64,000 bases of DNA, from the NCBI GenBank assembly GCA_024235695.1, contig JACKLX010000004.1, positions 186,001 through 250,000 on the forward strand. Direction: 5' to 3'. The translations under genes were made by a program, and so were the position numbers. How positions within the stretch are numbered: the stretch's first letter is position 1; each line of letters begins with the position of its first letter. The DNA comes from Accumulibacter sp. (GTDB lineage Bacteria; Pseudomonadota; Gammaproteobacteria; Burkholderiales; Rhodocyclaceae). The notes under the pieces were generated by a model. It did no database searches. It saw only the letters and a program-made list of their open reading frames with translations, and was not told where the DNA came from. Shown in pieces: positions 1-64,000 of this stretch.

Positions 1-416
1 GCGTTCAAGCCACCTGCATGCCCGCAGCCGCAGCCCCCGGTGCCGTTCGCTTCGGCCGCGGCAACGATCTCGCCGACCGACGAATTCTCGCAGGAAACGG
101 CCAGGCCGAAGGAACCTGGCTCGCGGTCACAGGCCTGCTCCGCAAGCCCCTCGAGTTGGCGCGTCAAATGCCTCTGGTCGACGATGCCGAGGTGCACGAT
201 GGCATACCTGACCGGGGCATCGCCTTCCAGCACGATGCTTGCGGCCGGCACGATGGAGACGGCAAAGAGGCCACCGCAACGAAAGACCTGTCCGGGGTAT
301 TCGGCCTTGAACAGGGCCCTGGGCTTGTCCATCACGACCTGCTTGATGAAGCTTCCGGCAAACTGGCGATTGGCCACGCCGATCGGCCAATCGACGACGT
401 TCTTGCAAGTGTTCAT
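1..416 (-). CDS. Unknown protein, C-terminus cut by the window edge
   Basis: An open frame starts at the ATG at 416 and runs off the left edge, giving about 138 residues. A good Shine-Dalgarno sequence (AAGGAG, about 9 bases upstream) fixes the start. The protein begins MNTCKNVVDW and has alternating hydrophobic stretches such as VRYAIVHLGIV. Its visible end is rich in glycine and cysteine (GTGGCGCGHAGG), which could bind a metal. I do not recognise a family. No partner gene is visible in the window, because the next 800 bases upstream appear empty. The gene itself is likely real, given the ribosome site and a sensible composition. No function is proposed. Confidence 0.6.
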   Translation of the reverse strand, partial: MNTCKNVVDWPIGVANRQFAGSFIKQVVMDKPRALFKAEYPGQVFRCGGLFAVSIVPAASIVLEGDAPVRYAIVHLGIVDQRHLTRQLEGLAEQACDREPGSFGLAVSCENSSVGEIVAAAEANGTGGCGCGHAGGLN

Positions 417-1240
417 TTTCCTGACTCCTTTGCTTTCATGGTTGGCACAAGGATGCGGTCGGGACCCGCGTCGCGGTGGTCGCCATGCGGCGTAGCGATC
501 GTCCATTGCCGCTCGCGGGTCAGGCAGTCGGTCGATGGTCGCTGACCGGCGGCGGCGAGCGGATCGTACGCGCCCATTTCGCTCGGGCTGCCGAGCGGAT
601 CGGCTTGCAGTGAGTTAGCGGACCTTCCAGCGAGCCACACACAGCGCGTGCGCGCAGGGCCATACCCGGCATGACCGCCTCGCCCGCGAATTCTCGCCCG
701 GCACGCGGACGCCATGGCGTTAGCACCGCGGATACCAGCGCGCCGGCGGAAACGCACGGCGACGGGGATTCCAACCCTGTCGGCAGAAATTCCGGCCTGG
801 CGTACGGCACGACACCGTCGGGAAGCCGCCTGTCGATACGTCGCACAGGCATCTTGCCGACGCTCCCGAGAACACCACCGAAGCACTTGCCCATGCCAGT
901 TCCTCCGATGTCACCCACCTGTCCGCCTTTGCGCTCGGCGACCTTGGGTGTGCTGCTTGATCGGCCTCCCGCCGTGTGCGCCGGCAGCGAGAGTTGGCAG
1001 TCGCGGCGTGGCCGATTCGTACTTCCGTGCTCGACCTCACTGGCTGTATCGACCGCCTGGCGGTGCGGAAATTCAACGCCGGCGAGCGAGTTGTCGCGGC
1101 TGCGCCAGACGATACGCTGAGCGGACTCCCGGCCAGTCGTCGCTGCGCCAGGCACCTGCAGCAGCTATCGCCAACACGGTCAATCGGGCACAGACGCAAC
1201 GATCGGCGGCTGGTCGGCGTTGCCGGCAGCTATCAGGGAA
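417..1240. other. 824-base stretch without a convincing gene
   Basis: Several overlapping reading frames are open here on both strands, as expected for high-GC DNA. None has a ribosome-binding site with a plausible protein composition; all are rich in Arg, Pro, Ser and Cys. The part at about 750-870 looks like the degenerate sequence of dispersed intergenic repeats, but I cannot confirm a second copy in this window. I see no RNA gene or terminator. Confidence 0.4.
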
Positions 1241-2026
1241 TCAGACGGGTCGATTCTTGTGGAGCAATCGCCGGACGATACCGCGCAGAAGTTTTTTTGA
1301 TTCGGCGCTCAGGCGCGCTTCGTTGCGATAGGCCAGAAAGAACCGCAGGCGTTCGGTCCGCGACCATCCTTCGGCACCCCTCGACAGCGAATAGAGGTCC
1401 CGGGTGGTAATGATCGACCTGATCGGCCGCCACTTCGCTTTTTCCAGATCGATCACACGCGCGTCAACCGTGCCGTCGGCTTCCTCTTTCACGAAGACAT
1501 GCTTCAGATACAGGCAGTTATGTTGCAATCTTGCATCGTGCATGGCGCGCAGCGTCTTTGCCACTCGGCTTATCAAGCGCGAGCGTCTGTTCTTGCCTAT
1601 CTTTCCGATCGGCTTGTAGCACTCGGCATCGAAAGGCTGATAGCCTTCAAGCTCGCGCGTAACTATGATTGCGCGCAACTTGCCATTGACCGTCTTCTGG
1701 CAATAGTAGATCGGCTCGAGCGTGCGCACGCCGAGCTTTCGAAAGTTCATCAGATTTCTGAACTCTCGTTCGAAGGTGGCAGTGAGCCTGAAGAGATTCC
1801 GCCACGAACGAAAGAAGTGGTTCTCCTGGCGTTTGACGAAAATCCCGACGCCGCGACCGTCAGGCAGGAGAATACGCGTTCTCATCACCCCGCTCCAGCC
1901 ACCTCGTCGGTAATTTGGCGGCTCGAACCAGTCGTCCTTGTTCAGCTCCCAAAGCGCTTCGAAGCTGTCCAGATGGTTATGCTGAAGTATTGGCAACCAG
2001 TCGTCGTTGACATATTCCCTGAGCAC
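1241..2026 (-). CDS. Lipopolysaccharide kinase-like protein (Kdo/WaaP, InaA type)
   Basis: This 261-residue protein resembles the Kdo/WaaP/InaA family, kinase-fold proteins that phosphorylate sugars in the lipopolysaccharide core. The catalytic-loop region reads RLQHNCLYLKH and is followed by the metal-binding-type motif VIDLEKAK. The second His and the Tyr of the family loop are kept. The position that holds the catalytic Asp in WaaP (HRDxY) appears to be Cys here (HNCLY), as in some InaA-like members, so kinase activity is uncertain. The start is a GTG at 2026, 15 bases after the stop of the methyltransferase gene, so the two are probably co-transcribed. A cytoplasmic role in envelope glycolipid modification is inferred from the family. 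Confidence 0.75.
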   Translation of the reverse strand: MLREYVNDDWLPILQHNHLDSFEALWELNKDDWFEPPNYRRGGWSGVMRTRILLPDGRGVGIFVKRQENHFFRSWRNLFRLTATFEREFRNLMNFRKLGVRTLEPIYYCQKTVNGKLRAIIVTRELEGYQPFDAECYKPIGKIGKNRRSRLISRVAKTLRAMHDARLQHNCLYLKHVFVKEEADGTVDARVIDLEKAKWRPIRSIITTRDLYSLSRGAEGWSRTERLRFFLAYRNEARLSAESKKLLRGIVRRLLHKNRPV

Positions 2027-2041
2027 GATTTCGAACGCCGA

Positions 2042-2740
2042 TCAGATTTTCTTCAGCACGTAGGTGCGCCACATGTGGTAATACTTGATGAAGTCAAGAC
2101 TCGCCTCGATCCGGAAACCATTGTCCGCGAACTCACGCTCGATGACCCTTGCCGGAATCACCAAGCGATTTTGATATTGATGCGCGTCCCTCGCTTTCTC
2201 TCGCCTGTTCCTGACCCAGGACTTGTAGTTTCCGTCGACCCAGAGCGAAATGATCACCGAATCCGATGCCACCCGATGGAACTCCTTGAGCAGTGTCGTT
2301 CGGTCTTCCGATTTCGCGAGATGATGGACGAAGCGAATGCAGAAGATGCATTCGACAAAATCATCGGCTACCGGCAAACTGAAAGCAGACGCCTGAAAAG
2401 ACGACTGGATGCGCCTGCTGATTTCCGCAGGCCGATACTTGAGGCCGGCGTCTATCATGCTCTGGCTATAATCGCTGGCATGAATCACGCGCCCCGGCTG
2501 TTCGGCGAGAGCATCCCAGAACCTGCCCGTACCGCATGGCGCATCGAGCACCGACTTGGGATTACCCGCTATTTCCAGGGCTTTGCGGGCAATCTGGTGG
2601 TCGCGCCAGTTTGAAAGCTTGCGCCAGAATTCGTTTTCGTGTTTGTCGAAATAATACTTGGCATGCGCCTCGTCGTACTTCTGCGAAAACTCCAAATCGG
2701 GGACAGGTGGATTTGCCATGTGGTGGTCTTGATCAGTCAT
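2042..2740 (-). CDS. Class I SAM-dependent methyltransferase
   Basis: This 232-residue protein has the S-adenosylmethionine-binding motif I as VLDAPCGTGRFWD (about residues 65-77). An acidic residue follows the second strand (HASDYSQSM), and the later strand motif is FVECIFCIRFVHHL. It fits the UbiE/small-molecule methyltransferase group in size and fold. The substrate is unknown. It lies directly upstream of the WaaP/InaA-like kinase, so modification of a cell-envelope sugar or lipid is a reasonable guess, but only from context. The ATG at 2740 is used; an in-frame ATG at 2719 is also possible, since neither has a strong ribosome site. Confidence 0.8.
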   Translation of the reverse strand: MTDQDHHMANPPVPDLEFSQKYDEAHAKYYFDKHENEFWRKLSNWRDHQIARKALEIAGNPKSVLDAPCGTGRFWDALAEQPGRVIHASDYSQSMIDAGLKYRPAEISRRIQSSFQASAFSLPVADDFVECIFCIRFVHHLAKSEDRTTLLKEFHRVASDSVIISLWVDGNYKSWVRNRREKARDAHQYQNRLVIPARVIEREFADNGFRIEASLDFIKYYHMWRTYVLKKI

Positions 2741-2900
2741 TGAGGGGCGTTGTCCGTGTGGACAGGACCGTCATTATAGGTCAAGAAGCGGCGCCCCCGG
2801 AGCCGGCGAAAGATCGCTGACGGTGGCACGCTGGCCAATCGACCGCCGCGGCGAGCGGTCGGAGAAAGCGCGAGGCCGCCAGCGCTGCCGGCAGGCGCCG

Positions 2901-3389
2901 TCAGACCGCAGCGCGCCTGGCCAGCCAGTCGCTGACCGCCAGGCCGGTGCCGAAATCCCAGGCCTTGAGCTTCGCGGGCGCGATCAGGCGGAACTCGGCA
3001 AGCTCCTCGTTCAGGCGGATTTCCCCATCACAGACGACATGGTAGGCAATGATCACCTCGTGTTTGCGGGCAAAGGGGTAGACGCCGATCAGCGTCGTCG
3101 CCAGCACCTCCAGGCCCAGCTCTTCCTTGACCTCGCGCGCGACGCCGACGACCGGGTCTTCACCACGCTCGAGAAAACCGGTGATCAGGCCAAAGGCGCC
3201 CGCCACCCAGGCCTGGTTGCGCGCCAGCACGACGCGGCCCCGGTACTCGACCAGCGCCGCCAGCACCGGCGCCGGGTTGTCCCAATGCACGAAGCCACAA
3301 CCGGCGTGGCAGACGAGGCGCTGCAAGCCACCCTCCTGGCTGCCTTCGAGCCGGGCGCCACAGTACGGGCAGAATTGCCAGACGCTCAT
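2901..3389 (-). CDS. NUDIX hydrolase with an N-terminal zinc ribbon
   Basis: The protein has 162 residues from the ATG at 3389. A complete NUDIX box lies at residues 71-93: G, five residues, E, seven residues, then REVKEELGL. This binds Mg and cleaves nucleoside diphosphates linked to another group. Cysteines 7, 10, 27 and 31 form a zinc-ribbon-like N-terminus similar to that of NADH pyrophosphatase, but the protein is much shorter than NudC. The substrate is therefore open (NADH, ADP-ribose or another nucleotide). The start codon overlaps the TGA of the threonine aldolase gene (ATGA), so translation is probably coupled. Confidence 0.88.
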   Translation of the reverse strand: MSVWQFCPYCGARLEGSQEGGLQRLVCHAGCGFVHWDNPAPVLAALVEYRGRVVLARNQAWVAGAFGLITGFLERGEDPVVGVAREVKEELGLEVLATTLIGVYPFARKHEVIIAYHVVCDGEIRLNEELAEFRLIAPAKLKAWDFGTGLAVSDWLARRAAV

Positions 3390-4420
3390 GACTCCTCGCC
3401 CGCAAGCTGACGAATGTCGGCCAGCAGCCGATCGACGGTCTCCGGCGCGGTATCCCAGCCACACATGAATCGTGCGCCACCGGCCGCTATGAAGGTGTAG
3501 AAAAGCCAGCCACGTGCGCGCAGTCCCTGCTCCACCCCGCTCGGCAGTTCAACGAAGACACCGTTGGCCTCGACCGGAAACAACAGTCGCAGGCCGGTGA
3601 TCCCGACCAGTCCGCTGGCCAGTCGCTGCGCCATCGCATTGGCATGAGCGGCGTGTCGCAGCCAGGCGCCATTTTCGAGAATTCCGAGCCACGGCGCCGA
3701 AAGGAAGCGCATCTTCGAAGCCAGCTGTCCGGCCTGCTTGCAGCGATAGGCAAAGTCGTCGGCCAGCCGGCGGTCGAAGAACACCACCGCCTCGCCAACC
3801 GGCAGGCCCATCTTGGTACCACCGAAGCACAGTACATCGACGCCTGCACGCCAGGTCAGTTCGGCCGCGCTGACGCCGCTGCCGGCGACCGCATTGGCGA
3901 AGCGCGCGCCGTCCATGTGCACGCGCAGACCGAGTTCACGCGCCGTATCGGCAATCGCCCGCAGTTCTGCCGGACGATAGACGGTACCCACCTCGCTGGC
4001 CTGCGTCAGCGTTACCACTTTCGGTTTCGGATAGTGGATATCGCTGCGCCGGGTCACCACCTCGGTGATCGCCGCCGGCGTCAGCTTGCCGCGGTCGCCG
4101 GCGACCGCCAATAGCCTGGCGCCGTTGGAGAAGAACTGCGGTGCGCCGCATTCGTCGGTCTCGACGTGCGCCAACTGGTGGCAGATGACGCTATGGTAGG
4201 ACTGGCAGAGCGCGGCGAGCGCCAGGGAATTGGCCGCCGTACCGTTGAAGACGAAATAGACGTCGCAGTCGGTTTCGAACACCTCGCGCAGGCGGTCGGC
4301 CACGCGCAGGGTCCACTGATCGTCGCCGTACGAGCGCGCATGCCCGTCATTGGCGGCCAGCAGTGCCGCCAGCGCCTCCGGGCAGATGCCGGCGTAGTTG
4401 TCACTCGCGAAGTGCTGCAT
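3386..4420 (-). CDS. ltaE: Low-specificity L-threonine aldolase
   Basis: This 344-residue PLP enzyme splits L-threonine and related beta-hydroxy amino acids into glycine and an aldehyde. It closely matches the Pseudomonas-type family in layout: it opens with FASDNYAGICPEA and has the PLP-lysine motif FGGTKMG (Lys about residue 203). Other conserved stretches are HVETDECGAP and GGARFMCGWDT. The ATG at 4420 gives the family's usual N-terminus. An in-frame ATG at 4453 lies inside a five-copy 10-base repeat and would add 11 non-conserved residues. The stop overlaps the start of the NUDIX gene, so the two form an operon. Confidence 0.92.
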   Translation of the reverse strand: MQHFASDNYAGICPEALAALLAANDGHARSYGDDQWTLRVADRLREVFETDCDVYFVFNGTAANSLALAALCQSYHSVICHQLAHVETDECGAPQFFSNGARLLAVAGDRGKLTPAAITEVVTRRSDIHYPKPKVVTLTQASEVGTVYRPAELRAIADTARELGLRVHMDGARFANAVAGSGVSAAELTWRAGVDVLCFGGTKMGLPVGEAVVFFDRRLADDFAYRCKQAGQLASKMRFLSAPWLGILENGAWLRHAAHANAMAQRLASGLVGITGLRLLFPVEANGVFVELPSGVEQGLRARGWLFYTFIAAGGARFMCGWDTAPETVDRLLADIRQLAGEES

Positions 4421-4450
4421 CGTCCGACCTCGTCGCGCCTCGTCGTGGCT

Positions 4451-4500
4451 CATGCTGCCTCATGCTGCCTCATGCTGCCTCATGCTGTCTCATGCTGCCT
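4451..4500. repeat. Five-copy 10-base tandem repeat upstream of the threonine aldolase
   Basis: Five direct copies of CATGCTGCCT run without a gap; the fourth has one change (CATGCTGTCT). Read on the minus strand, each unit carries AGG followed by ATG, so the array places several potential start codons just ahead of the aldolase gene. The unit length is not a multiple of three. Slippage could therefore alter the leader without changing the downstream coding frame. Confidence 0.9.
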
Positions 4501-4610
4501 CGTCCGTTTTCCCGATCGGCGTCGGCATTCGGTGGACGCACAGCGACCAGCGCGATCGGCCGGGTCGGCGCGATCGATGGCCGGGATGCCCGCCAACAGT
4601 GCATGCGGGA

Positions 4611-7241
4611 CTACAGCCGCTGCTCGACCCATTCGCGTACCGACGCCAGCGCCACCGGCAGTCCTGCCGGGTCGTTTCCGCCCGCCTGTGCCATGTCCGG
4701 ACGGCCGCCGCCCCTGCCGCCAACCTGGCGGGCGACCATGTTCACCAGCTCGCCGGCCTTGACCCTGCCGGTCAGGTCGGCGGTGACCCCGGCGATCAGC
4801 GTCACCTTGCCATCGGCCGCCGAGGCGAGGACGATCACCGCGCTGCGCAGCTTGTCGCGCAGCTTGTCGATCGCCGAACGCAAGCTGTCGACGCTGGCAC
4901 CTTCCATGAGCGCTGCCAGCACGCGTGCGCCCTTGACCTCGACCGCCTGACCGAGCAGATCGTCACCCTGCGCCGACGCCATTTTCGCCTTCAGACGCGC
5001 CAGTTCCTTTTCCAGCAAGCGGACATTGTCGAGCACCTGCGCAAGCTTCGCCGGCACCTCCGCCAGCGGCGCCTTGAAAGCCGCCGCCGCTTCGCTCAGC
5101 AGCGCCTGCTGCTGCTGCACGAACGCCAACGCCGCCTCACCGGTGACCGCCTCGACGCGTCTGACACCGGCCGCAACGCCGGTTTCGGAAACGATCTTGA
5201 ACAGCCCGATGTCGCCACTGCGGCGAACGTGTACACCGCCGCAGAGTTCGGTTGATGAACCGATGGTCAACACCCGCACCTGGTCGCCGTACTTCTCGCC
5301 AAAGAGCATCATCGCACCCGAATTCCGGGCCTCTTCGATTGCCATGATGCGTGCTTCGGTCGCCGCGTTGGCGCGAATCTCGTCATTGACGAGACACTCG
5401 ACGCGGCGGATCTCGTCGGCGCTCAACGGCGCATTGTGCGCGAAGTCGAAACGCGTCTTCTCGGGGTCGACCAGCGAGCCTTTCTGCTGCACATGCGCGC
5501 CGAGCACTTCGCGCAGCGCCTTGTGCATCAGGTGGGTCGCCGAGTGATTGCGGACGGTGCGCGCCCGCGCCAGCGCGTCTACCCGGGCAGCGACCCGGTC
5601 GCCCAGCCTGACGAGCCCCGTCCTGACGACGCCCTGATGACCGAAAACGGCCGCCTGGACCTTCTGGGTGTCCTCGACGGCGAAGATGCCGCTAGCCGTC
5701 TGCAGGACGCCGCGATCACCGACCTGGCCACCGGACTCGGCATAAAAAGGCGTTTCGTCGAGGATCACGACGCCAAGCTCGCCTTCCTTGAGTTCATCGA
5801 CCGGGCTGCCGTCGCGGTAGAGCGCCAGCACCTGACCGTTGAAGTCGAGCGTCTCGTAACCGTGGAAGCCGGTTGCCGGTCCGCTGTAGTCGAGTGCGGC
5901 AGCCATCCTGAACTTGCCGGCGGCGCGTGCCTGCTCCTTCTGCTGCGCCATCGCCGCCGTGAAAGCGGCGACGTCTACGCTGACGCCGCGTTCGCGGCAG
6001 ACGTCGGCCGTCAGGTCGAGCGGGAAACCGAAGGTATCGTGCAACTTGAACGCCGTCACGCCGCTGAGCACGCCGGCACCAGCCAGGGCCGCGAGTTCGC
6101 TTTCGAGAATGCTCATCCCGTGCTCGATGGTTTCGAAGAAACGCACCTCTTCCTGGCGCAGCACTTCGCTGATGCGCTGCTCGCTGCTGACCAGTTCGGG
6201 GTACGCCGCGCCCATTTCGGCGACCAGGTCGGGGACCATTCGGTGAAAGAACGCCGCTCGCGCGCCGAGCTTGTAGCCGTGCCGAATGGCCCGCCGGATG
6301 ATCCGCCGCAAGACGTAGCCACGCCCTTCGTTGCCGGGAATGACGCCATCGGCGAGCAGGAAGGAGCAGGCGCGAATGTGGTCGGCGAGCACCCGCAGTG
6401 ACGGGCTGTCCGGATCGGCAGCCGAGGTCTCGCGGGCAGCGGCAGCGATCAGGCGGACGAACAGGTCGATCTCGTAATTGCTGTGCACGTGCTGCAGTAC
6501 CGCCGCAGTCCGCTCTAGCCCCATGCCGGTGTCGACCGACGGCTTCGGCAGCGGATGCATGACGCCCGCCTCGTCACGGTTGAACTGCATGAAGACGTTG
6601 TTCCAGATTTCGATGTAGCGGTCACCCTCTTGGTCGGGCGAACCCGGCGGCCCGCCGGCAATGCCTTCGCCGTGATCGTAGAAGATCTCCGAGCACGGAC
6701 CGCAGGGACCGGTATCGCCCATCATCCAGAAATTGTCGGAAGCGTAGCGCTCGCCCTTGTTGTCGCCGATGCGGATCACCCGCTCCGCCGGCACGCCGAT
6801 CTCCCGGGTCCAGATGTCGTAGGCCTCGTCATCCTCGGCGTAGACAGTCACCCACAGGCGGTCGGCCGGCAGTCGGTACACGTCGACCAGCAACTCCCAG
6901 GCGTAGCGAATCGCGTCCAGCTTGAAGTAATCGCCAAACGAGAAATTGCCGAGCATTTCGAAGAAGGTATGGTGACGCGCGGTGTAGCCGACGTTCTCGA
7001 GGTCGTTGTGCTTGCCACCGGCGCGAACGCATTTCTGCGAGGTCGTCGCGCGCAGGTAGGGCCGCTTGTCGAAGCCCAGGAAGACGTCCTTGAACTGGTT
7101 CATGCCGGCGTTGGTGAACAGCAGCGTCGGATCAGCATGCGGCACCAGCGAACTCGAAGCGACGATCTGGTGGCCCTTCGATTCGAAGAACCGGAGAAAT
7201 TTCTCGCGGATTTCCGCGCTGCTCATGGTGGGGCTTTTCAT
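4611..7241 (-). CDS. alaS: Alanyl-tRNA synthetase
   Basis: AlaS charges tRNA-Ala with alanine and edits Ser/Gly misacylation. The 876 residues match the family's usual length. The class II catalytic domain begins with the typical [15 protein letters not shown] and includes [11 protein letters not shown] and the [19 protein letters not shown] region. The editing domain carries the zinc-binding HSATH motif and the later ELCGGVH (Cys-x3-His). A coiled C-terminal C-Ala domain ends the protein. The ATG at 7241 is used; ATG 7226 is an alternative and the ribosome site is weak for both. The gene stands alone, upstream of the aldolase cluster. Confidence 0.97.
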
Positions 7242-7403
7242 CGCATCATCTACCGTACCCCGCTCGGGGGCGTTGAAAAAGCTGCGATTCTAACGTGAAA
7301 GCCTCCCCTGCGACCGGCCAATCGCCCTTCGCGCACTGCCGGCGGTGGCCGCGCAGCACGACGCAGGCCGCGCCATCGGGCCGCAAGCCCGGGGCAAGCG
7401 GTG

Positions 7404-8147
7404 TCAGCTTTCGCCGAGGCAGTCGATGCGATCGCTGAACACCGCCATCACGCCTCGCCGGAAAAGCCTCGTTGCCGCCTGCGTTTGGTTGACCGTGTAG
7501 CACAGTACCGGGATACCGTTCGCCCGGGCTGCCCGCAGCACTTCGTCGTCAAGTAGCGTGGCGTCGCAGTGCAGGCTCAGCGCGCCGACCCGATTGACGC
7601 GCGCCAGCCAATCCGCTGGCGGACGCTCGAAAAGGCTGCCGAGCGGCATTTCAGGCGCCGCCTCGCGCGCCGCCAGCAGCGCCGTTTCCGAAAACGAGGA
7701 GAGCAGCGGCAATTCGGTACCAGCCCACAACTCGCGCGCGCAACCGGCAACGACCGCGCCGGTCGCCGCTTCGTGACCGGCCGCCGGTTTGATTTCGACA
7801 TTGGCCATCAGGCCGAGCTGCCGGCAAAGCTGCGCCGCCGACTCGAAGCTCGGCAGCGGTTCGCCAGCGAACGCTGGATGCCGGCGAGCGCCGGCGTCGA
7901 GGACGCGCAAGTCAGCGTCGGAGGTCTTGCAGACCGCGCCGACGCCGTCCGTCGTGCGCTCCAGCGACTCATCGTGAATCAACCACGGCGAACCGTCCGC
8001 CGACAGCATGACGTCGAACTCGACGGCCCGGACGCCCAGGCGGGCGGCGATGCGCAGCCCGGCGAGCGTGTTCTCGGGCGCCAGCGCACCGCCGCAGCGA
8101 TGCGCGAAGACACGCGGCAAGGACCAGCCAAGCCGCGGCCGAATCAC
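7404..8147 (-). CDS. ugpQ: Glycerophosphodiester phosphodiesterase
   Basis: The enzyme hydrolyses glycerophosphodiesters (deacylated phospholipids) to glycerol-3-phosphate and an alcohol. Its 247 residues fit cytoplasmic UgpQ. The first catalytic block reads FAHRCGGALAPENT, the second EFDVMLSADG, and LIHDESLERTTDG supplies the second His. NVEIKP gives the acidic metal ligand. The GTG start at 8147 overlaps the TGA of ugpB (GTGA), so translation is coupled to the glycerol-3-phosphate binding protein. There is no signal peptide, consistent with action on imported substrates. Confidence 0.92.
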   Translation of the reverse strand: MIRPRLGWSLPRVFAHRCGGALAPENTLAGLRIAARLGVRAVEFDVMLSADGSPWLIHDESLERTTDGVGAVCKTSDADLRVLDAGARRHPAFAGEPLPSFESAAQLCRQLGLMANVEIKPAAGHEAATGAVVAGCARELWAGTELPLLSSFSETALLAAREAAPEMPLGSLFERPPADWLARVNRVGALSLHCDATLLDDEVLRAARANGIPVLCYTVNQTQAATRLFRRGVMAVFSDRIDCLGES

Positions 8148-9403
8148 TTCAGCACTTGCCCCTTGAGCGCTGCCGGCAGGACGACGTTACCGCGCTCGAC
8201 GGCATTGTCGAGCGCCTCCTTGGCAGGCTTCGTGCCAGCCCACGCGGCTTCCAGCTCCTCCTCGACGATCACCCGCACCGGCTCGATCTGCGAGACGCGC
8301 AACTCCCGCAGGGCGCCCTTGCCCTGTAGCTGCAGATAAGCGACATCGAGACCCGCGACATCGGCCCGCAGCAGCTGGCTGTCGGCCGCTGCGCGAGCCA
8401 CCGGAGTCAGCGGCAGGAAGCCCCCCAGAGCGGTGAACTCGACCTGCAGGTCGGGCTCCAGCAGGAAGCTGACGAAGCGCGCCACGCCCTTGTATTCGGC
8501 CGCCTTCTTGCCGGCACCTACCCACAAGGAAGCGCCATCAGCCAGCGTCTGCTGCGGCGTGCCTTGCACATCATCGTGGTAGGGCAGCGCCGAAACACCG
8601 GTTTCGACCTTGCGACCTTCGGACAAGGTGCTGAACAGCGAAGACGCGCTGGTCAGCATGCCGCACTCGCCGGCGGCAAAGCGCCGGTCGGCTTCATCGC
8701 GGCGACCGAAATAGGTGAAGAACTTGGCTTTCGACCAGGTGGTCAGCATCGCCGTGTGCTTGACCTGAACCAGACCGTTGAAGTCCAGCTTGCCCTTGGC
8801 GGTTGCCACCTCGGCGCCGTTCCAGGCGCTGAGATTGTCGATATGCACCCAGGCCGGCCACGACGTGGTGTAGGGGCAGGTGCTGCCCGAATCGAACAGC
8901 TTGTCGGCGGCCTTTTGCGCTTCCGCCCAGGTCTTTGGCGGCTTCTCGGGGTCAAGGCCGGCTTTGCGGAACGCCGCCTTGTTGATGTACAGGACCGGCG
9001 TGGACAAGGCCACCGGCAGGGCGAAGAGGTTGCCCTTCCTGTCGCCAAGACCGACCCGCAGCTCCGGCGACAGTTTGCGTCCGTCGAAGGGTTCCTTGGC
9101 CTGCTGCATCACCTGATACAGGGGCTTGAACTCCTCCTTGGCGGCCATGAACTGCGCCTGCTCTTCGCGCGTCACCAGGTTGAGGTGTTTCGGTGCGTCA
9201 CCGTCGACACGGCGCACGACCTTCAGCTGGTAATCCTTCTGTCGCGAATTGAAACGCTCGACGACCTTCTCGAGTCGCTCGCCGCGCTCCTCGTCAAGCC
9301 GGTGCGATAGGTCGATTTCGATTGGCGCCGCAGCCAGGGCCAATGCAAAGGGGGCAGCAAGAGCGAATGCCACCGCGGAGGAGAGAATAGTGTGCAGGCG
9401 CAT
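8144..9403 (-). CDS. ugpB: sn-Glycerol-3-phosphate ABC transporter, periplasmic binding protein
   Basis: This 419-residue solute-binding protein begins with a Sec signal peptide (MRLHTILSS, then an Ala/Leu-rich core). Family 1 ABC binding-protein features follow, such as NLFALPVALSTPVLYINK and the CPYTTSWPAWVHIDN region typical of UgpB. UgpB binds glycerol-3-phosphate or glycerophosphodiesters in the periplasm. The ATG at 9403 has an AGGGA ribosome site. It is followed directly by ugpQ. The membrane subunits ugpA and ugpE and the ATPase ugpC are not adjacent, so they must lie elsewhere if the system works. Confidence 0.93.
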   Translation of the reverse strand: MRLHTILSSAVAFALAAPFALALAAAPIEIDLSHRLDEERGERLEKVVERFNSRQKDYQLKVVRRVDGDAPKHLNLVTREEQAQFMAAKEEFKPLYQVMQQAKEPFDGRKLSPELRVGLGDRKGNLFALPVALSTPVLYINKAAFRKAGLDPEKPPKTWAEAQKAADKLFDSGSTCPYTTSWPAWVHIDNLSAWNGAEVATAKGKLDFNGLVQVKHTAMLTTWSKAKFFTYFGRRDEADRRFAAGECGMLTSASSLFSTLSEGRKVETGVSALPYHDDVQGTPQQTLADGASLWVGAGKKAAEYKGVARFVSFLLEPDLQVEFTALGGFLPLTPVARAAADSQLLRADVAGLDVAYLQLQGKGALRELRVSQIEPVRVIVEEELEAAWAGTKPAKEALDNAVERGNVVLPAALKGQVLK

Positions 9404-9436
9404 GGCGATCCCTGAAAACAAAATGGACAGCCTCGC

Positions 9437-9442
9437 ATTATA
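9437..9442 (-). promoter_or_regulatory. Candidate -10 element for ugpB-ugpQ
   Basis: A perfect TATAAT lies 34 bases ahead of the ugpB start codon on the minus strand. No good -35 hexamer sits at the usual distance, so this is only a candidate, possibly activator dependent. Confidence 0.35.
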
Positions 9443-9619
9443 GCCGCAGCTTGCGGCAAATCGACGTACCGTTTGTCGGTGAATCCCGAGCCGGGCGTAC
9501 GCCGGCGCGGCCAGCGACTCAACAGGCGGCAGTGCCTGTCGGCGACGCCCCGGCCTGCCGACAGGCTCTCGGCATTGTGGGTAAAATGGCGCATCTCCCA
9601 CCCACCTTCAGAGACCGCC

Positions 9620-10042
9620 GTGCTTGATCGCCCACGTCGTCCGCTGCCCACCCTGCTGATCGTCAGCACCCTGTTGCTCGGCCCTGCTGGCTGCGACCTG
9701 ATCCAGCAGAAGCTGGGACTCGAAGACCCGGCCGCCAAGGCTGCCCGGCTCGAGGCCGAGGGGCGGGCGGTCGGCGGCGGCTGCCGGCAATCGGGGCGGG
9801 CCATCGAGGACTGCTATTCGATCTATTCGTGGTTGCAGAAGGCGGCGATCTACGAGGGCTGGCGCGACATGGATGCCTACATGCGCGAGAACAAGCTGGA
9901 AACGGTCGAGCCGCAACTGCCGCCGCCGCAAGCTCCGAATGCCCGCAAGAGACGCAGTGCGCCGATGACGACGGATGCCACCCCGAACCTCGCGACCGAC
10001 GCGAGAGATGGCTCGCACGCCGACGGCAAGGGCGAGCGATAG
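9620..10042 (+). CDS. Small lipoprotein of unknown function
   Basis: The 140-residue protein starts at a GTG at 9620 and has a short basic N-terminus. A hydrophobic core and the lipobox-like GPAGC follow, so Cys near residue 18 should be lipidated and anchor the protein in the envelope. The mature part has a conserved-looking helical block (CRQSGRAIEDCYSIYSWLQK, then AIYEGWRDMDAYMREN) and a Pro-rich, charged, probably disordered tail. The family is not recognised. It is divergent from ugpB and shares an intergenic region of about 215 bases with it. An upstream in-frame start at 9473 would add unlikely sequence. Confidence 0.7.
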   Translation: MLDRPRRPLPTLLIVSTLLLGPAGCDLIQQKLGLEDPAAKAARLEAEGRAVGGGCRQSGRAIEDCYSIYSWLQKAAIYEGWRDMDAYMRENKLETVEPQLPPPQAPNARKRRSAPMTTDATPNLATDARDGSHADGKGER

Positions 10043-10143
10043 CCAGACCAGCTGCCTGGCGGTGAAAATTGCCGCGGCGACGCGTCCGTGCCGAGGCGCG
10101 CTGCGGCCGCGTGAGCAGCCACTTCGCCCCACTTGCCGGACCG

Positions 10144-11181
10144 TCAGGGCGCCGGATTGGTATAGCGCAGATGGACGCCGTCGATCTCCGCCAGCAGCGA
10201 CGGCGGCAGCTGCACCGCCAGTGCGGCGAGGTTCTCGTCGAGTTGCGCGAGGCTCGTCGCGCCGATGATCGTGCTCGCCGCGAACCAGCGCGAATAGACG
10301 AAAGCAAGCGCCAGCTGTGCCGGCGTCAAGCCGTAGCGAGCGGCAAGCTCGGCGTAGGCGGCGACCGCTGGCGCGACGTTGACCTTGCCGTAGCGCTGAC
10401 CGAAGCCGGCAAAGCGGGTGATCCGGCCGGGCGCCTGCGCGTCGTGCAGGTACTTGCCGGAAAGGGTGCCGAAAGCCAGTGGCGAATACGGCAGCAGGGC
10501 GAGATTCTCGCGGTGACAGACCTCGGCCAGCCCGCACTCGTAGACCCGGTTGAGCAGGCTGTAGGCGTTCTGCAGGGAAACCGGCCGCGGCAGTCCGTTC
10601 GCGCGCGCCAGGCGAAGGAATTCCATGACACCCCAGGGATGCTCGTTGGAGAGGCCAAAATGGCGGATCTTGCCCTCGCGCGCCAACGTCGCCAGCGCTT
10701 CCAGCGTCTCGAGAATCGGCGTCGACGCGCACTCCCTGGCCGGATCGTACTGCCATTGACCGAACATCGGCTGATTGCGCGCCGGCCAGTGCAGCTGGTA
10801 AAGATCGACGTAGTCGGTTCGCAAACGCCGTAGCGAGCCGTCGAGCGCGGCCCGCAGCCCGGCCAGATCGAAGCCCAGCCGACCATCGCGGAGCCAGCTG
10901 AGGCCGCGTGAAGGCCCGGCGGCCTTGGTCGCGACGATGATCTTGTCCCGCGACTGCCTGGCCAGCCAGTTGCCGACAATCAGCTCGGTGCGGCCGCAAG
11001 TCGCCGCCTTCGGCGGCACCGGGTACATTTCAGCGGTATCGATGAAATTGATTCCGGCGGCCAACGCGCGGTCAAGCTGCAAGTGCGCTTCGGTCTCGCT
11101 GTTCTGCTCCCCGAAGGTCATCGTGCCGAGACAGACCGCGGAAACCCGCAGGCTGCTGTCAGCAAGCGTCACGTACTTCAT
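10144..11181 (-). CDS. tas: NADP(H)-dependent aldo/keto reductase, Tas type
   Basis: The protein has 345 residues from the ATG at 11181, which follows a strong GGAGG site. It matches Tas-like aldo/keto reductases throughout. SAVCLGTMTFGEQNS opens the barrel, and the catalytic Asp and Tyr lie in NFIDTAEMYPVPP. The Lys is in IIVATKAAGP and the His in YQLHWPAR. It reduces aldehydes or ketones with NADPH in the cytoplasm; the physiological substrate is unknown. It stands as a single gene with its own leader. Confidence 0.92.
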   Translation of the reverse strand: MKYVTLADSSLRVSAVCLGTMTFGEQNSETEAHLQLDRALAAGINFIDTAEMYPVPPKAATCGRTELIVGNWLARQSRDKIIVATKAAGPSRGLSWLRDGRLGFDLAGLRAALDGSLRRLRTDYVDLYQLHWPARNQPMFGQWQYDPARECASTPILETLEALATLAREGKIRHFGLSNEHPWGVMEFLRLARANGLPRPVSLQNAYSLLNRVYECGLAEVCHRENLALLPYSPLAFGTLSGKYLHDAQAPGRITRFAGFGQRYGKVNVAPAVAAYAELAARYGLTPAQLALAFVYSRWFAASTIIGATSLAQLDENLAALAVQLPPSLLAEIDGVHLRYTNPAP

Positions 11182-11276
11182 GCGTCCTCCATCTCTCTCG
11201 CCCGAACGACGCCGGCACCCCTCCTCCTGCCCGCCATCGCCCACCGCCCACCGCCGATAGACTATCGTCTATCGTC

Positions 11277-11282
11277 TATAAT
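11277..11282 (+). promoter_or_regulatory. Candidate -10 element ahead of the DUF1631 gene
   Basis: TATAAT follows two tandem CTATCGT heptamers (11263-11276) and lies about 90 bases before the start of the DUF1631 gene. The tandem heptamers could be a protein-binding site. No clear -35 box is seen. Confidence 0.35.
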
Positions 11283-11368
11283 CCCGTCATGAAACACGCA
11301 GCCCTTCCGGTCGGCGCGCGCGCCCGCTACCATACACCAATCGCCCGCCGCCACAGCCATTAGCCGCA

Positions 11369-13441
11369 ATGGAAGATCCTTTCGAGGTCCTGCGCGCCAG
11401 CAGGGAGCTTTTTCTGAACCGCCTCCGGGAGATCGTCGGCCAGGCGGGAGTGGCCGGACCATCGCTACTCGAGGCCTTCGCTGACGAAGTCGGCAGCGCT
11501 TTCGATCAACTGGCTTCCACCCGGCCGCGCGACGAATTCGACGAGGCCGGCGACCTCACCGCGTCGCGGCTGACCCTGATGGGCGACGACCAGCTCGAAG
11601 TGGACATCCGCATTCGCGACATCGGCAGCCGTCTGCGAGACGCCGGCGGACGCGACCTGTGGCGAAGCCAGTTGCGTTACATGACGCTGTTGCGTCGGCC
11701 GAAGATGAAGGATGCCGGCAACCCGGTCGGCCCGGAGGCGATCTGCCATGGCCTGTGGGCGATTGGCGCTGCAGGAGGCGGTGACCTGGCGCAAACCCTG
11801 GCGCAGCTCGATCGGGTCGAGGAGCGGCTGCGCCAGAAGTTGTCGGGCCTTTATCGCGAAATCGACGCGCTGCTGGCAGCACACGGGATCGAGCCGGCAG
11901 CGGTACAAAACGCGCCGAGCGCCGCTGGTGCCGACGCGCAGCGCGCCGTTGGCAGCGAAGCGGGCGGCAACCCGCTGTCGGCTCTGCAGCAGGCGATGCG
12001 TCAGCGTCGAGAGGCTGACCAGCCAGCCGTCCCCGGCCAGCTGGCGGGCGGCGGCGGTGATCCGCGAGCCGGGAATCCGACCCTCGACACGGCCGCGATG
12101 GTGATGGTCAAGCACCTGTTCGATCGCCTGACGCTCCTCGAAGCCCGCTCGGCAACAGCAAGCGGCGACACCGGCGCCGGCGGTTCGGCGTCCCGCCCGC
12201 CGCTGAGCGCGCTGAAATCGACGGATCTCGACCTGCCACTCGGCAAACCCGAGGCAATCGCGCTGGACACCATGGCGATGATCTTCGAGGCGATCTTCGA
12301 CGCCAGCGAGTTGCCGGACACCGTCAAGGCGGCGATCGGGCGGCTGCAGATTCCACTGCTGAAGCGGGCCATTGTCGACCCGTCGCTGTTCGCCAACGAC
12401 ACCCATCCAGCACGCCTGCTGATCAATCGCATGGCGCGAGCGGCGATTGGCCTGCCCCGCGACGCCGGCTGGCAGCACCCGGTGTGCAAACGGATCGGCG
12501 CCGTGACCGCCGCCGTACGCGATGCCCTGGGCAAGGATGACACGCGGCTCGATCCCCATCTGGCCGAGCTTGAAGCGCTGATCGCCGAGCGTGACCAGGC
12601 GATTCGCCTGGCCGCGGCCGGGCATGTACTGCTGGTCGTCGGACACGAAAAGGAGCAACAGGCAACGCAACTCGCCAGGCGCTGGCTGCAAGCCAGCCTG
12701 GCCAGGGCCCCGGCACCGGCAATCGCCGTTTTTCTCGAGAAGTACTGGTGGCGAGTGATGGTCGCCGCAGCCCTGGCGGGTGGCAGCGATGGCACACGCT
12801 GGCGAGAGGACAGCGCCACGGCGCAGGACCTGGTCTGGAGCGTCGAACCGAAGCCCACTGCCGACGAACGCAAGCGGCTGGCCAGCGTCGCCTCGTCACT
12901 GGTCAGGCGAATCGCTGCCGGCCTCGACGAAATCGGTGTCGCCGGCCCGGAAAGGGTGCTCTTCCTCAACACCCTTTTCGACCTGCAGACCGCCGCGCTG
13001 CGCGCCCAGGCGGCAACCGCCACCGCCCCGCCAGAGGCGCCCGACGATTCCGGCTACCGGGCCGCCGGCGCCAACCCTGGCCCGACGCTGGATTCCGGAC
13101 CCCGGATCCTCGAGGGCGATGGCCTGCGAGTGCACCACCTGGGGATGTCGGCGAGCCCGCTGGCGCCCCGTCGCCCGTCGGCCAGCGATTGGCAGGTGGG
13201 CGACTGGCTGCGATTCCCGGTCCCGGACCAGGAGCCGCTGACCGGGCTCTGCTGCTGGCAAAGCCCGTCGTCGGCAACGGTCGTGCTGTTCAACCCGGAC
13301 TGGGGCGGGAATTGCGCCTTCGCGATAGCCGGCAACGCACTCGATCAGCAGTTGCGCGCCGGCCATGCGCAGATCGTCTCCCGGATGACCATCTTCGATG
13401 CCGCCGCCGAACGCGCCCTGAGCCTTCTCGGCAAGTCTTGA
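11369..13441 (+). CDS. DUF1631 family protein
   Basis: This 690-residue soluble protein belongs to the DUF1631 family, common in Beta- and Gammaproteobacteria and often mis-annotated as thymidine phosphorylase. The N-terminal part (residues 1-170) is helical, with LRYMTLLRRP and the family-typical NPVGPEAICHGLW. A low-complexity linker at about 190-270 follows, then a long helical region. The C-terminal segment, near residue 600 onward, contains VGDWLRFP and a compact beta-like domain (GLCCWQSPSSATVVLFNPD). That shape resembles PilZ-like regulatory domains, but I cannot assign it firmly. No signal peptide or membrane segment is present. Function unknown. Confidence 0.85.
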   Translation: MEDPFEVLRASRELFLNRLREIVGQAGVAGPSLLEAFADEVGSAFDQLASTRPRDEFDEAGDLTASRLTLMGDDQLEVDIRIRDIGSRLRDAGGRDLWRSQLRYMTLLRRPKMKDAGNPVGPEAICHGLWAIGAAGGGDLAQTLAQLDRVEERLRQKLSGLYREIDALLAAHGIEPAAVQNAPSAAGADAQRAVGSEAGGNPLSALQQAMRQRREADQPAVPGQLAGGGGDPRAGNPTLDTAAMVMVKHLFDRLTLLEARSATASGDTGAGGSASRPPLSALKSTDLDLPLGKPEAIALDTMAMIFEAIFDASELPDTVKAAIGRLQIPLLKRAIVDPSLFANDTHPARLLINRMARAAIGLPRDAGWQHPVCKRIGAVTAAVRDALGKDDTRLDPHLAELEALIAERDQAIRLAAAGHVLLVVGHEKEQQATQLARRWLQASLARAPAPAIAVFLEKYWWRVMVAAALAGGSDGTRWREDSATAQDLVWSVEPKPTADERKRLASVASSLVRRIAAGLDEIGVAGPERVLFLNTLFDLQTAALRAQAATATAPPEAPDDSGYRAAGANPGPTLDSGPRILEGDGLRVHHLGMSASPLAPRRPSASDWQVGDWLRFPVPDQEPLTGLCCWQSPSSATVVLFNPDWGGNCAFAIAGNALDQQLRAGHAQIVSRMTIFDAAAERALSLLGKS

Positions 13442-13511
13442 CGCGACGCCGCGCGGGCGCGCCGGCAGCCGCCCGGAACGCTCCCGGGCAGCGCCGCAAA
13501 GCCGGGCGAGC

Positions 13512-15059
13512 GTGCCAAATCGATGTATAATCGCGTTTTCTTGCGATCGAGCGTTGACTGTCTTGACCGAATTGAACGCTTCACCCGTACGTTTCACCGA
13601 CCTCGGTCTGGCGCCCGACCTGCTCAGGGCGGTCGCCGATCAGGGCTACCTCGAGCCAACGCCGATTCAGGCACAAGCGATCCCGCTCGTCCTCGCCGGC
13701 CGCGACCTGATGGGCGGCGCCCAGACCGGTACCGGCAAGACCGCCGCCTTCACGCTGCCGCTGCTGCAACGCATCCTGCCGTTCGCCAGCCCGAGCCCGT
13801 CGCCGGCGCGCCACCCGGTGCGCGTGCTGATGCTGGCACCGACGCGCGAACTGGCCATCCAGGTGCATGAGTCGGTCAAGACCTACAGCAAGCACGTTCC
13901 GATCAGGAGCTGCTGCGTCTATGGCGGCGTGGACATCAAGGCGCAGATCGCCGAGATCCGCTGCGGCGTCGAGGTCCTGGTCGCGACGCCCGGGCGGCTG
14001 CTCGACCTGGTCGAGCAGAAGTGTCTGCACTTCAACAGCGTCCAGGCACTGGTGCTCGACGAGGCCGACCGGATGCTCGACATGGGTTTCATTCCCGACG
14101 TCACGCGGATCATCAACATGCTGCCGCAGCAGCGGCAAAGCCTGCTGTTCTCGGCGACTTTCTCGGAGGAGATCAAGAAACTCGCCGACCGCATGCTCAA
14201 GGCCCCGGAACTGATCGAAGTAGCGCAGCGCAACACCGTCTCGGAAACCATCACCCACCGCGTCCATCCGGTCGCCAGCGAAGCCAAGCGCGCGCTGCTG
14301 GTCAAGCTCCTGCGCTCGTCCGATTTCAATCAGGTGCTGGTCTTCACGCGCACCAAGATCGAAACCAACCGCCTCGCGCGCGACCTGCAGCGGGCGGGCA
14401 TCGCCGCTGATTCGATTCACGGCGACAAGAGCCAGCTCGACCGCCTCAAGGCGCTGGAAGCCTTCAAGGACGGCTCGGTGCTGGTACTGGTGGCGACCGA
14501 CGTCGCCGCGCGCGGCCTCGACATCGACGAACTGCCGCACGTGATCAACTTCGAACTGCCGCGCACGCCGGAAGACTACATTCACCGGATCGGCCGCACG
14601 GGACGCGCCGGCAAGGCCGGCACGGCGATCTCGCTGGTCTCGGCGAGCGAAGTCCAGTATCTGGTGGACATCGAAAAGCTGATCCGCATCAAGGTCGAGC
14701 AGGTCGTCATAGCGGGCTTCGAGCCGGAGTACGACTACACCTACCCGCCGGGCGACAAGCACCATCGGCGGCGGCCAGCGGCACCACCACCGGCGCCGGC
14801 TTCACCGGCGACCGCACGTGGCGAACGCCCGTCGGGCCGAAGTTCGCCGCGCGATGGCAAGAGCAGCCCGGGTGGCGGGCGGCGTCCCGGCCATATCGCC
14901 GCCGACGGCTTCGATTTCAGCAAGCCCTACGAAAGCGCCGAGCCGCATCCATTGGCCGCAGCGATCGACAGTGACGCGGTGAAGCCGCCCAGCCACGCCG
15001 AACACCCGCACAAGCGACGGCGGGCGGTGGCGGCGCTACTTGGCGGACTGGGGCGCTAG
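13512..15059 (+). CDS. rhlE: DEAD-box ATP-dependent RNA helicase, RhlE type
   Basis: The helicase core is complete. In order it has the Q-motif PTPIQAQAIP, motif I AQTGTGKT, PTRELAIQ, DEADRMLDMGF and the SAT motif, then DVAARGLDID and HRIGRTGRAG. A basic, disordered tail of about 110 residues follows, typical of RhlE proteins that unwind short RNA duplexes in cold adaptation or RNA turnover. The longest frame begins at GTG 13512, but a TATAAT at 13526-13531 suggests transcription starts downstream of it. The real start is therefore probably a TTG at 13554 or 13563, which puts the conserved RFTDLGL near the N-terminus. The last 24 bases overlap the convergent phosphatase gene. Confidence 0.93.
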   Translation: MPNRCIIAFSCDRALTVLTELNASPVRFTDLGLAPDLLRAVADQGYLEPTPIQAQAIPLVLAGRDLMGGAQTGTGKTAAFTLPLLQRILPFASPSPSPARHPVRVLMLAPTRELAIQVHESVKTYSKHVPIRSCCVYGGVDIKAQIAEIRCGVEVLVATPGRLLDLVEQKCLHFNSVQALVLDEADRMLDMGFIPDVTRIINMLPQQRQSLLFSATFSEEIKKLADRMLKAPELIEVAQRNTVSETITHRVHPVASEAKRALLVKLLRSSDFNQVLVFTRTKIETNRLARDLQRAGIAADSIHGDKSQLDRLKALEAFKDGSVLVLVATDVAARGLDIDELPHVINFELPRTPEDYIHRIGRTGRAGKAGTAISLVSASEVQYLVDIEKLIRIKVEQVVIAGFEPEYDYTYPPGDKHHRRRPAAPPPAPASPATARGERPSGRSSPRDGKSSPGGGRRPGHIAADGFDFSKPYESAEPHPLAAAIDSDAVKPPSHAEHPHKRRRAVAALLGGLGR

Positions 15060-15851
15060 CGAACCGGCCGCCGGACCGGCGATCGGCGCCGGCTCGGGCA
15101 CCGGCGCCGCGACCAGTTTGAGGATCGCCAGCGAGATGTTGTCACCGTCGCCATTGCCCATCGCCCGCGCCCGATCGACCAGCAGTTCGGACGCTTCGCG
15201 CGCCGACGACGCGCCGTCGATCACCCACGCCAGTTCCTGATCGGTGAAATAGCCCCACAGGCCGTCGGAACAGAGCAGGAAGGTATCGCCTACCTGCAGG
15301 TCCTCGGCGTCGCCGAAAGCGATCTTCGGCGCTTCGACGCCGCCCAGCGAGGTCAGCAGGATATTGCGGTGAGGATGAACAAGCGCCTGTTCGGGCGTCA
15401 CCCTGCCCTGGACCACCAGTTGCGCAACGTAGGAATGATCGGTGCTGCGGAAGACGAGACTGCCGCCGCGAAAGCGGTAGAAGCGGCTGTCGCCGCAGTG
15501 TGCCCAGCTGACCTTGCCGGGTTGCAGCAGCAGCATTACCGCCGTGCTGTGCGGATCCTTCTCGTTGATGAAGCGCGAAGCCTTGATCAGCATGTGCGCT
15601 TCGTTGATGCTCGACTCGAGCAGCGTCCGCGCTGACTCGCTGCGTGCCGAAAAGCGCTCGAGGTTGTCGCGAGCGGTATGGATCACCTGCTGGGCGGCGA
15701 TCACCCCACCGGTGTGTCCACCCATCCCGTCGGCGACCACGGCCAGGGCGACGCCGCCGCCGCGGGGGTGCGGCAGGATGGCCACCCGGTCCTGCTGCTC
15801 GCGGCGGTCACCCTGGTGCTGGGCTACGCAGGCATCGATCGATATCGGCAT
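15036..15851 (-). CDS. PP2C-family serine/threonine protein phosphatase
   Basis: This 271-residue protein has the PP2C metal-site motifs. The first is DRREQQDRVAI near the start, followed by VVADGMGGHTGG, the CGDSRFYRFRGG segment, CSDGLWGYF and the final GDGDNISLAIL. It removes phosphate from Ser/Thr residues of proteins with Mn or Mg. A Pro/Ala-rich tail (about residues 250-271) follows the domain. No kinase gene lies beside it. It converges with the helicase gene and overlaps its 3' end by 24 bases. Confidence 0.9.
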   Translation of the reverse strand: MPISIDACVAQHQGDRREQQDRVAILPHPRGGGVALAVVADGMGGHTGGVIAAQQVIHTARDNLERFSARSESARTLLESSINEAHMLIKASRFINEKDPHSTAVMLLLQPGKVSWAHCGDSRFYRFRGGSLVFRSTDHSYVAQLVVQGRVTPEQALVHPHRNILLTSLGGVEAPKIAFGDAEDLQVGDTFLLCSDGLWGYFTDQELAWVIDGASSAREASELLVDRARAMGNGDGDNISLAILKLVAAPVPEPAPIAGPAAGSLAPQSAK

Positions 15852-15942
15852 TGACTGACTTTCCTGGCGGCCGGCTCATCGTCGTCGGCCGACCCGCCTG
15901 GCCAGGCAGACGGTCGACCAAGCGGATGTCGGCCTTGTTGTT

Positions 15943-16245
15943 CTAGATGTCTACCCGCCGCAGTTCACTCGGGCGCGGCAAATGGTCGCTGTGATCGGGA
16001 TGACGTTCGATATACACCCGGTGCGCCGCAACCACCAGAGCATGAACGTCGTCACGGTCCAGGGCGGGGAAATTATCGCGTACGACGCGATACGCCAGAT
16101 GCTCGAGTGACTGCCCGGCCCACCCTTGCTGCGGATCGAAAAACGGCTCGATCATCGCGAATGCTTCTTCGAAGGCCGCCCGCAAACCGGGCTTTTGCCG
16201 CCGCTCGGGCGGCGCTACCACCGTACGCTCGAGTGCCTCGCTCAT
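15943..16245 (-). CDS. Small helical protein coupled to the acyl-CoA synthetase
   Basis: The frame gives 100 residues from the ATG at 16245, which overlaps the TGA of the acyl-CoA synthetase gene (ATGA). It starts MSEALERTVV and is mostly charged and helical, with a conserved-looking centre (HLAYRVVRDNFP, then VHALVVAAHRVY). There is no signal peptide, membrane segment or cysteine motif. I do not recognise a family. Coupling to the synthetase suggests a linked role, for example as an accessory or regulatory subunit, but that is only inferred. Confidence 0.7.
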   Translation of the reverse strand: MSEALERTVVAPPERRQKPGLRAAFEEAFAMIEPFFDPQQGWAGQSLEHLAYRVVRDNFPALDRDDVHALVVAAHRVYIERHPDHSDHLPRPSELRRVDI

Positions 16246-17912
16246 TTCATGGTCTTTCCAGCCTGCACGATTCGCTCCTCCTGACGAGCACGCAATAGCC
16301 GCCGCTGGACCTTGCCGGTGGTAGTCATTGGCAGCGCATCGATGAATTCTATCGCTTTCGGCGTCTGGTAGGGTGCCAGATCCCGGCTTACCTGTTGCTG
16401 CAGTTCGTCGACCAGCGCCGAGCTGCCGGCGAAGCCCGGTTGCAGGACGACAAAGGCCTTGACCAGGGTGCCACGAACGGCGTCCGGCACGCCGATCACC
16501 GCGCAATTGGCGACCGCCGGATGCTTGAGCAGGCAGTTCTCGATTTCCGACGGGCCAATGCGATAGCCGCCACTGTTGAAGACGTCGTCGACCCGACCCT
16601 GGTACCACAGATCGCCATCGTCATCGAGCTTCGCCAGATCGCCGGTCAGCCCCCAGCCGTCGCCGACGAACTTGGCGGCCGTCGCCTCGGGATTCTGCCA
16701 GTAAGCGAGCATGATCACCGGATCGTCCTCGCCCTGGCACTGACGATGCACGGCGACCTCGCCGAGTTCGCCCGGCGGCAGCACCCTCCCCTGCTCATCG
16801 ACCACCGCCACCCGGTGCCCCGGGTAGGCCCGGCCCATCGCCCCGGGCTTCGCCGGCCAGCGCGATGCGCAGTTGCCGACGACGTAGTTCATCTCGGTCT
16901 GCCCGAACATCTCGTTGATCGTCACGCCGAGCTTCTCCCTGGCCCAGTTGAATACCGCCTCGCCGACCGGCTCGCCGGCACTCATGATGGTCCGCAGGTC
17001 AAGGTCGTATTTCGCCTTCGGCTCCGGCACCAACTTCATCATCATTTTCAATGCCGTCGGAAAAAGGAAGGTGTTGCGTATTCCGTACTTCTCGATCAGC
17101 GCAAAGGCCTTGTCGGGGTCGAATCGCCCCTGGTAGGCCAGCAAGGGCATGCCGAAGTGCCAGGTCGGCAGCAGCACGTCCCACAGACCACCGGTCCACG
17201 CCCAGTCGGCCGGCGACCAGAACATGTCGCGCGCTTGCGGAAAGGAGTCATGCGAGCAGACGAAGCCGCTGAGGTTGCCGAGCAGCGTCCGCTGCGCCAT
17301 CAACGCCCCCTTCGGCCTGCCGGTCGTGCCGCTGGTGTAGACGATCATTGCCGGGTCGTCGGCTCGGGTAAGCGCTGGCGTGTAGCGCGGCGAGGCCAGT
17401 TCAAGCACGTCCGCCCAGCACTTGACGTTGTCGCCGTGCACCGCGCCGACGCCGAGGACGTGCCGCAACTGCGGCAGCCGCTGGCGGATTTCGAGCACTT
17501 TCGGCAGTGTCGTCCGATCGACGATGGCGACGTGCGCGCCGGCGTCGCCCAGCCGGTATTCGAGCGCGTCGGGCCCGAAGAGGTGTGACAGCGGGACCGA
17601 CAGCGCGCCCATCTGGTAGATCGCGACATGCGCGATCGCCGTTTCGGGGCGCTGCGGCAGAAGGATCGCGACGCGGTCGCCAGCCAGGGTGCCGAGCGCC
17701 GCCAGCACATTCGACAAGCGGTTCGCGGCACGCTGGATGTCCCAGAAGGTATGCGCCGAAGTGAAACCGCTCTCGTCCTCGTAGTACAGCGCAAAGCGAC
17801 TGCGATCGCCGGCCCAGCGACCACAGACATCCACCGCGATGTTGAAGTGCTCGGGCACCTGCCAGCGAAAGCTCGCGCGAAGTTGTGCGTAAGTGTCGGC
17901 CTGGTTGTCCAT
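16242..17912 (-). CDS. Acyl-CoA synthetase (AMP-forming)
   Basis: This 556-residue ANL-superfamily enzyme activates a carboxylic acid to its acyl-CoA through an acyl-AMP. The P-loop-like motif YTSGTTGRPKGAL is intact. Later come FGQTEMNYVVGN, GLTGDLAKLDDDG and RVDDVFNSGGYRIGP. The C-terminal catalytic Lys lies in TTTGKVQRR. Length and motifs fit acetyl- or medium-chain acyl-CoA synthetases rather than long-chain ligases; the substrate cannot be read from sequence alone. The ATG at 17912 has a GACGAGG ribosome site. The gene lies just downstream of the glycolate oxidase genes and may share their transcript (52-base gap). Confidence 0.92.
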   Translation of the reverse strand: MDNQADTYAQLRASFRWQVPEHFNIAVDVCGRWAGDRSRFALYYEDESGFTSAHTFWDIQRAANRLSNVLAALGTLAGDRVAILLPQRPETAIAHVAIYQMGALSVPLSHLFGPDALEYRLGDAGAHVAIVDRTTLPKVLEIRQRLPQLRHVLGVGAVHGDNVKCWADVLELASPRYTPALTRADDPAMIVYTSGTTGRPKGALMAQRTLLGNLSGFVCSHDSFPQARDMFWSPADWAWTGGLWDVLLPTWHFGMPLLAYQGRFDPDKAFALIEKYGIRNTFLFPTALKMMMKLVPEPKAKYDLDLRTIMSAGEPVGEAVFNWAREKLGVTINEMFGQTEMNYVVGNCASRWPAKPGAMGRAYPGHRVAVVDEQGRVLPPGELGEVAVHRQCQGEDDPVIMLAYWQNPEATAAKFVGDGWGLTGDLAKLDDDGDLWYQGRVDDVFNSGGYRIGPSEIENCLLKHPAVANCAVIGVPDAVRGTLVKAFVVLQPGFAGSSALVDELQQQVSRDLAPYQTPKAIEFIDALPMTTTGKVQRRLLRARQEERIVQAGKTMK

Positions 17913-17963
17913 CCTCGTCGCCCTCCGCCCTGCACGAATTGCCTTGCCCGGGTCCCCGAGCGA

Positions 17964-19217
17964 TCAGGCGGCGCCGTTCAAACGCTCGTCGATCAGTTCG
18001 ATCCAGTGCCGCACGGGCGTCTTGCTGCCGCTTTGCAGGTGCGTCTGGCAGCCGATATTGGCGGTCACCAGGATCGCCGGCGAACCGGCGCCCATCGCCG
18101 CCAGCTTGTTGTCGCGCAACTGCCCGGCAAGCACCGGCTGGCTGATCGAATAGGTCCCCGCCGAACCGCAGCAGAGGTGCGGATCGGCAACCGGCGACAG
18201 CTGAAAGCCGGCGGCGGTGAGCAGCGCCTCGACGACGCCGCGAATCTTCTGCGCGTGTTGCAGCGTGCACGGCGAGTGGAAGGCGACGCGCTGACCGGCG
18301 CCGGCGTCGGTCTGGCGCAGCAGGGCCAGCAATTGATCCTGCTCGGCGGCCAGCACCTCGGACGCGTCGCGGGTGATGGCGGCGATTCGCGCCGCCTTTT
18401 CGGCGTAGCGCGGATCGCCTTTCAGCAGGTTGCCATACTCGCGCACGTGCTCACCGCAGCCCGAGGCGGTCATCACGAAGCCCTCGACACGGCCGTTCTC
18501 GACCTCCGGCCACCAGGCGTCGATCACCTGTCGCATGTCGTCGAGCGCCTTCTCCTGTGCGTGCAGGTGATAACGCAGCGCGCCACAGCAGTTGGCGGCA
18601 GGCGCCTCGAGCAGTTCGATGCCGAGCCGGTCGAGGACGCGGGCGGTGGCGGCATTGGTATTCGGCGTCAGCACCGGCTGCACGCAACCGGCGAGCGCGA
18701 TCATCCGCCGTCGATGTCCACCCGGCCGAGGCCATGGCCGGGCGGCGCCACCGGCAAGCACCGGCACCTTGTCGGCCAGTGCGGCCGGCAACAGCGGCCG
18801 CAGCAGACGGCCGACCGCCACCGCCGGCCTGAAGATCCAGCGCCGCGGCAGCGCTTCGCAGAGCAGGAAACGCGTCGCCCGCACGACGAACGGGCGCGGC
18901 ACGCGCTGCTCGACGACCTCGCGACCGATCTCGAGCAGGCGATGGTAGTTGACGCCAGACGGACAGGTCGTTTCGCATGCCCGGCAACTCAGGCAGCGAT
19001 CGAGATGGAGCTGCGTCCGTTCGCTGACCGGCTGCCCTTCGAGCATCTGCTTGATCAGGTAGATCCGCCCGCGCGGCCCGTCGAGTTCGTCGCCGAGCAG
19101 CTGAAAGGTCGGACAGGTGGCGGTGCAGAAGCCACAATGCACGCAGGTGCGAAGAATCGCGTCAGCTTCATTGCCGGCCGGCGTGCCCTTGATGAAATCG
19201 GCTAGATTGGTTTGCAT
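17964..19217 (-). CDS. glcF: Glycolate oxidase iron-sulfur subunit
   Basis: The 417-residue GlcF starts at the ATG at 19217 with an AGAGG site. Two 4Fe-4S ferredoxin clusters sit near the N-terminus (CVHCGFCTATCP, and CLSCRACETTCPSG). Two CCG-type cysteine domains follow (for example NCCGALRYHL and CCGSAGTYS). It carries electrons from the flavin subunits GlcD/GlcE to the quinone pool, allowing glycolate to be oxidised to glyoxylate. It follows glcE by 13 bases. Confidence 0.95.
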   Translation of the reverse strand: MQTNLADFIKGTPAGNEADAILRTCVHCGFCTATCPTFQLLGDELDGPRGRIYLIKQMLEGQPVSERTQLHLDRCLSCRACETTCPSGVNYHRLLEIGREVVEQRVPRPFVVRATRFLLCEALPRRWIFRPAVAVGRLLRPLLPAALADKVPVLAGGAARPWPRPGGHRRRMIALAGCVQPVLTPNTNAATARVLDRLGIELLEAPAANCCGALRYHLHAQEKALDDMRQVIDAWWPEVENGRVEGFVMTASGCGEHVREYGNLLKGDPRYAEKAARIAAITRDASEVLAAEQDQLLALLRQTDAGAGQRVAFHSPCTLQHAQKIRGVVEALLTAAGFQLSPVADPHLCCGSAGTYSISQPVLAGQLRDNKLAAMGAGSPAILVTANIGCQTHLQSGSKTPVRHWIELIDERLNGAA

Positions 19218-19230
19218 GGTCGGCTGCCTC

Positions 19231-20298
19231 TCAGAGTTCCGGATACATCCGGCCGCGGTTGAAGACCTCTTGCGGATCGAAGGCAAGCTTCAGATTGCGG
19301 TGAATTCGCGCCAACGGCGGCGGCAAGGGCTGAAAGATGCCGGCCGCGGCCTTCAAGGCGTCGTCGGCGCGGAACAGCGTGGCATGCCCACCAGCCCTCG
19401 CCGCGGCCACGCGGAGCGCCGGCGCATCGCCGGCACGCAGCCAGCGCTGCGCGCCACCCCACTCGATCAGCGTCGGCCCGAGCGCCTGCGGCGCTGCCAC
19501 CGAAGGCAAAGAGAGGCGCCACAAGGGCTCGTCACCGGCGAAGAAGGCGTGCGTCTGCTCGCGAATGGCCTCCCAGAACGCGTCCGCGTCGCCGTCAGGC
19601 AGGGGCTCACCGGCCAGCGTTCGCTGTGCGGCGGCGACCGCCGCGGCGGCCCCCGACAGACGGACGGTGAGCGCGCCGTCATGCCAGACCGAGGCGGAGA
19701 TCGGCAGCGGCCGGCCGCCCCATTCGTTGAGCCTGGCCAGGGCGCCGGCCTCGTCGATGGCAAAGCGCAGGCTCTGCTCGGCCACCGGCAGCGGCAGCAC
19801 CTTGAGCGACACCTCGAGCACCACTCCGAGCGTCCCGAGGCTGCCGGCCATCAAGCGCGCGACGTCGTAACCGGCGACGTTCTTCATCACCTGGCCGCCA
19901 AAGGAGAGTACTTCGCCGAGCCCGTTGACCATCTTGACGCCGAGCACGAAATCGCGCACCGCACCGACCGCCTGCCGACGCGGTCCCGACAGGCCGCTGG
20001 CGAGCATGCCGCCGACGGTCGCCGTCGGCCCGAAATGCGGCGGCTCGAAGGCCAGCCACTGCCCCTTGTCAGCCAGCGTCGCGGCCAGTTCGACGAGCGG
20101 TGTTCCGGCACGCGCGGTGATCACCAGTTCGGTCGGCTCGTAGGCGACGATGCCGCGATAGCTGCCGACCTCGAGCCGTTCGCCGTCTTGCCGGCCACCG
20201 TAGAAATCCTTGCTGCCGCCACCGCAGATCGCCAGCGCTTCTCCCGACCTCGCCGCGTCGGCGATCCGCTGCGTCCAGTTGTCGATCAAGCTAGCCAT
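19231..20298 (-). CDS. glcE: Glycolate oxidase FAD-binding subunit
   Basis: The 355-residue GlcE belongs to the FAD-linked oxidase family but is shorter than GlcD. The FAD-binding half has AICGGGSKDFYGG, then PTATVGGMLASGLSGPRR and GSLGTLGVVLEVSLKVLP. The ending (RGRMYPEL) is typical of the family. The ATG at 20298 shares one base with the glcD stop (TGATG), so translation is coupled. It works with GlcD and GlcF as one enzyme. Confidence 0.95.
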   Translation of the reverse strand: MASLIDNWTQRIADAARSGEALAICGGGSKDFYGGRQDGERLEVGSYRGIVAYEPTELVITARAGTPLVELAATLADKGQWLAFEPPHFGPTATVGGMLASGLSGPRRQAVGAVRDFVLGVKMVNGLGEVLSFGGQVMKNVAGYDVARLMAGSLGTLGVVLEVSLKVLPLPVAEQSLRFAIDEAGALARLNEWGGRPLPISASVWHDGALTVRLSGAAAAVAAAQRTLAGEPLPDGDADAFWEAIREQTHAFFAGDEPLWRLSLPSVAAPQALGPTLIEWGGAQRWLRAGDAPALRVAAARAGGHATLFRADDALKAAAGIFQPLPPPLARIHRNLKLAFDPQEVFNRGRMYPEL

Positions 20299-21779
20299 CA
20301 CAGGCTCGGCGAAGTAACAGCCGCGCCGGCGCGCGCCTGGGTGTACTCGCGACAACGCGCCAGCGTCGGCACGCCCTTGCCGGGATTGAGCAGGCCATGC
20401 TCGTCGAAGGCCGCCTTGAGCCGGTGAAAGGCGTCGATCTCGGCGAGCGTGAACTGCTCGGCCATGACGTCTATCTTTTCGAGTCCGACGCCGTGCTCTC
20501 CGGTGATGGTGCCGCCGAAGCTGACCGACAACTCGAGGATCTCGGCGCCGAAGGCCGCCGCACGTTCCAGCTCGCCCGGCTGGTTGGCGTCGTACATGAT
20601 CAATGGGTGCAGATTGCCATCGCCGGCGTGGAAGACGTTGGCGCAGCGCAGCGCGTATTTTTCCGACAACCGGTTGATCGCCGCCAGCATCTCGGCCAGG
20701 CGCTTGCGCGGAATCGTGCCATCCATGCACAGGTAGTCGGGAGTGATTCGTCCGACCGCCGGAAACGCCGCCTTGCGGCCGGCCCAGAACTTCAGCCGCT
20801 CGCTCTCGTTCTGCGAGACACGAATCCCCGCGGCGCCGCTCTTCTCGAGCACCGCCGTCATCCGGCCGATCTCTTCGGCGACTTCTTCGGGGGTGCCGTC
20901 CGACTCGCAGAGCAGGATCGCCTCGGCGTCCATGTCGTAACCGGCGTTGACGTAGGGCTCGACGGCGTGAATCGCCTTCTTGTCCATCATTTCCAGGCCG
21001 GCGGGAATGATCCCGGCGGCGATGATGCTGGCCACCGCATCGCCGGCCCGCCGGACGTCGGCAAAGGACGCGATCACCACCTGTGCCAGCTCGGGCTTCG
21101 GAGTCAGCCTGACGGTCACCTCGGTAATCATCGCCAGCAGTCCCTCCGAGCCGTTGAGCAGCGCCAGCAGATCGTAGCCCGGCGCATCGAGCGCGGCATT
21201 GCCGAACTCGACGATCTCCCCCGCGATGGTCAGGGCGCGCACGCGCAGGACGTTGTGCACCGTCAAGCCGTATTTCAGGCAATGGACGCCGCCGGCGTTC
21301 TCGGCGACATTGCCACCGATGGTGCAGGCGATCTGCGAGGACGGATCGGGCGCATAGTACAGCCCGTACGGCGCTGCCGCCTCGGACACCGACAGGTTGC
21401 GCACCCCGGGCTGCACCACCGCGGTACGCGACAGGGGGTCGACGCGGACGATCCTCTTGAGCTTGGCCAGCGAGACCAGAACGCCGTCACGATGCGGCGT
21501 CGCGCCACCCGAAAGGCCGGTCGCGGCACCGCGTGCCACCACCGGCACGCGCAATTCGTAACAGACGCGGAGGATTGCCTGCGCCTGCGCTTCGTTCTCC
21601 GGCAAGGCGACCAGCAAGGGCAACTGCCGGTAGGCGGTCAGGCCGTCGCAGTCGTAGGGCCGCATTTCTTCCTCTTCGGCGAGCAGCGCCGCCGCTGGCA
21701 GCACCTCGCACAGGCGCCGGATCAAGGCCTGCCGGTCAAGCGTCAAGCGCCGATCGGCAGCGGTCGTTGCAATGCTCAT
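20298..21779 (-). CDS. glcD: Glycolate oxidase, FAD-linked catalytic subunit
   Basis: This 493-residue FAD-linked oxidase has the expected binding motif VVARGAATGLSGGATP, then CTIGGNVAENAGGVHCLKYG. The C-terminal domain has HAGDGNLHP, the active-site block GTITGEHGVG and a NPGKG-type end. It oxidises glycolate (or a related 2-hydroxy acid such as lactate) and passes electrons to GlcF. The ATG at 21779 has a GAGGAAAG ribosome site. It heads the glcDEF unit, 60 bases downstream of the GntR regulator that probably controls it. Confidence 0.95.
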   Translation of the reverse strand: MSIATTAADRRLTLDRQALIRRLCEVLPAAALLAEEEEMRPYDCDGLTAYRQLPLLVALPENEAQAQAILRVCYELRVPVVARGAATGLSGGATPHRDGVLVSLAKLKRIVRVDPLSRTAVVQPGVRNLSVSEAAAPYGLYYAPDPSSQIACTIGGNVAENAGGVHCLKYGLTVHNVLRVRALTIAGEIVEFGNAALDAPGYDLLALLNGSEGLLAMITEVTVRLTPKPELAQVVIASFADVRRAGDAVASIIAAGIIPAGLEMMDKKAIHAVEPYVNAGYDMDAEAILLCESDGTPEEVAEEIGRMTAVLEKSGAAGIRVSQNESERLKFWAGRKAAFPAVGRITPDYLCMDGTIPRKRLAEMLAAINRLSEKYALRCANVFHAGDGNLHPLIMYDANQPGELERAAAFGAEILELSVSFGGTITGEHGVGLEKIDVMAEQFTLAEIDAFHRLKAAFDEHGLLNPGKGVPTLARCREYTQARAGAAVTSPSL

Positions 21780-21839
21780 GGGCTTTCCTCGGAGAGGGTT
21801 GACGACGGTGAGCGGCGCGTGCGGCGGCGTCGAAGATGC

Positions 21840-22607
21840 TCAGCGGACATCACCGCGGCGCTCGCTGATCAGATCGTCGGCGAGTTCGACAGCCACTCGC
21901 CGGGCGGCGCAGCGCACATGCTCGTGGGCATGACGGCGCGCGCCGGCGGCATCGCCGGCGGCGATCGCCTGGTAGATGCGCCGGTGTTCGGACTGCGCCG
22001 ACTCAGGCAGGACACCGTGGCGACCCGGCATCGTCCACGCCAGACGACGCGACTCGGAAAAATGACGGCCGAGGAACTCCAGCAGGCGATGCGCGTAGCT
22101 GTTATGCGCTGCCGCGGCGATCGCCAGATGAAAATCGTCATCGGCTTCGGAACCGTCGCTGCCGGTAGCCACGGCGTCGTCCATCGCGAGCAGGAAGCAC
22201 TGCATGGTGGTCACGTCGGCCGGCCGGCGACGGCGCGCAGCAAGTTCGGCAATCGAGCTTTCGACCATCGCTCGCAACTCGAAGATCTCGCGCAACTCGA
22301 CCAGCGCCGGCGCGTCGCCTTGGCAGAAGCGAAAGTTGAGGCTTTTTGGTGCCAGCGCGACGAATGCACCCGCCCCCTGCCGCGTCTCGACACGCCCATC
22401 GGCCTTGAGACGCGCCACCGCTTCACGAACCACCGCCCGACTGACGCCAAAGCTTTCGGCGAGAGCTTTTTCGGCCGGCAAGCGCTGACCGGGCCTGATC
22501 TCGCCACGCGCGATTTTTCCCTCGAGAGCAAGCGAGACTTCCTCACTCAGGCGAGGCCGCCGAACGATTCTCGTCGGCTCACTGTGCTTCAGCTCGTTGG
22601 TGAACAT
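21840..22607 (-). CDS. FadR-family (GntR) transcriptional regulator
   Basis: This 255-residue regulator has an N-terminal winged helix-turn-helix (LRPxPRLSEE-type start, with RLPAEKALAESFGVSRAVVREA). A C-terminal FCD ligand-binding domain follows, with DDDFHLAIAAAAHN and EHRRIYQAIAAGD. FCD regulators such as GlcC, LldR and PdhR sense small organic acids. Its position in front of glcDEF on the same strand makes glycolate or a related acid the likely ligand. The ATG at 22607 is chosen; an in-frame TTG at 22628 lies within the apparent operator and is less likely. Confidence 0.9.
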   Translation of the reverse strand: MFTNELKHSEPTRIVRRPRLSEEVSLALEGKIARGEIRPGQRLPAEKALAESFGVSRAVVREAVARLKADGRVETRQGAGAFVALAPKSLNFRFCQGDAPALVELREIFELRAMVESSIAELAARRRRPADVTTMQCFLLAMDDAVATGSDGSEADDDFHLAIAAAAHNSYAHRLLEFLGRHFSESRRLAWTMPGRHGVLPESAQSEHRRIYQAIAAGDAAGARRHAHEHVRCAARRVAVELADDLISERRGDVR

Positions 22608-22617
22608 CGCGATCCGG

Positions 22618-22628
22618 TTGTCTGACAA
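22618..22628 (-). promoter_or_regulatory. FadR-type operator at the gntR promoter
   Basis: TTGTCTGACAA matches the FadR/LldR-family consensus TNGTNNNACNA exactly. It sits in a longer dyad with 6-base arms (GTTGTC and GACAAC around a single base, 22617-22629). It lies 10 bases ahead of the regulator's ATG and just downstream of the candidate -10, a position that suits autorepression. Confidence 0.65.
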
Positions 22629-22637
22629 CTTGGCGGC

Positions 22638-22665
22638 AGCATACTACAAGCGGCGCTCGACGCAA
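22638..22665 (-). promoter_or_regulatory. Candidate sigma-70 promoter of the gntR-glcDEF unit
   Basis: On the minus strand TTGCGT (22660-22665) and TATGCT (22638-22643) are 16 bases apart. Transcription would start at about 22630, inside the FadR-type operator. Confidence 0.45.
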
Positions 22666-22872
22666 TATGCCTTGTCGATCGAGCTCCGCAGCACGCGCTT
22701 GTCGAAAACGATACCAGAGCAAGAGACCCCGAACGGCGCGAGCAGTCGCCATTTGCCGGGATGTAGCGGATTCCCGATTCGGACCAATCCGTCGACCACA
22801 CCAGTTGGCGACGATACGGCCATTCGCCTTGCTCGTCCTTGCCCGCACTTGTGCTGGCACAACAAGGTCGTC

Positions 22873-22892
22873 TTGTTGACCCACGTCAACAA
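22873..22892. promoter_or_regulatory. Perfect 8-base inverted repeat, possible operator
   Basis: Arms TTGTTGAC and GTCAACAA flank CCAC. It does not fit the FadR consensus in spacing. It lies about 245 bases from the regulator gene and 275 from the exoprotein gene. Confidence 0.5.
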
Positions 22893-23041
22893 TCATGCAT
22901 TGCCACCAGCAAGAGCCTATCCCGCCTTGTAGCATGGTTTTGGCACTACTGGTCGAGCGTGAATGCAGCGGGTTTTCGTACTGCGACATCGGCCATCACA
23001 CGGTTTCCCACGACTTATCTTGAGAGGGCTGTCGAAAAATT

Positions 23042-23057
23042 CTTGAGCGTTCTCAAG
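23042..23057. promoter_or_regulatory. Perfect 6-base inverted repeat upstream of the exoprotein
   Basis: Arms CTTGAG and CTCAAG flank CGTT. It lies about 110 bases before the exoprotein start codon. It could be an operator or an RNA hairpin in the leader. Confidence 0.4.
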
Positions 23058-23167
23058 GAGTTTATTCGGCATTGACGCGACGTGACTTGGTCGCAGTCGT
23101 CGTGTCATCCCTCGGGGAGTGCTGAAAAATCTCTTCGATGGCGCTTGATCTTTCCCGGGAGGAAATC

Positions 23168-26100
23168 ATGAAGCGCACATCGCTCAATCACGTCTATCGC
23201 ATCGTCTGGAGCCAGGTGCTGGACGCCTGGGTGGCCGTCGCCGAGATCGCGCACGGTCGCGGCAAGAGCAAGACTTCGAGGAAATCAAGGGCGTCGATTG
23301 GCCGGCTGATCGCGGCGATCGTCTCGCTCTCCGCCACCCTGGCGCAGGCAGCGCCGGCCGGAGGCCAGATCGCCGCGGGCTCCGGCAGTATTTCGCAGTC
23401 GGGGTCCACGACCACTGTCCAGCAGGCCAGCTCGAAGCTCTCGGTCAACTGGGCGAGCTTCAACCTCGCACCGCAAGAGGCGGTCAATTTCGTTCAGCCA
23501 TCGGCCGCCGCGATTGCCGTCAACCGCATTTTCGACACCAACGGCTCGCAGATCCTCGGCCAGCTCAACGCCAACGGACAGGTCTACCTGATCAACCCGA
23601 ACGGCATCGTCTTCGGCCAGGGCGCACAGGTGAACGTCGGCGGCCTGGTGGCGTCGACGCTCGACCTCAATGACGCCTCGCTCAACGGCGACGCCCGCCG
23701 CTTCAGCGGCAACGGCGGCGGTAGCATCGTCAACCTCGGAACGATCAACGCCGCCAGGGGTGGCTACGTCGCGCTGCTCGGCAATCAGGTCAGCAACCAG
23801 GGCGTGATCACCGCGCAGCTCGGCACCGTCGCCCTCGCCGCGGGCAGTGCCGCGACGCTGACCTTCAGCGGCAACAGCCTGGTGGCCATGCAGGTGGACC
23901 AGAGCGTGTTGAACAGCCTGGCCGAAAATGGCGGCCTGATCCGGGCCGATGGCGGCCTGGTCGCCATGACCGCCGGTGCAAGAAACGCGCTGCTCGCCAG
24001 CGTCGTGAACAACACCGGCATCATCGAAGCGCGCACCGTCGAAGACCATAACGGCACCATCGTCCTGCTCGGTGGCATGCAGGCGGGGCAGGCAAAGGTC
24101 GGCGGTACGCTCGACGCGTCGGCGCCGAACGGCGGCAACGGCGGCTTCATCGAAACGAGTGCGGCGCAGGTAAAAGTGGCGAACGACGCCAGGGTGACCA
24201 CGGCGGCACCCCTGGGGAACCACGGCTCCTGGCTGATCGACCCACAGGACTTCAGCGTCGCGGCGAGCGGCGGCGACATTTCCGGCGCGACGCTGTCGAC
24301 CACCCTCGGCAGCACGCCGGTGACGATCCAGAGCAGCGGCGGCGGCAGCACCGGATCGGGCAACATCGACGTCGACGACGCGCTCTCGTGGAGCGCCGAC
24401 ACGACGCTGACGCTGACCGCCTCGAAGCACGTCAACGTCAATGCCAACATCACCGCGACCGGCAATGCGGCGGGACTGGCGATCAACGCCAACACCGCCA
24501 ACGGCAGCGAGACGGCAAGCGGCGACGGCGCTTTCAATCTGAAGAGCGGCGCGTCGATCACGCTGTCCGGTAGCAATCCAAATCTGTCGATCGGCGGCAC
24601 GGCCTACACGGTAATCAACAGCCTCGGCGTCGCGGGGGATACCTCGGCAACGACCCTGCAGGGGATGAACGGCGATCTGGCCGGGCATTACGCGTTGGGC
24701 AGCGACATCGATGCGACGGCAACGTCGATATGGCGCTTTACGCCAATTGGGAAATTCGCCACACCATTCGGCGGCGTATTCGACGGGCTGGGCCATACCA
24801 TCAGCAATCTCATCATCGATCAGGTACAAGGCGTCGATCTCGGTCTTTTCGCAGTGACGGTCACGGGTTCAGTGATTGCTAACGTCGGTCTTATTGGCGG
24901 CAGCGTGAGCGGCTCGCGTTTGGTCGGTGGGCTGATCGGGAGGAACGATGGCACGATTCGCAACAGCTACGCCACGGGCAACGTAAGTGCTCGTAATGAT
25001 TTAGTCGGCGGGCTGGTTGGGGGCAACAGTGGCACGATTCTCAATAGTTACGCCACGGGCAACGTGACCGGCTACGTTTTTGTGGGCGGGCTGGTTGGGC
25101 ACAACAGTGGCACGATTCGCAACAGCTACGCCACGGGCAGCGTGAGCGGAAACAACGTAGTCGGCGGGCTGGTGGGGCAAAACCAGAGCACGATCAAAGA
25201 CAGTTACTTCGCAGGCAGTGTGAGCGGAACTACCCACGTTGGCGGGCTAGTAGGGAGCAACGAGAACTCCGGCAACTTCGGCAGCATCACCAACGCCCAC
25301 TACAACGTCGAAAGGGTGACGGTTAACGGCAGCCAGGCGCTTACCTTAGGTGGCCTGTACGATCTCCAGTATCAGGATTGGTTGAACCATGGCATGTCGC
25401 TAGACATTGCCAACTATGCGAGCAGCCTAGCTTGGGACGGCGTCAGCGGACATTACCGCATTGCCAACGCGCAGGGACTGAAGGATCTGCTGGGATTTGC
25501 TGACAATGGCACTTACAAGTTCGAACTGGCGGCGGACATCGACCTCTCGGGGACCCCCGGGCTCTGGATTCCCTATTTTTCTGGCGCAGAATTTGACGGC
25601 GCCGGCCACACCCTCAGCAACCTCACCGTTGACCTGCCGTTTGTCCCGTACGTGGGCATGTTTGGCATGTTGGCCCACACGAGTACGATTCGTAACCTCG
25701 GTGTTCTCGCCGGCAGCGTGCTCGGCCTTTACCACGTCGGCGGGTTGGTTGGGAATAACGTGGGCGGCATGATCACTAACAGCTACGCCACGGGTGGCCT
25801 AAGTGGTGGAGAAGTTGTCGGCGGGCTCGTGGGAGCTAACTCAGGCACGATCAGCAATAGCTACGCGACGGGCGACGTGAGGGGCACTGGCGACTACTAT
25901 GTTGGTGGTTTGGTGGGGTACAGCCAAGCCGGCACGATCACTAACAGCTACGCCACGGGTAGCCTAAATGGCGGTGCTCGTGTCGGCGGGCTCGTGGGAG
26001 CTAACATAGGCACGACGATCACCAATAGCCACGCCACGGGCGACGTGAGGGGCACTGGCGACGCGGTTGGCGGTTTGGTAGGCTACAGCGAGCAGGGCAT

Positions 26101-27787
26101 CCTCTACGTCCGCGACGGCGCAATCAGCGACAGCTACGCTACGGGCAGCGTCAGCGGCGCGCGCATGGTCGGCGGACTGGTCGGATTCGCCATGGGAGGA
26201 ATCATCAGCAACAGCTACGCGTCGGGCAACGTGAGCGGCACTATCGCCTATGTTGGCGGTTTGGTGGGGTACAACGGCCGGACCATCAGCAACAGCTACG
26301 CCACGGGAAGTGTGCTTGGCCTGGAGAGCGTCGGCGGCTTGGTGGGAATCAACAGCGGTAGCGTCAGCACGAGCTACGCCACGGGGAATGTAACCGAAAC
26401 CGGTGGTCAGCAAGCGCAAAGCGCAGGTGGGTTGGTGGGAGACAACTTCGGCACAATCAGCAACAGCTACGCTGCCGGCAGTGTGAGTAGCATGAACTCC
26501 GTCGGTGGTCTGGTCGGCTACAACAGCGGCACGATCAGCAACAGTTACGCTACGGGCAGTGTCAGCGGTCTGAGCCTCGTCGGTGGGCTGGTTGGCTACA
26601 ACACTGGCACGATCAGCAACAGCTACGCCGTGGGCAGTGTGAGCGGTACGAACTACGTCGGCGGGTTGGTCGGCTACACCCCTTATACGGTCACCAGCAG
26701 CTTCTGGGACATCGAGACCTCCGGCCAGACGAACTCGACCGGCGGCACAGGGATGAGCACCGCGCAGATGCAGCAACAGGGCAATTTCACCTCGGCCACT
26801 AGTGCCAACGGCCACGTGAATCCGGCCTGGGACTTCGGTGACACCTGGGTGATGTACGACACGCACACCTACCCGCTCCTGCGCGCCTTCATGTCGCCGC
26901 TGACGGTGAGCGCGAACTTCAGCAAGACCTATGACGGGCTGCCTTACGCGGTGGCCAGCGGCGTGAGCTATTCGACGCCGCCCAATCTCGCAAACGTGCT
27001 GGGCACCGTCAGCTATGACGGCACAGCGCAGGGCGCAAGGAACGTCGGCAGTTACACGATCACACCCGGCGGGCTGTACTCCAACCAGCAGGGCTACATC
27101 ATCAGCTATGCAGACAGCGCGCTGACCATCGCCCCGGCAACGCTGACCTACGTCGCCACGCCGGCCAGTTTTGCCGCCGGGCAAACGCCGTCCGCCCTGT
27201 CCGGAACGGTGGAGGGCTTCGTCGCCGGCGACGGCCTGGCCAGTTCGACCAGCGGGACGCTGGCCTGGCTGACGGCCGCCAGCGCTTCCAGTCCGGCCGG
27301 ACTGTATGCCATCAACGGTAGCGGGCTCACCGCCACCAACTACATCTTCGCCCAGGCGGCAGGCAACGCCACGGCGCTGACGCTGAATCCCGTCACACCG
27401 CTCGATCCGACAGCCAAGCCACCCTCATCGAACGCCGCGAACTCCGCTACCCCGACCACCACGACTAGCAACGTCACCACCAACACCGCCACGACCAACG
27501 CCACGAACGTTCCGCCGCCGACCCAAGCAGCATCAAATCTGCTGGCGACCACACAACTGCTGACGAACGTTCTGGCGTCGCTGCAGAGCATCGAACCTGA
27601 ACCGCCCGACCCGTCATCGACGCTCACGGTGAACGAGGTTTCCGGCGCACCGCCGGCAGGGGAAACGGCCTCGCCGCCCGCCGGCGACAGAATCGACGTC
27701 CTGTCGAACATTGGCGGCATCGGGCCGACTCTGTACATCGTGAACGGCGGCACGCGCCTGCCAGCCAATCAACTTACCGGGAACTGA
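23168..27787 (+). CDS. Two-partner secretion exoprotein (TpsA adhesin) with GLUG repeats
   Basis: This is a 1,539-residue secreted protein. The N-terminus is an extended signal peptide: an ESPR-like block (HVYRIVWSQVLDAWVAVAE), a basic stretch, a hydrophobic core and cleavage near AQAAP at about residue 61. A haemagglutination-activity (TPS) domain follows at about 65-310, with the NPNGIVFGQG signature recognised by the partner. Residues about 585-1172 hold 17 GGLVG-type GLUG repeats in two blocks. YDG/MBG-like modules follow (FSKTYDG near 1250), then a Thr/Asn/Ala-rich low-complexity tail. The likely role is a surface adhesin or biofilm filament, inferred from the family. The ATG at 23168 has a strong GGAGG site; 10 upstream residues in frame are not part of the signal. 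The transporter gene follows after 10 bases. Confidence 0.9.
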   Translation: MKRTSLNHVYRIVWSQVLDAWVAVAEIAHGRGKSKTSRKSRASIGRLIAAIVSLSATLAQAAPAGGQIAAGSGSISQSGSTTTVQQASSKLSVNWASFNLAPQEAVNFVQPSAAAIAVNRIFDTNGSQILGQLNANGQVYLINPNGIVFGQGAQVNVGGLVASTLDLNDASLNGDARRFSGNGGGSIVNLGTINAARGGYVALLGNQVSNQGVITAQLGTVALAAGSAATLTFSGNSLVAMQVDQSVLNSLAENGGLIRADGGLVAMTAGARNALLASVVNNTGIIEARTVEDHNGTIVLLGGMQAGQAKVGGTLDASAPNGGNGGFIETSAAQVKVANDARVTTAAPLGNHGSWLIDPQDFSVAASGGDISGATLSTTLGSTPVTIQSSGGGSTGSGNIDVDDALSWSADTTLTLTASKHVNVNANITATGNAAGLAINANTANGSETASGDGAFNLKSGASITLSGSNPNLSIGGTAYTVINSLGVAGDTSATTLQGMNGDLAGHYALGSDIDATATSIWRFTPIGKFATPFGGVFDGLGHTISNLIIDQVQGVDLGLFAVTVTGSVIANVGLIGGSVSGSRLVGGLIGRNDGTIRNSYATGNVSARNDLVGGLVGGNSGTILNSYATGNVTGYVFVGGLVGHNSGTIRNSYATGSVSGNNVVGGLVGQNQSTIKDSYFAGSVSGTTHVGGLVGSNENSGNFGSITNAHYNVERVTVNGSQALTLGGLYDLQYQDWLNHGMSLDIANYASSLAWDGVSGHYRIANAQGLKDLLGFADNGTYKFELAADIDLSGTPGLWIPYFSGAEFDGAGHTLSNLTVDLPFVPYVGMFGMLAHTSTIRNLGVLAGSVLGLYHVGGLVGNNVGGMITNSYATGGLSGGEVVGGLVGANSGTISNSYATGDVRGTGDYYVGGLVGYSQAGTITNSYATGSLNGGARVGGLVGANIGTTITNSHATGDVRGTGDAVGGLVGYSEQGILYVRDGAISDSYATGSVSGARMVGGLVGFAMGGIISNSYASGNVSGTIAYVGGLVGYNGRTISNSYATGSVLGLESVGGLVGINSGSVSTSYATGNVTETGGQQAQSAGGLVGDNFGTISNSYAAGSVSSMNSVGGLVGYNSGTISNSYATGSVSGLSLVGGLVGYNTGTISNSYAVGSVSGTNYVGGLVGYTPYTVTSSFWDIETSGQTNSTGGTGMSTAQMQQQGNFTSATSANGHVNPAWDFGDTWVMYDTHTYPLLRAFMSPLTVSANFSKTYDGLPYAVASGVSYSTPPNLANVLGTVSYDGTAQGARNVGSYTITPGGLYSNQQGYIISYADSALTIAPATLTYVATPASFAAGQTPSALSGTVEGFVAGDGLASSTSGTLAWLTAASASSPAGLYAINGSGLTATNYIFAQAAGNATALTLNPVTPLDPTAKPPSSNAANSATPTTTTSNVTTNTATTNATNVPPPTQAASNLLATTQLLTNVLASLQSIEPEPPDPSSTLTVNEVSGAPPAGETASPPAGDRIDVLSNIGGIGPTLYIVNGGTRLPANQLTGN
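24923..26685 (+). repeat. GLUG-type protein repeat array inside the exoprotein
   Basis: I count 17 units containing GGL(V/I)G, most followed by an N-x-GTI-x-NSYATG-type strand, about 26 residues per unit. Five units come first, then an insertion of about 150 residues, then twelve more. The DNA copies are similar but not identical, so the array is old or has been diversified. It should fold as an extended beta-helix. Confidence 0.85.
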
Positions 27788-27797
27788 GAGAAAAAAC

Positions 27798-29504
27798 ATG
27801 CGCTTCGCGACTGCCTCGCAACGAGCCCACAACGCTCTTCTTGCCGCGCTACTGCTGGCTTCTTCGCCACTGGCCGGGGCTGCCGGCCCGGTCGTGCCGG
27901 TGATCCCGAATGCTGGCTCGATTCTGCAGCAGATCACGCCGGTCGCGCCGCCGGAACCGTCTTCGACCGACACCGGGCTGAAGATCGCACCGCAAGGCGA
28001 CGTGACCGGTGCTGCGGGCGCGGCTTTCATGGTCAAGACCATCAGCCTTGGCGGCAACACGCTCTTCGACGCCGCGACGCTGCACGCGCTGGTGGCCGAC
28101 GCGGAAGGGCAACGCCTCACCCTTTCGCAACTCGATCAACTGGCAGCACGGATCACCGACTTCTACCACCGCCAGGGCTACCCACTGGCGCGGGCGATCA
28201 TTCCGGCACAGACGATCAGCGACGGGATACTGAAGATCGAGGTCATCGAGGCGCGCTACGGCCAGATCAATCTCGACAACAGCAGCCGCGTCGATGAGCC
28301 GCTGCTCGCGGCAACACTCTCGCCGCTGCAAGGCGGCCAGGTCGTCGAGCAGGACCGACTGGACCGCGCCCTGCTGCTGCTCTCGGACATACCGGGCGTC
28401 ATCGTACGCGCGACCCTGCAGCCCGGCGAGGCCGTGGGAACCTCGGATCTTCGGGTCGAGACGCTGCCCGGTGCGACCGTCAGCGGCAACGTCACGCTGA
28501 GCAATTACGGCAGCAGCTATACCGGCTACACGCGGATCGGCGGCACGGTCAATCTGATCAACCCGCTGCACCACGGCGACGTGCTGACGCTGAGCGGCCT
28601 CAGCTCGGGAAGCGATCTGACCAACTATGCTCGTGCGGCCTACGAATCCCTGCTGAATGGCCAGGGAACACGCGCGGGTGGCGCGTATTCGGCGCTGCGC
28701 TACGTTCTCGGCGGCTCGCTTTCGTCGCTGGATGGGCACGGGAACGCTGAAGTGGGCAGCCTGTGGATTAAGCATCCTTTCCTGCGCAGCCGCCAGAGCA
28801 ACCTCTATGGCCAGCTCGCCTACGACTACCTCAAGCTGCGCGATGAGTATGATGTCGGCAACATCCGTATCGATCGGCATCTCAGTAACTGGACGGCGAC
28901 CCTGTCTGGCGATGTCCGCGACGACTTCGTGTCCGGTGCCGTCGCCGCCTGGAGCCTCGGCTGGACTGCCGGGCAGCTCACCTTCGACGACCAGGTCGCC
29001 GAACGCGTCGACGCGGCGACGGCGAGAACGGCCGGCGGCTTCTCGCGATGGAATGTCAACCTGACGCGCCTGCAAATGCTTAGTGAGCAGAACTCGCTGT
29101 ATCTCGCATTCTTCGGGCAGTGGGCAAGTACCAATCTGGACTCATCGCAGAAGATGGTCGTCGGCGGCCCGTACACGGTACGCGCTTATGCTCTCGGCGC
29201 TGTCTCGGGCGATACCGGCTACCTCGGCACCTTGGAATTCCGGCGTGCGCTGGGCCGGGCCCTGGCCGGGGATTGGGAGGGCACGCTGTTCGTGGACGGC
29301 GCGCATGTGACGGTGAATCAGGACCCGTGGGTGGCGCGGACCAATAGCGCCACCTTGAGCGGCGCCGGCGTTGGGCTCAACTGGGCGGGGCCAGATCAGT
29401 GGTCGGCCAGGCTCTTTGTCGCGGCGCCCATCGGCGCCATCCCGTCGCTGGTCGGAAACACCTCGTCTGCCCGCGCCTGGGTGCAGGTCGGCAAGACGTT
29501 CTGA
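27798..29504 (+). CDS. Two-partner secretion outer-membrane transporter (TpsB, FhaC/ShlB type)
   Basis: This 568-residue protein has a Sec signal peptide (LLAALLLASSPLAGAAG) and then a linker. A POTRA domain lies at about 77-155 (KTISLGGNTLFD, then RITDFYHRQGYPLARA). A 16-strand beta-barrel follows. The conserved L6-loop motif appears as VRAY (about residue 460) where most members have VRGY or VRGF. The C-terminus ends in Phe, as outer-membrane barrels do for BAM recognition. It exports the preceding exoprotein, whose stop is only 10 bases upstream, so the pair is an operon. Confidence 0.93.
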   Translation: MRFATASQRAHNALLAALLLASSPLAGAAGPVVPVIPNAGSILQQITPVAPPEPSSTDTGLKIAPQGDVTGAAGAAFMVKTISLGGNTLFDAATLHALVADAEGQRLTLSQLDQLAARITDFYHRQGYPLARAIIPAQTISDGILKIEVIEARYGQINLDNSSRVDEPLLAATLSPLQGGQVVEQDRLDRALLLLSDIPGVIVRATLQPGEAVGTSDLRVETLPGATVSGNVTLSNYGSSYTGYTRIGGTVNLINPLHHGDVLTLSGLSSGSDLTNYARAAYESLLNGQGTRAGGAYSALRYVLGGSLSSLDGHGNAEVGSLWIKHPFLRSRQSNLYGQLAYDYLKLRDEYDVGNIRIDRHLSNWTATLSGDVRDDFVSGAVAAWSLGWTAGQLTFDDQVAERVDAATARTAGGFSRWNVNLTRLQMLSEQNSLYLAFFGQWASTNLDSSQKMVVGGPYTVRAYALGAVSGDTGYLGTLEFRRALGRALAGDWEGTLFVDGAHVTVNQDPWVARTNSATLSGAGVGLNWAGPDQWSARLFVAAPIGAIPSLVGNTSSARAWVQVGKTF

Positions 29505-29965
29505 GACGTTGGCCCCGCCACTTGGAAGCCGGCGACAAGCCTCCCGGACCACCTCGCCGGCAGTTCGCGAGCCGGTCTTGACGGGCTATCGGCGCATCTG
29601 ACGGAGAAGCCCCGCGCTGCTGCTGCCGGCAAACGAGGCAAGATCGTCTCTGGCCGCGTGCACGGTTTTCGTTCGCTGCCGCGGCAGCCGCTACGGCACC
29701 CCCGCCGCACGACACCCGCAGCACGCCTACCGGATCCAGGGCCAGCGGCTCCTGGCAGCGGTGCCAACGCGGAGCGTGCCAGGCTCCGGAAAATGGCCGC
29801 GACCTGATGCGATGGGCGCCGCCTGTTCCGCTGATCATTCGTGGTCATTCGCGACCAAGATCGCGTTTTTATCACTTCTGATACAATCCGCCGCTTGCCG
29901 CAACAGCGCCGGGACCCGCGGCAAGGTCCCACCGCAGCGCTTGAACGATACGTCGAGGTAACCGA
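29505..29965. other. 461-base intergenic region before the SulP gene
   Basis: No convincing gene. An extended -10 element (TGATACAAT, 29879-29887) lies about 80 bases before the SulP start and has no clear -35 box. A short dyad (TGGTC and GACCA around six bases) lies at about 29842-29857. No terminator with a T-run is seen after the transporter gene. Confidence 0.45.
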
Positions 29966-31738
29966 ATGCAAGCTCTTGCTCATCTCAATCGCCTGCTGCC
30001 CGGGCTGCAGCCCTTGCTAAAGTACCGTGCCGCAGACTGGCCGTACGACCTGCGGGCAGGCCTCTCGGTGGCGGCGGTCGCCATTCCGATCGCCATCGCC
30101 TACGCCCAGCTCGCTGGCTTCAGCCCGTCGACCGGCTTGTATGCGTCGATCCTGCCGATGGTGGTCTACGCCTTCGCCGGCACTTCACGCCAACTGATCA
30201 TCGGTCCCGACGCCGCCACCTGCGCGATGCTCGCCGCGGTGATCGCACCGCTGGCCGCCGGCAATAGTGGCCTCTACCTGACCTACGGCATCGCGCTGAC
30301 GCTGCTGACCGGCGCCTTCTGCCTGGCGGCGAGCTTCCTTCGCCTCGGTGGCCTGGCGGATTTCCTCGCCAAACCGATCATCATCGGTCTGCTCAACGGC
30401 GTATCGCTGACGATCCTGATCGGCCAGGTTGGCAAGGTGCTCGGTAGCAAACCCGAGGCCACGCGCTTCTTCAAACAGCTGCTGGAGATTCCCGACCTCG
30501 TGCTGCGGGCGCATTGGCAAACGGTGATCATGTCCATCGGCTGCGCTGCGGTGATGTTCTTCCTTCCACGGTACACCAAGCGCATACCGGCATCGCTGGT
30601 GACGATGATCATCGCCGGCCTCGCGGCTTTTCTGTTCGGGCTGGACAAGCACGGCGTGGCGCTGATCGGCCCGGTGGCCGGCGGCCTGCCCGATCTGGAA
30701 TGGCCGGAACTGCACGTCGATGTCGTCGGCGAGATCGCCGCTTCGGCAGCCGGTCTGGCGCTGGTGCTATTCACCAGCGGCATGCTCACCGCCCGCAGCT
30801 TCGCCGAACGCAACGGCTACGATATCGACGTGGACCGCGAGTTCGCGGCCTTTGGCCTGGCCAATATCGTCTCGGCGCTGTCGCAGGGGTTCGCCGTCAC
30901 CGGCGCCGATTCGCGAACGGCGGTCAGCGACGCCAATGGTGGCCGCACGCAGATGGTCAGTATCATCGCCGCGCTGACGATTTCGGTGCTGCTGTTGATC
31001 GGCACCGGCTCGCTGGCCTGGTTGCCGATTCCGGCGCTCGGCGTCGTGCTGATGTTCGCCTCGTCGTCGCTGCTCGACTTTCAGGTGTTCCGGCGCTATC
31101 ACCAGATCGAACGCTCGGCGCTCGTGCTGGGGGTGATCACCATGTTGGGTGTCCTCGCCTTCGGCGCGATCAAGGCGATCATGCTCGCCGTATCGCTGGC
31201 CTTGCTGATGTTCATCCGCCGGGTGGCTAGACCCGAGTGCGAAGAACTGGTCAACATCCCCGGCCGAGCCGGGCTGTACAACCACAAGCTGTTTCCCGAT
31301 GCAGCGATCATCGATGGCCTGCTGCTGCTGCGTTTCTGTGGCCCCCTGGTGTTCTTCAATGCCAACCACTTCCGCGCCGAGGTGCAACGGGCAATCGCCC
31401 GACAACCCGTTGCGGTCGAACGTGTGGTGCTCGACATGATCGCCATGACCGATGTCGATATCACCGGTATCGATACTCTGGAACGACTGGACGCGGAACT
31501 TGCGGCGAGGAACATCACGCTGATTCTGGCGGGACGGCAGATCGAGTTCGAGAAATGGCTGGTGGCGACCAAACACCCCGACGAGGCGCTGCGGCAGCGC
31601 GCCTTCCCGACCATGCGGCAGGCGATCCGCCATTGGCGGGTACGCGGCGACCTGGAAACGGCGGCTGACGAAAGCGACGGTTCGGCGGCCGCCGATGAGG
31701 CCGCTACGCCGGCAGCGCCAGCGCCCGGCCCGGCATAG
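29966..31738 (+). CDS. SulP-family anion transporter with STAS domain
   Basis: The 590-residue protein has 10-12 membrane helices. The SulP signature region (AIAYAQLAGFSPSTGLYASILP) is near the start and GFAVTGADSRTAVSDANGGRT lies in the later core. A cytoplasmic STAS domain follows at about residues 430-555 (VVLDMIAMTDVDITGIDTLE). SulP proteins carry sulfate, bicarbonate or other anions with H+ or Na+. The substrate is not set by the sequence. The acidic Ala/Pro-rich tail is probably disordered. No cysteine-synthesis or carbonic anhydrase gene is beside it to narrow the role. Confidence 0.92.
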   Translation: MQALAHLNRLLPGLQPLLKYRAADWPYDLRAGLSVAAVAIPIAIAYAQLAGFSPSTGLYASILPMVVYAFAGTSRQLIIGPDAATCAMLAAVIAPLAAGNSGLYLTYGIALTLLTGAFCLAASFLRLGGLADFLAKPIIIGLLNGVSLTILIGQVGKVLGSKPEATRFFKQLLEIPDLVLRAHWQTVIMSIGCAAVMFFLPRYTKRIPASLVTMIIAGLAAFLFGLDKHGVALIGPVAGGLPDLEWPELHVDVVGEIAASAAGLALVLFTSGMLTARSFAERNGYDIDVDREFAAFGLANIVSALSQGFAVTGADSRTAVSDANGGRTQMVSIIAALTISVLLLIGTGSLAWLPIPALGVVLMFASSSLLDFQVFRRYHQIERSALVLGVITMLGVLAFGAIKAIMLAVSLALLMFIRRVARPECEELVNIPGRAGLYNHKLFPDAAIIDGLLLLRFCGPLVFFNANHFRAEVQRAIARQPVAVERVVLDMIAMTDVDITGIDTLERLDAELAARNITLILAGRQIEFEKWLVATKHPDEALRQRAFPTMRQAIRHWRVRGDLETAADESDGSAAADEAATPAAPAPGPA

Positions 31739-31774
31739 AAGCCGCGGCGTGGCGGCGGTGGCCGAGCCTGCGCT

Positions 31775-32053
31775 TCAGCGTGCCTGCTCGTTCGCCAGCG
31801 CCTTGGCGGTGATCTGTTCGTAGAGGTCGATCACCCGCGCCGAAAGCTCGGCGTATTCGGGATGCCGGGCGACCAGCGGCTTGACGTCCTCGATGTCGGC
31901 GAAAACCCGCTCGAGAAAGGCGATGTCCATGTCGTCGAGCCGCTCGCCGGCATCAACCTTTGCCTTGAGGTCGAAGGCACGCGGCAGCCGCTCTTTTTCC
32001 ATTCGCTCCAGCAACACGCTGGCCACTCCCAAGTCGTTCGACTGCTGATCCAT
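31775..32053 (-). CDS. Small charged helical protein of unknown function
   Basis: The frame gives 92 residues from the ATG at 32053, with a strong AAGGAG site. The protein is acidic and almost fully helical ([19 protein letters not shown], then [15 protein letters not shown]). It has no cysteine, signal peptide or membrane segment. It converges with the SulP gene and is divergent from the M16 peptidase gene. I do not recognise the family. The ribosome site and composition support a real gene. Confidence 0.7.
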
Positions 32054-32431
32054 GGTTCTCTCCTTCGCTGATTGCTGCGCCAACGCGGCGGCTTGAGTCG
32101 AGGATGGTCCACCTTTTCCGGCGACAAGGCAATAGCGTCGGTAGCCATTGACACGGGATGCCGGCGGCGACAAATCACACGCCGTTACACAACCGGGACA
32201 GAGAGGCAACAGACCATGATCGGCCGATTCGATACTCTGCGTCCTGTCGCTGCCGCGCCCCCTCCTCCCCCTCCCCGCGCGGCATTGACCGCAGTACCCG
32301 GCCCGCCCAGACTCTCCCTCTGCGCGGGCCGTTCCTCTTCTGGAACGTGGCAGTCCCAGCTTGATGCCCGTTCCGTAGCGCGAACAGCGGCGCGGCGTCG
32401 CCCGACGCGAGCGCTTTATTGGAGTGATGTG
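32054..32431. other. 378-base divergent intergenic region
   Basis: It should hold the promoters of the small leftward gene and the M16 peptidase gene. A pyrimidine-rich run near 32258-32275 is flanked by GCCGCGC and GCGCGGC, which could pair. An ATG at 32216 with a GAGAGG site is in frame with the peptidase but encodes low-complexity Pro/Ala/Arg sequence ahead of the clear signal peptide, so I do not use it. Confidence 0.4.
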
Positions 32432-35176
32432 ATGAACCGATGGATGAAGACCTTCGCCTGCCTGCTGTCCTCGCTGATCCTTGCGTTCGCGCCGCATGCC
32501 GCGGGCGCCACCAGACCGATCCAGGCGACGCAGCTGCCAGCCGGCGTCGAAAAGCTCGGCACCGTTGAAGGAATCAGCGAGTATCGCCTTGCCAACGGCC
32601 TGCGCTTCATCCTCTTCCCCGACGCCGCCAAGCCGACGGTCACCGTCAACCTCACCTATCTGGTCGGCTCGCGTCACGAGAACTATGGCGAGACCGGCAT
32701 GGCGCACCTGCTCGAGCATCTGATGTTCAAGGGCTCGAAGAACTTCCCGGACCCGACCCGCGAGTTCAAGACGCGCGGTTTCCAGATCAACGGCAGCACC
32801 TGGCTCGATCGCACCAACTACTACCTCACTTTTCCCGCCAGCGACGACAACCTCCAATGGGCGCTGGCCTGGAATGCCGACGCAATGGTCAACTCGCACA
32901 TCGCCCGGAAAGACCTCGACAGCGAGATGAGCGTCGTCCGCAACGAGTTCGAGATGGGCGAAAACAGTCCGTCAAGCGTGATGCTGAAACGCACCCAGTC
33001 GCTGCTCTTCGACTGGCACAACTACGGCAACAGCACGATCGGCGCCCGCAGCGACATCGAGAACGTCAAGATCGAAAACCTGCAGGCCTTCTATCGACGG
33101 TACTACCAGCCCGACAACGCTGTCCTGACAGTCGCCGGCAAGTTCGACGAGCAGCAGGCCGTCAGGTGGATCGCCGGCGATTTCGGCAAACTGCCCAGGC
33201 CGACGCGCGCGCTGCCCGAAAACTGGACAGTCGAGCCGACGGCCGATGGCGAGCGTCAATTCACCATTCGCCGCAAGGGCGAGGTGCAACTGATTACCCT
33301 CGCCTACCGTACGCCATCGGGCCTGCACGCCGACGCCGACGCCGTCGCCATGGCCAGCGAGATACTCGGCGACACGCCCAACGGTCGTCTCTACAAGGCC
33401 CTGGTGCAAGCCGGACTGGCGGCGCAGGTCTTCGCCTTCAACGTTGACGCGCGACAACCGGGTTTCGTCGTCTTTGGCGCGATGGTGCGCAAGGGCGAGT
33501 CGCTTGATCGCGTTCGCGACAAGATGATCGAGGTGATCGAGGGCGGCTTTGCCCGCGACGCGGCGACCGCCGCCGAACTCGGTCGCACGGTCGCGCAGGC
33601 CCAGACCGCCTACGAGCGGGCGCTGGCCGACCCGGAGGTATTCGCGGTGAGCTTGTCCGAGTACATCGCACTGGGCGACTGGCGGCTTTTCTTCCTGGAT
33701 CGCAATAAACTTGACCAGCTCAAGCCGGACGAGATCGACGCTGCCGCCAGCAGGTACTTCGTACGTGACAACCGCGTCCTCGGCACCTTCGTTCCCGAGG
33801 ATTCGCCGCAGCGCGCGGTGATCACCGCGGCGCCAAGCGCCAGCGAGCTGCTGGCCAACTTCAAGGCGCCTGCCAAGGGCGACGCCGGCGAGGTCTTCGA
33901 CACCTCACACGACAACCTCAACCGGCGCACCCGGCGGTTGAACTTTGGCGACCTGAAGGTCGCGCTGCTGCCCAAGAAGAACCGCGGCCAGACGGTCAAC
34001 GTCGCCATGAGCTTCCACTGGGGCGACCTCGATGCGCTCAGCAAACGCGACATGGCCGGCAGCCTGGCAATGGCGATGCTGGCACGCGGCACCGAGCAGC
34101 TGAACCGTCAGGAGATCGACGACGAACTCACCCGCCTGAAGATTCGCGGTGGCCTGAGTCACTTTGAAACGACCCGTGACAAGCTGCCCGAAGCGCTGCG
34201 ACTGGTCGCGACCCTGCTGCGCGACGCCAGTTTCCCGGCGGCCGAGTTCGCGGAGCTCAAGCGCCAGACACTGACCGCACTGCAGGCGCAACTGGACAAT
34301 CCTCAGGAGCTTTCGCGCGATGCCCTGGCGGCGCACTTCAACACCTATCCGCCCGGCGACCCACGCTATCACGCGCCGCTGGCCGAACGCATCGAACAGC
34401 TGCGCGAGGCGACGCTGGAGCAGGTGGTCGACTATCACCGCGATCTGATTGGCACGGCGCGCGGTGAGATCGCGATCGTCGGCGACTTCGACGAAAAGGC
34501 CGTCGAGCAGGAACTTGGCCGGCTCTTCCCCGGCTACGTCTCGCGCTCACCGTACGCCCGCGTCGACCGCGAGTTCCGCGCCGTGTCGCCACAGCGCATC
34601 GTGATCGACACTCCCGACAAGGAAAACGCTTTCGTCCGCGCACGCCTCGACCTTCGGCTGCGCCAAGACGATGCCGACGCCCCCGCCCTGTACGTCGCGA
34701 ACGACATTTTCGGCGGCACCGCCGGCCTGTCGAGCCGCTTGATCGATCGCCTGCGCCAGCAGGACGGGATCAGCTACAGCGTCGGCTCGTCGCTGTCGAT
34801 CGGCAACCGTGAGCGGCTATCGACCTGGGTCTTTGCGGCGATGGCCGCGCCGCAGAACGTCAGCCGCGCCGAGCAGGCTTTCCTCGACGAACTCGCCCGG
34901 GCGCGCCGCGACGGTTTCACCGCGGCCGAAGTGTCCGAGGCCAAGAAGGGGATTCTCGAGGCGCGCGCCGTAGCCCGCTCGCAGGACAGCGCCGTCGCCG
35001 GCAACTGGCTATCGTTTCTCGACCTCGACCGCGACTGGCAGTTCTCGAAGGACTTCGAGGAGAAGGTGATGGCGCTCACCCCGGAACAGGTCAACGCCGC
35101 TTTCCGCAAGTACATCGACCCGGAACAACTGACGCTGGTCGTCGCCGCCGACGCCAGCAAGGCAAGACCGGACTGA
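32432..35176 (+). CDS. M16-family zinc metallopeptidase (tandem PqqL/pitrilysin-like)
   Basis: This 914-residue protein has a signal peptide (about residues 1-27, ending HAAGA) and two M16 repeats. The first half carries the inverted zinc motif [10 protein letters not shown] (HxxEH), with the downstream Glu probably in the [15 protein letters not shown] segment. The second half (from about residue 500) keeps the fold but lacks the metal motif, as in other M16 pairs that form a closed chamber. It probably degrades peptides in the periplasm. The ATG at 32432 has a GGAG site. It is a single gene, convergent with mscL. Confidence 0.92.
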
Positions 35177-35208
35177 CGTTCGAAACGGCGTGCCGGCGAC
35201 AGCGCCAC

Positions 35209-35643
35209 CTACTTCTTCAGGCTGTCGCGAATCTCGCGCAAGAGCACGACCTCTTCAGCCAACTGGGGCGGCTCTGCCGGCGCCGCCTGCGGCTCGCTCT
35301 TCCGGAGACGGTTCACCTGCTTGACCATCAAGAAGATGATGAAGGCGAGAATGATGAAATTGACCAGGATGGTCAGGAAGTGGCCATAGGCGAGAACCGG
35401 GACCTGCGCCTTCCTGAGCGCGTCGAGCGTCGTCGCCGTTCCTTCCGGCACGTTGCCGAGCACCACGAACATCCCGGAGAAGTCCAGCTTGCCGCCCATG
35501 ATCAACGCCACCACCGGCATGATCAGATCGCCGACCACGGCTTCGACAATCTTGCCAAAAGCGCCACCAATGATCACGCCAACCGCGAGATCCATGACGT
35601 TGCCTTTCATCGCGAACTCTTTGAACTCCTGCAGCATGCTCAT
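35209..35643 (-). CDS. mscL: Large-conductance mechanosensitive channel
   Basis: The 144-residue MscL is of normal length. An amphipathic N-terminal helix ([13 protein letters not shown]) precedes TM1 ([18 protein letters not shown]), which has the gate residues. A short periplasmic loop and TM2 ([19 protein letters not shown]) follow. The charged C-terminal helix ends [15 protein letters not shown]. It opens under membrane tension to release solutes after osmotic downshift. A single gene. Confidence 0.97.
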
Positions 35644-35773
35644 GATCTCCCCCTTGCTGTTGAATACGAGATGTACACCCTGGACGTTCCAATGATGCCT
35701 GTCTGAAAGCCTGCCTTCGTTCTCGGCGTCGGCCGGCAGCCATCGTCACGGCGCTCGCAAGCACCGTCGCCGC

Positions 35774-36931
35774 TCACACTCGACGCAGCTTGTCGCCGGC
35801 AGCGGCCAGCGTCGCCTCCTGCTTGGCGAAGCAGAAACGCACCACGCGGTCGTCGTGTCCGTCGTGATTGAACGCCGATACCGGAATCACCGCCACCCCC
35901 ACCTCGCGCGTCAGCCAGCACGCAAATTCGCGGTCGGGCAGGTCGGAAATGGCGCCGTAGCGTGCCAATTGGAAGTAGCTGCCGCGACAGGGCAACAATT
36001 CGAAGCGCGAGCCACGCATTTGAGCGCGGAAAAAATCGCGTTTCTGCTGGTAGAACCCAGCCAGGCCGAGGTGGCGCGAGGCGTCGCGCATATACTCAGC
36101 AACGCCGATCTGGCACGGGGTGTTGACCGTGAATACGTTGAACTGGTGGACCTTGCGAAACTCGTTCATCAGTTCCTGCGCGCCGAGCACGTAGCCGATC
36201 TTCCAGCCGGTAATGTGATAGGTCTTGCCGAACGACGAGACGACGAGGCTGCGCGCAGCGAGTTCCGGATGGCCGGCGAGGCTGTGGTGTCGCGCTCCGT
36301 CGAAGACGATATGTTCGTAGACCTCGTCGGAAAGCACGACGATGTCGGTGCCACGCGTCAGCTCTGCCAGTTGTTCAAGGTCGCTGGCGTCGAGCAGGCT
36401 GCCGCTGGGATTATGCGGTGAATTGACGATGATCATCCGGGTGCGCGGGCCGAGCAGCGAACGCAGCTGCTGCCAGTCTGGCCGGTAATCCGGCAACGAG
36501 AGCTGCGCGTACACCGCCGTGCCGCCGACGCATTCGATCGCCGGCACGTAGCTGTCGTAGACCGGCTCGAAGACGATCACTTCGTCGCCGCCGCGTACCA
36601 GCGCCGCGATGGCGGTGAAGATCGCCTGCGTGGCACCGGCGGTGACGGTGATTTCGTGGTCAAGGTCGCACGACACGCCGTAGAGCGCGGCGACTTTCTC
36701 GGCGATCGCCGCCCGCAGCTCGGGGACGCCGGCCATCGGTGGGTACTGGTTGCGGCCCTCGCGCATCGCCCGCAGGGTCGCATCGAACAGGGCGGTGTCC
36801 GCCTGGAAATCGGGAAAACCCTGCGACAGGTTGATCGCGCCACAGTCGGCAGCGAGTCTCGACATCACGGTAAAGATGGTGGTCCCGACCTTGGGCAGTT
36901 TCGAGTCGATGGCGACAGACGATGGGCGCAT
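35774..36931 (-). CDS. PLP-dependent aminotransferase (methionine/kynurenine type)
   Basis: The 385-residue class I/II aminotransferase opens with the subgroup-typical KLPKVGTTIFTVMSRLA and then INLSQGFPDF. The cofactor Lys lies in SSFGKTYHITGWK and the Asn/Asp/Tyr set in NSPHNPSG and LSDEVYEH. The substrate-carboxylate Arg is in VVRFCFAK. The layout fits YbdL-like methionine aminotransferases, which act in methionine salvage, although kynurenine-oxoglutarate transaminase activity is also possible. The ATG at 36931 is preferred over a TTG at 36973. Confidence 0.9.
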   Translation of the reverse strand: MRPSSVAIDSKLPKVGTTIFTVMSRLAADCGAINLSQGFPDFQADTALFDATLRAMREGRNQYPPMAGVPELRAAIAEKVAALYGVSCDLDHEITVTAGATQAIFTAIAALVRGGDEVIVFEPVYDSYVPAIECVGGTAVYAQLSLPDYRPDWQQLRSLLGPRTRMIIVNSPHNPSGSLLDASDLEQLAELTRGTDIVVLSDEVYEHIVFDGARHHSLAGHPELAARSLVVSSFGKTYHITGWKIGYVLGAQELMNEFRKVHQFNVFTVNTPCQIGVAEYMRDASRHLGLAGFYQQKRDFFRAQMRGSRFELLPCRGSYFQLARYGAISDLPDREFACWLTREVGVAVIPVSAFNHDGHDDRVVRFCFAKQEATLAAAGDKLRRV

Positions 36932-37141
36932 GGCAATCCGCGCCGGGCGCGGTGAACTGTGATCGAGCGCCAAGTGTAGGGCTGGCTTGTCGAGGAGACA
37001 AGCCAGCTGGTGAGCACCGCCGACAACGCCGCCGCCAGCCGGGCGAAGGCCTCGCCGCCTATCGCAGCGCCGAGGCGTTCTGATAGCATTGACCGGTCAG
37101 CCGCTCTCCCGAGCTTGTTCACTGCTCGTCTTGCGAGGCCC

Positions 37142-38218
37142 ATGATGACCACCATCACCGCGACCACCACCGCCCGGCGCTGCCTTTCGGCCGCCATCCT
37201 CAGCCTCTTGCTGCCGATCGCGAGCGTCAGCGCGGCGCCGCCACTGCCCGCACTCGGCGCCGAGCTGCACCAGTTGACGGTTTCCGGCGTCTCGTCGGGC
37301 GCCTACATGGCGGTGCAGTTCCAGGTCGCGCACTCAAAGCTGGTACGTGGCGCCGGCGTCGTCGCCGGCGGGCCATACTACTGCGCCGAGGGTTCGACCC
37401 GGCTGGCGCTGAGTCGCTGCATGTCGCCCACCTCGTGGGCACCGCTGCCGTCGGTCGCCGAACTGCGCGCCAACGCCGAAGCGCTGTCCGCCGCAGGCCG
37501 CATCGATCCGCTCGACAACCTGCGCGACGACCGGGTTTGGCTGTTCTCGGGTGGTCGCGACACGATTGTCGCGACGGCAGTAATGGACCGGCTGGCGGCC
37601 TTCTATGGCCAGTGGATGACGCCGGAGGCGATTCGCTTCGTCAAGTTGCCCGACGCCGGGCACGCCATGATCTCGGTCGCCGACCCCGGAGCCAATGCCT
37701 GCAGCAGCGAGGAATCGCCGTTCATCAACCGCTGTGGCGATCTCGATGCCGCCGGCGAGATGCTTTCACATCTGCTTGGCCCGCTACAACCGGCGGCGGC
37801 GACGCCACACGGCGAACTGCTCAGCTTCGACCAGAAGCCCTTCGTCGAAGGTCGGGCGGTTGACGCCGGGATGGCCGACGAGGCCTACGTCTACGTACCG
37901 CAGACCTGTCGCCGGGCCGTCTGCCGGGTTCACGTTGTTTTCCACGGTTGCCGCCAGAGCGCGGCACAGATCGGCCGCCTGTTCGTGGAAAGCGCCGGCT
38001 ACAACGCCTGGGCGGACAGCAACCGGCTGATCGTTCTTTACCCGCAGACGGTTCCTCGCTACGGCGCAGCAATGGGCTCGTGGACCTGGCTCAACAACCC
38101 CTTTGCCTGCTGGGACTGGTGGGGCTACTCGGGGAACGACTATCACACCCGCGAAGGACCGCAGATCAAGGCCGTGTACCGCATGATCGAGCGGCTGACC
38201 GCTGCGCGGCAGCCGTGA
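37142..38218 (+). CDS. Secreted PHB-depolymerase-like esterase
   Basis: The 358-residue alpha/beta-hydrolase has a signal peptide (to about residue 32, SVSAAPP). The lipase box is GVSSG with the nucleophile at Ser51. The His is probably in PDAGHAM. A C-terminal region (HVVFHGCRQSAAQIG, then GSWTWLNNPFACWDWWGYSG) is typical of short-chain PHB-depolymerase-family esterases. It would cleave poly- or oligo-hydroxybutyrate, or other esters, outside the cytoplasm. It is not the intracellular PhaZ type. The ATG at 37142 has a GAGG just ahead. It is a single gene, divergent from the aminotransferase. Confidence 0.85.
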   Translation: MMTTITATTTARRCLSAAILSLLLPIASVSAAPPLPALGAELHQLTVSGVSSGAYMAVQFQVAHSKLVRGAGVVAGGPYYCAEGSTRLALSRCMSPTSWAPLPSVAELRANAEALSAAGRIDPLDNLRDDRVWLFSGGRDTIVATAVMDRLAAFYGQWMTPEAIRFVKLPDAGHAMISVADPGANACSSEESPFINRCGDLDAAGEMLSHLLGPLQPAAATPHGELLSFDQKPFVEGRAVDAGMADEAYVYVPQTCRRAVCRVHVVFHGCRQSAAQIGRLFVESAGYNAWADSNRLIVLYPQTVPRYGAAMGSWTWLNNPFACWDWWGYSGNDYHTREGPQIKAVYRMIERLTAARQP

Positions 38219-38267
38219 ACGCAGCGCCGCGCGGAGCGCTAGGCGCCGGCTTGCGCCAGCGCAAGGC

Positions 38268-38510
38268 TCAACGGCGCAGCTTGCCGTAGATCACCAGGAT
38301 GATCACCGACATGATCACCGAGGCGATGAAACCGGCACCCTCGCCGGCCCGATACCAGCCAAGGAACTGGCCGATCACGCCGGCGGCAAACGAACCGGCG
38401 ATACCGAGCACGACGGTCACCACGAAACCCATGTTCTCCCTGCCGGGATGAATCAGCTTGGCGATCACGCCAATGACGAAACCGAGGACGATCGTCCAGA
38501 CAATTCCCAT
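38268..38510 (-). CDS. GlsB/YeaQ/YmgE-family stress membrane protein
   Basis: This 80-residue protein has three hydrophobic segments and Gly-rich turns (GFVIGVIAKLIHPG, then VVLGIAGSFAAGVIGQFLGW). It matches the transglycosylase-associated/GlsB family of small inner-membrane proteins induced by stress; the biochemical role is unknown. The ATG at 38510 with GGGAG is chosen over a TTG six bases upstream. Confidence 0.9.
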   Translation of the reverse strand: MGIVWTIVLGFVIGVIAKLIHPGRENMGFVVTVVLGIAGSFAAGVIGQFLGWYRAGEGAGFIASVIMSVIILVIYGKLRR

Positions 38511-38593
38511 CGCCAACTCCCAGTCAGTCTATCGACACGGCAGGCAAACCGCCGCTGCCGAACTGTCGCGTCGCCGGCGCCCCGCGAGGCGCA

Positions 38594-39106
38594 TCACAAG
38601 GGCGGAATACGCAGCATCTGGCCAGGATAGATCTTGTCCGGGTGCGTCAACATCGGCTTGTTCGCCTCGAAGATCACCATGTACTTGTTGGGATTGTCAT
38701 AATGCAGTTTGGCGATCCGCGACAGGTTGTCACCGGCAACAACGGTGTAGAACATCCCTTCCGGTGCGCCCTGATCAACCGACATCATGTCGTTCACCCG
38801 GGCAACGCCGGCGACGTTGCCACAGCAGAGCAGGATCTTTTCCTTGCTCGCCTGGTCACCGGCGACGCCGAACACGGTCGCCGTGCCGGTGGCGCCGTCA
38901 AATGTGACGGTCAGCCCGGTCACCGGCAAGCTCTGAGTAGCGATGTACGCCTCGATCGCCTCGCCAGCGCTGCGATTCATCTCGCTCAACCGCGCCCTGG
39001 CGTCGCCGTCGTCAGGCTGGCTGGCCGCGGCCTCTGACGCGGCTTCCGCGTCCTGGGAGCGAAAAAGCTTCTCGCCCGCCTCTTTGACAAAATCGAACAA
39101 GCCCAT
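38594..39106 (-). CDS. BON-LysM protein, potassium-binding Kbp/YgaU type
   Basis: This 170-residue protein has an N-terminal helix (MGLFDFVKEAGEKLF) and a BON domain at about 35-110 (LTVTFDGATGTATVFG). A C-terminal LysM domain follows at about 119-168 (YTVVAGDNLSRIAKLHY, ending PGQMLRIP). The layout is that of E. coli Kbp (YgaU), a soluble K+ sensor that also helps at high osmolarity. No signal peptide is present, which fits Kbp. Its neighbours include mscL and a GlsB-family gene, so a loose osmotic-stress cluster is possible. Confidence 0.9.
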   Translation of the reverse strand: MGLFDFVKEAGEKLFRSQDAEAASEAAASQPDDGDARARLSEMNRSAGEAIEAYIATQSLPVTGLTVTFDGATGTATVFGVAGDQASKEKILLCCGNVAGVARVNDMMSVDQGAPEGMFYTVVAGDNLSRIAKLHYDNPNKYMVIFEANKPMLTHPDKIYPGQMLRIPPL

Positions 39107-39429
39107 GCTGTCTCCTCCGGTTGGGCGGCGCCGCCCTGCGCCGCAATGCTGTCAACGGTGTCACGATCGTCGGTAAAGCGCAGCGAGTCTAGCAGTTCCA
39201 TGACCATTGGCAAGCGTCGCAGCGGACGCTGCCAGTCGCGCCGGCAACCTGACAGCGGAGGCCCGGGCTCTGCCCGGAGGCCACGCGCCACTGGCCGTTC
39301 GGCAGCGATGGACACGGCTCGTTTGCTCGCTATACTGGCGCCCAACGGTGTCGCGCCGGTCGCCGACCAGGACGTAGCCGACACCATCGCCGCCGACCGT
39401 CGTCCATCCACTGCTCTGGAGAAAAGCTC
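39107..39429. promoter_or_regulatory. 323-base divergent region before the CoA-transferase gene
   Basis: It lies between the leftward LysM gene and the rightward CoA-transferase gene. A TATACT (39331-39336) about 95 bases ahead of the CoA-transferase ATG is a candidate -10. No clear -35 or operator is seen and there is no gene. Confidence 0.35.
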
Positions 39430-41433
39430 ATGCCACTTGCCACCCATCCCATGACCTCGTCGCTGCGTGCATCGGATAGCGGAAAAGTCGTCTCGGCGCA
39501 AGATGCTGTCGGTCTCATCGAAGACGGCGACACCATCGCCACCGGCGGCTTCGTCGGCATCGGTTTCGCCGAGAACATCGCGATCGCACTGGAAAAGCGC
39601 TTCCTCGATGCGGCGAGCGAAGACGTGAACGGCCTCGGCAGTCCGCGCGACCTGACGCTGGTCTACGCCGCCGGCCAGGGCGATGGCAAGCAACGCGGGC
39701 TCAATCACCTTGGCCACAGCGGCCTGGTCAGCCGGGTAATCGGCGGCCACTGGGGGCTGGTGCCGACGCTGCAGCAACTGGCGGTCGCCAATCGCATCCA
39801 GGCGTACAACCTGCCGCAAGGAATCATCGCCCACCTGTTCCGGGACATTGCCGCCGGCAAACCTGGGACGATCAGCCGGGTCGGCCTGGGAACCTTCGTC
39901 GACCCGCGCTTCGGTGGCGGCAAGCTGAACGAGATGACCAGCGACGATATCGTTCGGCTGATGGAGATCGACGGCGAGGAGTACCTGTTCTACAAGGCCT
40001 TTCCAATCGACGTCGGCATCATTCGCGGCACCACCGCCGACCCGGACGGCAACGTGACCATGGAAAAGGAGGCGCTGACACTGGAGGCACAGGCGATCGC
40101 CATGGCTGCCCGCAATTCGGGCGGCATCGTCATCGTCCAGGTCGAGCGGATTGCCGAGCGCGGCACGCTCAACCCCCGGCAGGTGAAAATCCCCGGCATC
40201 CTGGTCGATTGCGTGGTGGTCGCCGAAAAGCCCGAGTACCACATGCAGACCTTCTCGGAGCAGTACAGCGCCGCTTTCGCCGGCGAAATCAAGGTGCCGA
40301 TGTCGGCCATCCCGGCAATGGCGATGAGCGAGCGCAAGATCATCGTCCGCCGGGCGGCCTTCGAGTTGAAGCCCAATGCGGTGGTCAACCTCGGCATCGG
40401 CATGCCGGAAGGCGTCGCCAGCATCGCCGCCGAGGAGCAGATTGCCGACCTGATGACGATGACCGCCGAACCCGGCGTGATCGGCGGCATCCCGGCCGGC
40501 GGCATGAGCTTCGGTGCGGCGACCAACGCCCAGGCGATCATCGACCAGCCGAGCCAGTTCGACTTCTACGATGGCGGCGGTCTCGATATCGCTTTCCTCG
40601 GGCTGGCGCAGGCCGACCAGCACGGCAACCTCAACGTCTCGAAGTTCGGCCCGCGCCTGGCGGGTGCCGGCGGCTTCATCAACATCTCGCAGAATGCCAA
40701 GAAAGTCGTTTTCGTCGGCACGTTTACCGCCGGTGCGCTGGAGGTCGCGCTGGCCGACGGCAAACTGCGTATCGTCCAGGACGGCCAGGCGCGCAAGTTC
40801 GTCGCCGAAGTCGAGCACCGGACCTTCAGCGGCGCCCAGGCGCGCAAGAGCGGTCTGACCGTCCTCTATGTCACCGAACGATGCGTTTTCAAGCTCTGCC
40901 CGGAGGGTCTGGAACTGATCGAGATCGCGCCGGGCATCGACCTGCAGAAGGACATTCTCGACAGGATGGATTTTGTTCCCGTCATGCATTCGCAACCGAC
41001 GCTGATGGACAGCCGGATCTTCCGCGAAGAGCCGATGAAGCTGCGGCCCGAGATGCTCGAGATGCCGATGGCCGATCGCCTTAGCTATGACGCCGGCAAG
41101 AACGTCTTCTTCCTCAACTTCGAAGGCCTGAGCGTCCGCACGCCGGCTGACATCGAGCGCATCCGGCAAGCAGTCGACGAGAAGCTCGCACCGGTCGGCC
41201 ACAAGGTCTACGCGGTCGTCAACTACGACCGCTTTTCGATCGTCCCCGAGCTGGTCGACGATTACATCGAGATGGTCAAGGCCGTGGTCGACACCTACTA
41301 CCGCAATGTCACCCGGTACACCTCCAACACCTTCCTGCGCGCCAAGCTCGGCGAGGCTTTCGAGAAGCGCAAGGTTGCCGGCAAGAGTTACGAGACGGCC
41401 GCCGAAGCCGAAGCGCACCTGCGACGGAAATGA
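39430..41433 (+). CDS. Acyl-CoA:acetate/3-ketoacid CoA-transferase with a C-terminal extension
   Basis: This 667-residue enzyme has both CoA-transferase halves fused, as in propionate CoA-transferase and YdiF. The first half begins [19 protein letters not shown]. The second half starts near residue 310 ([21 protein letters not shown]) and carries the catalytic Glu in TAEPGVIGG (Glu about 347). It moves CoA between short acyl groups such as acetate, propionate and acetoacetate. It is about 130 residues longer than Pct. The extra C-terminal part (from about 535, after RMDFVPVM) includes [17 protein letters not shown] and ends in a charged helical region. Such a gene would suit short-chain fatty acid uptake feeding PHA synthesis, but this is inferred. 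Confidence 0.88.
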
Positions 41434-41526
41434 CCTGGGCAAGGCCGGTGATGGTGCGCGGCCGGCGCGGCTGCCGCTGTGCCGGGCAAGCCGGTCAACC
41501 CGGGGCGCCGAGTGCCGACCAGCGGC

Positions 41527-42333
41527 TCAGCCGTAGCGGCCTTCGATGTAGTCGGCGGTTTCCCTGTGGATCGGCGTGACGAACATTTCCGCGGTCAGTG
41601 CGTGCTCGACGACCTTGCCCATCAGCATGAAGACGCATTCCTCGCTGGCGCGACGCGCCTGCGCCATGTTGTGAGTGACGATCAGGATCGTGTACTGGCC
41701 GCGTAGCTCCCAGAGCAGTTCTTCGACCGCCTCGGTGCCCTTGGGGTCGAGCGCCGAGCACGGTTCGTCCATCAGCAGCACCTTTGGCTTCACCGGCAGC
41801 AGTCGGGCGATACAGAGCTTCTGCTGCTCCTCCAGAGACAACTCGGTGGCCTTGCGCTTGAGGCGGTCCTTGACCTTGTCCCAGAGCAGGACGGTCCGCA
41901 GCGACTCCTCGACAATCTCGTCCGGCGTTCCTGGATGCACATCGCCGCCGCCCTTGGCGTGCAGGCGATGGCTGAAGAGGATATTGTCGCGGATCGAAAT
42001 CGGCAGGGGATTGGGACGCTGAAAGACCATCCCGACCTGCTTGCGAACCTGAATCAGCTCGACGCCCGGGTCGTAGATGTTCTGACCCATGACGTCGATG
42101 CGCCCTTCGATGCGCACGTAGCCGAGGCGTTCGTTGATGCGGTTGACGCTGCGCAGGTAGGTGCTCTTGCCGCAGCCCGAAGGGCCGATCATCGAGGTGA
42201 TCATGCCCTGGCGGATGCGCAGGTCCACGTCGTACAGAGCCTGAAAGGTCCCGTACCAGAGGTTCAGTTTCTTGGTGTCGATCGCGTAATCTGGAGCTGG
42301 CTGCAGCAGCGCTGCGGCTTGGGCGACGGTCAT
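41527..42333 (-). CDS. pstB: Phosphate ABC transporter ATPase PstB with degenerate signature motif
   Basis: This 268-residue ATPase has Walker A GPSGCGKS (50-57), Q-loop MVFQRPNPLP (Gln105), Walker B LLMDEP (Asp189-Glu190), D-loop SALD and H-loop VTHNM (His221), all intact. The ABC signature is not: LSGGQQQR of normal PstB is LSLEEQQK here (165-172). This is the reverse of the defects in the neighbouring PstB. It is the last gene of the operon, after a 195-base gap holding a stem-loop. It powers phosphate import through PstC/PstA, probably as a heterodimer with the other PstB. Confidence 0.92.
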   Translation of the reverse strand: MTVAQAAALLQPAPDYAIDTKKLNLWYGTFQALYDVDLRIRQGMITSMIGPSGCGKSTYLRSVNRINERLGYVRIEGRIDVMGQNIYDPGVELIQVRKQVGMVFQRPNPLPISIRDNILFSHRLHAKGGGDVHPGTPDEIVEESLRTVLLWDKVKDRLKRKATELSLEEQQKLCIARLLPVKPKVLLMDEPCSALDPKGTEAVEELLWELRGQYTILIVTHNMAQARRASEECVFMLMGKVVEHALTAEMFVTPIHRETADYIEGRYG

Positions 42334-42488
42334 CTCGGTGTGTCCTTCTTAGACTTTGTTTGAATCCGGCGAAAGCCGTGGCCTGCTCCACCGCAGCTCT
42401 CTCAGACATGAGGCGAGCGCTGGCATCGTCGCAAGACCGGTCAGCTTCCGCAGTTCGGCAAACTGGTGGAGCGGTGGCCCGGAGGCAC

Positions 42489-42512
42489 CTCTGCTGCAAC
42501 AACACAGCAGAG
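42489..42512. other. Stem-loop between the two pstB genes
   Basis: A perfect 8-base stem (CTCTGCTG with CAGCAGAG) closes an 8-base loop, 16 bases after the stop of the upstream pstB. No T-run follows in the direction of transcription. It may therefore stabilise or process the mRNA rather than terminate it. The rest of the 195-base gap shows no gene. Confidence 0.55.
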
Positions 42513-42528
42513 ATCCCCTCAGCCAGGG

Positions 42529-43350
42529 TCAGCCGAATCGTCCCTCCACGTAGTCGCGGGTGCGCTGATCCTTCACTTCACCGGTGAACAGATCCTCGGT
42601 GACGCCAATCTCGACGCACTCGCTGTCCAGAAAGAACGCTGTCCGGTCGGCGAGCCGCCGGGCCTGCTGCACGAGGTTCGTGACCAGGATGATGGTCACT
42701 TCCTGGCGCAACTCCTTGAGCACATCCTCAATGCGCATGGTGGTAACCGGATCGACGGCGATCGAGAACTCGTCCAGCATCAACAGGTCGGGCTCCTGCG
42801 ACAGCGCCCTGGCAATCGTCAGCCGTTGCTGCTGGCCGCCCGAGAGCAGGCTGCCGAGCGCATTGAGGCGATCCTTGACCTCGTCCCAGAGCGCCGCGCG
42901 GGTCAGACAGCGCTGGACGATCACGTCCAGTTCGGCCTTGCTCTTGATGCCGCGCAAGCGGGGTGACAAGGCGACGTTGTCGTACACCGTCATCGGCAGG
43001 CCGACCGGCAGCGGGAAAACGACGCCGATGCGGCTGCGCAAAGCGTACACATTGTTCAGGCGGCGGGTATCCCGGCCGTTGAAGTCGATGTCGCCACTGA
43101 CCCGCATCCCTGGTGTGAACACGTCCATGCGGTTGATCGCCTTGAGGAACGAGGTCTTGCCGGCATTGGCCGGACCGATGATGCCGAAGATTTCATGCTC
43201 GTGAATCTCCAGGTTGACGCCGTGCAAGGCGACCACCTTGCCGTAGCGGATGCTCAGGTCCTTGACCGCGAGTTTGATGCGCGGCTCGGTTCGCCCGGTC
43301 TTTGCGTCGGCAACACCAGCCGGCCGCTCGATAGTGCTTTGACTTACCAT
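42529..43350 (-). CDS. pstB: Phosphate ABC transporter ATPase PstB lacking Q- and H-loop residues
   Basis: This 273-residue ATPase begins at the ATG at 43350, overlapping the pstA end by 7 bases. The signature LSGGQQQR (169-176) is canonical. Walker A is GPANAGKT (59-66), which still fits GxxxxGKT, and Walker B is LLMLDE (Asp193-Glu194). Two catalytic positions are changed: the Q-loop reads VVFPLP (Pro113 for Gln) and the H-loop reads VTNLVQQA (Asn225 for His). The D-loop is IAVD. It should therefore donate a good signature to its partner but hydrolyse ATP poorly itself. Confidence 0.92.
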   Translation of the reverse strand: MVSQSTIERPAGVADAKTGRTEPRIKLAVKDLSIRYGKVVALHGVNLEIHEHEIFGIIGPANAGKTSFLKAINRMDVFTPGMRVSGDIDFNGRDTRRLNNVYALRSRIGVVFPLPVGLPMTVYDNVALSPRLRGIKSKAELDVIVQRCLTRAALWDEVKDRLNALGSLLSGGQQQRLTIARALSQEPDLLMLDEFSIAVDPVTTMRIEDVLKELRQEVTIILVTNLVQQARRLADRTAFFLDSECVEIGVTEDLFTGEVKDQRTRDYVEGRFG

Positions 43351-44234
43351 TTCTTCTTCCCCCTGAGCCACATGCGGAAGGCGATCGAGGCACTGTTCAT
43401 GGTCAGCACCAGCCCGATCAGGACCAGCGCGATGCCGTAGGGGACATCTTCGGCAATGCCGGGTACCTGGGTGGCAGCGACGAACAGGTGCAACGACAGC
43501 GCCATGGTCTGGTCGAAGACGCTTTGCGGCAGGAATGGCGTGAAGAACACGGCGCCGGTAAACATGATTGGCGCCGTTTCACCAGCGGTGCGCGACACCT
43601 CCAGGATGACACCGGTCAGGATGCCGGTCACCGAGTTCGGCAAGACCACGCGGCGGATGGTCTGCCAGCGCGTCGCGCCCATGTTCCAGCAGGCTTCGCG
43701 AAACGCTTGCGGCACCGCCTGCAGCGATTCGCGGGTGGCGACGATCACCACCGGCATGGTCATCACCGCCAGCGTCAGGCTCGCCGCCAGGATGCTGGTG
43801 CCGAAGCCGAAGAAGAGTACGAAGGCGCCCAGGCCGAACAAGGCGTGCACGATCGAGGGGACGCCCGCCAGGTTGATGATCGCCAGGTTGATGGTCCGTG
43901 TGAACCAGTTGTCGCCGGCATATTCACTGAGATAGATCGCAGCAAATATGCCGATTGGCACCGACAGCAGGAGCGCCGTCATCACCAACCAGATAGTACC
44001 GATCAACGCCGGCAGGACGCCGCCAGTGCGCATGCCGTCGGTCGGCGGGGTGAACAGGAACTCCCAGGAGATAACGCCGCCGCCCTTGACCACCAGTGTT
44101 CCGAGAATCAGCAGCACGGGCGTGATCAGCATCAGGGTCATGATTCCGAAAAGTATTCGGTAGAGAACCTGCACCTTCTCGTTGCGCTGGTTCAGGCGGC
44201 TCGCCTGAAACATTGCGGTGTTGGCTGTTGTCAT
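43344..44234 (-). CDS. pstA: Phosphate ABC transporter permease PstA
   Basis: The 296-residue inner-membrane permease has about six helices. The binding-protein-dependent transport loop that docks on the ATPase is FREACWNMGATRWQTIRRVVLPN. The TAGETAPIMFTGAVFF block is typical of PstA. It pairs with PstC to form the phosphate channel. The ATG at 44234 lies 4 bases after the pstC stop, and its end overlaps the start of pstB. Confidence 0.95.
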   Translation of the reverse strand: MTTANTAMFQASRLNQRNEKVQVLYRILFGIMTLMLITPVLLILGTLVVKGGGVISWEFLFTPPTDGMRTGGVLPALIGTIWLVMTALLLSVPIGIFAAIYLSEYAGDNWFTRTINLAIINLAGVPSIVHALFGLGAFVLFFGFGTSILAASLTLAVMTMPVVIVATRESLQAVPQAFREACWNMGATRWQTIRRVVLPNSVTGILTGVILEVSRTAGETAPIMFTGAVFFTPFLPQSVFDQTMALSLHLFVAATQVPGIAEDVPYGIALVLIGLVLTMNSASIAFRMWLRGKKKW

Positions 44235-44238
44235 TTTG

Positions 44239-45189
44239 CTATCCCTTGCGGATGCCGCGCACGATCAGGTCGGCGCTCAGGTTGACGATAAAGGTGACCA
44301 GGAACAGCAGGATGCCGATGGTGAACAGCACCTGATAGTGCTCGCCACCGACGACCGTCTCACCCAATTCGGCGGCAATCGTCGCAGTCAGCGCACGTAC
44401 CGAGTCGAAAATGCTGTCCGGGATGTTGACCGCGTGCCCGGTAGCCATCAGCACCGCCATGGTCTCACCGAAGCCGCGACCAACACCGAGCAGGACGCCA
44501 CCGAGCAGACCATTCTTGGCGGCCGGCAGCACCACCTTGTAGGTCACCTGCCAGCGCGTGGCGCCCATCGCCTCGGCCGCTTCGCGGTAACGGTCGGGAA
44601 CTGCCTTCAGCGCGTCTTCGGCGATCGAGGTCATGATCGGAGCGGCCATCAGGCCGAGGATGATGCCGGCGTTGAGCACGCAAAGACCCACCGGCACGTC
44701 GAACCACTTGATGATCAAGGGATTCATGATCACCAGACCGATGAAGCCCCAGACCACCGAAGGAATCGCGGCCAGCAATTCGACCAGCACCTTCAGCGCT
44801 TCACGCGTCTTGCCGGTAGCGAACTCGGCGATATAGATCGCCGCACCCAGCGAAAACGGGATCGCCACCAGCATCGCCAGCCCGGTGACGCTGGCGGTAC
44901 CGGCCATCAACGCCAGAATGCCGTATTCGGGATCGTCGGCATCGCTCGGAAACCAGTAAGGGGTGAGAAAGAACTCCTTGAAATCGAGGTGTTGGAAAAC
45001 GAAGCCGATGCCTTCCTTGGTGACGAAGACAAAGATGCCGAGGACGAAGATGATCGCCGAGATACCGCAGACGAAGACGAGAACCTGGACGGCCTTATCC
45101 ACGTACCAGTCGGCATTGCGACGATCGAAGCTGTCCGCGCCGCCAACGGCGGCGATGGTGGCGCGCGACGCAGTCGTGCTGATGGCCAT
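44239..45189 (-). CDS. pstC: Phosphate ABC transporter permease PstC
   Basis: The 316-residue permease has about six helices. The ATPase-docking loop is YREAAEAMGATRWQVTYKVVLP and the family block GFGETMAVLMATGHA is present. PstC and PstA form the membrane channel fed by PstS. The ATG at 45189 is one base after the phoU stop, so translation is likely coupled. An upstream in-frame start at 45210 lies inside phoU and is less likely. Confidence 0.95.
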   Translation of the reverse strand: MAISTTASRATIAAVGGADSFDRRNADWYVDKAVQVLVFVCGISAIIFVLGIFVFVTKEGIGFVFQHLDFKEFFLTPYWFPSDADDPEYGILALMAGTASVTGLAMLVAIPFSLGAAIYIAEFATGKTREALKVLVELLAAIPSVVWGFIGLVIMNPLIIKWFDVPVGLCVLNAGIILGLMAAPIMTSIAEDALKAVPDRYREAAEAMGATRWQVTYKVVLPAAKNGLLGGVLLGVGRGFGETMAVLMATGHAVNIPDSIFDSVRALTATIAAELGETVVGGEHYQVLFTIGILLFLVTFIVNLSADLIVRGIRKG

Positions 45190-45190
45190 C

Positions 45191-46276
45191 TCAGTCCGCC
45201 TCCTCGCCACGCAGGGTGATCATCAGGTTGCTCACCTGTACCGCGATGTCGCGAATCAGGGCTGCGTAGTGCTCGCGCCGCTGATCGTCAGGAAGGTCGG
45301 CCGCAACGGCGCCGCCGAAGCGCCACTCGAGTGCCGACGAGTGGAAGGGAACGCTGTCTACGTACGACCTGACCGGACCCTGCAGGCTGACGATGACGTG
45401 GAAATCGACCAGATCGTGATGACCGGTTTCGAGCGCCTTCGGCTGGTGGCGGGCAAGATCGATGCCCGTCTCCTGAAGCAAGCTGACCACCTCCGGCGCC
45501 ATCGCCCCAGCCTGTCTGCCCAGGCTTCGGTATTCGCCGCTCTCCGGGAAATTCTTGCGGGCGACGGCCTCGGCGATCGGCCCGAGAAGGGTGTTGTCAT
45601 CGTCCAGGAAGAGGATGCGAAAGACCTTGGCCGCCTTGGTCTGGCCGGTGACCGCGAACACCGTTTCCTCGCAGATGTTCTTGGCCTGGTCGGAAACGCG
45701 CTCCAGCGAGTTGAATACCCCGAGATAGGCGAAGAGATCCTCGATGCTGAACTTCTCGCCTTCGTTGACCAGGTCGGCGAAGACCGCGTCGAAGGTCCGC
45801 TCGACCTGATCGGCCATGATCATCGTTGCCTTGGCCTTCTCGGCGTTGCCATCGATGAAAGCACAGACCGCCTGCTTGAACATCTGGCGCGACTCGCCGG
45901 CGAGCAGCTCGACCTCGCGCTTGATCACCGCGTCGGGACGTTTGGCCAGGTGCACCGACTCGCGGGCGATGGTCACCGCGTAGTCGCCGACGCGCTCCAG
46001 CGCCACGTTGGCGTGAATCATCGCCGTCATCAGGCGCAGGTGCCCGGCACTCGGTAGATGCACACCGATGAAAGCGTGGCACATGCGGTCAAGTTTGCGG
46101 TTTTCGGCGTTGATCCGCTGGTCGCCGAGAATGGTGGCATAGGCGAGCTTGTCGTCGCCACTCAGCAAGGCCCGCACTGCTGCACTGAGGGCTTCGTCGA
46201 CGCGCTTGGCAAGCATCGTCGCCTGTTGTTTGATCTGAGACAGGTCCCTCTCGAGACGTTCTTCGTAATGACTCAT
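45191..46276 (-). CDS. phoU: PhoU fused to an inactive low-molecular-weight phosphatase/ArsC-like domain
   Basis: This 361-residue protein is much longer than normal PhoU (about 230-240). Residues 1-212 are a full PhoU domain with both metal-binding motifs (ERVGD at 94-98 and ERVSD at 192-196). Residues about 217-350 resemble the low-molecular-weight tyrosine phosphatase/arsenate reductase fold: VFRILFLDDDN as the first strand and loop, GIDLARHQPKALE, FHVIVSL, LEWRFGG and a final helix. The P-loop that is CTGNSCRS-like in active enzymes reads DDDNTLLG (225-232), with no Cys or Arg, so catalysis is not expected. PhoU restrains Pst transport and PhoR signalling; the extra domain may sense phosphate or a phospho-ligand. 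Start: ATG 46276. Confidence 0.88.
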   Translation of the reverse strand: MSHYEERLERDLSQIKQQATMLAKRVDEALSAAVRALLSGDDKLAYATILGDQRINAENRKLDRMCHAFIGVHLPSAGHLRLMTAMIHANVALERVGDYAVTIARESVHLAKRPDAVIKREVELLAGESRQMFKQAVCAFIDGNAEKAKATMIMADQVERTFDAVFADLVNEGEKFSIEDLFAYLGVFNSLERVSDQAKNICEETVFAVTGQTKAAKVFRILFLDDDNTLLGPIAEAVARKNFPESGEYRSLGRQAGAMAPEVVSLLQETGIDLARHQPKALETGHHDLVDFHVIVSLQGPVRSYVDSVPFHSSALEWRFGGAVAADLPDDQRREHYAALIRDIAVQVSNLMITLRGEEAD

Positions 46277-46316
46277 CGCTAGCGGCTCCCCACAGCACTG
46301 ACGGACGGACAACAAT

Positions 46317-46352
46317 CAAAAACGGGCACGAGACGCAAGGGTCTCGCACCCG
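46317..46352 (-). terminator. Terminator-like hairpin between pstS and phoU
   Basis: On the minus strand an 11-base stem (arms at 46341-46351 and 46324-46334, two G-T pairs) closes a 6-base loop and is followed by TTTTTG. It lies 15 bases after the pstS stop. Partial termination here would give more PstS than downstream proteins, as is common for binding proteins. Confidence 0.75.
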
Positions 46353-46366
46353 CAGAGATCAAGGCC

Positions 46367-47239
46367 TTACTTGCAGTTGACCTTCTTGATCGGCGCGTAA
46401 CCTTCCTTGGCGACGATGCACTGACCGACGTCGCTCTTGATCCAGTCCATGTACTTCTTGGTATCTGCCTTCGGTTGACCATCGGTGTACATGAATAGCG
46501 GCCGGGCGATCGGATAGGTGCCATCGAAAGCGGTATCCTCGGTCGGCTTGACGCAGGGCTTGCCCTTCTCGGGCGAGATGCACAGCGCCTTGAGGTGATC
46601 GGTGGCGTAGGCCAGACCGCTGTAGCCGATCGCGCAGGGCGTTTTCTCGACCAGGTCGGCGACGTCCTTCGAACCGTGCATGTCGAGCGTACCCTGGCGG
46701 AATTTGCCCTTCTCGCCCAGCACGGCCTCCTGGAAGTAGGCATAGGTCCCCGAGTTGTTCTGCCGGCTGACCACGACGATCTCGTCCTTGCAACCGGGAA
46801 TGGTGATCCCCAGTTCGCTCCACTTGGTCGCGCCGCCACGCCCGTAGATCTTCGCCAGTTCGGGAATGCTCAGTGAGTCGAGCGGAAAGTTCTTGTGCAC
46901 GAAGATCGCCAGAGCATCGTAGCCGACGACGTGCTCGACGGGATCGTGACCTTTGGCCTTGGCCTCGGCAATCTCCTTATCCTTCATCTTGCGGCTGGAG
47001 TTGGCGATATCGACGGTGCCGTTGATCATCGCCGCGATGCCGGTACCCGAACCGCCGCCCGAGACGGCCACGGCGACGTTGGGGTTGATCTTGCCGTACT
47101 GCTCGGCCCACGACTGGGCGACGTTGACCAGAGTGTCCGAGCCCTTGTTCTGGATTTCGGTCCGTGCGGAAGCCGCACCGGACGCCAGGGCAGCGGCGAC
47201 GGCAAGGCTGATGCTCAACAACAACGATTTTGAAGTCAT
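46367..47239 (-). CDS. pstS: Phosphate ABC transporter periplasmic binding protein PstS
   Basis: The 290-residue protein has a signal peptide (to about residue 26, GAASA). Phosphate-binding loops follow, such as NKGSDTLVNVAQSW, SGGGSGTGIAAMINGTVDIA and SRQNNSGTYAYF. It binds phosphate in the periplasm and delivers it to PstC/PstA. The ATG at 47239 has a GGAGA site. It heads the operon. A GATAAT (47332-47337, minus strand) about 95 bases upstream is a candidate -10. Confidence 0.93.
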   Translation of the reverse strand: MTSKSLLLSISLAVAAALASGAASARTEIQNKGSDTLVNVAQSWAEQYGKINPNVAVAVSGGGSGTGIAAMINGTVDIANSSRKMKDKEIAEAKAKGHDPVEHVVGYDALAIFVHKNFPLDSLSIPELAKIYGRGGATKWSELGITIPGCKDEIVVVSRQNNSGTYAYFQEAVLGEKGKFRQGTLDMHGSKDVADLVEKTPCAIGYSGLAYATDHLKALCISPEKGKPCVKPTEDTAFDGTYPIARPLFMYTDGQPKADTKKYMDWIKSDVGQCIVAKEGYAPIKKVNCK

Positions 47240-48190
47240 GACGTGTTCTCCAGGGAGGGTTGATTTTTTTTGAAGCCTTTGGATGTAGATCAAAGACTTC
47301 AGGGGTGACGCAGGGCAGACGAGCGGCAAAGATTATCAGAAATAATCGCCATGGCAAGCCCCATTGACACCTAAAACACGAATAAAAATTGGCCTGACCA
47401 CTGCCCGCGAACCATTTTCAGCCGGCACTTCAAACACCATGACAAAGTCCTGTGAAATCCCTGAGATGCGACACGGATTGGCACATTTTCATACGTACCG
47501 TATTGTTTTACTGTCGTTTCTATGATTTGACAAGACATGCCTTTGCACTACTTGTTGAACAATTACAGAGATCATCATTGATTATCAATGGACTTGGCAC
47601 ATAATCGCTAGCCATGCCAATACCAACAGACCATGGATCTCGGTGTTTGGCCATCGCGAGCACCGTCGAAGTCGCAGAAACGGTGCGATCTAATCGTCAC
47701 TACGGATAAGTAATCCTTTTATCTCATGGAGTTGTCGGGCCGATTCGAGAAATTGCCCAGTCGCGGTATTTTCTCTGCGGTTCGCGATCTGTCATGAAGA
47801 TGACATACGGCGACAAGGGCCGGAAAAGGTGGTGCCGGCAGCCCCTCGCCCTTGCCTCTGGTTGGCGCCGCATCACGCGATAGTCATTGCCCCGGGGATG
47901 CTCACGCGATGGCTCGCGGTACGCCCGGGACAAGCGCTCGGCAGTCTTGTCGGCGCCACGACGAGGCGCCGGGGCCTGGCGGTCGACCGTGACAGCAGGC
48001 GCGGAGATGGCCGCAAGCGGCCCCCGCAGTCCGGCCGGCTAAGCGACGAAGAGAGCGAGCCAGCACCCACCGGCATCGACCCGTGCAGCTGATCGACGGC
48101 GTCAACCGTTGGCCAAGGCCGACGCGGCAGGACCGGCCAACCGGCCGATCAACGGCTGGGCGCCGGTACGCGAAACCGCGCCGCGCCGGA
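47240..48190. promoter_or_regulatory. 951-base AT-rich control region upstream of pstS
   Basis: No convincing gene. GC content falls to roughly 35-43% at 47521-47640, far below the surrounding genes. Short dyads are frequent: ATACG and CGTAT at 47492-47504, TTGTTGAACAA at 47552-47562, and TGTCAT and ATGACA around four bases at 47790-47805. The last contains Pho-box-like half sites (CTGTCAT). The proximal part should hold the pst promoter. The part from 47820 to 48190 returns to high GC and holds nothing I can name. Confidence 0.55.
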
Positions 48191-49360
48191 TTACTTGCTG
48201 AGCAGCCGCATGCCGCGTTCGAGGCCGTCGAGCGTCAGCGGAAACATCCGTCCAGCCATCAGGTTGTGGATCAGCGCCGTCGATTGGCGGTACTGCCAGG
48301 CGTGCTCCGACTCGGGGTTGAGCCAGATCGCGTGCGGCCAGGTGTCGGTCAGCCGGCGCAGCCAGGTGGCGCCGGCTTCGGCGTTGTTGTATTCGACGCT
48401 GCCCCACGGCTGCAGGATCTCGTAGGGGCTCATCGCCGCGTCGCCGACCAAGATCAGCTTGTAGTCGTTGCCGTACTTGTGCAGCACGTCGTAGGTGTCG
48501 ATCCGCTCGCTGTGGCGGCGACGGTTGTCCTGCCAGAGAAATTCGTAGACGCAGTTGTGGAAGTAGTAGTACTCGAGATGCTTGAACTCGCTGTGACAGG
48601 CCGAGAACAATTCCTCGCAGGCACGGACGTGGTCGTCCATCGAACCGCCGATGTCGAGGAACAGCAGCACCTTGACGGCGTTGTGGCGCTCGGGCCGCAG
48701 GTGCAGGTCGAGCCAGCCGGCGTTGCGCGCCGTGCCGGCGATGGTTCCTTCGAGGTCGAGTTCCTCGGCCGCGCCCTGGCGGGCAAAGCGGCGCAGGCGA
48801 CGCAGCGCGATCTTGATGTTGCGCGTGCCCAATTCGACGCTGTCGTCGAGGTTGCGGAATTCGCGTCGCTCCCAGACCTTGACCGCCGAGCGGTTCTCGC
48901 TCTTGCCGCCGACACGGATTCCCTCGGGATGCGTGCCACCGTGTCCGAAGGGCGAACTACCACCGGTCCCGATCCACTTGCTGCCGCGCGAGTGGCGTGC
49001 TTTCTGCTCGGCGAGGCGCTGCCTGAAGGTCTCCATCAGCTTGTCCCAGCCGAGTTTTTCGAGCTTCGCGCGTTCGGCATCGCTCAGGTGTTTCTTCACA
49101 GCCTGCCGCAGCCACTCTTCGGGAATCAGCACGTCCATCCCGGGCAGCGCCTCGACGCCCTTGAAGTATTCGCCGAAAGCCCGGTCGAACTTGTCGAAGT
49201 GGGTCTCGTCCTTGACCAGGATGGCCCGCGAAAGGAGGTAGAAATCGTCCAGACTGTGCTCGATGACGTGTTTCTGCAGCGCTTCGACCAGTGCCAGGAA
49301 CTCCTTGATCGACACCGGTAGCCGGCTCGCCTTGAGATGGAGAAAGAAGTCGATCAGCAT
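48191..49360 (-). CDS. VWA-domain protein (CoxE-like)
   Basis: The 389-residue protein has an N-terminal helical part (FFLHLKASRLPVSIKEFLALVE) typical of CoxE/YeiN-like VWA proteins, then a Gly-rich linker. A von Willebrand A domain follows. Its metal site reads FLDIGGSMDDH (Asp236, Ser240), a DxGxS variant of the usual DxSxS. It is paired with the MoxR ATPase gene, which lies 55 bases upstream. MoxR-VWA pairs act as chaperones that insert cofactors or mature protein complexes. The client is unknown. The ATG at 49360 is used. Confidence 0.9.
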   Translation of the reverse strand: MLIDFFLHLKASRLPVSIKEFLALVEALQKHVIEHSLDDFYLLSRAILVKDETHFDKFDRAFGEYFKGVEALPGMDVLIPEEWLRQAVKKHLSDAERAKLEKLGWDKLMETFRQRLAEQKARHSRGSKWIGTGGSSPFGHGGTHPEGIRVGGKSENRSAVKVWERREFRNLDDSVELGTRNIKIALRRLRRFARQGAAEELDLEGTIAGTARNAGWLDLHLRPERHNAVKVLLFLDIGGSMDDHVRACEELFSACHSEFKHLEYYYFHNCVYEFLWQDNRRRHSERIDTYDVLHKYGNDYKLILVGDAAMSPYEILQPWGSVEYNNAEAGATWLRRLTDTWPHAIWLNPESEHAWQYRQSTALIHNLMAGRMFPLTLDGLERGMRLLSK

Positions 49361-49415
49361 CGTCACTCTCGCTCGTATCGTTGGCTGTCGTTCAGTCGCG
49401 GCGGACGGTCACCGC

Positions 49416-50258
49416 TCAGCGATTCTGGCGGGCCATGAAGATCAGACGTTCGAAGAGATGCACGTCCTGCTCGTTCTTCAGCAGCGCGCCGTGCAGCGGC
49501 GGGATGGCGCTCTTCTGATCCTTGCTGCGCAGCACTTCAGGCGGGATGTCCTCGGCCAGCAGCAGCTTCAACCAGTCGAGCAACTCCGAGGTCGAGGGCT
49601 TCTTCTTCAAGCCCGGAATTTCCCGTAGTTCGAAGAACACCTCGAGCGCTTCGCGCAACAGGGCCGGCTTGAGCCCGGGGAAGTGAACGTCGACGATCCG
49701 CGTCATCGTCTCCTTGTCGGGAAACTTGATGTAATGGAAGAAGCAGCGGCGCAGGAACGCGTCGGGCAACTCCTTCTCGTTGTTGGAGGTGATGAACACC
49801 ACCGGACGGTGACGGGCACGAACGTTCTGGCGCGTCTCGTAGACGAAGAATTCCATCCGGTCGAGTTCGCGCAGCAGGTCGTTGGGAAACTCGATATCGG
49901 CCTTGTCGATCTCGTCGATCAGCACTACCGATGGCGTCTCGCACTCGAAAGCCTGCCACAGCACGCCCTTGACGATGTAGCTGCCGATGTCGGCGACCCG
50001 CGCCTCGCCGAGTTGCGAGTCGCGCAGGCGCGAGACCGCGTCGTACTCGTACAAGCCCTGCTGCGCCTTGGTCGTGGACTTGATGTGCCACTGGAAGAGC
50101 GGCAGGCCGAGCGACGCGGCCACTTCCTCGGCGAGCATGGTCTTGCCGGTACCCGGTTCGCCCTTGATCAGCAACGGCCGCTGCAGGGTGACCGCGGCGT
50201 TGACCGCCAGCGTCAGGTCAGCGGTGGTAACGTAGGTTTGGGAACCGGCAAAGCGCAT
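49416..50258 (-). CDS. MoxR-family AAA+ ATPase
   Basis: This 280-residue AAA+ protein has Walker A GEPGTGKT (33-40), Walker B VVLIDEIDKAD, sensor 1 in VVFITSNNEKELPDAF and the arginine-rich RRCFFHYI. The lid domain includes PGLKKKPSTSELLDW. MoxR ATPases work with VWA proteins in assembling metalloenzymes or envelope complexes. The VWA partner follows directly. The start is the ATG at 50258. Confidence 0.93.
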   Translation of the reverse strand: MRFAGSQTYVTTADLTLAVNAAVTLQRPLLIKGEPGTGKTMLAEEVAASLGLPLFQWHIKSTTKAQQGLYEYDAVSRLRDSQLGEARVADIGSYIVKGVLWQAFECETPSVVLIDEIDKADIEFPNDLLRELDRMEFFVYETRQNVRARHRPVVFITSNNEKELPDAFLRRCFFHYIKFPDKETMTRIVDVHFPGLKPALLREALEVFFELREIPGLKKKPSTSELLDWLKLLLAEDIPPEVLRSKDQKSAIPPLHGALLKNEQDVHLFERLIFMARQNR

Positions 50259-50813
50259 CGGTGTTTCCTCTCGAACGGCGTGACGAGCACGACAGATCTC
50301 AGCGGGCGTTTGCTCGCCGTGCGCTCGCTGCGACGCGCTCGCCGCATGACCGGCTGCACCACCCGAAGATTGGGATTCTACGCCCAAGAGCCCGTGTCTG
50401 CCTCTGCCCGGTAGCAGGCGAATGCAAGCCACCGGGCCGCGTTCGTCGTCGGTGCGAATGGCCAGGCAGCCTGCAAGCGGCGCCGCATCGTCAGCGAGCC
50501 CGAAGCACTCCGAGAGCCGGCCAAACTGTCGAAATTCTTTACAGTGGCCGTGTTCACTGCCAGTACTTTCTCCTTAAACCAATAAATTATCAAACTGGCA
50601 CGTCTCATGCTTCGCACTGACCGAGGGCCGCTATTTCGTGTCACCTCCGGTGGGCGCGTCCGACACCGTGCAGCAGTCGGCGTTCTTCGCTCCGACCACG
50701 GCCGAGACTGCCCCGACCGGGACGCGCCGGCTGGCACGAGGATAGCGCAGGTACGGAATCAGCTCGCCACGTTTCGGGGTTCCCTGTTGTACTCGTTTAT
50801 GGAGGATGAAAAC
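50259..50813. other. 555-base intergenic region before the PEP-CTERM gene
   Basis: No convincing gene on either strand. It must hold the leftward moxR promoter and the rightward PEP-CTERM promoter. The block CTGTCGAAATTCTTTACAG (about 50525-50543) begins CTGT and ends ACAG and lies about 55 bases ahead of the sigma-54-like element, where an activator would bind. Confidence 0.5.
50596..50611 (+). promoter_or_regulatory. Sigma-54-type promoter for the PEP-CTERM gene
   Basis: TGGCACGTCTCATGCT has the invariant GG and GC ten bases apart and matches the -24/-12 consensus (TGGCAC, N5, TTGCW) except at one position of the second block. It lies about 200 bases before the start codon. PEP-CTERM genes are known to be controlled by RpoN with the PrsK/PrsR system in related bacteria. 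Confidence 0.65.
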
Positions 50814-51485
50814 ATGATCAGCAAACTTCGCAATGCACTTGTACCGGCACTGCTGTTGTCTTCGTCGCTGGCTGTCGCCGCGCCGATCTCATGGACCGAC
50901 TGGACAAGCGCTCCCACGTCGAGCAGCGTCCTCGGGTCTCTGGCGGTCGGCGCGACTACCGTCGGTGTGAGCTACAGCGGGACTTACAGTTTTGCCCAGA
51001 CCAGCGGCGGCACCAACTACTGGACTGAAGGTGTCCCCGCACCGTATACCGGTTCGGCGCTCGTCGACAACGCCCCGCCCGCTTCCGACATCATCGCTCT
51101 TAACGCCGGTGGCCTCAAGACGATCAGCTTCTCGCAGCCGATCGTCGATCCCTTGATCGCTCTGGTGAGCTGGAATGGCAACACCGTGGACTTTGGTGAG
51201 CCCATCGAGATCCTGAGCTTCGGACCCGGCTTCTGGGGCAGCGGAACACCGATTCTCAACGCCGCTGGCACCGGCTTCTTCGGCAGTGGCGAAGTCCATG
51301 GCGTGATCCGTCTGCCTGGTGCGCATTCGTCGATAGCCTTTACCGACACGTCCGAAAACTGGCACGGCATCACCGTCGGCGTCGTTGGTCTGGCAAACGG
51401 CACCGTACCCGAACCTGCTTCCCTCGCGCTGTTCGGCTTCGGGCTGGCTGGTCTGGGTGCACTGCGCAGGCGCAGGCAAGCCTGA
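50814..51485 (+). CDS. PEP-CTERM sorting-domain protein
   Basis: The 223-residue protein has a signal peptide (MISKLRNALVPALLLSS, cleaved near VAAPI). A secreted, Ser/Thr/Gly-rich body follows without Cys, and a C-terminal sorting signal ends it: VPEPASLALFGFGLAG, then a basic tail RRRRQA. Such proteins are recognised by exosortase (EpsH), processed and sent to the surface or the exopolysaccharide matrix; they are linked to floc formation. No exosortase gene is in the window. The ATG at 50814 has a GGAGG site. A terminator follows. Confidence 0.93.
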   Translation: MISKLRNALVPALLLSSSLAVAAPISWTDWTSAPTSSSVLGSLAVGATTVGVSYSGTYSFAQTSGGTNYWTEGVPAPYTGSALVDNAPPASDIIALNAGGLKTISFSQPIVDPLIALVSWNGNTVDFGEPIEILSFGPGFWGSGTPILNAAGTGFFGSGEVHGVIRLPGAHSSIAFTDTSENWHGITVGVVGLANGTVPEPASLALFGFGLAGLGALRRRRQA

Positions 51486-51501
51486 GCCCAACCAGGCGGT
51501 A

Positions 51502-51531
51502 GCGAAAACCGGCCCGAGGGCCGGTTTTCTT
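51502..51531 (+). terminator. Rho-independent terminator after the PEP-CTERM gene
   Basis: A 12-base perfect stem (GAAAACCGGCCC and GGGCCGGTTTTC) with a 2-base spacer is followed by TTTT. It lies 17 bases after the stop codon. The A-rich 5' side makes it able to act from both directions. Confidence 0.9.
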
Positions 51532-51627
51532 TTCGTGCATCCGGCGTCGGCCGGAACCCCGGCAGCGCTCTGCGTTGGCAGTGGCCGGCGGCGATCGCGG
51601 CGAACTCGCCGAAATTCCGTGGCGCCC

Positions 51628-52056
51628 TCAGCTTCCGGCAGCGCGCCGCACGCAATCGAGGTAAGCGACGCCGTCGATCGCGCCACCGTCGCGTTGCGCG
51701 CGCCAGAGCGCTTCGCCAAGGCACTCGAGGATCGCGTGTTCCGCGTCATGAACGTCCAGCCGTGCCCGCAGCGCCTGGTAGGCGGCGCGAATTCCGGGCG
51801 GCTGGTCGATGCTGATCTGCTCGGCGACGGCAAGGTGCAGCGAAAGGTGAAGAAACGGGTTCATCTGCCCGCTCTCGGGCGTGAACTCCTGCGCCAGCGC
51901 CAGCGCGGAGTTCTCCAGCAGCGCGTGGTATTCGGGATGTTCGACGATCAGATCGGCGGCAACGACTTCGGCGCCTTCCAGGAACAGGCGCTGACGATGC
52001 TTGCGCCAGGCGTCGCAGAAGAACTGCCGAACCTGCTCACGGCTGGGGTTGAACAT
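51628..52056 (-). CDS. DUF1841 family protein
   Basis: This 142-residue soluble protein matches DUF1841, a family common in Betaproteobacteria. It starts MFNPSREQVRQFF and has HPEYHALLEN, the block MNPFLHLSLHLAVAEQ with several His, and DVHDAEHAILECLGEALW. The clustered His and Glu residues could bind metal. Its role is unknown. It is the last gene of the rsx-nth-FIST string and overlaps the end of the FIST gene by 20 bases. Confidence 0.9.
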   Translation of the reverse strand: MFNPSREQVRQFFCDAWRKHRQRLFLEGAEVVAADLIVEHPEYHALLENSALALAQEFTPESGQMNPFLHLSLHLAVAEQISIDQPPGIRAAYQALRARLDVHDAEHAILECLGEALWRAQRDGGAIDGVAYLDCVRRAAGS

Positions 52057-53188
52057 CGGCCCTCCGGGTGGCCTCGCTGATCAAGGCGGTGACAACGGCG
52101 TTTTGCAACAGGCGACTGCCACCGGCCGCAGCCGGGGCGATCTGTCCGGTGCCATAGCTGCCGACCAGCGGCAGCCCGGGAAAGCGCTCGCGCAGGCACT
52201 CCAGCTCGCGGTCGCGGCCGTCGTGGAAACAGGGTCCGCGGCCGATGCACGAGAAAACCACGGCGGCCAGCGGCCTGGCGACGACGCCGGCCAGGCGGCC
52301 AAGCAGCTGGCGCATGTCGTCCACCGCCGCTTGCGGTTGGCGAATCGCCCACGCCAGATTCTGCCCTGGCGTGATTCGCTCGGCCAGGGTCAGCGACTTG
52401 TCGGCGTTGGCCGAGAGAATCGCCACCGTATGCCAGCCTCGGTCGGTCGCCGTGCCGCCGGCCGCGCCGCTGTCGGTCGCCACCGCGCACAGTGAAGCCA
52501 GCGGCAGCCGGGTCTGCTGGCGCTGTTCTGCCGGCAGGACACGGGTCAGACTGTCGAGCGCACTCCGGCCACCGACACTGAACAACTCGTGACCGCGGCT
52601 GCTGTCAACCGGCGTCGGGCTGCCGAGCAGGCGCCAGCCGCTCGACACGCCGACGTCGATTTGCGCACCGCCAAGCCGCAGGCTGCATTGCGCGGCCAGG
52701 CGACTGTGCTGCCAGGCGACCGACTCGCTGCGGCCAAGGTCGCCGACGAAGCTGCCACCGAACCGCGGTGTCGCCGATTCGCCCCACTCAGCGGGAAAGC
52801 GGCTGCCGGCGTAGCTCAACAAGGCACCGCCGAGCGCGTCGCCAGGATCGCGGTCACCGGCCAGATCGACGATCGACTCGCCGGCTGGCCGATGATCGAG
52901 CCACAGACCGCCGGCAAAAACCATCACCGCCGCCGCCGGACGATCGATCACCCAGCCATCGTCGGTGAACACGCCGGCGGCGAGACCGCCGGCGACCTCG
53001 GTGCACTGTGCCGTGCGCGCCACGGCGGTTACCGTCTGTTGCGTGCAACGCGAAAACTCCTGCGTCAGCAGCAGCAGCACACCCCTGGCGTGGCTGGCAC
53101 CCGAATTCCCCAGCGCCAGTTGAAACGCCTCTTCGGCCAGCCCCGGCAGCGCCTCGTTTCCCGAAACCAGTGCGCTGCCGACGCTCAT
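52037..53188 (-). CDS. FIST-domain sensor protein
   Basis: The 383-residue protein has the two-part FIST layout (FIST_N and FIST_C). Early segments are HARGVLLLLTQEFSR and VAGGLAAGVFTDDGW; late ones are VVFSCIGRGPCFHDG, ELECLRERFPGLPLVGSYGTGQI and LLQNAVVT. FIST domains are small-ligand sensors, often for amino acids, that feed signalling proteins. No output domain is fused here, so a partner is expected. The ATG at 53188 overlaps the nth stop (ATGA). Confidence 0.88.
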   Translation of the reverse strand: MSVGSALVSGNEALPGLAEEAFQLALGNSGASHARGVLLLLTQEFSRCTQQTVTAVARTAQCTEVAGGLAAGVFTDDGWVIDRPAAAVMVFAGGLWLDHRPAGESIVDLAGDRDPGDALGGALLSYAGSRFPAEWGESATPRFGGSFVGDLGRSESVAWQHSRLAAQCSLRLGGAQIDVGVSSGWRLLGSPTPVDSSRGHELFSVGGRSALDSLTRVLPAEQRQQTRLPLASLCAVATDSGAAGGTATDRGWHTVAILSANADKSLTLAERITPGQNLAWAIRQPQAAVDDMRQLLGRLAGVVARPLAAVVFSCIGRGPCFHDGRDRELECLRERFPGLPLVGSYGTGQIAPAAAGGSRLLQNAVVTALISEATRRADVQPQP

Positions 53189-53838
53189 CCGGGCATCACG
53201 TCGAAAGGCACGAGCTTGTCGGGATACGCGCAGAGGTCGGCGATGGCGCATCGCCAGCACGCGGGCTGCCGAGCGCTGCAAACGTAGCGCCCGTGCAGGA
53301 TCAGCCAGTGATGTGCCGATTGCCGGAATTCGTCGGGAACCACTTTCAGCAGCTCGAGTTCGACGGCCAGCGGCGTCTTGCCGACGGCCAGACCGGTTCG
53401 ATTGGCAACCCGGAAGATATGCGTATCGACGGCAATCGTGGCCTCGCCGAAGGCGGTGTTGAGCACCACGTTGGCCGTCTTGCGGCCGACACCGGGCAAG
53501 GCTTCGAGTGCACGGCGCGAACACGGCACTTCGCCACCATGCAGTTCGAGCAGCTGTCGGCAGGTGGCGATGACGTTCCTGGCCTTGTTGCGGTACAGGC
53601 CAATCCGGTTGATGTAGCCGGACAGGCGCTCTTCGCCCAGGGCCAGCATGGCCTGCGGCGTCGGCGCGTCGGTGAACAGCTTTCGGGTCGCCAGGTTGAC
53701 GCTCCTGTCGGTGCCCTGTGCCGACAGGATGACGGCGATCAACAACTGGAAGTTGCTGGCGTATTCAAGCTCGGTCGTCGGTCGCGGATTGGCCGCCCGC
53801 AAGCGCGCGAACAGCTCGTGGGTCTGCCTGGCGTCCAT
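53185..53838 (-). CDS. nth: Endonuclease III
   Basis: The 217-residue Nth removes oxidised pyrimidines and cuts at abasic sites. The helix-hairpin-helix LPGVGRKTANVV carries the catalytic Lys, and VDTHIFRVANR gives the catalytic Asp. The 4Fe-4S cluster ligands are spaced C-x6-C-x2-C-x5-C near the C-terminus (CSARQPACWRCAIADLC). The ATG at 53838 is chosen, 20 bases downstream of the rsxE stop. nth after the rsx genes is a common arrangement. Confidence 0.96.
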   Translation of the reverse strand: MDARQTHELFARLRAANPRPTTELEYASNFQLLIAVILSAQGTDRSVNLATRKLFTDAPTPQAMLALGEERLSGYINRIGLYRNKARNVIATCRQLLELHGGEVPCSRRALEALPGVGRKTANVVLNTAFGEATIAVDTHIFRVANRTGLAVGKTPLAVELELLKVVPDEFRQSAHHWLILHGRYVCSARQPACWRCAIADLCAYPDKLVPFDVMPG

Positions 53839-53858
53839 CGTCGGGGCCTGCTCTGCGC

Positions 53859-54557
53859 TCAGGCGCCGTCGGCCAGCGCCACCGGCGCCGCCTGACCCGC
53901 TCCCGGATCGGGGCGGTGCGCCGCGGCGCGGGCTTCCACCCAGTTCTTCCAGGCAATCAGGCAGCCGAGCAGGATGAAGGCGCCGGGCGGCAGGATGGCG
54001 AGCAGCAGCCCGGGATAATCGGCCGGCAGCAGCTGCAGTCCCTGCAGCGCCGGAAAGACCATGTCGATCCCCGAGAACAGCGTGCCGGCACCGATCAGTT
54101 CGCGCAAGCCGCCGAGCAAGGCGAGCGTCCACAGCAGGCCAATACCCATGAAGACGCCGTCGAGCAGGGACTGCAGGGGTGGATTCTTGTTGGCGAAGGC
54201 CTCGACGCGCGCCAGCACGATACAGTTGGTGACGATCAGCGGGATGAAGATGCCGAGCACCAGGTACAGCTCGTGGAAGTAGGCGTTGAAGATCAGATCG
54301 ACGATGGTCACCAGCGCGGCGACGATCAGGATGAAGACCGGGATGCGAATCTCGTGCGGAATCAGGTTGCGCAGTGACGCGACGGCGACGTTGGCCACCG
54401 CCATGACGATGATCGTTGCCAGCGACAGCATCACGCCATTGACCAGCGTCGTGGTCACCGCCAGCAACGGGCAGAGCCCGAGGATCTGGATCAGGCTGGA
54501 GTTCTGGTGCCAGAGACCGTTGTCCCTGATTTCGCGGAGTTGGTCGCGACTGATCAC
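53859..54557 (-). CDS. rsxE: Electron transport complex subunit RsxE/RnfE
   Basis: The 232-residue protein has six membrane helices, with the conserved ILGLCPLLAVTTTLVNG and IFIPLIVTNCIVLARVEAFA. It forms part of the membrane core of the Rsx/Rnf complex, which moves electrons between NADH and ferredoxin-type carriers and can reduce SoxR. Its ATG overlaps the rsxG stop (ATGA). The tail is charged and Ala/Pro-rich. Confidence 0.96.
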   Translation of the reverse strand: MISRDQLREIRDNGLWHQNSSLIQILGLCPLLAVTTTLVNGVMLSLATIIVMAVANVAVASLRNLIPHEIRIPVFILIVAALVTIVDLIFNAYFHELYLVLGIFIPLIVTNCIVLARVEAFANKNPPLQSLLDGVFMGIGLLWTLALLGGLRELIGAGTLFSGIDMVFPALQGLQLLPADYPGLLLAILPPGAFILLGCLIAWKNWVEARAAAHRPDPGAGQAAPVALADGA

Positions 54558-55225
54558 TTGTTTTCTCCCGGACTGGATGAGAAAAGCTGCCGGCGGTGTT
54601 GGTCGACGTAGCGCAGTGCCTTATGCACTGCCTTGATCACCGCGCGCGGGCTGACGGTTGCGCCGGCGACCGAGTCGAAGCGGCCCTGATCCTTCCTGAC
54701 CCGCCATTCGCGGTCCGCGACGCTCGCCAGCGACAGGCCGTCGAACTGGCTGATCCACGGCCGTTCCCTGTGCTTGTCCTTGCGCGGGTCGATGTAGTCG
54801 CCCAAACCCGGCGTCTCCTTGTGCTGCGTCACGCGTACCCCGAGCAGGGTACCGTCGGCAGCGACCGCGATCAATAGCCTGATCTCGCCGGAATAGCCGT
54901 CGGGCGCGATGGCTTCGAAGACCAGCGCACTGACCGCCCCCCCCTGGCGCGCCAGATAGGCGGTCGACGGCTCGTCGAGTCCCAGCGCGGCGCTCGCCGG
55001 CAGTTGAAGGCGGTCGTTCAACAGATCGTTGTCGTACAGACGTTGCGGCAGTACCTCGCTGATCAGTTTCATCTTTTCGGCTGCCGCCGCCTCGGCGATC
55101 GCCGGCTCGGTCCACTGATGGGCCGCCGCCAGCAGCGCGGTGAACGCGACCACGAAGACGAACAGCACGATCGCCGTGCGCACCGCCATGCTGGCCGCGC
55201 TGATCGGTTTGAGCGGCGGCGTCAT
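54554..55225 (-). CDS. rsxG: Electron transport complex subunit RsxG/RnfG
   Basis: The 223-residue protein has one N-terminal membrane helix (VRTAIVLFVFVVAFTALLAAA) and a periplasmic FMN-binding domain. The flavin is attached to the Thr in the AGATVSPRAV motif near residue 190. HKETPGLGDYID is also typical. The ATG at 55225 overlaps the rsxD stop. Confidence 0.95.
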   Translation of the reverse strand: MTPPLKPISAASMAVRTAIVLFVFVVAFTALLAAAHQWTEPAIAEAAAAEKMKLISEVLPQRLYDNDLLNDRLQLPASAALGLDEPSTAYLARQGGAVSALVFEAIAPDGYSGEIRLLIAVAADGTLLGVRVTQHKETPGLGDYIDPRKDKHRERPWISQFDGLSLASVADREWRVRKDQGRFDSVAGATVSPRAVIKAVHKALRYVDQHRRQLFSSSPGENK

Positions 55226-56244
55226 GGCTCGTTCTTCAGGCCGAAGATCGGTGGCTGTGAATACATGTCGATCAGCGGCACGCAGAGATTCATCAGCAGG
55301 ACGGCGAAAGCGACACCGTCGGGGAAGCCGCCGAAGACGCGTATGGTGTAGGCCAGCACACCGGCCAGCAAACCGAAGATCAGCTTGCCACGCGGCGTCG
55401 TGCACCCCGACACCGGGTCGGTGACGATGAAGAAGGCGCCGAGCATCGCCCCACCCGAGAACAGGTGGAACAGCGGATCGGCGAACTGCTGCGGATTCCA
55501 GGCCCACAGCGCGCCAGCCAGGACAACCAGGCCGGCAATGAAGCCAAGCGGCGCGTGCCAGCTGATCAGCTTGCGCTGCCACATCCACAGGCCACCCAAC
55601 AGGTAGGCGCCGGCGACCCATTCCCAGCCGCGGCCGGCAAAATTGCCGAAAACGTCCTGCGTCGCCAGCAGCGTCGGCACGTCGACCTCGCCCTCGCCGA
55701 GTTTCAGCGCGGTTTTCAGGGCATCCAGCGGCGTCGCACCGCTGATCGCGTCGAGCCGCGGCAGAAGCCCGGCGATGACCTGCATCTGCTCGACGAAGCC
55801 CAGCTTCAGTCCGAGCGCCGGCCACTGCGACATCAGTGCCGGAAAGGAGACGATGCACGCGGCAAAAGCGACCATCGCCGGATTGAAGGGGTTCTGACCG
55901 AGGCCGCCGTAGAGGTGCTTGGCGACGACGATGGCGAACGAGGTGCCAACGACGATCAGCCACCACGGCGCCAGCGGTGGAAAGCTCAAGGCGATCAGCC
56001 AGGCCGAGACGATCGCGCTGCCGTCGCCGAGGAACAGCGCCAGCGGCTTGCGCCGCAGCGCCAGCATCAGCGCCTCGCTGGCCAGCGCCGCCAGCGTCGC
56101 GATCGCCAGCTGGACGACGATTGCCGGTCCGATCAGCCAGACGTAGGCGGCCACACCGGGCAGCAGCGCCAGCAACACCTGCAGCATGACGCGCCGCACG
56201 CTGCTGCGTTCGATGAGCAGATAGGGAGGCGTACTGAAATCCAT
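55222..56244 (-). CDS. rsxD: Electron transport complex subunit RsxD/RnfD
   Basis: The 340-residue integral membrane protein has nine to ten helices. The FMN-attachment Thr lies in SGATPLD (about residue 178). KHLYGGLGQNPFNPAM and FFIVTDPVSGCTTPRGK are conserved family blocks. It shares one base with the end of rsxC (TGATG). Confidence 0.96.
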   Translation of the reverse strand: MDFSTPPYLLIERSSVRRVMLQVLLALLPGVAAYVWLIGPAIVVQLAIATLAALASEALMLALRRKPLALFLGDGSAIVSAWLIALSFPPLAPWWLIVVGTSFAIVVAKHLYGGLGQNPFNPAMVAFAACIVSFPALMSQWPALGLKLGFVEQMQVIAGLLPRLDAISGATPLDALKTALKLGEGEVDVPTLLATQDVFGNFAGRGWEWVAGAYLLGGLWMWQRKLISWHAPLGFIAGLVVLAGALWAWNPQQFADPLFHLFSGGAMLGAFFIVTDPVSGCTTPRGKLIFGLLAGVLAYTIRVFGGFPDGVAFAVLLMNLCVPLIDMYSQPPIFGLKNEP

Positions 56245-58076
56245 CAGTCGCCTGTCCGATCCGGTGTCTCGGGCAGCGACGATCCGGCGGCCGCCGCCGA
56301 CGTCGCCTGCGCTTCCGCCCGCGCCGGCGGCGCCGCCCTCCTGGCCTCGACCGCGGCAATCTGGCGCTTCTGCTCGGAGCTCAGCTGCTCGGTGTTTTTC
56401 GGCTGCACCGCCTCGCGCTGGGCACGCGCACGTTCCATCGCCGCGACGATGGTCGCCTTCTTGATCGCTTCGGCGTCACCGGCGGTCGCTGGCGTTGCCG
56501 GTCGTGGCGCGTTGGCCGGCGCTGAAATGGGCGACCCGGCGGCGGCAGTGGGCCCTGTAGCGGCAACCGCAGTGGCTGGCGCGCCAGACTCCGCCGCCGC
56601 AGCGGCCGCCACTGCGGCCGTGGCCGCCGCTTTCTTGTCGGCCGCCCGGGCAGCGGCGGCGCGGGCCAGGCGCTCGGCTTTCTCCGCCTGCTCGCGCTCT
56701 TCGCGGGCATTGCGCAGTTCGAAGCGCGCCTTGGCCGCGTCGGCGGCGTTCTTGTCGCGCTCGCGCGACCAGATTTCACTCTTGGCGAAGCGGAAATACT
56801 GCACCAGCGGGATGTGCGAAGGGCAAACGTAGCTGCAGCAGCCGCACTCGATGCAGTCGAAGATATGGTATTCCTGCGTCTTGCCGAAGTTGCGCGCGCG
56901 CGCAAACCAGTACAACTCGAACGGTTGCAGCTCGTGCGGGCAGACCTCGGCACAGGCGCCGCAGCGGATGCACGGCATCTCGGGTGGATTCGGCGGAAAC
57001 ATCGTCGGCGACGCGGCGATGACGCAGTTGGTCGCCTTGACCACCGGCGCGTCGAGGCTCGGCAGCTCGAAACCCATCATCGGCCCGCCCATCAGGTAGC
57101 GGTTGGTGTCGGCTTTCGGCTTGCCGAGCGCGACCAGCTCGCGCAGCGGCGTGCCGAGCCGCACTTCCCAGTTGCGCGGCTGCTCGAGATTGCCGGTCAG
57201 GGTGACGATGCGCGAAATCACCGGCTCGCCGCAGGCCAGCGCCCGCCAGGCGGTGTACACCGTGGCGACGTTGAAGCACTGCACGCCGAGGTCGGTCGAG
57301 CGCTTGCTGGCCGGCACCTCCTTGCCGGTCAGCACCCGGATCAGCTGCTTGGCACCGCCGGCCGGGTAGCGGGTGGGAACGGCGACCACCTGGTAATCCT
57401 CGCCGAGCTGCGCGACCGCCTGCTGCATCGCCAGGACGGCTTCCGGCTTGTTGTCCTCGATACCGATCAGCACCCGCCGGGCGGCCAGCAGATCGCGGAA
57501 AATGGCGATCCCGCGGACGATTTCGTCGCTGCGCTCGCGCATCAGCAGATCGTCGCAGCTCATGTACGGCTCGCATTCGGCGCCGTTGATGACCAGTTCG
57601 TCCACCGGCACCGTCTCGGCAGCGGTGAGCTTGGCATGGCTCGGAAAGACGGCGCCACCGAGGCCGACGACGCCGGCGTCGCGCAGCAGTTCGCGCACCC
57701 GCTCGGGCGCCAGACGGCGATGATCCACCGGCGTGCGCTCGACCCACTCGTCGCGACCGTCCGGCTCGAGGACCACGGTCAGCGTCGGCAAGCCTGACGG
57801 ATGGGCGGCGAGATGGTCCTCGACGGCAAGTACGGTACCCGACGTCGGCGCATGCACGGCGGCCGACATCCAGCCATCGGCACCACCGATCAGCTGTCCT
57901 TTGCCAACCCGATCGCCGGCCTCGACCAGTGGATTGGGCTGGCCGCCGATGCTCTGGTGCAGCGGCACGTACAGCCGCGCCGGCAGCGGCGCCTGGCCGA
58001 TCGGCAATTGCACCGACGACGCCTTGTGGGTCTGCGGCTTGACGCCGCCCTTGAAGCTGAACAGTCGCGGCAGCAT
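56244..58076 (-). CDS. rsxC: Electron transport complex subunit RsxC/RnfC
   Basis: The 610-residue subunit opens FSFKGGVKPQTHK and has the NADH/FMN-binding region (GVVGLGGAVFPSHAK, then VINGAECEPYMSCDD). Two 4Fe-4S motifs follow (CIRCGACAEVCP and CIECGCCSYVCP). After these a coiled, Ala-rich tail of about 160 residues (from about 450) ends the protein, as in other RsxC proteins. It takes electrons from NADH on the cytoplasmic side. The ATG at 58076 is preferred to an upstream GTG inside rsxB. Confidence 0.95.
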   Translation of the reverse strand: MLPRLFSFKGGVKPQTHKASSVQLPIGQAPLPARLYVPLHQSIGGQPNPLVEAGDRVGKGQLIGGADGWMSAAVHAPTSGTVLAVEDHLAAHPSGLPTLTVVLEPDGRDEWVERTPVDHRRLAPERVRELLRDAGVVGLGGAVFPSHAKLTAAETVPVDELVINGAECEPYMSCDDLLMRERSDEIVRGIAIFRDLLAARRVLIGIEDNKPEAVLAMQQAVAQLGEDYQVVAVPTRYPAGGAKQLIRVLTGKEVPASKRSTDLGVQCFNVATVYTAWRALACGEPVISRIVTLTGNLEQPRNWEVRLGTPLRELVALGKPKADTNRYLMGGPMMGFELPSLDAPVVKATNCVIAASPTMFPPNPPEMPCIRCGACAEVCPHELQPFELYWFARARNFGKTQEYHIFDCIECGCCSYVCPSHIPLVQYFRFAKSEIWSRERDKNAADAAKARFELRNAREEREQAEKAERLARAAAARAADKKAAATAAVAAAAAAESGAPATAVAATGPTAAAGSPISAPANAPRPATPATAGDAEAIKKATIVAAMERARAQREAVQPKNTEQLSSEQKRQIAAVEARRAAPPARAEAQATSAAAAGSSLPETPDRTGD

Positions 58077-58086
58077 CCCGCTCGCC

Positions 58087-58629
58087 TCAGGCGGCACGCT
58101 TGATTTCGATTACCGGGTATTTCCACTTCCAGTTATCGAGTTTCTCGGCGATCGGCTGCATGCTGATACATTCCACCGGACACGGCTTGACACACAGCTC
58201 GCAACCGGTACACAGCGGTTCGATGATGGTATGCATCTGCTTGGCGGCGCCAACGATGGCGTCGACCGGGCACGCCTGGATGCACAGTGTGCAGCCAATG
58301 CACGTCTGCTCGTCGATGATCGCGACTTGCCTGGGCTTCTCTTCGGCTTCCAGCGGCTTGACTTCGCGGCCGAGCAGGTCGGCCAGCTTGCGTACGCCGT
58401 CCATGCCACCCGGCGGACACAGGTTGATCTCGGCCTCGCCAGCCGAAATTGCCGTCGCGTAGGGCTTGCAGCCCGGATAGCCGCACTGGCCGCACTGCGT
58501 CTGCGGCAGGATCGCTTCGATCTTCTCGACCAGGGGGTCGCCCTCGACCCTGAACTTGATCGACGCATAGCCGAGCGCCGCGCCAAGGACGACGGCGCCA
58601 AGCGCCATGATCGCCAGGGTGATGATCAT
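58087..58629 (-). CDS. rsxB: Electron transport complex subunit RsxB/RnfB
   Basis: The 180-residue protein has one N-terminal membrane helix. A 4Fe-4S domain ([13 protein letters not shown], with a further Cys at NLCPPGG) follows, then two ferredoxin-type clusters ([12 protein letters not shown] and [12 protein letters not shown]). It relays electrons inside the complex. It lies 13 bases after rsxA and 10 bases before rsxC. Confidence 0.96.
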
Positions 58630-58642
58630 CGCGTGCCACCGC

Positions 58643-59227
58643 TCACTGGTAGCGGTCCAGTCCGGCGAAGCCCATGAAAGCCAGGCTCATCAGACCGGCG
58701 GTGACCATCGCGATCGCCGCACCGCGGAAATGGACCGGCACGTCGGCGCCCTCGACACGCTCGCGAATGCCGGCAAAAAGCACCAGCACCAGCGAAAAGC
58801 CGACCGCGCTGCCGGCGCCGAACAGCAGCGATTCGACGAAGTCGTGCCGGTTGGCGATGTTCAGCAGCGGCACGCCGAGGACGGCGCAATTGGTGGTGAT
58901 CAGCGGCAGGTAAATGCCCAGCACCTGATGCAGCAGCGGACTGGTCTTCTGGATCACCATCTCGGTCAGCTGGACGATGGCGGCGATGGTGACGATGAAC
59001 GACAGCGTGCGCAGGTATTCGAGCCCGAAGGGCATCAACAGGTAATGGTCGATGATGTAGCTGGCACCGGTGGCGACGGTGAGCACGAAAGTGGTCGCCG
59101 CGCCCATCCCGAAGGCCGTGTCGAGTTTCTTCGAAACGCCCATGAACGGGCACAGTCCGAGGATCTTGACCAGCACGACGTTGTTGACGAGGACCGCCCC
59201 GACGATGATGAACAGGTAGTGGGTCAT
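58643..59227 (-). CDS. rsxA: Electron transport complex subunit RsxA/RnfA
   Basis: The 194-residue protein has six membrane helices, with [21 protein letters not shown] and [17 protein letters not shown], and is homologous to RsxE. It is the first gene of the rsxABCDGE operon. The operon starts in the 123-base gap after pyrD. Confidence 0.96.
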
Positions 59228-59350
59228 GGTTTGCTTAAGCGGCGGGCCGCCCGTTGCGAGGCGCAGCGATTATCCCGTGTCGGCTGCGAGCATTCAACCA
59301 CGTTGTCAATGACGCCTTCCGGCCTGGCCTGGCCTGCCACGCCATCGCGA

Positions 59351-60388
59351 TCAGCCGGCACGCCGTCCGGCGATCGCCGCAGCGGCCTCGGCAACGAGTT
59401 CCGGTCCGCGGTAGATGAAACCGGTATAGAACTGAACCAGACTGGCGCCCGCGGCGATCTTTGCCGCCGCGTCGGCACCTTTGATGATCCCGCCGACGCC
59501 GATGATCGGCACTTCGCCGGCCAGCGCCGTAGCCAGCTTGCCGACCACCGCCGTGGACATCGCCAGCAGCGGTGCGCCAGACAGTCCGCCCGCCTCGTCG
59601 GCATGCCGCTGTCCCTCGACACCGGCACGCGAAAGCGTCGTGTTGGTGGCGATGACGCCGTCCATGCGGTGCTGCCGGAGAAGGTCGGCTATCGCCTGGA
59701 TCTGCTGGTCTTCGAGGTCGGGAGCGATCTTCAGCGCCAGCGGCACGTACTTGCCGTGCTGGTCGGCAAGCCGCGCCTGCGCTTCCTTGAGACTGCCGAG
59801 CAGGGCGTCGAGCGCATCGTCGCGCTGCAGCTCGCGCAGGTTGGTGGTGTTCGGGCTGGAGATATTGACCGCGACGTAGCTCGCCGCCGAATAGACGCGG
59901 TCGAGACAGAACAGGTAGTCGTCGGCCGCCCTGGCGATCGGCGTATCGAAGTTCTTGCCGATATTGATCCCCAGAACGCCACCCCAGCGGGCGAACTTGG
60001 CGGCGGACACGTTGGCCAGCAGTTTCTCGACACCGTCGTTGTTGAAGCCCATGCGATTGATGATCGCCTGCCGGTCGGTAAGGCGGAACAGCCGTGGCCT
60101 GGGATTCCCCGGTTGCGGACGCGGCGTCACCGTGCCGACCTCGATGAACCCGAAACCCAGAGCAGCCAGTGCATCGACGTGTTCGCCATTCTTGTCGAGA
60201 CCGGCCGCCAGCCCGACCGGGTTGGGAAAGTCGAGCCCCATCACCCGCACCGGGTCCGCCGGCAGCGAACGGGCCAGCAGGCAGGACACGCCGGCGGCAT
60301 TGACGAAGTCAACGCCGGCCATGCCGATGCCATGAGCTGTCTCGGCGTCGAGGGCAAAAAAGAACTTGCGCAGCAGCGGATAGATCAT
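59351..60388 (-). CDS. pyrD: Dihydroorotate dehydrogenase (quinone), class 2
   Basis: The 345-residue enzyme oxidises dihydroorotate to orotate in pyrimidine synthesis and passes electrons to quinone. The N-terminal membrane-associated helix region is [27 protein letters not shown] and [16 protein letters not shown] bind FMN. The catalytic Ser of class 2 lies in [11 protein letters not shown], and [15 protein letters not shown] is the phosphate loop. A single gene upstream of the rsx operon on the same strand. Confidence 0.97.
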
Positions 60389-60492
60389 CGGCGCATTTTA
60401 CCGCATCGCAGCATGCGGCGCTCGGCGCAGCCGCCGAGCGGGGTCGATTCCCGGGCCAGCGGCCGGCGCCGGCAGATGCCGGCCGCGGCCAG

Positions 60493-62982
60493 TCACTGGT
60501 TGGTGCGCACCAGCAGATCGGCGAACTCCGCCGCCGGCAGCGGCCGGCTGAAGTAGTAGCCCTGCATCTCCTCGCAACCGGCGTCGCGCAGGAATTCCAT
60601 TTGTGCCGCCGTTTCAACGCCCTCGGCGATCACCGACAGGCCGAGGTTCTTGGCCATGCTGATGATCGTCCGGGCGATCGCCGAGTCGTCCTTGTCGCCG
60701 GGAACGCCGCGCACGAAGGACTGGTCGATCTTGAGGTTGTCGATCGGGAAACGCTTGAGGTAGGACAGACTGGAGTAGCCGGTGCCGAAGTCGTCCAGCG
60801 TCATCAGCACGCCGGCCTCGCCGAATTCACGCATCATCGCCACCACCGAGTCGGCACTGTGCATCAGCATGCTCTCGGTGATCTCGAGTTCGAGGAAGCT
60901 GCGGGGGATGGCGTGGCGAGCGAGCAGGCCGACCACCTTTCTCGGCAGCGAAGCGCTGAACTGGCGGGCGGACAGGTTGACGGCGACGTGGACGCACGGC
61001 AAGCCACGGTCGATCCACTCGCGGATCTGGCTGCACGCGGCGTTGATCACCCATTCGCCGATCGGGTTGATCAGGCCGGTTTCCTCGGCCACCGGAATGA
61101 ACTGTGCCGGCGGAATCAGGCCATCTTCCGGATGCTGCCAGCGCAGCAGGGCTTCGGCGCCGGTGATCCTTCCGCTGCGCAGATCGACTTGCGGCTGGTA
61201 GACCAGATGGAACTCGCCACGCGCGATCGCCCGGCGCAGGCCACCTTCCAGCTTGAGTTGCTCGAAGGAGCGCAGGTTCATTTCCTGCGAATAGAAGAGG
61301 TGCGAGCTGCTGCCGCGCTTCTTGGCACGCACCATGGCGACGTCGGCATTCTTCAGCAGCGTTTCGACGTTGCGGCCATCGGCGGGAAAGATGCTGATGC
61401 CGATACTCGCCGACAGCAGGATTTCGTGCCCCTCGAGGAAGAAGGGTTCAGCCAGCGAGGCCAGAACCTTCTTGGCGACGTGGCCGGCGTGTTCGCGGCG
61501 ACTGATTTCGGGCAAGGCAACGACGAACTCGTCGCCGCCGAGTCTGGCGACGATATCCTCCTCGCGCAGCGCCACCGACAGCCGCCGGGCCACCTCCTTG
61601 AGGATCGAGTCGGCCTGGGTATGGCCAAAGGAGTCGTTGATGTGCTTGAAGCGGTTCAGGTCGACAAACAGCAGCGCGCCATGGCTCCGTTTGCGCAGGG
61701 CAGCGCTCAGCGCCTGTTCGAGCAGCGAGTGGAAAAGGCTGCGATTGGCAAGTCCGGTCAACGCGTCGTAGTAGGCCAGATGGTGGATCGTCCGCTCGGC
61801 CTTCTTGCGCTCGCTGAGGTCGGAAAAAACGAAAAAGTGGTTGCGCAGCTTGCCGCCGGCGTCCCTGACAGATCCGATCGCCGTCGAGCCGGGGAACGTC
61901 TCGCCATTCTTGCGCCGGAACTGCAGCTCGCCACGCCACTCGCCGCCGCGCGCAATTTCATCGCAGATCAGCGGCCGCAGCCAGGCTTCGCCTGGCTGCC
62001 TGAAGAGCATCGCCGGTGACTGGCCGAGCACTTCATCTGCCTCGTAACCGGTGATGCTCGAGAACGCCAGATTGCTGGAAATGATTTTCTCTTCGGCGTC
62101 GGTGACCAGCACCGCCTCGTTGTTGCGTTCGAAAATCCTCGCGTCCAGTCGCAATCTCTCTTCCGCCGCGAGCTGATTCGACAGGTCGATGACGCTGCCG
62201 ACGTAGCCGTCGCAGACACCGTTCTGGTCGACCGTTGCCAGCAGGGTGACGCTGGCCGAGAAGATTTCTCCCGACTTCTTCTTGCGGCGCACGGTGATCG
62301 CCCGCTCCTTGCCTTCAGCGCAATGACCGAACAATTCCTCATCATCCTCGGCATGCAACAGGCGGACGTGCCGGCCGATGACTTCGGCAGCGGCATAGCC
62401 GAACACCGCCTCGGCGCCCGGATTCCAGCCGGTGATGTGGCCGTCGAGGTCGATGGTGATCAGGGCATCGCGGACGAGATCGAGCAAACGCGCCTGTCGA
62501 CCGATTTGCGCGGCGCTGGCAGTCAACGCTGCGGCACTCAGCTGTTGTCGGCGACGCGCCTGCAGCAGGCTGGTCAACAGCGCACCGAGGTCGGTGAAAC
62601 GCCCCACCCCCTGCTCTTCGAAAGCCCCTTCGCTGGCCGCGGCACCCATGAAGCCCAGCGCTTGCCCGTCGCCAAGCAGCGGCAGCGCCAGATGCTCCAG
62701 ACTCCTGCCGCCGACCACCGAGCGGCGGCGCACCACAGCGCCTCGCCTTGCCGCCTCGGCAAACAGCTCGCGCCAGATGCCACCGACGCCGGCCGCCTGC
62801 TCGGCCAGCACGAAGCGCGCGTGATCGCTGGCCAGCGCCTGCGCGATGACCGCCGCGACGGCGTCGCCGGAACTCTCGTCCTGGTGGTCCAGCAGTGCCG
62901 CATGAAGCTGCACCGCCAATTCGAAATCGGAAGGGACAAGGCCGTCGCGAGAACTGTCGGGGATCGCTTGCAGGGAATTCAT
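60493..62982 (-). CDS. PAS-PAS-GGDEF-EAL cyclic-di-GMP signalling protein
   Basis: The 829-residue protein has an N-terminal GAF-like region (about 20-150) and two PAS domains (about 165-285 and 288-405). A GGDEF domain with the intact motif GGDEF (482-486) follows, then an EAL domain (AEALLRW with Glu610, and DDFGTGYSSLSYLKRFP, IAEGVET). Both catalytic motifs look intact, so it may make and degrade cyclic di-GMP. No membrane helices are seen. It starts 11 bases after the stop of the HDOD gene, so the two form a signalling operon. Confidence 0.94.
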   Translation of the reverse strand: MNSLQAIPDSSRDGLVPSDFELAVQLHAALLDHQDESSGDAVAAVIAQALASDHARFVLAEQAAGVGGIWRELFAEAARRGAVVRRRSVVGGRSLEHLALPLLGDGQALGFMGAAASEGAFEEQGVGRFTDLGALLTSLLQARRRQQLSAAALTASAAQIGRQARLLDLVRDALITIDLDGHITGWNPGAEAVFGYAAAEVIGRHVRLLHAEDDEELFGHCAEGKERAITVRRKKKSGEIFSASVTLLATVDQNGVCDGYVGSVIDLSNQLAAEERLRLDARIFERNNEAVLVTDAEEKIISSNLAFSSITGYEADEVLGQSPAMLFRQPGEAWLRPLICDEIARGGEWRGELQFRRKNGETFPGSTAIGSVRDAGGKLRNHFFVFSDLSERKKAERTIHHLAYYDALTGLANRSLFHSLLEQALSAALRKRSHGALLFVDLNRFKHINDSFGHTQADSILKEVARRLSVALREEDIVARLGGDEFVVALPEISRREHAGHVAKKVLASLAEPFFLEGHEILLSASIGISIFPADGRNVETLLKNADVAMVRAKKRGSSSHLFYSQEMNLRSFEQLKLEGGLRRAIARGEFHLVYQPQVDLRSGRITGAEALLRWQHPEDGLIPPAQFIPVAEETGLINPIGEWVINAACSQIREWIDRGLPCVHVAVNLSARQFSASLPRKVVGLLARHAIPRSFLELEITESMLMHSADSVVAMMREFGEAGVLMTLDDFGTGYSSLSYLKRFPIDNLKIDQSFVRGVPGDKDDSAIARTIISMAKNLGLSVIAEGVETAAQMEFLRDAGCEEMQGYYFSRPLPAAEFADLLVRTNQ

Positions 62983-62993
62983 CGACGCAGGAG

Positions 62994-64000
62994 CTACCTT
63001 TCCGAGTTGATCCTGCTGGCCCAGTAAAAAGCAGCAATCTGCGCCCTGGCGTGAGCCGCCGGGCCGATCTCGAGACTGGCCAGCAGCGCCTGCGCCTGCG
63101 TGAAATCACTCGCCTCCCCGGCGAGGACCGCGGCCAGCAGCGTGCCAAGCGTGCCCTGACGCAAGGCCAGGGCCGCGGCGACATCCGGCGGCAGGGGCAG
63201 ATCCGCGAGGATTTCGCTCATCGGCATCTTGAGCAGCGTGTCGAGCAGCGAAAAGATGCCGGTCATGAACGCCGCATCGCCGGTCTCCGCGGCATCGGCC
63301 GGCGACGCCAGGTTACCGGCCAGCAATTCCATCTGGCGACCGCGTTCGGCGGCCAGTTGCATCAGTGGATTCGGCTTGCTGGCGTGCGCCAGCTGGTCGG
63401 CATAGATCAGCAGCTGCAGCCAGCGCTGCAACTGCCTTCGTCCGAGCAGCGCGATCGCCTGATGAAAGCTGCTGATCCGCGTCTTGGCACCAACCGCGAC
63501 CGAGTTGACCAGGCGCAACAGGTTATACGACAGCCGCGCCTCCTGGCGAAAGACCTCCTCGATCTGGCAACTGTCGGCATCCTGCAGGACCAGGCTCAAC
63601 AGCTTGAGAACCTTCAGTCGCGGCAGGTCCGGCTCGCCAGCAGAGGTCGGGTCGATGATCGTGACGAAGCCGCTGTCAGTGAAATCAAAGTGCCTGGCGG
63701 CCAGCCACTCGAACAGGCCAAGCGATCCGACGCCGGTGGCGATCCTGCGGAAGCCGCCGCGATCCAACGCGCTCAGGTCGTCCGCCGAGAGCTCGTAGCG
63801 GGCCAGGGTCGCATCGACCTGCAGGTGGTCGAAAGCGGCGCGCGGGACGTCCTTGATGCGTCCGCCGTGGGCAAGCTGCAAGGCCAGATGGCGTCCCTTC
63901 CGGCGCCAGCCGGCGCACTCTTCGATCACCCGACCGTCGTCGAGAGCGGCTGCCGGCAGCACGAATATGGCTTGGTCGGTCTCGAATTTCTCGATAAACT
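62994..64000 (-). CDS. HDOD-domain signalling protein (EAL-HDOD type), N-terminus beyond the window
   Basis: The frame is open to the right edge, so the true start lies outside. About 335 residues are visible. The first part (QAIFVLPAAALDDGRVIEEC and the following 90 residues) resembles the degenerate EAL half of YuxH-like proteins. The second part is an HDOD domain (LPRLKVLKLLSLVLQDADSCQIEEV, then LSYNLLRLVNSVAVG and ISSFHQAIALLGRRQLQRWLQLL). HDOD proteins sense or relay signals, often linked to cyclic di-GMP, rather than hydrolyse it. The stop is 11 bases before the PAS-GGDEF-EAL gene. Confidence 0.85.
   Translation of the reverse strand, partial: FIEKFETDQAIFVLPAAALDDGRVIEECAGWRRKGRHLALQLAHGGRIKDVPRAAFDHLQVDATLARYELSADDLSALDRGGFRRIATGVGSLGLFEWLAARHFDFTDSGFVTIIDPTSAGEPDLPRLKVLKLLSLVLQDADSCQIEEVFRQEARLSYNLLRLVNSVAVGAKTRISSFHQAIALLGRRQLQRWLQLLIYADQLAHASKPNPLMQLAAERGRQMELLAGNLASPADAAETGDAAFMTGIFSLLDTLLKMPMSEILADLPLPPDVAAALALRQGTLGTLLAAVLAGEASDFTQAQALLASLEIGPAAHARAQIAAFYWASRINSER

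Follow-up and report, generated by a model that had tools for sequence, protein, structure and literature searches.

The window, a 64,000-nucleotide stretch of Accumulibacter sp. DNA, carries the operon of a PstSCA importer that is very probably driven by an obligate heterodimer of two PstB-like ATPases, here termed PstBa and PstBb, with only one hydrolysing site. The operon has six genes, arranged head to tail in the order pstS, phoU fusion, pstC, pstA, pstBb and pstBa, all on the minus strand (Table 1). An earlier note on this DNA had located the two ATPase genes without naming a strand; both reading frames are present where it placed them, and both are on the minus strand. Counting PstBb residues from its ATG (43350) reproduces the numbering of the earlier note exactly; a GTG at 43371 might serve as a longer start. 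A further gene of the window, at 37010-38218, resembles one for an extracellular polyhydroxybutyrate depolymerase.

Table 1 Genes and altered ATPase motifs of the pst operon in the window.
Feature	Position	Strand	Description
pstBa	41527..42333	-	PstB-like ATPase; Walker A/B, Q-loop and H-loop intact; LSLEE replaces LSGGQ
pstBb	42529..43350	-	PstB-like ATPase; LSGGQ, Walker A Lys and Walker B Glu intact; Q-loop Pro, H-loop Asn
pstA permease	43344..44234	-	TIGR00974 256.1 bits, cut-off 193.45; EAA loop EACWNMGATRW
pstC permease	44239..45210	-	TIGR02138 272.8 bits, cut-off 196.45; EAA loop EAAEAMGATRW
phoU fused to LMW-phosphatase/ArsC-like domain	45191..46315	-	PF01895; second domain without catalytic Cys and Arg
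pstS phosphate-binding protein	46367..47329	-	TIGR02136 246.8 bits, cut-off 206.6
LSLEE replacing ABC signature LSGGQ, PstBa	41827..41841	-	LSLE in 106/106 distinct orthologs
Pro113 replacing Q-loop Gln, PstBb	43012..43014	-	108/108 distinct orthologs
Asn225 replacing H-loop His, PstBb	42676..42678	-	108/108 distinct orthologs
Walker B and altered D-loop LDEFSIAVD, PstBb	42751..42777	-	IAVD and catalytic Glu in 108/108 distinct orthologs

PstS, PstC and PstA all score above the curated thresholds of the respective phosphate families and are encoded in this single operon. EAA coupling loops are found in PstA and PstC alike, in the window and in the relatives examined for them (16 out of 64). 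The PstB equivalog TIGR00972 was the best family for both ATPases despite scores of 312.4 bits (PstBa) and 275.1 bits (PstBb), under the curated cut-off of 343.2, a shortfall that matters for annotation. The nearest solved proteins for both are E. coli PstB (PDB 9k3x/9k3s). The mean pLDDT of the AlphaFold monomers was low (70.7 for PstBa and 66.8 for PstBb), and these models served solely to assign the fold family; the best structural match of each was PstB of the canonical PstSCAB (9k3s, 9k3x).

Family membership points to phosphate as the substrate of PstSCA with PstBa and PstBb. The heterodimer might be real and yet serve a system whose main role is to sense phosphate, or which imports another oxyanion (e.g. 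arsenate or phosphite), a reading to which the ArsC/LMWP-like domain fused to the operon's PhoU lends some colour. Set against it are the scores of PstS, PstC and PstA above the cut-offs of TIGR02136, TIGR02138 and TIGR00974, and we consider it very unlikely. Family membership is in itself no proof of substrate.

Complementary motif losses in PstBa and PstBb

E. coli has a single pstB. Whilst the canonical PstSCAB of E. coli (9k3s, 9k3x) shares its subunit types and fold family with the present system, E. coli PstB is consensus at every aligned motif, whereas here there are two off-consensus, complementary PstBs and a PhoU with a second domain. Alignment of PstBa with E. coli PstB (9k3x) yielded the segments GPSGCGKST, VFQ, LSLEE, MDEPCSALD and VTH, with Q105, LSLEE at residues 165-169 and H221. 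The corresponding segments of PstBb are GPANAGKTS, VFP, LSGGQ, LDEFSIAVD and VTN, with P113, LSGGQ at 169-173, LDEFSIAVD at 192-200 and N225. The earlier note had described PstBa as combining an LSLEE signature with an intact Walker A, Gln105 and His221, and PstBb as combining LSGGQ with Pro113 and Asn225. Alignment to this characterised PstB bears the description out exactly for both, placing the change of PstBa in the signature motif and those of PstBb at the Q-loop Gln and H-loop His. Additionally, PstBb is changed in its D-loop (IAVD vs SALD) and in its Walker A filler (GPANAGKT). It retains the A-loop Tyr, the Walker A Lys, the Walker B Asp and the catalytic Glu. The two proteins are ~37% identical to one another.

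An ABC site requires Walker, Q and H elements from one subunit together with its partner's signature (PMC7756269). By motif, a PstBa homodimer lacks LSGGQ and a PstBb homodimer lacks both Q and H, so only the PstBa:PstBb pairing gives a consensus site, of which it has one. The earlier proposal of one canonical and one degenerate composite site therefore fits the motif complement, the degenerate site being without signature, Q and H. As expected of a degenerate NBS, two different NBDs carry losses (the signature in PstBa, Q and H in PstBb) that fall in one composite site; replacement of the Walker B catalytic Glu, common though not universal in ABCB/ABCC, was not observed, Glu being present in 108/108 PstBb sequences.

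Two homodimeric or exchangeable PstBs might instead share one permease as overlapping or accessory ATPases, as in E. faecalis, where the adjacent pstB1 and pstB2 genes have unequal roles and excess PstB2 can replace PstB1 (PMC12096839). Consensus motifs in both PstBs, as in that tandem, are not found here: in every distinct relative aligned, a homodimer of PstBa would be without LSGGQ, and one of PstBb without Gln and His, at both sites. We regard such an arrangement as very improbable. It is similarly hard to credit PstBb as a non-transporting pseudo-ATPase regulator (e.g. a PhoU or PhoR docking subunit) with PstBa working otherwise. The absence from PstBb of both gamma-phosphate-sensing residues, and the dead phosphatase domain carried by the operon's PhoU, would suit that role. 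However, PstBb keeps a perfect LSGGQ, a motif that works in trans when two NBDs dimerise and is exactly the one that PstBa lacks, and the Walker A Lys and the Walker B Asp and Glu of PstBb are all kept (108/108).

By arithmetic, three random motif losses would share one composite site with a chance of 2/8, and complementarity in a single genome is weak evidence alone. The complementarity observed here is raised far above chance because it is unchanged across relatives.

Conservation and distribution of the pair

Relatives included those from a search of 398 genomes of the phylum and from a genome_contigs scan (one genome per species) seeded with the PstBb peptides IIGPANAG and [IV][RH]EHEIFG, from which the best 80 of 209 relatives of PstBb were kept. 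The seeding biases the Walker A filler within that set and leaves the scored motifs unbiased. In the phylum search, full-length PstBa-like matches besides the window's own scored 391 to 437 bits at 70-78% identity, and one partial match scored 337 bits (residues 4-223, 68% identity). The next-best matches showed 51-53% identity and at most 286 bits, and the seven that were read proved canonical. Matches from this search were fetched except for the partial one and two second copies. Sequences were assigned to PstBa, PstBb or canonical PstB by score (>340 bits, or 190-340 bits), and motifs were tallied over distinct sequences: 106 of 127 for PstBa, 108 of 130 for PstBb and 41 of 41 for canonical PstB. 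Partial PstBa pieces below 340 bits were dropped; one PstBa was unreadable at the A-loop and Walker A, another at the H-loop.

Among distinct PstBa sequences, the Q-loop Gln and LSLE were each present in 106/106 and the H-loop His in 105/105 readable sequences, the fifth letter of the signature being E in 104, Q in 1 and A in 1. Among distinct PstBb sequences, Pro, Asn, LSGGQ, Glu and the D-loop IAVD were each present in 108/108, as were the Walker A Lys and Walker B Asp. All 41 canonical controls possessed Q, LSGGQ, Glu and H, one having A at the first D-loop position, and no lost motif was found among these 41 of the 190-340-bit middle class. The co-conservation of altered positions that the earlier note put forward as a check is seen throughout, with Pro and Asn together in 108/108 PstBb and LSLE in 106/106 PstBa. 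No intermediate showing the order of motif loss was found among the fetched sequences.

Within the genus, median dN/dS was 0.06 for pstBa (17 of 19 loci, 136 pairs) and 0.09 for pstBb (19 of 19 loci, 171 pairs); purifying selection on both genes is strong. The idea that redundant paralogs are simply decaying at random in this genome does have local precedents, namely a decayed canonical pstB in the window's genome and decayed second pstBb/pstBa fragments in a relative (G005). Against these stand identical substitutions in more than 100 distinct sequences per gene and dN/dS of about 0.06-0.09, and we rejected decay as an explanation, its probability being close to nil. The earlier contention that the losses are not random is accordingly upheld by invariance and dN/dS, whilst the complementarity on which it had leaned is by itself weak support, arising in 2/8 cases by chance.

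In a quick tree (79 rows; 23 PstBa, 23 PstBb and 31 canonical), PstBa and PstBb each formed a single clade with 100% support, on stems of ~3.5 and ~4.0 changes per column, respectively, that far exceed the crowns. The branch lengths portray a history of an early single large change followed by near standstill. Mean pairwise identity was 82% for pstC, 81% for pstA, 80% for PstBa, 79% for PstBb, 69% for pstS, 51% for PhoU and 42% for the fused domain (64 of 80 loci; in the 16 left out, a gene was absent or scored below threshold). Over the same 64 loci, PstBa and PstBb distances were correlated (Mantel r 0.745, with 0/2000 permutations as high), and the PstBb-phoU correlation was 0.773. Because the latter is no lower, the PstBa-PstBb correlation is attributable to operon co-inheritance and not to specific co-evolution, and the mirror-tree comparison was rejected as proof of contact.

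PstBb was present in 19/28 genomes of the genus at 83-100% identity, and PstBa lay directly beside it in 19/19 Accumulibacter loci, cut off in one (L022) and containing unread bases in another (L020). PstBa was present in 20/28; in the twentieth (G015) the gene starts at contig base 331. The pair was absent as a unit from 8/28. A six-frame search of 297 family genomes returned PstBb-like matches above 80% identity from this genus only; more widely, PstBb-like genes occurred in 7/368 other genomes of the class and PstBa-like genes of at least 70% identity in 22/397 other genomes of the phylum. Four plasmid records matched at E 1e-60, all at <60% identity, and plasmid spread was rejected.

The best 80 of 209 scan relatives of PstBb are 72-90% identical to it. 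By record title, 14 of these 80 are Ca. Accumulibacter, 1 is Dechloromonas and 15 are Thiodiazotropha or animal symbionts. Most of the others are titled as Gammaproteobacteria, e.g. Sedimenticola and Lysobacterales, together with a few MAGs labelled Planctomycetota, Gemmatimonadetes, Bacteriovoracaceae, Deltaproteobacteria, Alphaproteobacteria and Ca. Polarisedimenticolaceae. With 14/80 loci titled Accumulibacter, the system is not special to phosphate-accumulating bacteria, the setting in which the earlier note considered it. PstBa followed directly downstream of PstBb in 77 of these 80 loci, the remaining three ending at a contig edge. Furthermore, all 65 loci holding every part showed the order pstS-phoU::LMWP-pstC-pstA-pstBb-pstBa on a single strand, under thresholds slightly laxer than those of the 64-locus set. 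Incomplete loci agreed except for L087, in which the only nearby pstS is a second copy that follows pstBa.

Neither gene is often found without its partner, as the earlier note required: an intact PstBa or PstBb alone was seen solely at contig ends and on one apparently chimeric contig. In that last case (L171), PstBa has no full PstBb upstream, and a scrap reading LDEFSIAVDPV lies beside unrelated sequence. The genome has 730 contigs and 6% contamination; we read the case as a broken or chimeric contig and rejected it as a PstBa-only genome.

Broken extra pieces of PstBa accompany the intact pair in G005 and G007. That of G007 (G007:C69:38132-38545) covers residues 116-257 at 93% identity. 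In G005, a one-contig genome, the intact operon is separated by ~13 to 18 kb from decayed fragments (L182:6030-6294 and 10128-10905), which comprise a PstBb-like piece (78% over 45 residues) running into a PstBa-like end, plus a broken PstBa. This decayed second copy no longer keeps the D-loop letters of intact copies, which is the look of unconstrained copies. In some relatives a second PstS-like gene lies directly 3' of pstBa (L085:10652-11470, L087:2528-3379 and L125:10694-11515).

Proposed mechanism and relation to known transporters

In the heterodimer that we favour, site 1 would bring the Walker A/B, Q-loop and H-loop of PstBa together with the LSGGQ of PstBb to form a consensus site that hydrolyses ATP. 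Site 2 would pair the Walker A/B of PstBb, with Pro and Asn for Q and H, with the LSLEE of PstBa. It probably still binds ATP, because PstBb keeps the Walker A Lys, the Walker B Asp and the catalytic Glu, and its hydrolysis would be poor or nil. Each cycle would then involve one hydrolysis, and the second ATP would either keep the two subunits together or serve as an allosteric ligand. Formation of the heterodimer, the nucleotide occupancy of its sites, its stoichiometry and its ATPase asymmetry are all predictions. One hydrolysing and one ATP-holding site would be the likeliest way of working, as in TAP or TM287/288, although the set of residues lost is not the same.

A bolder reading, which we hold tentatively and think rather doubtful, is of a separately evolved, widespread Pst-PhoU machine in which half of the motor and the regulator's phosphatase domain would have become non-catalytic sensors. 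One ATP would be spent per phosphate, and the fused PhoU pseudo-phosphatase would read the silent site, which might report the transport state or gate flux, perhaps with a lower cost or reversal. Reversal is brought into consideration only by the invariant D-loop change, because mutating the D-loop of TAP made it a nucleotide-gated facilitator (PMC7756269).

The system resembles TAP1/2, CFTR/ABCC, TM287/288 and Pdr5 in having one consensus and one degenerate site with the signature of the opposite NBD altered, and the Asn of PstBb is paralleled by the altered H-loop of TAP, ABCC7 and Pdr5 (PMC7756269). Conversely, degenerate-site exporters mostly lose the Walker B Glu (PMC7756269), whereas this system is an importer that keeps Glu and has lost the Q-loop Gln. 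The likeness to TAP, CFTR and TM287/288 drawn in the earlier note hence extends to the single degenerate site, but both subunits here retain the catalytic Glu, unlike most degenerate-site exporters.

Importers with one degenerate ATP site are represented by RbsA and NupO; these are classed as type II, with fused NBDs and loss of the second Walker A Lys (PMC11466899), whereas the present ATPases are separate chains of a type I family that keep the Lys. DppDF is likewise an importer with NBDs from two genes, but both DppD and DppF have been shown to hydrolyse ATP, and complementary losses are undescribed in the accessible portions of that report (PMC12136057). The E. faecalis pstB1 and pstB2 genes are adjacent within one pst operon, as here, but their products are 60% identical with the same canonical motifs, compared with ~37% and complementary degeneracy in the present pair; in the available text of that report, no prior published study is said to address the relative contributions of tandem pstB paralogs (PMC12096839). 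An Accumulibacter phosphate-gene paper, in the parts available, mentions PstB just as a component of Pst (PMC11131965). No report of a PstB pair with complementary losses was found in open PMC papers. The complementary-degenerate PstB pair thus appears undescribed in the open literature, the principle of the degenerate site being already known.

Why a barely hydrolysing site should be kept is a question studied mainly in exporters. A review of degenerate sites deals, in its available text, with exporters (PMC7756269). Here, the same asymmetry would be found in two small soluble proteins from a type I importer family, and a canonical-type PstB coexists with them in 16/28 genomes of the genus. 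Symmetric and asymmetric versions of one transporter would thereby become directly comparable for ATP cost per substrate, directionality and regulation.

The fused PhoU and other phosphate transporters in the genus

The PhoU domain of the fusion matched PF01895 at 87.4 bits (cut-off 23.5), and the full-length PhoU model TIGR02135 was narrowly missed (129.9 vs 130.25 bits). The second domain of the window's fusion gave a weak match to TIGR02691 (ArsC; E 0.00065) and none to Pfam at 1e-3, whilst the fused domain scored above the cut-off of PF01451 (LMW phosphatase) in 4/4 relatives tested. PhoU and the phosphatase-like domain share one reading frame in 70/71 loci. The CX5R catalytic loop of LMW phosphatase or ArsC enzymes is absent: at the catalytic Cys position, 70 of 71 sequences have D and the remaining one has E, and Arg occurs in 0/71. 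Judged by these residues, the fused domain is a predicted pseudo-phosphatase. Its constant place in the operon suggests that the PhoU fusion is probably a dedicated regulator of this Pst. No match to a PhoU-phosphatase fusion was found in the open PMC full-text literature. In the canonical pst operon of G005, PhoU occupies its own frame without a phosphatase-like domain. At L113:1499-3181, a single frame leads from PhoU through no more than the beginning of the phosphatase-like domain into PstC, as though the bulk of that domain had gone, be this real or an assembly fault.

The pair (or, in G015, PstBa at a contig edge) accompanies a canonical-type PstB in 16/28 genomes of the genus; canonical-type PstB occurs alone in 7/28, the pair alone in 4/28 and neither in 1/28. 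Canonical-type PstBs were assigned by score and 43-49% identity, except for 10 in which motifs were read. One genome listed as 100% complete (G024) has no PstB of either kind above ~112 bits to PstBa and has two Pit-type matches. The four pair-alone genomes, without a full-length canonical PstB, include the window's own, which is 83.66% complete. Pit-type transporters are present in 28/28 genomes, with five matches to PF01384 in the window's genome; the pair is the sole intact PstB found there, which, given these five, does not make it the proven sole phosphate feed. The distribution suggests that canonical Pst is open to loss in genomes carrying the pair, and not that the pair covers all phosphate supply. 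On contig C7 of the window's own genome lies a decayed canonical pstB with an internal deletion and an altered Walker A (L060:7175-7654 and 8287-8511), and close to it a permease-like scrap.
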